23,763 bases of DNA from Kiritimatiellia bacterium. Its GTDB lineage: Bacteria > Verrucomicrobiota > Kiritimatiellia > SLAD01. This document shows, one piece after another, positions 1-23,763 of the stretch. The notes beneath the pieces were generated by a model that did not search any database, was not told where the DNA came from, and saw only the letters and a list, made by a program, of their open reading frames with translations. The position numbers and the translations under genes are program-made. The stretch is taken from the NCBI GenBank assembly GCA_007134175.1, contig SLLF01000291.1, positions 1-23,763 on the forward strand, read 5' to 3'. Every line of letters starts with the position of its first letter. Positions within the stretch are counted from its first letter, which is position 1.

Positions 1-1
1 G

Positions 2-1042
2 CACGGCCTCCTGCTGTTTGAAAGCGACCCGCCCGGAGCGGATGTACTGGTTGATGATGCCCACCGTGGCCAAACCCCGCTACTGGTGCATGACTTGCGC
101 CCGGGCACCTACCGCGTGCGCCTGCGTGCCGATGATCATTTCCCGCGCGAATTAACCATCAACGTCGAGGGCCGCACCCCGCAACGGGTCTACACGGAAC
201 TGGAATCCGACACCGCATCCCTGGCCGTCCGCACCGACCCGCCCGGCGGCCAGGTCCGCGTAGACGGCTCCACCTACGGGGTAACCCCGCTGCAAATCGA
301 TCGTGTGCGAACCGGCGAAGTGCTGGTGGAAATCACCTTGGACGGCTACCTGCCCTACCAGCGCGAACTGCGCTTGCGAACCGGACAGTCCTACCGACTT
401 GATGCCGATCTGGTGCCGGTACCCAGTGGCTTGACCGTAACCACCTCGCCCCCCGAAGCGCAGGTCTTTATCAATGACCAATTAGTCGGCGAGTCGCCGG
501 TATCCCTGACGGATCTCGCGGTGGGCACCTATACCTTGCGGGTGGCCCGCCACGGCTTTGCCGAGCAGGAGCGCGAGGTGGAACTGGGTTCCGGCGACCG
601 CCGGAGCGAGGAGTTCCGGTTGGAGCGCATCAGTGGAACCGTGGTCCTGGTGACCGAACCGGCCGGCGTCCACGTCTATCTGAACGGCGAGTTGATGGGG
701 ACCACGGAGGCGGGCCGCACCGACGTAATCTCCGAACCGTTCACCATCGATTACGTACTGGAGGGCGACCACCGGCTGCAGTTGTTGCGCTCAGGTTACC
801 ATCACCGGCCACGCCGCTTCCGCATCGAAGTGGATCAGACCCTATCGCTGCATGAACGCTTGGAACGGCAGTTCGTGCCGGACACGCGGGTGCGCACCGG
901 CAACCGCCCGGGCGAGGCGTTTACCGGGGTATTGATCCGCGAACATGCGGACGGCGGCGTCGACCTGGAAACCCGCCCGGGCATCATTATCACCTTCACT
1001 GCCGACGAAATCCAGGCTATTGAACCGCTGCGCGCCCGCTAG
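2..1042 (+). CDS. PEGA-repeat protein, 5' end outside the window
   Basis: The frame is open from the first codon of the window, so the true start lies upstream; a GTG at 86 is internal to a repeat and is not a credible start. The visible part holds four PEGA-type repeats of about 65-70 residues. Each opens with a strand followed by PPG/PPE/PAG, a 'V.(V/I)(D/N)' turn, a '(Y/L)GxTP'-like turn, and ends in 'GxYxxxxxxxGY'. The fourth repeat is longer and more diverged. The last 50 residues form a small non-PEGA beta unit (GEAFTGVLIREHADGGVDLE...). PEGA domains are surface or periplasmic beta modules, often linked to S-layer or cell-wall proteins. No membrane segment is seen in this part. The gene ends 6 bp before the convergent LolA-like gene. 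The family assignment is firm; the cellular role is unknown. Confidence 0.85.
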   Translation, partial: HGLLLFESDPPGADVLVDDAHRGQTPLLVHDLRPGTYRVRLRADDHFPRELTINVEGRTPQRVYTELESDTASLAVRTDPPGGQVRVDGSTYGVTPLQIDRVRTGEVLVEITLDGYLPYQRELRLRTGQSYRLDADLVPVPSGLTVTTSPPEAQVFINDQLVGESPVSLTDLAVGTYTLRVARHGFAEQEREVELGSGDRRSEEFRLERISGTVVLVTEPAGVHVYLNGELMGTTEAGRTDVISEPFTIDYVLEGDHRLQLLRSGYHHRPRRFRIEVDQTLSLHERLERQFVPDTRVRTGNRPGEAFTGVLIREHADGGVDLETRPGIIITFTADEIQAIEPLRAR

Positions 1043-1048
1043 CCCGGT

Positions 1049-1849
1049 TTACAACACGTTCAAGTCCCGCACGCGCAGCGTGACCCGCTCGCGAGTGGCA
1101 TGGTTGTAGATGTCGAGGTTCTGCACCATCCACATCTCATCGATTTTGAGTAAGCTGCGCACCTGGACCCGCCGCACAGCCCGGCCACGCCGGTCCAGGG
1201 CATCGGCCTGCAACAGCAGCGCCGTTTCCGGATCGATCCATAGTCGCACGCCGGCGTAAGCAGTCGCGGCATCTTCCGGTGCGGTCAGCTCGATGATTTC
1301 ACAAAAACGGCCGCGAACGCGCTCTGCACCGGCCCATTCGCCATCCGGCCACCAGAGAAACGAAAGGCTCAGGTCCGCCCAGGTCAAATCAAACCCCGCC
1401 ACCGGCGCGGCCCAATCCGGATCGGCCACCGACTCCGGTGGGTCCCCCCGCTCTAATGACCAACGGGCCACACCGGGTTCCGGCCACTTCACCGTCATCC
1501 GTTCCTGCATGGCGCCAAAGCGGTCGAACACCGTGTAGACCGCCTGCGGCACGGGCGCGCCCCAGTTGAGCTCCAGTTCCACCGGCGCAATCCGGGTAAT
1601 GTTGCCGCGGCGATCACGCGCTTGCAATTCACCCTCCACGCGCAGCGGTACCGTAGGCAGCGCAGCCCGTACCTGGTCCAGCAAGACCACCGCATCCGGC
1701 CGGGCCGCAGGTGTACGGGCAATGGCCAGCCCCGTCCAGCTCAGCGCCAACGCTGAAATCAGTATTCCAAACCTTGGAACGATTCCGGCTGGTGTTTTCC
1801 AACCATTGGAAATCAGCCGCTCCCCGCCGCAAGGTCGGTTGGTCTTCAT
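1049..1849 (-). CDS. Outer-membrane lipoprotein-sorting (LolA-like) protein
   Basis: The 266-residue product has a signal-peptide-like stretch at about residues 27-44 (hydrophobic core from FGIL to the AIA site), preceded by an unusually long N-terminal extension. The mature part resembles the outer-membrane lipoprotein-sorting family (LolA/LolB-like fold): 'TWADLSLSFLWWPD', 'RVRGRFCEIIEL', 'VRLWIDPETALLLQADALD' and 'KIDEMWMVQNLDIYN'. Members are thought to bind acyl chains in the periplasm. The start ATG at 1849 overlaps the phosphofructokinase stop by four bases (ATGA), so translation is probably coupled; there is no strong separate ribosome site. Two TTCCAA-N3-TTGGAA palindromes lie inside codons 13-29. 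A later start is possible, but no good start codon follows the palindromes that would leave a full signal peptide. Pairing of a glycolytic enzyme with a lipoprotein carrier looks incidental. Confidence 0.75.
   Translation of the reverse strand: MKTNRPCGGERLISNGWKTPAGIVPRFGILISALALSWTGLAIARTPAARPDAVVLLDQVRAALPTVPLRVEGELQARDRRGNITRIAPVELELNWGAPVPQAVYTVFDRFGAMQERMTVKWPEPGVARWSLERGDPPESVADPDWAAPVAGFDLTWADLSLSFLWWPDGEWAGAERVRGRFCEIIELTAPEDAATAYAGVRLWIDPETALLLQADALDRRGRAVRRVQVRSLLKIDEMWMVQNLDIYNHATRERVTLRVRDLNVL
1765..1811. repeat. Pair of TTCCAANNNTTGGAA palindromes
   Basis: Two perfect 15-bp dyads are seen: TTCCAAACCTTGGAA at 1765-1779 and TTCCAACCATTGGAA at 1797-1811 (the latter extends to 17 bp). 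Their centres, 1772 and 1804, are 32 bp apart, about three helical turns. They lie 45 and 77 nt inside the LolA-like gene, counting from the A of its ATG. The two copies fall in different reading frames, so selection on the protein does not explain them. They could be protein-binding sites or, in RNA, paired short triloop hairpins. A second pair with the same geometry is at 23530-23576. Confidence 0.8.
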
Positions 1850-3060
1850 GCGCGCTTCACCGGCAGGCCTTTGAAGCGTCCCACTGGCGGCAGGGGACCG
1901 ACGATGGGGCGCGCATAGTCGACAAACGCCTGGGTCACATCGTTGCCGGCCGCGTTGATGAACCTGGCGGGCATGTGCCGGGTATCCTTGGCTACGCTCT
2001 TCAGCGGTACGCGTTTGTAGTCCACTGCGTAGCGCTTACCTGTTTTCCGTGTAATAGCCACGCTGCCGTGGGCATATGCGGTGGCGGCGTATTTGACCGC
2101 CAGTTGGCCTACCGCGCGCGCTTCCTTGGCGTCGTTCGCCGAGACTACGCCGGGGAAGGACCGCTGCAGGTAGCCGAGCGTATCGGCGCGCACCCGGGCA
2201 ATGCCCAGTTTTTCGCGGATTTCGCCGGCCAAGAGGTCACCCAATGCACCCGACCCGCTGAGCTGTACGTTGCCGTGGGAATCCGTCTCTTTAATGAACA
2301 AACTTGCAATGGGCTTGCCGCTGCGATCAGCGATCCCCTCGGAGACCGCCACGACACAGCGTCCGTATTTTTTATGGACCCTTTTCACATCCTGCAGAAA
2401 CCGGCTCATCGCGAACGGGCGTTCGGGCAGGTAGATCAGGTGTGGCCCGTCATCGGGATAGACGCGCGCCAAGGCCGACGCCGCTGTCAGAAAACCGGCA
2501 TGGCGTCCCATGACGACATTGATCTTGACGCCCGGCAACGCGCGGTTGTCGAGGTTATCGCCCATAAACGCCGAGGCCACGAATTTGGCACCGGAGCCAA
2601 AACCGGGGGTATGGTCGTTCTGGCGCAGATCGTTGTCGATGGTCTTGCAGATATGGAAACAGCGGAACTCGTATTTTGCTTTGCGCGCTTCCTCATTGAT
2701 AATATGCGTCGTTTCGGCGGAATCATTGCCGCCGATATAGAAAAAGTAGCGCACGTTGTATTTCTGCAGGACGGTGAATATCCGGGCGCAATCCTCCGCG
2801 GTCGGTTTCTTGCGCACCGAACCCAAGGCCGAGGAGGGGGTTTGGGCTACCGCCTCCAGCGTCTTCACCGTTTCACGGCTCAAATCAATCAAATCCTCTT
2901 CCAGCAGTCCCTTTATCCCGTGCCGCGCCCCGTAGATCCTCTTGATTTGCTTCTGTTTTTTTGCCTCCAGCACCGCGCCAATCAGGCTCTGGTTAATAAC
3001 GGCGGTCGGGCCACCGCTTTGCGCAATGAGCATGTTGCCGATCAATTCTTTTGTTGCCAT
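1846..3060 (-). CDS. pfp: Pyrophosphate-dependent 6-phosphofructokinase
   Basis: The 404-residue enzyme phosphorylates fructose 6-phosphate to fructose 1,6-bisphosphate in the cytoplasm, probably using PPi reversibly. Motifs in order: GGPTAVIN (16-23), GGNDS (110-114), CKTIDND (138-144), MGRHAGF (184-190) and PERPF (212-216). The lysine at 139 in KTIDND and the aspartate at 113, where ATP enzymes have glycine, are the known PPi-type markers. The GGND variant (instead of GGDD) is, to my knowledge, usual in one PPi-PFK clade. ATP use cannot be excluded from sequence alone. The start has AAGGAG 11 nt upstream of the ATG. It is the first gene of a two-gene unit with the LolA-like gene. A putative promoter lies at 3114-3142. 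Confidence 0.93.
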   Translation of the reverse strand: MATKELIGNMLIAQSGGPTAVINQSLIGAVLEAKKQKQIKRIYGARHGIKGLLEEDLIDLSRETVKTLEAVAQTPSSALGSVRKKPTAEDCARIFTVLQKYNVRYFFYIGGNDSAETTHIINEEARKAKYEFRCFHICKTIDNDLRQNDHTPGFGSGAKFVASAFMGDNLDNRALPGVKINVVMGRHAGFLTAASALARVYPDDGPHLIYLPERPFAMSRFLQDVKRVHKKYGRCVVAVSEGIADRSGKPIASLFIKETDSHGNVQLSGSGALGDLLAGEIREKLGIARVRADTLGYLQRSFPGVVSANDAKEARAVGQLAVKYAATAYAHGSVAITRKTGKRYAVDYKRVPLKSVAKDTRHMPARFINAAGNDVTQAFVDYARPIVGPLPPVGRFKGLPVKRA

Positions 3061-3113
3061 GGTTACGTATACTCCTTTATTCCACTATTCAGGGTGAATC
3101 GAAATGAGGCACA

Positions 3114-3142
3114 CCTGTAGCAAGGCCGGAAAGAAATGGCAA
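3114..3142 (-). promoter_or_regulatory. Putative promoter of pfp
   Basis: On the minus strand TTGCCA (3137-3142) and TACAGG (3114-3119) are separated by 17 bp. Transcription would start near 3107, about 47 nt before the phosphofructokinase ATG. The -10 box is a weak match, so this is only a candidate. Nothing else recognisable was found in the divergent gap 3061-3301. Confidence 0.33.
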
Positions 3143-3265
3143 GTACGTACTCCACGACCGTGGCTACGTGGGGAACCGGATGAATCACGGATCAACGTCG
3201 GGCTCTTTCCGTCATGTACAGCGCATTAGCTCGTGAACGTTTGGCTTCCGCTTTGAAGGTCACAC

Positions 3266-3295
3266 TGGACATGGACCGGCCCAATCCCGTAGTCT
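3266..3295 (+). promoter_or_regulatory. Putative promoter of oligoribonuclease gene
   Basis: TGGACA (3266-3271) and TAGTCT (3290-3295) are 18 bp apart. The predicted start of transcription, seven bases after the -10 box, falls on the ATG at 3302. The gene has no Shine-Dalgarno sequence, so a leaderless transcript would be consistent. The -10 match is only moderate. Confidence 0.35.
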
Positions 3296-3301
3296 CTTCC
3301 C

Positions 3302-3931
3302 ATGACGACGTCCAAGCCCTTACAAGCGGTATATTGCTGGTTTGACCTTGAATTCACGGACTTGGATCCCGCCAAGGCTGCCATTCTGCAGCTGGCCTTA
3401 TGGTTGACCGATGTGGACCTGCGCCCGCTTGAGCCGGGCGACACCGGGCTGAATCTGGTGGTCCAACTGCCGCCCGACACGCCGGTCTCTCCTTGGGTGG
3501 CGGAGCATCTCGCGGACCTGCTGGAGCGGTGCCGATCGCCAGCGGCCACGCCGGTCGGCGCGGTGGAGCAGTTGTGCACGCAGTATTTGGACCGCCTGCT
3601 CGGCCCACCGGTCACCGATATTACCCTGCGCCCGGTATTGGCGGGCAACAGTGTCCACAACGATTGGCGCTTGGCTGCACTTCATTTCCCCGCGTTGCTG
3701 GAGCGGCTGCACTACCGGTTGCTGGACATCAGCACTTTAAAGCAGCAATGGTTGACCTGGCTGGGCCAGCCTGAATTTGAGAAGGAGGACGCGGCGCTGG
3801 TCAAGCGCTGGCTGCCCTTCGACCACATCGACCCAGCCGGGCAGCGCCATGACGCCTTCTACGACATCCTGGCGTCCATCGCGGAGCTCCACTTTTACCG
3901 CACACAGTGGCTTCAACTGAAAACCACCTGA
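3302..3931 (+). CDS. orn: Oligoribonuclease, DEDDh 3'-5' exoribonuclease
   Basis: The 209-residue product matches Orn, which degrades 2- to 5-nt RNA fragments and linear c-di-GMP products (pGpG) to mononucleotides. The full DEDDh set is visible: D15 and E17 in 'WFDLEFTDLDP', D121 in 'GNSVHNDWRLAALHFP', H183 and D188 in 'RHDAFYDILASIAELHFYR'. The segment 'LHYRLLDISTLK' is typical of Orn. At 209 residues it is somewhat longer than the roughly 180 of E. coli Orn, mainly from a longer middle region. The ATG at 3302 has no Shine-Dalgarno sequence (preceded by TCTCTTCCC). The DciA-like gene starts 7 bp after the stop, suggesting co-transcription. Confidence 0.92.
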   Translation: MTTSKPLQAVYCWFDLEFTDLDPAKAAILQLALWLTDVDLRPLEPGDTGLNLVVQLPPDTPVSPWVAEHLADLLERCRSPAATPVGAVEQLCTQYLDRLLGPPVTDITLRPVLAGNSVHNDWRLAALHFPALLERLHYRLLDISTLKQQWLTWLGQPEFEKEDAALVKRWLPFDHIDPAGQRHDAFYDILASIAELHFYRTQWLQLKTT

Positions 3932-3938
3932 ACCGATC

Positions 3939-4346
3939 ATGCCTCGCCGCAGTCCATCGTACAATCGTTCCCAGTGGCAAATTGAGCGGGAACGCTTTCA
4001 ATTACCGCCGGGGCGGCCGCCCACTGCCTACCGGATACACACACCGGGAACTGTGGTCCCCGATTTGTTGAAAAAATGGGGCATGGAGCAGGCGTTATGG
4101 GAACAGACACTGCTGCAGGAATGGGCTGAAATAGCCGGGCCGCAAGTGGCCAAGCATACGCGGCCGGGCCGGCTGGATCGCGGCACGCTGACGGTTTACG
4201 TCGCCCACTCCACCTGGTTGACGGAATTGCGACAATTCGGGCAGCAGGCGATGCTGGAGAAGCTGCAGGCACGCTTTGGGCGGCGCCGGATCAAGGGTAT
4301 TCGGCTGAATCTGGATCCGGACGCGCCGGCAACACCTGCACGGTGA
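3939..4346 (+). CDS. dciA: DciA-like (DUF721) protein
   Basis: The 135-residue protein carries a DUF721/DciA domain at about residues 35-125: 'VVPDLLKKWGMEQ', then 'LLQEWAEIAGPQVAKHTRPGRL', 'GTLTVYVAHSTWLTELRQF' and a final 'RIKGIRLNL' strand. DciA is the ancestral loader or operator of the replicative helicase DnaB in bacteria lacking DnaC/DnaI. The basic N-terminal 30 residues lie outside the domain. It follows orn by 7 bp on the same strand. Its last 56 bases overlap the 3' end of the convergent M16 peptidase gene. The family is clear; the helicase role is transferred from known members. Confidence 0.85.
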   Translation: MPRRSPSYNRSQWQIERERFQLPPGRPPTAYRIHTPGTVVPDLLKKWGMEQALWEQTLLQEWAEIAGPQVAKHTRPGRLDRGTLTVYVAHSTWLTELRQFGQQAMLEKLQARFGRRRIKGIRLNLDPDAPATPAR

Positions 4347-6924
4347 CGCTGCGCTCCGGCACCAGCCACTCCGCAGCCACCGCTTGGATCTCCGCCGAGG
4401 TAACCGCCTGCAAGCGATCACTTAAATCGAACGCGTAACGATAACCCAGTCCGTACAGCTCGTTCAGCGCCGCCTGCTGGGCCAGCGAGTCGTTGTTCTG
4501 CATCAACGTCAACTGGTCACCGCGGCGCTGGGCTTGGGCCCGGGCCCATTCATCTACGGTCAATCCCTCCTCCGCGATCCGCGCCAGTTCGGCTGCCACC
4601 AAGCGCTGCACCTCGTCCACATCGTCTTCCGCGGTGCCGGCAAAAATAGCGAAGTAGCCGGGTACAAGCCCGGTTTGATGCTGGGCGCCAACGAAATAAA
4701 CCAGGCCCCGCCGATCACGCACCTCGATTCCCAGCGTGGATGACATGCCGCTGAGCGCGGTTCGGAGCAGATCGAAAGCCGGGACCTCGTCCGCCGCGAG
4801 ATGGACCGTGGGGAACGCCTGTATAAAAATGGTCTGGGCGCGCGGCTCACGCACCTTCACAGATTCCGGTAATTGCCGCGGTCCAATGGTGGGCCGGTCA
4901 TGGAACCGTTCACCGGCAGGGATTGCGGCAATGGCCTTAGCTACCCGGTCATGCGCGTCTTCGGGTGACACGGCACCAAAGACGGCGACAGCCAAGTTGC
5001 CCGTTACGGCTCGCTCCATGAGGTACCGTTGCAAATCCGAGCGTTCAAGCCCGGCAACCGAGACACTAAGTCCTGAAGGCGTCCAGCGCCAGGGATGATC
5101 AGGGTAGAGCGCATTGCGAACCAGTTGGGCCGCAACCTGCATTGGTTGTTCGCGCTGGGTGCGGATTTCCGCCAGTTGCCGGGCTCGTTGACGGTCCATT
5201 TCGTTCGCGGGAAAGGCCGGCTGCAGCAGCATGTCGACGGCCAGCGCCAGCACGTCGTCCCAATCATCCGCCAAGGCGCTAAGCCGAAGGCCGAAAGAAT
5301 TGAGGCCGGCGAAAGGCGTGATAGCCGCCCCGCGGTCATCGAGCCAAGTGGCGATTTCCTCCGCCGTCTTGGTCGCCGTACCGCGCGGCAGGAGATCCGC
5401 CATGAACCGGGTCAAGCCGGCCTGTGCCTCGGTTTCCGACAGTGTACCGCCCAGGAAAGCCAAGGTGCCCTGCACCAGCGGTACCCGGTAGTCCTCGCGC
5501 ACAATCAGTGGGACGCCGTTGGGCAACTCCTGCCGCGTCGGCTCATGGATCAGTTGGGGGGCCGCTTCAGCAGCGACGGTCCTATCCGGTCGTTCGGGCG
5601 TCAGCAGCACCCGCGTCTGCCGCGCAGGATAAACATATTGGTCCAGTACGCGCGCCAGATCGGCGGGTGTAATAGCGTCCAGCCATTTCAGATAGCGTTC
5701 CGTAAAGCGCGGGTCACCGGTATAGAATTCACCCGACGCCATATCATGAACTTGGCCCCGCATGGTCTGTAGACCGTGCAGCACATCCACCAGCACGCGG
5801 CGGCAGGCGCGGTGGATTTCCTCTTCGGAAAAATCACCCTCGCGCCACGACTCGATTTCCGCTGCCACGGCCGCAATGACCTCGTCTTCCTTCGCGGGAT
5901 CGAAAGTCGCATGGATGCCAAAAAGGCCCGGTTCCTGCGGGGTAAAAGACCACGCACTGATGTTGTGTGCCAACTGCAAGCGGTCGCGGATCGCCAACGG
6001 CAAACGGGCACTGTTGCTGCCACCCGCTACTTGGGCCAGGACATCCAAGGCCACGGCATCCGGATGATGCAGCGGCACGGTGTGATACCCCCAGGCTACC
6101 CGCGACACTTCGTAGTCTCCGGTCTGGCGCGCCGTACGCGGCGCGCGTTGCGGCGGTTCCGCCGGCAGCACCACCGGTGGCCGTGCCCGACGGGTAAAAT
6201 CCGCGAAAGCCGCTCGTATCCGATCTTCCGCACCGACGGGGTCAACATCGCCCGCCAAGGCAACCAGCATATTGTCCGGGGTATAGTGGCGGGCAAAAAA
6301 GGCGAGCAAGTCCTCCCGGGTCGTCTGCAGGAATACCTCGCGATAACCGATGACCGGGTGGCGGTGGGGATGCACGCGATACGCCGTTTGCCAGAGCAGG
6401 CGATTCAATTCGCGCGCCGGATTATCGCGGTTCATCGCCATTTCCTGCAGAATCACCTGCTGTTCGCGCTGGTACTCCTCCTTCGGGAAAGAGGCGTTCA
6501 TCACCGCATCGGCCAGCACCTCCAGCCCTACCTCCCAATCGTCCGCGGGCAATACCACGTGGAACACGGTCCGGTCCAGCGTGGTGTAGGCGTTGACGCG
6601 GCCGCCGACAGCATCCAGCTCACGGGTGATATCGCCCGGCTTGCGCGTGGGGGTACCCTTGAAAATCATATGCTCGACGTAGTGCGATAGACCGGCCCCC
6701 AGAAATTCATCTTCATGGATTGATCCGGTACCAAACCAGATTTGGATCGCAACTACCGGGGCGCTGCTATCGGGCTTAATCAACCCGACGGCTCCGTTAT
6801 CCAGGTGAAAGCGATGAATTGCATCATTGGCCATGCGCAGTGCCTCCGTAGCGGGTGGGGCTACGGCCCCGGTGTCAGCGCCCAGCAAGAACGCGCCCAG
6901 CAACCATGCACCCGCGTGCCTCAT
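4291..6924 (-). CDS. M16 (pitrilysin/insulinase-like) zinc peptidase, secreted
   Basis: The 877-residue protein starts with a short signal peptide (hydrophobic residues 6-22). The N-terminal half carries the inverted zinc motif HYVEH (H81, E84, H85) and the third ligand E161, 76 residues later, as expected for M16. The second half, from about residue 465, repeats the fold but has no HxxEH, as in pitrilysin-type single chains with one active and one inactive half; 'RRGLVYFVGAQ' near residue 750 matches the conserved arginine/tyrosine region of the C-terminal half. It probably degrades peptides in the periplasm. The ATG at 6924 overlaps the stop of the Minf_1886 gene by four bases (ATGA). The last 18 codons overlap the convergent dciA gene. 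Confidence 0.93.
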   Translation of the reverse strand: MRHAGAWLLGAFLLGADTGAVAPPATEALRMANDAIHRFHLDNGAVGLIKPDSSAPVVAIQIWFGTGSIHEDEFLGAGLSHYVEHMIFKGTPTRKPGDITRELDAVGGRVNAYTTLDRTVFHVVLPADDWEVGLEVLADAVMNASFPKEEYQREQQVILQEMAMNRDNPARELNRLLWQTAYRVHPHRHPVIGYREVFLQTTREDLLAFFARHYTPDNMLVALAGDVDPVGAEDRIRAAFADFTRRARPPVVLPAEPPQRAPRTARQTGDYEVSRVAWGYHTVPLHHPDAVALDVLAQVAGGSNSARLPLAIRDRLQLAHNISAWSFTPQEPGLFGIHATFDPAKEDEVIAAVAAEIESWREGDFSEEEIHRACRRVLVDVLHGLQTMRGQVHDMASGEFYTGDPRFTERYLKWLDAITPADLARVLDQYVYPARQTRVLLTPERPDRTVAAEAAPQLIHEPTRQELPNGVPLIVREDYRVPLVQGTLAFLGGTLSETEAQAGLTRFMADLLPRGTATKTAEEIATWLDDRGAAITPFAGLNSFGLRLSALADDWDDVLALAVDMLLQPAFPANEMDRQRARQLAEIRTQREQPMQVAAQLVRNALYPDHPWRWTPSGLSVSVAGLERSDLQRYLMERAVTGNLAVAVFGAVSPEDAHDRVAKAIAAIPAGERFHDRPTIGPRQLPESVKVREPRAQTIFIQAFPTVHLAADEVPAFDLLRTALSGMSSTLGIEVRDRRGLVYFVGAQHQTGLVPGYFAIFAGTAEDDVDEVQRLVAAELARIAEEGLTVDEWARAQAQRRGDQLTLMQNNDSLAQQAALNELYGLGYRYAFDLSDRLQAVTSAEIQAVAAEWLVPERSVTVQVLPARPDPDSAEYP

Positions 6925-7367
6925 GACGATTGCTCGGCCTGCACACCCGGGCGCGAGGCCTGCGGTGCAGGTGGTTTACGAATCTGCTCAGGAATAAACG
7001 GAGCGGAGAATGCGGTATCGAAATCGTAGCCGCTGGTAAAATCGGTTTTCTGGTCATTCTCGGTTTTCCCCAGCACCCCTGCATGAACCAGGTTAAACAC
7101 AATTTCCCCAAAATCCTCGCACGCGCGGACCCCCCAATAGGCCAACACGCGGCGCGCCAACGGGCCGTATTCCTGCAAGGCATAATCGCGCAGCCCCGCC
7201 AGCAGCTCCTGGCCGCTGACGTGCCGGCCCGGCCCTTCAATCGGTTTATCCAGTTGTTTGATGGTATAGTCCAAGCCTTCTCGCACAAAATGGTACGCAT
7301 CCCGTGGATAGCGCGCATCCTGTTGCAGGATCAGCGTCAGGGCTTCATGGAATTTGATCTTCTTCAT
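6921..7367 (-). CDS. Minf_1886 / TIGR04138 family protein (PVC-restricted)
   Basis: The 148-residue cytoplasmic protein matches a family known mainly from Planctomycetes and Verrucomicrobia and relatives, with no known function. The recognisable blocks are 'DAYHFVREGLDYTIKQL' (about 24-40), 'RHVSGQELLAGLRDYALQEYG' spread over about 48-68, 'VLAYWGVRACEDFGEIVFNLVHAGVLGKTE' across about 74-103, and 'DFTSGYDF' (about 108-115). The C-terminal 30 residues are proline-rich and probably disordered. It sits between a dimeric dUTPase (48-bp gap) and the M16 peptidase (4-bp overlap). This gene is the best single taxonomic pointer in the window. The family name is from memory of its conserved pattern. 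Confidence 0.8.
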   Translation of the reverse strand: MKKIKFHEALTLILQQDARYPRDAYHFVREGLDYTIKQLDKPIEGPGRHVSGQELLAGLRDYALQEYGPLARRVLAYWGVRACEDFGEIVFNLVHAGVLGKTENDQKTDFTSGYDFDTAFSAPFIPEQIRKPPAPQASRPGVQAEQSS

Positions 7368-7414
7368 GGGAAACTATACATGGGGAAATGGTTATGTCCA
7401 ATCCAGCCAGCGGA

Positions 7415-7804
7415 TCAAACCGTCACGTCCAGGTTGTCGCTCTCGTTCTTTTGTTCGTACCCGTCGTCCTGGCGCTGGAAATTTACCGCGTTTTTCTTTC
7501 GATAGAGGTTATAGATATCATCAGCACTTAAGCCCAGCACTTGTGCCAGCGACACGACAAAGTGAATCATGTCGACCACCTCGACCCGGGCATTCTGCTC
7601 GTCAAACTGCTGGTATTTGGCCCACCACTTCCACGGCACGCTATCGGTCAATTCCGCCAACTCCTGGGACAAGGCCCGGCAATAATTGAGCGTCCAGGCG
7701 ATGCGCTCGTCCTCGGTCATCCGTTCCGGGTGAACGCCTATCCGTGCGTTCAGCGCCTTTTGCATTCGGAAGATGTCTTCAAGTTTATCGCTAGCAGCAT
7801 GCAT
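7415..7804 (-). CDS. Dimeric dUTPase family protein (dUTPase_2, all-alpha NTP pyrophosphatase)
   Basis: The 129-residue all-helical product fits the dimeric dUTP diphosphatase group, which hydrolyses dUTP to dUMP and PPi. The metal-binding acids are seen as ExxE in 'SQELAELTDSVPWKWW' (E48, E51) and ExxD in 'VEVVDMIHFVVSLAQVLG' (E75, D78). 'IYNLYRKKNAVNFQRQ' (about 97-112) is typical of this family. A related MazG-type substrate such as another dNTP is possible. It appears to be the first gene of an operon with the Minf_1886 protein and the M16 peptidase. A candidate promoter is at 7855-7883. Confidence 0.85.
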   Translation of the reverse strand: MHAASDKLEDIFRMQKALNARIGVHPERMTEDERIAWTLNYCRALSQELAELTDSVPWKWWAKYQQFDEQNARVEVVDMIHFVVSLAQVLGLSADDIYNLYRKKNAVNFQRQDDGYEQKNESDNLDVTV

Positions 7805-7854
7805 AAAAGATCCCCGGCAAAAATACCCATTCGTTGTTCATCTGTCCGCGTTGC

Positions 7855-7883
7855 ACCTTATTTCTCCTGACCGGAAAGGTCAA
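7855..7883 (-). promoter_or_regulatory. Putative promoter of dUTPase operon
   Basis: On the minus strand TTGACC (7878-7883) and TAAGGT (7855-7860) have a 17-bp spacer. The -35 box matches five of six consensus bases. Transcription would start near 7848, about 44 nt before the dUTPase ATG. Confidence 0.45.
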
Positions 7884-7934
7884 CTCTGTGCTGGGCCTTT
7901 TCGGGGCGCATCGCTGGGGGCGCGAGGTTTGCGC

Positions 7935-7963
7935 TTGCATAGTTGTCGTGAATGCCTTAGGTA
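7935..7963 (+). promoter_or_regulatory. Weak candidate promoter of rpmG
   Basis: TTGCAT (7935-7940) is followed by TAGGTA (7958-7963) after 17 bp; TATAAG at 7962-7967 is an alternative -10 with poor spacing. The short gap between the divergent dUTPase and L33 genes must contain a promoter, but the exact box is uncertain. Confidence 0.22.
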
Positions 7964-7992
7964 TAAGCGCTTTTTACTGGGAGACCCATACT

Positions 7993-8145
7993 ATGCGTGA
8001 GAATATCAAACTGGTCTCGTCGGCCAAGACGGGGCACTTCTATACCACGACCAAGAACAAGAAACTGCAGACGGAGAAGATGGAGATCAAGAAATTCGAT
8101 CCCGTCGCCCGTAAGCACGTCGTCTACAAAGAAGCCAAGATTTAA
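7993..8145 (+). CDS. rpmG: 50S ribosomal protein L33, zinc-free form
   Basis: The 50-residue product ([14 protein letters not shown]...; ends VYKEAKI) matches bacterial L33: 'REN(I)[16 protein letters not shown]' then '[22 protein letters not shown]'. It carries no cysteines, so it is the C-minus (zinc-independent) form. The ATG at 7993 is preceded by GGGAG 9-13 nt upstream. The frame is open further upstream to 7834, but that extension is not L33-like and is rejected. It stands alone, divergent from the dUTPase operon and convergent with the gene at 8152-8718, with only a 6-bp gap. Confidence 0.95.
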
Positions 8146-8151
8146 GCCCGG

Positions 8152-8718
8152 CTAGGCGTTAGTTTGAACCATCGCCGGTCCGGGGTGTCGTTTTTGCGCC
8201 TCCTGGCGGAAGCCGCCGAACGCCTGCTGATAGCGCTGGCTTTCCTCATGGCTGCCGTGCTGGGTGAACTCCTTCTGCAGTTCCCGATAGGGCTGATGGG
8301 CCAAACGCAGTAGCTGCCAGAGCCCGCCCATCAAATCCTCGGCGCGGCGCCGATAGTGCATAGCCGGCAGGAGGCATTCTTCGCGGGTGGTCCGCAGAAA
8401 CTGGCAAAGGAAACTTTCGGCTGCTTCCAGATGCGCCTGGTGCTCCATCATCGAGTGCATCGATTCGACGTTGTCATGAATCAGTTCGAGAAAATGCAAA
8501 AAATCAGGTTCACGCTCGAGAGCGGCCTTTGAGCGACTGGCAAAGAAAGCATGCTTACGGGCCGTGGCCAGACCGTCCGACACCTGTTTCAAATGCACGA
8601 TGCGGGTAGCCGTGTCCATTTCCTGCAAGGGCAGATAGAGCAGCTCAACGGCGCGCTCGTAGAACGCGTCGCGCCGCGCCAAGTGAAAAGGCCGGTTCGG
8701 ATCTGTATGGATAATCAT
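8152..8718 (-). CDS. Uncharacterised helical protein
   Basis: I do not recognise this family. With the ATG at 8718 the product has 188 residues (MIIHTDPNRPFHLARRD...). An in-frame TTG at 8763 would add 15 residues. It is cytoplasmic by appearance: no signal peptide and no membrane segment. It is strongly predicted alpha-helical, rich in Glu, Gln, His, Arg and Leu, with histidine/methionine-rich stretches such as 'HDNVESMHSMMEHQAHLEAA' at about residues 94-113. Possible metal or haem binding is only a guess from those residues. It converges on rpmG and is divergent from the archaemetzincin-like gene. Coding is supported by length and by GC-rich third positions like its neighbours. Confidence 0.6.
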   Translation of the reverse strand: MIIHTDPNRPFHLARRDAFYERAVELLYLPLQEMDTATRIVHLKQVSDGLATARKHAFFASRSKAALEREPDFLHFLELIHDNVESMHSMMEHQAHLEAAESFLCQFLRTTREECLLPAMHYRRRAEDLMGGLWQLLRLAHQPYRELQKEFTQHGSHEESQRYQQAFGGFRQEAQKRHPGPAMVQTNA

Positions 8719-8765
8719 GCCGCCTGCATAGTAACGAAGCGGGAACACCGGCGCAATCTTCAAGA

Positions 8766-8793
8766 TTGCCGCAGACGGTAATTCGATTATAGT
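8766..8793 (+). promoter_or_regulatory. Putative leaderless promoter of 8800-9429 and serS
   Basis: TTGCCG (8766-8771) and TATAGT (8788-8793) are separated by 16 bp. The -10 box matches five of six consensus bases. Seven bases after it lies the ATG at 8800 itself, so the mRNA would have no leader. There is no Shine-Dalgarno sequence in front of this ATG, which agrees. Confidence 0.5.
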
Positions 8794-8799
8794 CGGGTC

Positions 8800-9429
8800 A
8801 TGCGCAATACATGGATGCTATTAATGGTGGTGACCACCGGGTTGTGGGTGGCAGGGGCGTGGCGGGTGGTGCTTGGAGCGGAACGGGAACCCGCCCCCGA
8901 CGGCTTGGGCTTGGTCGTGGCGGGGACATGGTCCGACACGCAGGCGGAACGCGTGCGGGCGTTTGTCGAGCGCAACACCAGCGTAGCCGTGCGGCTCCGG
9001 CCGGACCCGGTTCCGCCCGCCAATGAGCCACTTGTCGATCTACGCGATGGGTTGCAGGTGGAGCGGCATCCGGAGGATGCCGCCTTGGTCGTGCTCTATA
9101 ACGGCGCTGGGACATTTGAGCCGCACTCGGTATACGATTACGACGCGGTCGTCGCGATCATCAACCTGCCCGTGATCGCGCACGATGACGAGGAGACCTT
9201 CCTGCGCCGGGTGGAAAAATTGACCATCCGCAGTTTTGGGCTGCTACTGGACGTCCCGCTGGTACCCAATCCGCATTCGGCCCTGTGGACCTACCGCACC
9301 ACGGAAGAGCTGGATTTCATGGGCAGGAACTTCGACCCTCCTTCCCTTCTGCGTTTTCAGGAAAATGCGGCGGCCTTGGGCATCCCGTTGCTGTCCAAAA
9401 GCCCGTTTCTGCTGTTGCGGGAGGAATAA
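8800..9429 (+). CDS. Secreted archaemetzincin-like protein without zinc ligands
   Basis: The 209-residue product has an N-terminal signal peptide or anchor (about 1-27). The C-terminal half can be laid on the archaemetzincin motif HExxHxxGx3Cx4CxM...CxxC without gaps up to the last block: 'RSFGLLLDVPLVPNPHSAL' at 144-162, then 'EELDFMGRNFDPPS' at 169-182. At the ligand positions H, E, H and G have become R144, S145, L148 and D151. The cysteines have become V155, S160, D179 and S182. The flanking 'DAVVAIINLPVI' strand and 'NPH.AL', 'EELD..GRNF.PP' blocks remain. If the alignment is right it is a pseudoenzyme, possibly a binding protein. The stop overlaps the serS start (TAATG), so the two are co-translated. 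The coding call is firm; the family assignment is my inference. Confidence 0.7.
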   Translation: MRNTWMLLMVVTTGLWVAGAWRVVLGAEREPAPDGLGLVVAGTWSDTQAERVRAFVERNTSVAVRLRPDPVPPANEPLVDLRDGLQVERHPEDAALVVLYNGAGTFEPHSVYDYDAVVAIINLPVIAHDDEETFLRRVEKLTIRSFGLLLDVPLVPNPHSALWTYRTTEELDFMGRNFDPPSLLRFQENAAALGIPLLSKSPFLLLREE

Positions 9430-10700
9430 TGCTTGATCTACGCTATATCCGGGATAACGAAGCGGCGGTGCGCCAGGCCATGGCACAACGGGGGGCCGAG
9501 GTGGACTTGGACGGACTGCTGCGTGTCGACCACGCCCGCCGCGCGGTGCTGCAGGAGGCTGAGCAGCTAAAGAGTGAGCGCAACGCCGTATCCAAGGAAA
9601 TCGGGGTGCGCAAGCGGGCCGGCGAAGATACGACGGACCAACAGAGCCGCATGCGGTGCGTCGGGCAGCGCATCCAGGAACTGGACGAGGAAAGTCGACG
9701 CCTGCAGGCAGACCTGCAGGAACGGCTGTTGCCCATACCGAATATTCCCTGCGCTGATGTACCGGTTGGTCCCGATGCATCCGGCAACCGGGTTGTCCGC
9801 GAGGTGGGCACCCGCCCGGCGTTCGACTTTGAGCCCGCCACCCATGTAGACCTTGCGGAGCGGCTGGGCTTGGTGGATTTTGCGCGCGGCGCCAAGATCA
9901 GTGGCTCCGGCTTTCTCGTCTACACCGGGTGGGGGGCCCGTCTCGAACGGGCACTGATCCAGTTCATGCTCGATCTCCATACCCGCGAGCACGGTTATAC
10001 GGAGATCCAGCCCCCGCTCCTGTGCCATGCCGCAACGATGACGGGCACGGGACAGTTGCCGAAGATGGCCGACGACATGTACGCGGTGGAGAGCGACGGG
10101 CTCTACCTGATTCCCACCGCCGAAGTGCCGCTGACGAATCTACATCGCGAAGAATTGCTGGACCGCCCGTTGCCGATCAAGTACGTCGCCCACACCCCTT
10201 GCTTCCGGCGGGAAGCCGGCGCGGCCGGGCGCGACACGCGCGGCATGATACGGGTGCATCAGTTTGACAAGGTCGAATTGGTGCAACTGGTGGAGCCGGA
10301 CCAGTCGTATGCGGTGCTGGAAGAGCTGGTGCAGCACGCCGAGACGGTTCTGCAGCGCCTGGAACTGCCCTACCGCGTATGCGAGCTGTGCACCGGCGAC
10401 CTCGGTTTTGCGGCGGCGCGCTGCTATGACATCGAGTTGTGGGCGGCCGGACATCAGGATTGGCTGGAGGTATCCTCCTGCAGCAACTTCGAGGATTTCC
10501 AGGCGCGCCGGGCCGGGATTCGTTACCGGGACGGTGCCGGGAAGCCGCGCTTTGTCCATACCCTCAACGGTTCCGGTGTGGCGCTGGCGCGTCTTTATGT
10601 GGCCCTGCTGGAGCAGTACCAGCAAGCCGACGGCTCGGTTAGGATACCCGCCGCCCTCTGTCCTTATCTAGACGGCAAGGACCGGTTGCAAGCGGTTTAG
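9429..10700 (+). CDS. serS: Seryl-tRNA synthetase
   Basis: The 423-residue class II synthetase charges tRNA-Ser with serine. It starts MLDLRYIRDN. The N-terminal coiled-coil arm that contacts tRNA spans about residues 30-103. The serine-site TAE motif is at 230-232. Motif 2 is seen as 'HTPCFRREAG...GRDTRGMIRVHQFDK' (about 255-281), and motif 3 near 380-410 ends with 'YQQADGSVRIP' and 'CPYLDGKDRL'. Length is normal. The ATG at 9429 shares one base with the previous stop (TAATG) and has GGGAGGA just upstream. An in-frame open stretch further upstream to 9285 lies inside the preceding gene and is not part of SerRS. Confidence 0.97.
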   Translation: MLDLRYIRDNEAAVRQAMAQRGAEVDLDGLLRVDHARRAVLQEAEQLKSERNAVSKEIGVRKRAGEDTTDQQSRMRCVGQRIQELDEESRRLQADLQERLLPIPNIPCADVPVGPDASGNRVVREVGTRPAFDFEPATHVDLAERLGLVDFARGAKISGSGFLVYTGWGARLERALIQFMLDLHTREHGYTEIQPPLLCHAATMTGTGQLPKMADDMYAVESDGLYLIPTAEVPLTNLHREELLDRPLPIKYVAHTPCFRREAGAAGRDTRGMIRVHQFDKVELVQLVEPDQSYAVLEELVQHAETVLQRLELPYRVCELCTGDLGFAAARCYDIELWAAGHQDWLEVSSCSNFEDFQARRAGIRYRDGAGKPRFVHTLNGSGVALARLYVALLEQYQQADGSVRIPAALCPYLDGKDRLQAV

Positions 10701-10750
10701 CCCGCCTTTCTCACCGGGCGCCCCGCGGCCTTGCTTGCCAGGTGCCTTCC

Positions 10751-10797
10751 GCGCGCCATCCTGGATGTGCGGTCCAGCGCGCGTACGAAAGGTTTTT
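10751..10797 (+). terminator. Possible imperfect terminator after serS
   Basis: GCGCG (10751-10755) and CTGGA (10761-10765) can pair with TCCAG (10773-10777) and CGCGC (10778-10782), with a five-base bulge on the left arm. A run of five T follows at 10793-10797, separated by about ten bases. The bulge and the distance make this weak. The rest of the 106-bp gap shows nothing else. Confidence 0.25.
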
Positions 10798-10806
10798 GCA
10801 CGTGCC

Positions 10807-11712
10807 TCAGAAAACGAATCGCGCGCTGAGCCCCACCTCCCAAGTGGTGTTCTCCGGCTCCAGAAAAACCGCGACCCCTCCGGGGGTTCGCACAAAGACC
10901 AACTCGGAATCGTCTATGTCCCAGTAGCGCACAAACGGTTCCAGCGTCCAGTCGAAGCGGCCGGTTGCGCCGCTTAGTGCGGCAGCCGCCCGGAGGCCGA
11001 AACCGTCGTTTTGTTTCTTGCGTAGCCGCGGGCCGTCAAACGGTCGCAAATCGGAAATCTGTTCCCCGGACATCAAGTGGGCGTATTCTAATGAAAACGC
11101 CCAGTGCTGGCCACCGGCCGTCTGGCGGTAATGCCGAAGCGCGACGGGCAGATAGCGGTAGGTCGATTCACGCTTGTAGCCGGCCGGATCGAACGAAGAG
11201 TCATCGTCCTTGTAGCGGTAACCAAAGCCCAGAAAGAATGCCGTGTAGGCCGTGTCGGTCATGAACGGCGCGTAGCCGGCCAACAAGCGGACTTCGTACG
11301 TGGTCGCGTCAATGCTGCTGATGGTATAGGGCGTACGGGCTTCATCCAGCAAGGCCCCGTCATAGTCGGTTTTCCCTTGCGCATAGCGCCCATGCAGCAC
11401 GAAGATAAATTGTTCGCGACGCACGCGCATCATCGGGGGTTGGTCGTCAGCCGTATCCCCCGGTTGCTCGATCTGACGCACGCGTGGGTGATAAAACGAG
11501 AGGCGGGCATCCACGCCATAAAGCCAGCCTTCCATGTCCATCAGGCCGGGCTCCTCGTAGGCATACCAAAAAAGTTCCGGCCCGATTTCAAACCGGTGCC
11601 ATGATTCCGGTTTGGCCGGAACCACTTGATCCGCGCGATCAATCGGTTCCATCTCCCCTCCCCAGACCCAGTATGGGGTACTCAAGATAAATCCCAGCAA
11701 GATAAGACGCAT
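10807..11712 (-). CDS. Outer-membrane beta-barrel protein
   Basis: The 301-residue protein begins with a signal peptide (MRLILLGFILSTPYWVWG). It continues with alternating polar/aromatic strands such as 'HRFEIGPELFWYAYEEPGL', 'AFFLGFGYRYKDDDSSF' and 'WAFSLEYAHLM'. It ends in 'TWEVGLSARFVF', a C-terminal aromatic strand typical of BAM-inserted barrels. The segment 'YEEPGLMDMEGWLYGV' resembles a group of uncharacterised barrels in diderm bacteria; no substrate can be given. I chose the ATG at 11712 because GGGGAGGAG lies five bases upstream; an in-frame start at 11733 would add seven residues (MVRGGVV) and is less likely. It converges with serS and stands as a single gene. Confidence 0.82.
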   Translation of the reverse strand: MRLILLGFILSTPYWVWGGEMEPIDRADQVVPAKPESWHRFEIGPELFWYAYEEPGLMDMEGWLYGVDARLSFYHPRVRQIEQPGDTADDQPPMMRVRREQFIFVLHGRYAQGKTDYDGALLDEARTPYTISSIDATTYEVRLLAGYAPFMTDTAYTAFFLGFGYRYKDDDSSFDPAGYKRESTYRYLPVALRHYRQTAGGQHWAFSLEYAHLMSGEQISDLRPFDGPRLRKKQNDGFGLRAAAALSGATGRFDWTLEPFVRYWDIDDSELVFVRTPGGVAVFLEPENTTWEVGLSARFVF

Positions 11713-11743
11713 AACCACTCCTCCCCTCACCATGTTCGCTTGC

Positions 11744-11773
11744 AGCTTAGGTTTTCCCTACAGTAAAAGTCAA
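11744..11773 (-). promoter_or_regulatory. Putative promoter of the beta-barrel gene
   Basis: On the minus strand TTGACT (11768-11773) is followed after 18 bp by TAAGCT (11744-11749). Transcription would start near 11737, just upstream of the strong ribosome site at 11717-11725. The -10 match is modest. Confidence 0.35.
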
Positions 11774-11829
11774 TGCCAATTAACCAGGCACCGAGTACGC
11801 GTTTCACCGCAAGAAGCAGCGCTACCCGC

Positions 11830-13266
11830 TCAGGCATCAAGTTTCGCCTTGAGCGCAGCGAGCACTTTCGGTGGATTCGCTTTGCCCCGACTGGCACGCA
11901 TAACCTGTCCCATGAGGAATTGAAGCGCGGCGGGCTTGCCGCCTTGATAGTCCGCTACCGACTTCGGATGGGCGGCAATGGCCGCGTCGACCCAGGCCGT
12001 CAAGGCCCCCTCATCGCTGACTTGGCTGAGCCCCTTGGCCTGCATGATAGCCACCGGATCGCCCCCCTGCTCGAAGCAAGCGGAAAAAATCGTCTTGGCG
12101 GCGGGGGTGTTGATCTGGCCTTCCTCCAGCAACTGCAAGAGGCGGGCGAGGTTTTCCGGCGTAATGCGCGCTTCGGCCAGCGTCCACTCCTTCTCGCCCA
12201 GCGCCCGTAACAGCTCCGTCATCACCCAATTGGATGCGGGTTTAGGTGCCGCGCCGGCGGCCAAGGCCGCCTCAAAAAAATCGGCCACGGCCTTGTCGGC
12301 CACAAGCACCTCCGCATCGTACGGGGGCAAACCCAAATCCGCTACAAAGCGTGCCCGCCGCTGGGCGGGCATTTCGGGTAGTGCGGCGCGCCAGGTCTCC
12401 AACGGCGACTCCTCCAGGACCACCGGTACCAAGTCCGGTTCCGGGAAGTACCGGTAATCGTGCGCATATTCCTTGCTGCGCATCGCGGAGGTCACGCCGC
12501 GCTCGTCATCCCAACGGCGCGTTTCCTGCGTGATCCGGCCACCCGCTTGCAGCACGTCGATCTGCCGCTGAATCTCGTACGTCAGCGACCGGTGCACCCC
12601 CTTGAAGGTGTTCATGTTCTTGATTTCCGTCTTGGTGCCCAGCTCCTGCTGGCCGACTGGGCGCACGCTGCAGTTGATATCGCAGCGAATATTGCCCTCC
12701 TCGAGGTTCCCGTCGGTGATGCCACCGTAGACCAGCATCTGCTTCAAGGCTTGCAGATAGGCAAACGCTTCATCGGCGGATTCAATATCCGGTTCCGACA
12801 CAATCTCCATCAGAGGCGTGCCGGCCCGGTTAAAGTCCACGCCACTGACATCCGCGAAATGGACATTTTTGGCCACATCCTCCTCCAGATGAATACGCTG
12901 GATACGGATGGTTCGCGGCTGGTCGTCGACCTCGATCGTGACAGCGCCGCCCGTACAGAGCGGCTGGTCATATTGCGAAATCTGATAGTTTTTAGGCATG
13001 TCGGGATAGAAGTAACTCTTGCGATCGAACTTGCTGCGGTAATTGATGGTGCACCCCAACAGCAAACCGGCGCAGACGGTCTGCTTTACCGCTGCTGCGT
13101 TCAGCACGGGCATGGTGCCTGGATAGCCGAGGCAGACGGGGCAGACATCGGTATTGGGGGGTCGACCGAACCGGTTGGGGCAGGTGCACCAAATCTTGGA
13201 TCGCGTCCTAAGCTGGACATGCGTCTCCAGCCCGATGCTGACCTTATAGGTCACGGGCGCGTTCAT
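11830..13266 (-). CDS. gatB: Asp-tRNA(Asn)/Glu-tRNA(Gln) amidotransferase subunit B
   Basis: The 478-residue GatB is the tRNA-binding and kinase subunit that activates the acyl group of misacylated Glu-tRNA(Gln) or Asp-tRNA(Asn). 'IGLETHVQL' (11-19) opens the cradle domain. Zinc-type cysteines C27, C29, C42 and C45 are present in 'CTCPNRFG...CPVCLGYPG'. '[18 protein letters not shown]' and '[10 protein letters not shown]' are signature stretches, and the C-terminal YqeY-like tail domain runs from about 330 to the end. The ATG at 13266 overlaps the gatA stop by four bases (ATGA). It is the last gene of gatCAB. No clear terminator follows in the 117 bp before the next gene. Confidence 0.97.
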
Positions 13267-14741
13267 GACTGGATGGCCTCCCGCCCATGGGGAGGGTGTT
13301 GTGCGCTCCAGTTAGTGGCCTGCTCATAGGCATGGCCGATCTGCAGAATCGTCGCCTCACGCAAGGCCGGTCCGAGTATCTGCAAGCCGATGGGCAACCC
13401 GGTGGTACTGAAACCACAAGGCACCGATAAACCGCAGATACCTGCGAGGTTGGCCGTAACGGTGAAGATATCCCCCAGATACATCTGCAGCGGATCGTCG
13501 ATCCGCTCGCCCAGACGATAGGCGGTGGTGGGCGCCACCGGCGTCAACAGGGCGTCACATTGGTCAAACACCCGTTCGAAATCCTGCCGGATCAGGGTGC
13601 GCACCTTCTGGGCGCGCAAGTAGTAGGCGTCGTGGTAACCGCTGCTCAGCACGTACGTGCCGAGGATGATCCGGCGTTTGACTTCCGGCCCGAAATAGGT
13701 GGCGCGGGTGCGCTGGTAGCTATCGAGCGGATCCTGCCCGGCCACGCGCGCACCATAACGTACCCCGTCGAAGCGAGCCAGGTTAGCGGACGCTTCCGCC
13801 GTGGCAATGATATAGTACGTCGCGACAGCGTACCGGGTATGTGGCAGCTGCACCTCGATGATTTCCGCGCCCAGACGACGGCATTCATCAATGGCCGCCC
13901 GTACGGCGCGGGTCACCTCCGGATCAACCCCGTCGGCAAAATATTCAGCGGGCAGGCCCAATTTCAGGCCGCCCAGTTCGGACCCCAACGCAGCGGTATA
14001 GTCCGGTACTGGAACATCCAGCGATGTGGTATCGAGCGGATCACGCCCGGCGATACACTGCAGCAGCGTGGCGGCATCCGCCACGGTACGCGTCACGGGA
14101 CCGACCTGATCAAGAGAGGAAGCGAAAGCGGTCAAGCCATACCGCGAGACGCGACCATAGGAGGGTTTCAAGCCGACGCAGCCGCAGAAGGCCGCCGGCT
14201 GGCGGATCGAACCACCGGTGTCTGTCCCCAGCGCGGCAACGGCCACACCCGCGGCCACCGCGGCGGCGGCGCCACCACTGGAGCCGCCCGCCACATGGTC
14301 TTTGTTCCACGGGTTGCGGACCGGGCCATAGGCGGAGTTTTCGTTGGTCGAACCCATGGCGAATTCGTCCATGTTCAAGCGTCCGAGCGGAATCGCACCG
14401 GCTCGGCGCAAGCGGGCCACAACCGTAGCGTCGTAGGGACTGATATACCCTTCCAGTATCCGCGAGGCGCAGTGGCATGGTTGATCCTTTACGTTCAACA
14501 CATCTTTGATGCCGATGGGCACCCCCTCCAGCGGTCCCGCCCCGGGTCGCGGCTCCGGGTCGATGCCCCCCAAGGCCTTTTGAACCTCGCCGCCATCCCA
14601 GTCAATATAGCAATTAAGGCCAGGGTTACAGCGATCAATGGCGCTTGCCAGGTTGGCCAGCAAGGACGGCAAGTTGTGGCGTGGTTTGGCCTCAAGCGCC
14701 TGCCGCCAAGCGGCAATAGTCGACGGAAAGCGGGCAGCCAT
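13263..14741 (-). CDS. gatA: Asp-tRNA(Asn)/Glu-tRNA(Gln) amidotransferase subunit A
   Basis: The 492-residue amidase-signature enzyme releases ammonia from glutamine for tRNA-dependent amidation. The Ser-cisSer-Lys triad is seen as K79 ('PIGIKDVL'), S154 ('GGSSGG') and the nucleophile S178 ('[10 protein letters not shown]'). These positions are the same numbers as in the S. aureus enzyme as I recall it. Length is normal. The gene starts 4 bp after the gatC stop and overlaps gatB by four bases, so the three subunits are translated together. Having gatCAB implies that this organism makes Gln-tRNA and/or Asn-tRNA indirectly. Confidence 0.97.
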
Positions 14742-14745
14742 ATCG

Positions 14746-15018
14746 CTATTCCAGTATACGGGGGACCATGAACAGGCCGTTACGGGCCTGTGGTGCGTTG
14801 GCCATTACCTGCTCGTGCGGCAAGCCGGGTGCGGCTTCGTCGGCGCGGAAAACATTCTGCAGTGGCAGCGCATGCGCTGTGGGCTCAACATCCGCTACAT
14901 TCAACGGGCTCAACTCCTGGACATAGTCCAGGACGTGCTGCAACTGGCCTTGGAACAAGCCGGCTTCCTCGTCGGTGAGGGACAGGCGCGCCAAATGCGC
15001 CACATACCGCACATCCAT
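14746..15018 (-). CDS. gatC: Asp-tRNA(Asn)/Glu-tRNA(Gln) amidotransferase subunit C
   Basis: The 90-residue GatC is the strap that stabilises the GatA-GatB contact. '[20 protein letters not shown]' is the conserved N-terminal helix, and '[18 protein letters not shown]' (about 54-71) and '[12 protein letters not shown]' at the end are typical. I chose the ATG at 15018 because AGGA sits six bases upstream and because the family begins there. An ATG at 15045 would add nine residues (MTTRVPGNE) and has AGGGA close by, so it cannot be excluded. The gene lies 40 bp (or 13 bp) after the TonB-like/cyclase-like gene on the same strand, so it may be read from the upstream operon. Confidence 0.9.
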
Positions 15019-15058
15019 TTCGTTTCCTGGCACCCGTGTCGTCATCGATCCCTGCCGT

Positions 15059-16498
15059 CTAGATGATTTCGATGATGACATCATCTGTATCATCTTCTTC
15101 CGGCTCGGGCTCATCCACCACGGCGAACGTCGGCAGGATGCGGTAGTAGACCTGTAAGGACAACGCCGCGAAGGTAGTGGCATAGGCCGGGCCGTAATTA
15201 ACCTCCCGCCCGCTGCCGGAGTCGAGGCTGGCCGCCGGCGGTATCCACGTACCGTCTTTATTCTGGTTTCGCACGAATTGCGGAGCAAACTGTTCATTCC
15301 ATTCCCGCCAAGCCGATCCGCCCGTCTGAAACATTACCTGGGTAATATAGTAGATCCGGTATAGGTCCCAACGCATGGGGCGTTCCCAATCCACCCGGGC
15401 CAGCTCCTGAACCAACGCCGAGCCGGCCCGCGCCTCCGGTTCACGGCCATGGCCCGTCAATTGAAAAAGCAGCGTACCGATCGCCGTCATGGCCAAATTA
15501 CGCCCCCCCATTTCGGCATAACCAAACGAGCCGTGCTCGGGATTAAACACCGTACGCAGGTCCTCGATGGCCAGCTCCATCGAACGTTCGATGCCTTCCG
15601 CCCCGCTTTCCGCCAGTTCCGCCGCCTTTAATGCTTGCACGATGAAGGCCGAAACAGAGGTGTCCCGACGTGCCCCCTGGGCAAAACTGTAATCCCAGCC
15701 GCCGGCAGGTTGCTGGCCATCGATCATGGCCTGAATCGCCCTGTCCATGGCTTCACGCACGCGGGGGATACGCGTCAGGGCATAGGCTTCTGTCAACGCA
15801 TACGCGGCAATCGCATTGCCGTACACATGATGGCTTCCCGTGTCACGGAACTGCCCATTATCGCGCTGCTGCTCCAATAAAAAGCGAATGGCCCGGCGCA
15901 CGGTATGCCCATAACGTTCCGAGGAGGTCGTTTCGCCATGGGCCAGGAAGGTCAACAAGCCCAGCCCGGTCATGGCTGACGAAGGGGCACCATGCGACCA
16001 GGAACCGTTTTCGTTCTGATTGATCCGCAACCATTCCAGGGCCCGGAGAACCGCCTGGGCCGTCTGCTCGCCCCAGCGCCCACCGTATTCCCGCAACAAA
16101 CCCGACCGGCTGGCGGCGTCCCGTCCGGAAAAGAGCCCCTGCATGATCAGGGGGCTTTCGACCTGCATCACATCCAATGCGGCGAAATCGACGTCCGGTT
16201 GGTCTTGCGTGAAGTCCATATCCTCGGGGGGGACATCCATATCCACATCAAAATCAACGTCGATATCAAAATCGAATTCCAGCGGCTCGATTTCCGGCTC
16301 AAAATCATCGAGCAGCTCATCGAGATCAACGGTCTCCATCTCCATCAGCGTGACTTCAATTTCCGGCGTCATATCACGTGTCTCGAAGACAATGAAATGG
16401 ATCGCTAGATAGACAAGCAGGATATGGAGCAGAATCGAGCCGGTTGGTCCGATCAAATGCTCCAAAACTTTTCTGCGGACATATTCGCGGCGGTTCAT
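15059..16498 (-). CDS. TonB-like N-terminus fused to terpene-cyclase-like repeat domain
   Basis: The 479-residue protein has a basic N-terminus, one membrane segment at about 19-40 and a periplasmic remainder. The membrane helix begins SILLH (S21, H25), matching the SxxxH signature that TonB-family helices use to contact ExbB/ExbD. Residues 42-115 are extremely acidic with alternating D/hydrophobic pairs. From about 138 to 460 come prenyltransferase/squalene-oxidase-type repeats: 'ALEWLRINQNENGSWS', 'FLLEQQRDNGQF', 'AIQAMIDGQQPAGGWDY', 'QFVRNQNKDGTWI'. No DxDD cyclase acid motif is apparent, so enzyme activity is doubtful. The tail is acidic (EPEPEEDDTDD). The ATG at 16498 has GGGAGG upstream; a TTG at 16519 is an alternative. 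The gene follows the second exbD by 17 bp, exactly where tonB would be. TonB-like function is inferred. Confidence 0.85.
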   Translation of the reverse strand: MNRREYVRRKVLEHLIGPTGSILLHILLVYLAIHFIVFETRDMTPEIEVTLMEMETVDLDELLDDFEPEIEPLEFDFDIDVDFDVDMDVPPEDMDFTQDQPDVDFAALDVMQVESPLIMQGLFSGRDAASRSGLLREYGGRWGEQTAQAVLRALEWLRINQNENGSWSHGAPSSAMTGLGLLTFLAHGETTSSERYGHTVRRAIRFLLEQQRDNGQFRDTGSHHVYGNAIAAYALTEAYALTRIPRVREAMDRAIQAMIDGQQPAGGWDYSFAQGARRDTSVSAFIVQALKAAELAESGAEGIERSMELAIEDLRTVFNPEHGSFGYAEMGGRNLAMTAIGTLLFQLTGHGREPEARAGSALVQELARVDWERPMRWDLYRIYYITQVMFQTGGSAWREWNEQFAPQFVRNQNKDGTWIPPAASLDSGSGREVNYGPAYATTFAALSLQVYYRILPTFAVVDEPEPEEDDTDDVIIEII

Positions 16499-16515
16499 GG
16501 GCACCTCCCAAAACG

Positions 16516-16932
16516 TCAATTCATACTTACGACGGATAGGTTACGTAAGCCCACTTTGGCGCACAAATCAAGGACCTGGATCAGGTTTTCGTGACGGGAT
16601 CGCGCCGTGGCCATAATGAGCACCGTCTGGTTCCGGTCGAGGGCGGCCAACCGTGCCAGATTCCGTTCAATATTAACCAGGGTCATGGGGCGCTCGTTCA
16701 AGGTGAATCCGTCCGGATACACCACAATTTGCAGCACGTTCGGCGTTTCCATCTCCTCGCGCGGTTCAGCGTCGGGAGCCGGCCGGAACACGTCCAGATG
16801 CGCCATTACGTCCTGCGGTTCAAAGGTCAGGATGAAATAGATCAGCAACTGAAAGACGATATCGATCATTGGCGTCATGGGCAGCTCACTATCGATATCG
16901 GCTACCCGTTTACGTATGCGTCTGTGCGCCAT
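16516..16932 (-). CDS. exbD: ExbD/TolR-family protein (second copy)
   Basis: The 138-residue protein has a cytoplasmic basic N-terminus, one membrane helix from about 18 to 38 and a periplasmic domain. 'MTPMIDIVFQLLIYFILTF' carries the proton-channel aspartate D24. The periplasmic part ends 'VLDLCAKVGLRNLSVVSMN', like the ExbD/TolR fold. With ExbB it would form the proton-driven motor in the inner membrane. It differs clearly from the upstream ExbD (16952-17386), so a hetero-oligomeric ExbD pair or two alternative partners is likely. A good GGGAGG ribosome site precedes the ATG. The gap to the first exbD is 19 bp. Confidence 0.92.
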   Translation of the reverse strand: MAHRRIRKRVADIDSELPMTPMIDIVFQLLIYFILTFEPQDVMAHLDVFRPAPDAEPREEMETPNVLQIVVYPDGFTLNERPMTLVNIERNLARLAALDRNQTVLIMATARSRHENLIQVLDLCAKVGLRNLSVVSMN

Positions 16933-16951
16933 GCCTGCGCCTCCCTACCGG

Positions 16952-17386
16952 TTAGTTGGCTTCCTTGATCGCGGCAAACTTGATTCGGAATAAACCCGCC
17001 CGTGTGCACGTATCCATCACGCGCCGGATGTGTTCGTGCGGGGTATCGATATCGCCGCGAATGACCACCGGGGTGGTCTGTCCGTAGCGGGCCACCGAGT
17101 TTCGCATAATGGCCAGCAACTGATCGTGCGAGACCGGAACACGGGCCAGCGATACGCGCCCCCGATCCGAGACATCGATGGTGACGGTCCGTGGATCGCG
17201 CCTTTCTACGGCAGGTCCGTCAGGGGCCATCGCCAGCCGGATACGATCATCCAATGCGTCCCGCTCCATTTCGATGGTCAGCACGAAGAAGATGATCATC
17301 TGGAAAACGATATCGATCATCGGCGTCATGTTGATGCCGCCGCCTTCGCCCACTCGCAGGCCTTTATTTTTTCTGCCCTTGCTCAT
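16952..17386 (-). CDS. exbD: ExbD/TolR-family protein (first copy)
   Basis: The 144-residue protein has a lysine-rich N-terminus, then 'INMTPMIDIVFQMIIFFVLTIEM' split around the key aspartate D25 in the single membrane helix (about 19-40). A periplasmic domain follows, with 'VTIDVSDRGRVSLARVPVS' (about 66-84) and 'DTPHEHIRRVMDTCTRAGLFRIKFAA'-like elements near the end. It belongs to the ExbB-ExbD proton motor. AGGA lies six bases before the ATG. It starts 38 bp after the exbB stop. ExbD and TolR cannot be told apart from sequence alone; the absence of tolA/tolB/pal nearby favours an Exb-like system. Confidence 0.92.
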   Translation of the reverse strand: MSKGRKNKGLRVGEGGGINMTPMIDIVFQMIIFFVLTIEMERDALDDRIRLAMAPDGPAVERRDPRTVTIDVSDRGRVSLARVPVSHDQLLAIMRNSVARYGQTTPVVIRGDIDTPHEHIRRVMDTCTRAGLFRIKFAAIKEAN

Positions 17387-17424
17387 AGCGGTTCCTGTGG
17401 TTCAGGTCCTGGCCACTGCGCCCG

Positions 17425-18231
17425 TTATTCCTCCACCACTTCGACATTGCGGAAGACCTTGATCAGGTCCATGGTGGTTCCCTCCATGCCCAAGATGATC
17501 TTAGTGGCCTTATTGCGGAAGAAATAGAAGAAGGCAACCGCCGGGACGGCCACCGACAGACCGGCGGCCGTCGTAAACAGGGCTTGCGAAATATTCAACG
17601 CCAAGGCCGCCTGGCGCGCCGCCCCTTCCGCCGCTACGGCCAGCGAGGCAAAGGCGAAAATCATACCTTGCACCGTACCCAGCAGCCCGAGCATCGGCGC
17701 CAGGTTGCCGACCACGTTCAGGTAGTTGACCCGCTGCATCAGTTGTTCACCTTCCAGATCCGCTGCCACCCCAACGGCGTCCTGAATGGCTTCGAAGCCT
17801 TCCTCCACGTTGGTAAAACCGGCGGATAAAATGTTGGACAGCGGCACGGGATTGTCCTCGCAATGTTTCAGGGCTTTCATCACATCCCCCTGTTCCATCG
17901 CCGTGCGGACTTCCTCGACCAAGGAATCCGGCGCAATTTTAGCCGATCGGATGGTAATGAACGAATCCACAATCAGGGCAATCCCAGCCACCGAAGCCCC
18001 AAAAATGGCTAACCACAAAACAATGCCCAACACGCCGGCCCCGGTGACAATTTGCAGGAAACCGGGTCCCGGCACATCCGTTGCTTCCGGTTGTTCACCG
18101 CGCAATTCCATCCCCGGCGCCACTTCCTGTGCGGCTGGCGCATCGGCCTCCTGCGCCCACACCGGCCGGATGGCCACCGTGCCCATCAGTACAAACCCGC
18201 ATACCGCCAACCACCTGATCGTCTTTTGCAT
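17425..18231 (-). CDS. exbB: MotA/TolQ/ExbB-family proton channel with signal peptide
   Basis: The 268-residue protein has a cleavable-looking signal peptide (1-26, 'RPVWAQEAD' at its end) and a short periplasmic segment. Membrane helices lie at about 60-90, 170-198 and 206-238. The conserved block 'YLNVVGNLAPMLGLLGTVQGMIFAF' is split across 160-184, and 'ALFTTAAGLSVAVPAVAFFYFF' is the third helix. It forms the pentameric channel around ExbD. The signal-peptide form of ExbB is common in PVC bacteria and in Bacteroidota-like clusters. AAGGAG lies seven bases before the ATG. It starts 86 bp after the upstream TPR gene, the largest gap in this cluster. Confidence 0.93.
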   Translation of the reverse strand: MQKTIRWLAVCGFVLMGTVAIRPVWAQEADAPAAQEVAPGMELRGEQPEATDVPGPGFLQIVTGAGVLGIVLWLAIFGASVAGIALIVDSFITIRSAKIAPDSLVEEVRTAMEQGDVMKALKHCEDNPVPLSNILSAGFTNVEEGFEAIQDAVGVAADLEGEQLMQRVNYLNVVGNLAPMLGLLGTVQGMIFAFASLAVAAEGAARQAALALNISQALFTTAAGLSVAVPAVAFFYFFRNKATKIILGMEGTTMDLIKVFRNVEVVEE

Positions 18232-18317
18232 CCTCTGTCTCCTTAGTTACTAATCGCACATCCTGTGCCTTGTATTTCAGTTTGCCACTATTCGGCCCCG
18301 CATGGAAAGCGAAAAAA

Positions 18318-19130
18318 CTAGAGCCGGGCTTGTGCCCGGGCTGCGAACGGCGAATCGCGATGGTCGCCCACCACCTTACGGAACATCTCGCGGGCGCGTC
18401 CGTCCCGCAGTTCCTCCAACACAACACCGGCCTTGTATAGCGCTTCGGCGCGCGCTTCGCGCTCGGTTTGGAACAACACCGCCGTGCGCAGATAGTCCAG
18501 CAGCGCATCCTCCGCGCGCCCGCGTTGCCGTTTCACATCCCCGCGCATTACCTGCGCAAGCGCGGCATCCGCCCGGGAACCTTCGCGGGCCAAGGCGTCC
18601 AATTCACGTTCCAGCCGATCCAGTTGGCCGGTGCCCAACATCGCCCGGTAGTAGGGCCAGCGGGCCGCCGGATCCTCCCGCCGTGCCGCATTGGTCTGGA
18701 ATAGCCGGTTAAAAGTCGCCAGGGCCGCATCATAGTCTTCCTTGCCCAGTTGGGCCCGGCCAATCAACACCAGTGCCTCCAGGTCCCAGGAAAGGAACTG
18801 GTATTCGGTAACGACATTCTGCAGCTCACTAACGACCCGGTCATACTGGCCCTGCTGCAGCGCGCGCTGGGCTTGGTCCAGCACCCGCGGACGCACGGCC
18901 ACGGCCTCGCGATACTGGTTGCGGGCAAACGTCAAATCGCCGCGCTCGGTGGTCAGTATGATATCCCCGTTGCGACGCGCGCGAATGGCGGAGCCCTCAA
19001 TGCGGCGGCCATCCTGCAACACCACGTACGGCCGCTCCGCTCCCACGGCAGAGAGGGCCAACAGGCCCACGACCAAAATCACTAACCCTGCTGACCACTT
19101 CCGGCTTGTCATTATTCCCGTTGTTCTCAT
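18318..19130 (-). CDS. Periplasmic TPR protein with N-terminal beta unit
   Basis: The 270-residue product has a signal peptide (hydrophobic core about 14-30, 'LSAVGAERP' at the cut). A small beta unit follows at about 33-68 ('YVVLQDGRRIEGSAIRARRN' then 'DIILTTERGDLTFA'). Tetratricopeptide-like helix pairs fill the rest, with 'AQRALQQGQYDRVVSELQNV', 'ARAEALYKAGVVLEELRDGRAREMF' and similar. I chose the ATG at 19130, with GAGGAG eight bases upstream; a GTG at 19139 is too close to that site. It probably lies in the periplasm as a partner of the Exb-type complex encoded next to it. It starts 21 bp after the large TPR gene. No enzymatic motif is seen. Confidence 0.82.
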   Translation of the reverse strand: MRTTGIMTSRKWSAGLVILVVGLLALSAVGAERPYVVLQDGRRIEGSAIRARRNGDIILTTERGDLTFARNQYREAVAVRPRVLDQAQRALQQGQYDRVVSELQNVVTEYQFLSWDLEALVLIGRAQLGKEDYDAALATFNRLFQTNAARREDPAARWPYYRAMLGTGQLDRLERELDALAREGSRADAALAQVMRGDVKRQRGRAEDALLDYLRTAVLFQTEREARAEALYKAGVVLEELRDGRAREMFRKVVGDHRDSPFAARAQARL

Positions 19131-19151
19131 GGCGTTCACTCCTCTGTTAAT

Positions 19152-21932
19152 TTATTGGACGGCCCGACGGCGGGCATCGGCGCGCATCCGCCGCACCTCA
19201 TCCACAAACGATCCCTGCGCAAAGTCATCCAGATACTGCACACTCACATCTTCCACATCCTGGTACAGTTCCAGTTCCATCATCAGCTCTAAACTCTGCC
19301 ACAAGCTCTGTTCGATGATCGGCCGCAGCTCACGGTCCGTGGGGTCCTGAAGCAGCGCGATGCGCTGAAACGACGCCAAGGCGGCATTGCGGTCCCCCTC
19401 CAGTTGCTGGACTTCCGCCAACTTGAATTGCGCCCGCTGATTGGTCAGGTTATCGGGGGCGACCCGCAGAATGTCGCCCAGCACGCGGCGCGCCTCGCGG
19501 TATTGCGCCAGATCGCGATGCGCAGCGGCCAACAAGAAGCGGGCATCGAACAGGTAGGCGGTGTTGGGAAAACGCTCAATTAATTCAGTAAATACCGTGA
19601 CAGCCTGCTCGTGCTCGCCTTGATGATGATAGGCGGAGCCGAGCCCGAATTTGGCGAGTTCCAGCATCCGACGTTCATCGGTCGAATCCACCACCCGCCG
19701 GTAGGCCGGGATCACCTCCTCGTACAACCCGTTATCCAGCATGAGCTGACCGATCCGCGTGAATTCTTCGGCGGAATGATCTTCCGGGGTGCGCATCATC
19801 CGGCGGAACGCGTCCCGCGCAATGTCCGGACGGTCGATCTCGAAGGCGGCACTGACCAAGGCGAACAAGGCGCTGCGCCCCTCCTCGGAATCGGGATAGC
19901 GTTCCGCCAGCGCTTCGAACGTCGCGGCGGCCTCGGTGGATCGCTCCAGCTCCAACTGGATCGCCCCCTTGTCGCGCATAGCCGTGGGGGCCAGACTTGA
20001 TTCCGGATGCCGCTCCAGGAACTGGGCATAGGTCGTAATGGCCCGATCCCGGAAGTCCGGAATCCGTTCGGCCGGCTCCCGTGCACGGGCTAGATTATAA
20101 CCGACAAAGAACAAGGCGCGCTCCGCAAAGCGCGCGTTGCGCTCCGCATCTTCCGGGCGGGCGTTATCCGGCGCATCTTCCGCCCGGAGCCAACGCAGGA
20201 GCTGGCCATACGCCTGCACCGCTTGTGGATATTGTTGCAGTCGTTGATATGAATCGCCGACCAGAAACTGGGCGCGTACCCGCTCGTGGCCCGGCGGTGC
20301 TTCGGCCACGTAGCGCGTCAGGTACTCAATCGCCTGCTCATAGTCCTCGATTTCATGCGAACTGATGGCCATGGCGAACAGTGCCCGGAGGAAATTCCGG
20401 TCACGCGGATAGTTTTCCACGATCCGCTGGTAATACCCCATGGCCGCCGCGCGCTCGCCGACCGCCTCACGCCGCCGCGCCATATCGAATAACAGGGCCG
20501 GGGCCCGTTCGTGCTCCGGGAACCCGGAAAAATAGATATCGAAGAAGGCATAATACATCTCTTCGTTGTCCTTCTCCACATACTCACGACCGCCAATGAG
20601 CAACGCGCGCGCCGCAATCTCGTCCCCAGCAAACCGCTCCGCCAAATATTCCGCCACCATCCGCGCATGGAGTTCATCGCCGGACCGCACGTAGCTCAGC
20701 AACAGGTTGGCCAAGGCGCGCAGCGAGGGCTCCCCCTCGGGGAACGCATTCAAAATGCGCAGGTACTCCTTGATCGCGGCGGGGTAATCGCGCTGCCGGA
20801 ACAGGTCGTCGGCATGCGTAAACTGCGCCTGGGCCGCCTGGCCGACATGGTCGCCGAAGTCTACATTCACGCGCCGACCGTACTCCCCTTCCAGCAAGGC
20901 CACCAGCGCCCGTCCGCGCATACCGGCCTCACCGCCCCACTCACTCATGCCGTAACGGCCGAACACATTGTAGAATTCAGTCAACGCCTGTTGGATAACG
21001 GGTAGCACCTCAGCTTCCGGTGCCCCGCGTTCCCGCAGTGCCCGGGCCTCTTTCTCGTGCAGCTCGCCCAGCAGAAAGCGGGCCGCCGCCACCGGGCTCA
21101 TGACCGGCGGCACGTTCTGCTCGCGCAACACCTGGTCCAGCCGGTTTAAATCCGACCGGTAACGAAGCAGCAGTTCACGGGCACCCGCCTCGTTATCGCG
21201 CGCCAGCTCCACGTGGGCCATGGTACTGATCGCATGGCCGAACCAGAGGTCGTAGCCCCCCCACGTGATCTCGTCAGCCATTGCGAACGCTTGGTCCAGG
21301 TACTCTTTGCGCTGGTCGCCTTCAGCGTCGCGTCCCAGCCGCAGTAGCAACCGAGCCACATCGTGCATTAACCGCCGCTGCGCACCGCTATCGTCCAAGC
21401 CCGCTGCCAGCAAACGGCGGTAGGCCGCCACGGCCCCGGCGCGGTCCCCCATCCGTTCCAGCATTTGGCCATAGCGGTACGCGGCATCCTGGAAGAATTC
21501 AAGCAGGTCAGGGTCCTCGGGCGCTTCATCCGCGTAGTCCGCAAAGAAAGCCTCATACAAGCGACGCGCCTCCTCTACTTCACCCGCCCGGAACAACCCA
21601 TTGGCAATTCGCAATTGCAACGCATACCGCTGGGCGTGCTCTTCCGGCATGGTGGCTACCAGCTCCTCGGCTTCTTTAAATCGCCGCTGGGCAATCAGGA
21701 TTTCGCCCTGGATGCGCGTGGCGCGCTGCTGTTCCCCGGGATGCAAGCGCAACACGTTCTGCACCACCCGGTTGGCGTAATCGGCGAAACCCAGTTCGAC
21801 CAAACCAGACGCGAAAGCAAACTCCCGGTCCACATCCATGGCGGCCTGCGCGGACAAGGCCGCCGCCAGCCCCCAGGCGCACAACCCGCAAATCGCCCGT
21901 CCACAAAATCTTCTCACGCTAAACCCTTTCAT
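19152..21932 (-). CDS. Large periplasmic TPR protein
   Basis: The 926-residue product has a signal peptide (MKGFSVRRFCGRAICGLCAW..., ending near 'LSAQAAM' at about 32). Nearly the whole mature part is tetratricopeptide/Sel1-like helical hairpins. Clear examples are 'QAQFTHADDLFRQRDYPAAI' (about 390), 'ALFAMAISSHEIEDYEQAIEYL' (about 535), 'AFGLGSAYHHQGEHEQAV'-type and 'FLLAAAHRDLAQYREARRVL' near the end. Such proteins scaffold other periplasmic or outer-membrane proteins. I chose the ATG at 21932 with AGGA six bases upstream. It is the first gene of the exb cluster, after a strong candidate promoter at 21997-22025. Its partner and cargo are unknown. The overall role may resemble the TPR protein CpoB/YbgF next to Tol-Pal, but size and sequence differ. 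Confidence 0.85.
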   Translation of the reverse strand: MKGFSVRRFCGRAICGLCAWGLAAALSAQAAMDVDREFAFASGLVELGFADYANRVVQNVLRLHPGEQQRATRIQGEILIAQRRFKEAEELVATMPEEHAQRYALQLRIANGLFRAGEVEEARRLYEAFFADYADEAPEDPDLLEFFQDAAYRYGQMLERMGDRAGAVAAYRRLLAAGLDDSGAQRRLMHDVARLLLRLGRDAEGDQRKEYLDQAFAMADEITWGGYDLWFGHAISTMAHVELARDNEAGARELLLRYRSDLNRLDQVLREQNVPPVMSPVAAARFLLGELHEKEARALRERGAPEAEVLPVIQQALTEFYNVFGRYGMSEWGGEAGMRGRALVALLEGEYGRRVNVDFGDHVGQAAQAQFTHADDLFRQRDYPAAIKEYLRILNAFPEGEPSLRALANLLLSYVRSGDELHARMVAEYLAERFAGDEIAARALLIGGREYVEKDNEEMYYAFFDIYFSGFPEHERAPALLFDMARRREAVGERAAAMGYYQRIVENYPRDRNFLRALFAMAISSHEIEDYEQAIEYLTRYVAEAPPGHERVRAQFLVGDSYQRLQQYPQAVQAYGQLLRWLRAEDAPDNARPEDAERNARFAERALFFVGYNLARAREPAERIPDFRDRAITTYAQFLERHPESSLAPTAMRDKGAIQLELERSTEAAATFEALAERYPDSEEGRSALFALVSAAFEIDRPDIARDAFRRMMRTPEDHSAEEFTRIGQLMLDNGLYEEVIPAYRRVVDSTDERRMLELAKFGLGSAYHHQGEHEQAVTVFTELIERFPNTAYLFDARFLLAAAHRDLAQYREARRVLGDILRVAPDNLTNQRAQFKLAEVQQLEGDRNAALASFQRIALLQDPTDRELRPIIEQSLWQSLELMMELELYQDVEDVSVQYLDDFAQGSFVDEVRRMRADARRRAVQ

Positions 21933-21996
21933 CTCGTGTCCTGCCGCGATAACATTGGCACCGTCGCCGCCCAACCCCAAGTCCATATACCGCGGC

Positions 21997-22025
21997 AGTG
22001 TACGTCACCACCTATCGGGCGTCAA
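21997..22025 (-). promoter_or_regulatory. Promoter of the TPR-exbBDD-TonB-like(-gatCAB) cluster
   Basis: On the minus strand TTGACG (22020-22025) and TACACT (21997-22002) are separated by exactly 17 bp. Five of six -35 bases match consensus, and the -10 box has the required TA...T. Transcription would start near 21990, giving a leader of about 58 nt before the ATG at 21932. Confidence 0.6.
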
Positions 22026-22134
22026 CCCAGCGTTCGCCGAAAGAAAAATGATCTGTCGCCCTAATCTGCTTTCTGAACTCAATGAACAGCCGTTTCCAAG
22101 TATAATTGCTTTCGCGCAGCGACTGCCAAACATG

Positions 22135-22164
22135 ATCTGTGTCCATCTGTGTTTATCTGTGGTT
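22135..22164. repeat. Three tandem 10-bp ATCTGTG units
   Basis: ATCTGTGTCC, ATCTGTGTTT and ATCTGTGGTT follow each other at 22135, 22145 and 22155. This resembles a dispersed 'ATCTGTGT..ATCTGTGG' repeat that I have seen giving spurious ORFs in PVC and related genomes. It ends 14 bp before the inverted-repeat cassette at 22179. Confidence 0.7.
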
Positions 22165-22178
22165 CTCTTTTCCTTGTC

Positions 22179-22284
22179 TGAGAGAACACGGAGATCCGGT
22201 GGACGCGTACGGCTACGCTTACGGACGACGGCACGTTCCTTTCGTCCACCATAAGCGTCCACGTAAGCGTCGTCCGTTCTCTCA
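22179..22284. repeat. Imperfect inverted-repeat cassette, about 106 bp
   Basis: Outer arms TGAGAGAAC (22179-22187) and GTTCTCTCA (22276-22284) are perfect complements. Inside, GTGGACGC (22199-22206) pairs with GCGTCCAC (22255-22262), ACGCTTACG (22215-22223) with CGTAAGCGT (22262-22270), and ACGGACGACG (22221-22230) with CGTCGTCCGT (22268-22277). The inner pairings compete with each other. It looks like a small non-coding mobile-type or REP-like element. Confidence 0.65.
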
Positions 22285-22343
22285 CCCCCTCGCAAACTGT
22301 GACAACGCTCACAGGCCATCGAGCAATGATCCGCGCAAACACC

Positions 22344-22363
22344 GGCGGCGACAAAGCGCCGCC
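22344..22363 (-). terminator. GC hairpin downstream of vapC
   Basis: GGCGGCG (22344-22350), a six-base loop, then CGCCGCC (22357-22363) form a perfect 7-bp stem. It lies about 70 nt after the vapC stop on the minus strand. No T-run follows, so it may only slow or protect transcripts. Confidence 0.28.
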
Positions 22364-22431
22364 CTCCAGCAACCAGATCAAACGAATCAGAAATGCAGGG
22401 GTGAACGGTCCGGTCCTGCCGTCTGCGCAAA

Positions 22432-22869
22432 TCAGGGGTGCGGTTTACCGCGTGCACTGGAGTTGTCTGGTTCGATCCAGTCTTCAATCCTGAGATCGGG
22501 CACACGCTTGAATTCCTTGGTGGTATTCGTGACCAAGGTGAGGCCTTGATAGAGCGCGTGCGCGGCGAGAAGCAGGTCGTAGCTTCCTATAGGGGTTCCA
22601 GCACGCTGAAGGGAGGCCCTGATGTCCCCATATATCAGGGAAGCGCCGGCAGGAAAGTCCATGACATCAAGCGGACCGAGAAACTTGGTCAGCGCAAGCT
22701 GGTTCATCTCCCGTTTGACGCTGTTGGAAACGCCGAACTGCAGTTCACAGAACGTAATTGCCGAAATGCCGACATCCCCGATGCGGAGTTTCCTGAAGCG
22801 TTCATACACGTGTTCAGGTGAACGCTTTATGATGTAGATACAGGTATTGGTGTCCAGAAGGTATCGCAT
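22432..22869 (-). CDS. vapC: VapC-type PIN-domain toxin ribonuclease
   Basis: The 145-residue PIN-domain protein is the toxin of a type II toxin-antitoxin pair; family members cut initiator tRNA or other structured RNA. The acidic site is visible: D6 in 'YLLDTNTCIYIIK', E42 in 'ITFCELQFGV' and D98 in 'GSYDLLLAAHAL', with N115 in 'LVTNTTKEF' at the fourth position, as usual for the tRNA(fMet)-type VapC group. The last 12 residues extend past the usual end. The ATG shares a base with the vapB stop (TGATG), so both are translated together. The site looks intact, so the toxin is probably active. Confidence 0.93.
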   Translation of the reverse strand: MRYLLDTNTCIYIIKRSPEHVYERFRKLRIGDVGISAITFCELQFGVSNSVKREMNQLALTKFLGPLDVMDFPAGASLIYGDIRASLQRAGTPIGSYDLLLAAHALYQGLTLVTNTTKEFKRVPDLRIEDWIEPDNSSARGKPHP

Positions 22870-23099
22870 CAGTCAAAGCGCTCCCGTTCGGGCTGTGACC
22901 CCTGATCACGCTCGGACATGAAGTCGTCGGTGAAGAGCCCGGTCGCCTCGAACATGGACCGCCATGGGTCGTGTCTTGGCACAAGCACCACATAGCTTCC
23001 CACATGATGGATATACACAGATTCACCATCGAATCGAAACTCTTTGGGCAGCCGAACCGCCTGGCTCTGTCCGTTCTTGAATAGTTTTGCTGTCTTCAT
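22869..23099 (-). CDS. vapB: VapB-type antitoxin, AbrB/MazE-like DNA-binding
   Basis: The 76-residue protein has an N-terminal swapped-hairpin AbrB-like domain: 'MKTAKLFKNGQSQAVRLPKE' then 'FRFDGESVYI' and 'SYVVLVPR' (about 1-42). A C-terminal tail follows ('DPWRSMFEATGLFTDDFMSE', about 44-63) that would wrap the VapC active site. As in relatives it should bind its own promoter with VapC. It has no Shine-Dalgarno sequence; the predicted transcript starts about three bases before the ATG, so it may be effectively leaderless. It is co-expressed with vapC through a TGATG junction. Confidence 0.93.
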   Translation of the reverse strand: MKTAKLFKNGQSQAVRLPKEFRFDGESVYIHHVGSYVVLVPRHDPWRSMFEATGLFTDDFMSERDQGSQPERERFD

Positions 23100-23108
23100 A
23101 ATGCCGGG

Positions 23109-23136
23109 AATATATACCTAAATGTATATATGTCAA
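23109..23136 (-). promoter_or_regulatory. vapBC promoter with embedded palindromic operator
   Basis: On the minus strand TTGACA (23131-23136) and TATATT (23109-23114) are 16 bp apart, a near-consensus promoter. A perfect inverted repeat, ATATATAC (23110-23117) and GTATATAT (23124-23131) with a 6-bp spacer, fills the space between and overlaps both boxes. This is the expected geometry for VapBC autorepression. The -35 box also contains the stop codon of the next gene upstream. Confidence 0.8.
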
Positions 23137-23612
23137 CTTGCCCCGTTCAAGCCATTCCGCGCGTTCCACATCAAGCGCGGACGCATAACACAATCACCAA
23201 CCCCGCCAGCCCCATCCCGGGCTGTCGCAGCCAAGATGCCGTCCGGAACCACGACCCGGTAGTGCGCGGCCAACACAACGGCGGCGATGCGTTGTTCGGT
23301 GGTGTCACGACTGCGCAGGACCCGTTGCAACTGCTGTTCGGTGGCGCGCACGGTAGGTGCTTCGCCGGTGAGCCGCTCCGCCTCGCGCGCGATGCGGTCG
23401 TGCGACAGCAGGACAGGCATCAAAGGCCAGTCCACTTCGTCCTGGCCCGGCAGGGTCGGGGCGGCATCTGACACGGCGGCAAACAGGAAGAACAGGCCGA
23501 TATAGACGGTCATCAGGCGGACACAGCATTTCCAACGTCTGGAAACGAGGGGCGTCCGGCATTCCAAGGCTTGGAACGGGGCGACGGAGGCGGAAAAGGC
23601 ACTGGTTGACAT
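23133..23612 (-). CDS. Small putative secreted protein, unknown
   Basis: I do not recognise this family. From the ATG at 23612 the product has 159 residues. A hydrophobic stretch 'YIGLFFLFAAVSDA' (about 37-50) after basic residues looks like a signal peptide with a long N-terminal extension. A start at 23513 (MTVYIGLF) would give 126 residues but has no ribosome site. The mature part has one helical stretch ('EQQLQRVLRSRDTTEQRIAAVVLAAHYRV', in parts, about 92-120) and an odd tail rich in Gly, Arg and Asn. A palindrome pair lies in codons 13-28. Its stop is inside the vapBC -35 box. The tail may be eroded, so this could be a degraded gene. Confidence 0.5.
   Translation of the reverse strand: MSTSAFSASVAPFQALECRTPLVSRRWKCCVRLMTVYIGLFFLFAAVSDAAPTLPGQDEVDWPLMPVLLSHDRIAREAERLTGEAPTVRATEQQLQRVLRSRDTTEQRIAAVVLAAHYRVVVPDGILAATARDGAGGVGDCVMRPRLMWNARNGLNGAS
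23530..23576. repeat. Second pair of TTCCAANNNTTGGAA-type palindromes
   Basis: TTCCAAGGCTTGGAA (23562-23576) is a perfect dyad. TTCCAACGTCTGGAA (23530-23544) has one mismatch in the right arm (CTGGAA for TTGGAA). The centres, 23569 and 23537, are 32 bp apart, identical to the pair at 1765-1811. They lie 43 and 75 nt inside the gene starting at 23612. Confidence 0.78.
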
Positions 23613-23763
23613 GAGGCACTGCCGGTGGTCGAGGAATTGAAGGATGACGGCACCTTTCCAAATGTTACGCAGTGTGTCAACAGTACTTTAAATAATGATG
23701 TTCGTTGCCTGGCCATGGCCCCTGCATGAATTACCGAAGCAGCGCAATGTCAATATACACTGA

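What the first reader, a model, noticed from the sequence alone, without database searches (positions are those of the whole stretch)
15059..16498. TonB-like transducer with a terpene-cyclase-like barrel in place of the TonB C-terminal domain
Seen: gene order exbB-exbD-exbD then this gene, 17 bp later. The N-terminal helix has the SxxxH (S21/H25) signature of TonB helices, followed by an acidic linker and four or more QxxxGxW-type repeats as in squalene cyclases or complement-like thioester domains. No cyclase DxDD motif is evident. Established: ExbB/ExbD motors drive TonB or TolA through a single helix. Inference: the proton motor here moves or strains an alpha/alpha barrel in the periplasm, possibly to bind cell-wall or surface polymers; a different kind of energised envelope machine.
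Basis: partly seen in the sequence, partly recalled or inferred. Interest (0 to 1): 0.82.

Follow-up and report, generated by a model that had tools for sequence, protein, structure and literature searches.

The report
Proton-powered arm carrying a barrel domain
A bacterial membrane motor of the kind that normally pulls on nutrient gates through TonB appears here to pull instead on a large helical barrel shaped like squalene cyclase and some sugar enzymes; the arrangement recurs in many relatives, and its job is still unknown.

Summary
The gene at 16498-15059 (minus strand) encodes a membrane helix with S21xxxH25, a TonB D-box-like segment, an acidic disordered linker and a confidently predicted (alpha/alpha)6 barrel, closest to squalene-hopene cyclase and almost as close to sugar epimerases. 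The cyclase DxDD motif is not conserved. The gene closes a cassette, TPR-TPR-exbB-exbD-exbD-barrel protein: of 65 distinct barrel genes with at least 7 kb upstream, 59 have all five partners (loci chosen among the strongest matches). Barrel matches occur in 81 of 194 sampled genomes of the phylum. The motor is an ExbB lineage apart from this genome's Ton and Tol-like motors. A 2025 paper (PMC12204202) described such a cassette with a von Willebrand A (vWA) head; its main text does not mention the barrel head. I also found chimeras joining a vWA-type helix/linker module to a barrel. Best reading: one proton-motor chassis with exchangeable periplasmic heads, the barrel being the load-gripping one. 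Against: docking was not modelled, some members lack the histidine, and several cassettes have no head gene beside them. Ligand and function are unknown. New variant of a known kind.

The parts
19152..21986 (-). Large TPR protein, first gene of the cassette (listed ORF probably over-extended at its N-terminus; signal-peptide-like stretch read by eye)
   Evidence: TPR_6 E 1.7e-35; a matching TPR gene stands in the same place in relatives
18318..19139 (-). Small TPR protein, second gene (signal-peptide-like N-terminus read by eye)
   Evidence: TPR_6 E 3.2e-7; match in 78 of 194 phylum genomes at E <= 1e-6
17425..18231 (-). ExbB/TolQ motor subunit
   Evidence: PF01618 E 1.9e-24; Thr186 and Thr221 in 67 of 67 and Pro230 in 66 of 67 aligned cassette ExbBs
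16952..17386 (-). First ExbD/TolR subunit, with Asp25 in the TPMIDIVF motif
   Evidence: PF02472 E 1.7e-21; aligned with ExbD of solved motors; position
16516..16932 (-). Second ExbD/TolR subunit, with Asp24 in the TPMIDIVF motif
   Evidence: PF02472 E 6.1e-20; position
15059..16498 (-). Barrel-headed transducer, 479 aa
16394..16447 (-). Transmembrane helix, residues 18-35
   Evidence: AlphaFold2 helix 18-35
16424..16438 (-). S21xxxH25, first half of the SHLS motor-docking motif
   Evidence: H25 100% and S21 99% in the 84 homologues of alignment A2
16340..16366 (-). D-box (motor box)-like segment PEIEVTLME, residues 45-53
   Evidence: E48 98%, V49 92%, E53 89% in 84 homologues; compared by eye with E. 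coli TonB QPISVTMVTPAD
16130..16384 (-). Acidic, mostly disordered linker, residues 39-123 (contains the D-box-like segment)
   Evidence: 30 D/E of 85 residues; pLDDT under 50 for most of it
15134..16117 (-). (alpha/alpha)6 barrel head, about residues 128-455
15062..15133 (-). Disordered C-terminal tail, residues 456-479, ending DDVIIEII
   Evidence: D473 86%, V474 74%, I476 77%, I478 87% in 84 homologues; 119 of 120 match a very loose tail pattern; low pLDDT

Best explanation
The protein is a TonB/TolA-like force transducer whose outer-membrane-binding domain is replaced by an (alpha/alpha)6 barrel. Its N-terminal helix docks on the outside of a dedicated ExbB pentamer through S21/H25, and its D-box-like segment is caught by the periplasmic parts of the two different ExbD subunits. 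Proton flow through ExbB/ExbD pulls or releases the disordered acidic linker, and so the barrel. The barrel is the gripping head: it holds a ligand or partner on the far side of the periplasm, with the two TPR proteins as likely adaptors and the acidic C-terminal tail as a possible second contact. Sister systems use a related chassis with a vWA head. Shown by computation: domain layout, fold, motif conservation, cassette, motor lineage, chimeras of arm and head. Inferred: docking, force, gripping, TPR partnership. Unknown: the ligand.
For: All five partners upstream of 59 of 65 distinct barrel genes with at least 7 kb upstream. S/H in the early hydrophobic segment of 86 of 98 ORFs, T or A with His in 3 more. 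D-box-like segment conserved and of the hydrophobic pattern of the E. coli D-box. Motor residues: ExbB Thr186 and Thr221 67 of 67, Pro230 66 of 67; ExbD Asp by pattern in 156 of 162, the six misses being one with the Asp in a variant motif, four truncated ORFs and one unrelated exbD. Own ExbB lineage, apart from this genome's TonB_C-linked and Tol-like motors. Barrel fold. vWA-headed transducers after related cassettes: L193, L202 and L203. Chimeras with a vWA-type helix/linker module on a barrel: L201, L204, L205.
Against: No complex was modelled and nothing is experimental. Six of 98 ORFs have a helix but no His (L037, L049, L121, L122, L126, L129); four of these lie just after exbD and L129 just before a TPR-TPR-B-D-D set. 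The Trp of TolQ that touches the His is not kept: the aligned column is V/A/I/L, and Trp stands in the next column in only 25 of 66. The Leu and second Ser of SHLS are Ala32 and Ile36. AlphaFold2 gives the D-box-like segment no structure. Five barrel genes that keep S/H have no cassette genes in the 9.0-9.9 kb upstream. Of the 20 stretches, chosen because the small TPR gene was not next to a known barrel gene or the genome had no barrel match, 8 show a cassette with no recognised head gene beside it (L181, L191, L194, L195, L197, L198, L199, L200); 6 of those 8 genomes have barrel genes elsewhere. The DUF4159 protein of L185 has no SxxxH that I can see.
Confidence: 0.72

Rival explanations
1. 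The barrel is a periplasmic enzyme (terpenoid, sugar-epimerase-like or glycan-acting) and the motor only positions it or supplies conformational energy.
Against: DxDD is not conserved. No NCBIfam model reached its cut-off (pectate lyase 22.4 against 189.8 bits). Sister transducers carry vWA heads, a fold best known for adhesion and protein contacts (PMC12204202). That the polar residues face the cavity is inferred from the helix pattern; no coordinates were available.
Confidence: 0.14
2. The gene product is a sensor or regulator of the motor: the barrel senses envelope state and gates proton flow, rather than being pulled.
For: Same architecture; transducer tension is proposed to feed back on the motor through conserved Ser, Trp and Pro (PMC12215075, passages). 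Some cassettes have no head gene beside them.
Against: No other transducer gene was recognised in the barrel cassettes that would carry the load instead; the position is that of the published vWA transducers.
Confidence: 0.08
3. The barrel protein is a plain membrane-anchored periplasmic protein that merely shares an operon with an ExbBD motor.
For: Six members have a helix without His. Barrel matches in short open frames (about 330-390 aa) occur in several genomes and may be soluble relatives.
Against: Gene order kept in 59 of 65; S/H and the D-box-like segment conserved while the rest of the N-terminus varies; chimeras keep a transducer module on the barrel.
Confidence: 0.06

Closest known systems
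vWA-headed motor-driven force transducers (Williams-Jones et al. 2025, PMC12204202; abstract, section 8 and passages read)
   Same: [quoted passage not shown] membrane helix with S/H motif, motor box, disordered linker, globular head that is not of the TonB kind; PVC group
   Different: The head is an (alpha/alpha)6 barrel, not a vWA fold. The paper's main text has no occurrence of squalene, toroid, terpen or cyclase; its supplements were not seen. Barrel-cassette ExbBs form a clade of their own beside that of L185, L192 and L193.
TonB and TolA
   Same: One N-terminal helix with SxxxH, D-box-like segment, disordered linker, neighbouring ExbB/ExbD genes
   Different: No TonB_C match; two different ExbDs and two TPR proteins in the operon; no known outer-membrane partner
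Squalene-hopene cyclase and related class II terpene cyclases
   Different: DxDD not conserved; one barrel; tethered to the membrane beside a proton motor
AGE-type sugar 2-epimerases and GH76 mannanases
   Different: Not among the sequence matches at the thresholds used

Membership tests
TonB/TolA force transducer | Single N-terminal transmembrane helix with Ser-x3-His of the SHLS motif | tested here: met
   S21, H25; helix 18-35; 117 of 120 homologues
TonB/TolA force transducer | Leu and second Ser of the SHLS motif (less conserved for Ton according to PMC12215075, passages) | tested here: not met
   Positions 32 and 36 are Ala and Ile
TonB/TolA force transducer | D-box/motor box after the helix that adds a strand to ExbD | tested here: inconclusive
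   Conserved segment of the E. coli hydrophobic pattern, but pLDDT under 50 and no strand in the model; binding not testable here
TonB/TolA force transducer | TonB/TolA C-terminal domain | tested here: not met
   PF03544 not among the matches at E <= 1; the head is modelled as a helical barrel
TonB/TolA force transducer | Genes for an ExbB/ExbD motor alongside | tested here: met
vWA-headed force transducers (PMC12204202) | TPR, tolQ-like and two tolR-like genes directly upstream | tested here: met
   vWA-type members in such cassettes in L193 and L202
vWA-headed force transducers (PMC12204202) | vWA head | tested here: not met
   Barrel with high confidence; fold matches are barrels
Class II terpene cyclase | (alpha/alpha)6 barrel and QW motifs | tested here: met
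   PF13243 35.5 bits against a cut-off of 26.1
Class II terpene cyclase | Catalytic DxDD in the barrel | tested here: not met
   In the query only in the tail; not conserved in 120 homologues
Pectic acid lyase (PF09492) | Match over the family's length | tested here: not met
   24.8 bits against a cut-off of 22, but over 30 of 292 profile positions; NCBIfam TIGR02474 22.4 against 189.8 bits
Alpha-macroglobulin thioester domain | PF07678 above gathering and CGEQ motif (motif recalled) | tested here: not met
   18.4 bits against 22; CGEQ in 0 of 120
ExbB/TolQ-ExbD/TolR proton motor | Pore threonines and TM3 proline of ExbB, proton-site Asp of ExbD | tested here: met
   67/67, 67/67 and 66/67; Asp by pattern in 156 of 162
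ExbB/TolQ-ExbD/TolR proton motor | Ser28 and Trp32 (TolQ) that contact the transducer His | tested here: inconclusive
   Ser kept in 62 of 66; Trp not kept in its column, in the next column in 25 of 66

The most novel reading that the evidence does not exclude
A general mechanical chassis: one ExbB, two different ExbDs and two TPR proteins, whose TonB-like arm is fitted by evolution with interchangeable heads (helical barrel, vWA, perhaps DUF4159). The barrel would act as a proton-powered hand that takes hold of, and lets go of, a polar ligand such as a glycan, moving or straining it across the envelope: active work in the periplasm that is neither TonB-type import nor Tol-type membrane tethering.
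Probability: 0.37. Interest if true: 0.86.

Novelty: new variant of a known kind. Interest (0 to 1): 0.7.

Why it matters
TonB, TolA and MotB are the textbook outputs of the ExbB/TolQ/MotA motor family. A conserved system with an enzyme-like barrel as its output, together with natural chimeras of arm and head, suggests that the motor is a modular power source for envelope jobs not yet known in Kiritimatiellota, Lentisphaerota and other Verrucomicrobiota. A named strain carries the full cassette (Oligosphaera ethanolica DSM 24202, L113), so the question can be tested.

Full report

THE ARM. S21xxxH25 is the first half of the SHLS motif by which TonB and TolA dock on ExbB/TolQ (PMC12215075, passages); H25 is 100% and S21 99% in 84 aligned homologues. 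The Leu and second Ser are absent here; that paper says they are less well conserved for Ton. After the helix comes PEIEVTLME. The E. coli TonB D-box peptide QPISVTMVTPAD is captured by an ExbD dimer through alternate hydrophobic residues (PMC10907165, passages), and I47, V49 and L51 fall in the same pattern. That the two segments are equivalent is my comparison by eye. The linker is strongly acidic (30 D/E of 85 residues), unlike the proline-rich linker of TonB.

THE CASSETTE. In the window the order is TPR (944-aa ORF), TPR (273 aa), exbB, exbD, exbD, barrel protein, then gatC, gatA, gatB. I examined 100 fetched loci and the window: L051-L130 are the best 80 of 128 relatives found, L031-L050 are 20 stretches that I took around matches, nearly all strong ones. 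They overlap in part and favour close relatives. They gave 114 barrel ORFs. Of distinct ones with at least 7 kb upstream, 59 of 65 have two TPR, one exbB and two exbD ORFs upstream within 9 kb on the same strand. The six others are L036, L042, L049, L071, L082 and L103; all but L049 keep SxxxH. gatC follows in few loci (6 gatC matches), so gat is not part of the system.

CASSETTES WITHOUT A BARREL BESIDE THEM. To look for other heads I fetched 20 stretches where the small TPR gene was not next to a known barrel gene, or where the genome had no barrel match. Read: one has a barrel (L183) and one a weak barrel match (L184); L193 has a vWA protein, L185 a DUF4159 protein and L192 a 396-aa protein of unidentified fold; eight have no recognised head gene beside the motor (L181, L191, L194, L195, L197-L200), six of them in genomes with barrel genes elsewhere; five have the small TPR gene without motor genes (L186-L190); two are cut by contig ends (L182, L196). 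So head and motor can be encoded apart.

THE MOTOR. ExbB keeps two pore threonines (67 of 67 each) and the TM3 proline (66 of 67); the serine aligned with TolQ Ser28 is kept in 62 of 66; the tryptophan aligned with TolQ Trp32 is not. Both window ExbDs have the proton-site Asp, as do 156 of 162 ExbDs of the examined loci by pattern, the misses being explained above. In a tree of 64 ExbBs, 28 of the 29 barrel-linked ones that I entered, with 11 from the stretches, form one clade (96/95). L185, L192 and L193 form a group beside it (99/98) inside a 99/85 clade that also holds L175; the TonB_C-linked motors (L162, L169) and those of the C214-type cluster (L164, L167) fall elsewhere. L095 is a long-branch exception, and several rows have long branches.

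OTHER HEADS. [quoted passage not shown] L193 looks like such a case: 2 of its 120 listed homologues are named VWA or VWFA domain-containing, and its model (mean pLDDT 73.7) matches inter-alpha-inhibitor heavy chain first, and LapA vWFA and von Willebrand A1 further down, with low TM-scores and some unrelated rows. Pfam found no vWA domain in it. L202 and L203 encode relatives of it next to exbB and exbD genes. L185 has DUF4159 (E 2.7e-30) behind a hydrophobic stretch without SxxxH. In L204, after TPR-TPR-exbB-exbD-exbD, the last gene matches the vWA-transducer profile over helix and linker (profile 20-147, i-E 2.4e-12) and the barrel profile over linker and barrel (from profile position 55, i-E 3e-102). 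L205 (with motor genes) and L201 (without) encode the same kind of chimera. This is the best evidence that arm and head are separable modules.

DISTRIBUTION. 81 of 194 sampled genomes of the phylum match at E <= 1e-20, with one to six matches each; some matches cover the barrel only. The small TPR protein matches in 78 of 194, the vWA profile in 36 of 194. The named records are mostly Kiritimatiellae, Lentisphaerae, Victivallales, Oligosphaeraceae and other Verrucomicrobia-related MAGs; one labelled Neomarinimicrobiota may be mis-binned (L063). I did not search genomes of other phyla.

EXCEPTIONS. Of 98 distinct long barrel ORFs, 86 have SxxxH in the most hydrophobic early segment; 3 have T or A with His (L066, L075, L041); 6 have a helix without His (L037, L049, L121, L122, L126, L129); in 3 (L038, L089, L099) the mechanical ORF hid the helix. 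One search had counted 80 of 85 motor-linked ORFs with SxxxH anywhere in the first 130 residues; L121 was a false positive there. Docking through S/H is therefore not universal in the family.

FUNCTION. The inner helices of the barrel, as laid out by the model, carry H187, Y226, Y233, E237, S281, Q288, K291, Y383, Y384 and Q387 (100% in 84) and Y380 (95%). If, as the helix pattern suggests, many of them face the cavity, it is polar and suits a sugar-like or charged ligand better than squalene; I had no coordinates to check this. The acidic-hydrophobic tail (DDVxIEII; a DDDLGLDL-like form in many Lentisphaerae) might be held by the TPR proteins; that is a guess. The most likely working is that of TonB and TolA with a different hand, and the vWA heads of sister systems favour gripping over catalysis. 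Ligand, partner and physiological role are open.

Noticed in passing
L163 3741-7352 (G000:C210); also L168, L172, L173, L177, L179: A second conserved cluster, exbB-exbD-large TPR protein (about 780-820 aa), with no transducer gene recognised beside it; its ExbBs form a clade of their own.
   Followed up: partly
L162 2641-7243 (G000:C208): This genome's Ton-type locus has two ExbB-like genes in a row, then exbD, a TonB_C protein and a TPR-like protein.
   Followed up: partly
L185 5855-7465 (minus): TPR-exbB-exbD-exbD followed by a protein with a hydrophobic N-terminal stretch and DUF4159 (PF13709); no SxxxH seen.
   Followed up: partly
L204 6984-8885, L201 7462-9354, L205 7479-9314 (minus): Natural chimeras: vWA-transducer-type helix and linker joined to a barrel head, with a proline-rich N-terminal extension before the helix.
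   Followed up: yes
L186, L187, L188, L189, L190: The small TPR protein occurs without motor genes, in four of the five beside a murC-like gene (by eye), in genomes without a barrel match at the threshold used.
   Followed up: no
L049 9434-10936 (minus), G024: Barrel protein with a membrane helix but no S/H pair and no motor gene recognised in the 19.5-kb stretch; other genomes of that genus have two or three barrel genes in a row, e.g. G111:C2:169611-174204.
   Followed up: partly
window 14746-15048, 13263-14741, 11830-13266 (minus): gatC, gatA and gatB follow the cassette directly; seen in few relatives.
   Followed up: partly
window 2-1042: Incomplete ORF with four PEGA-domain stretches.
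   Followed up: no
window 22432-22869 (minus): PIN-domain protein, VapC-like; no antitoxin looked for.
   Followed up: no
window 1049-1849 (minus): LolA-like outer membrane lipoprotein-sorting protein.
   Followed up: no
window 10807-11733 (minus): 308-aa protein without Pfam match at E <= 0.001; reads like an outer-membrane beta-barrel by eye.
   Followed up: no
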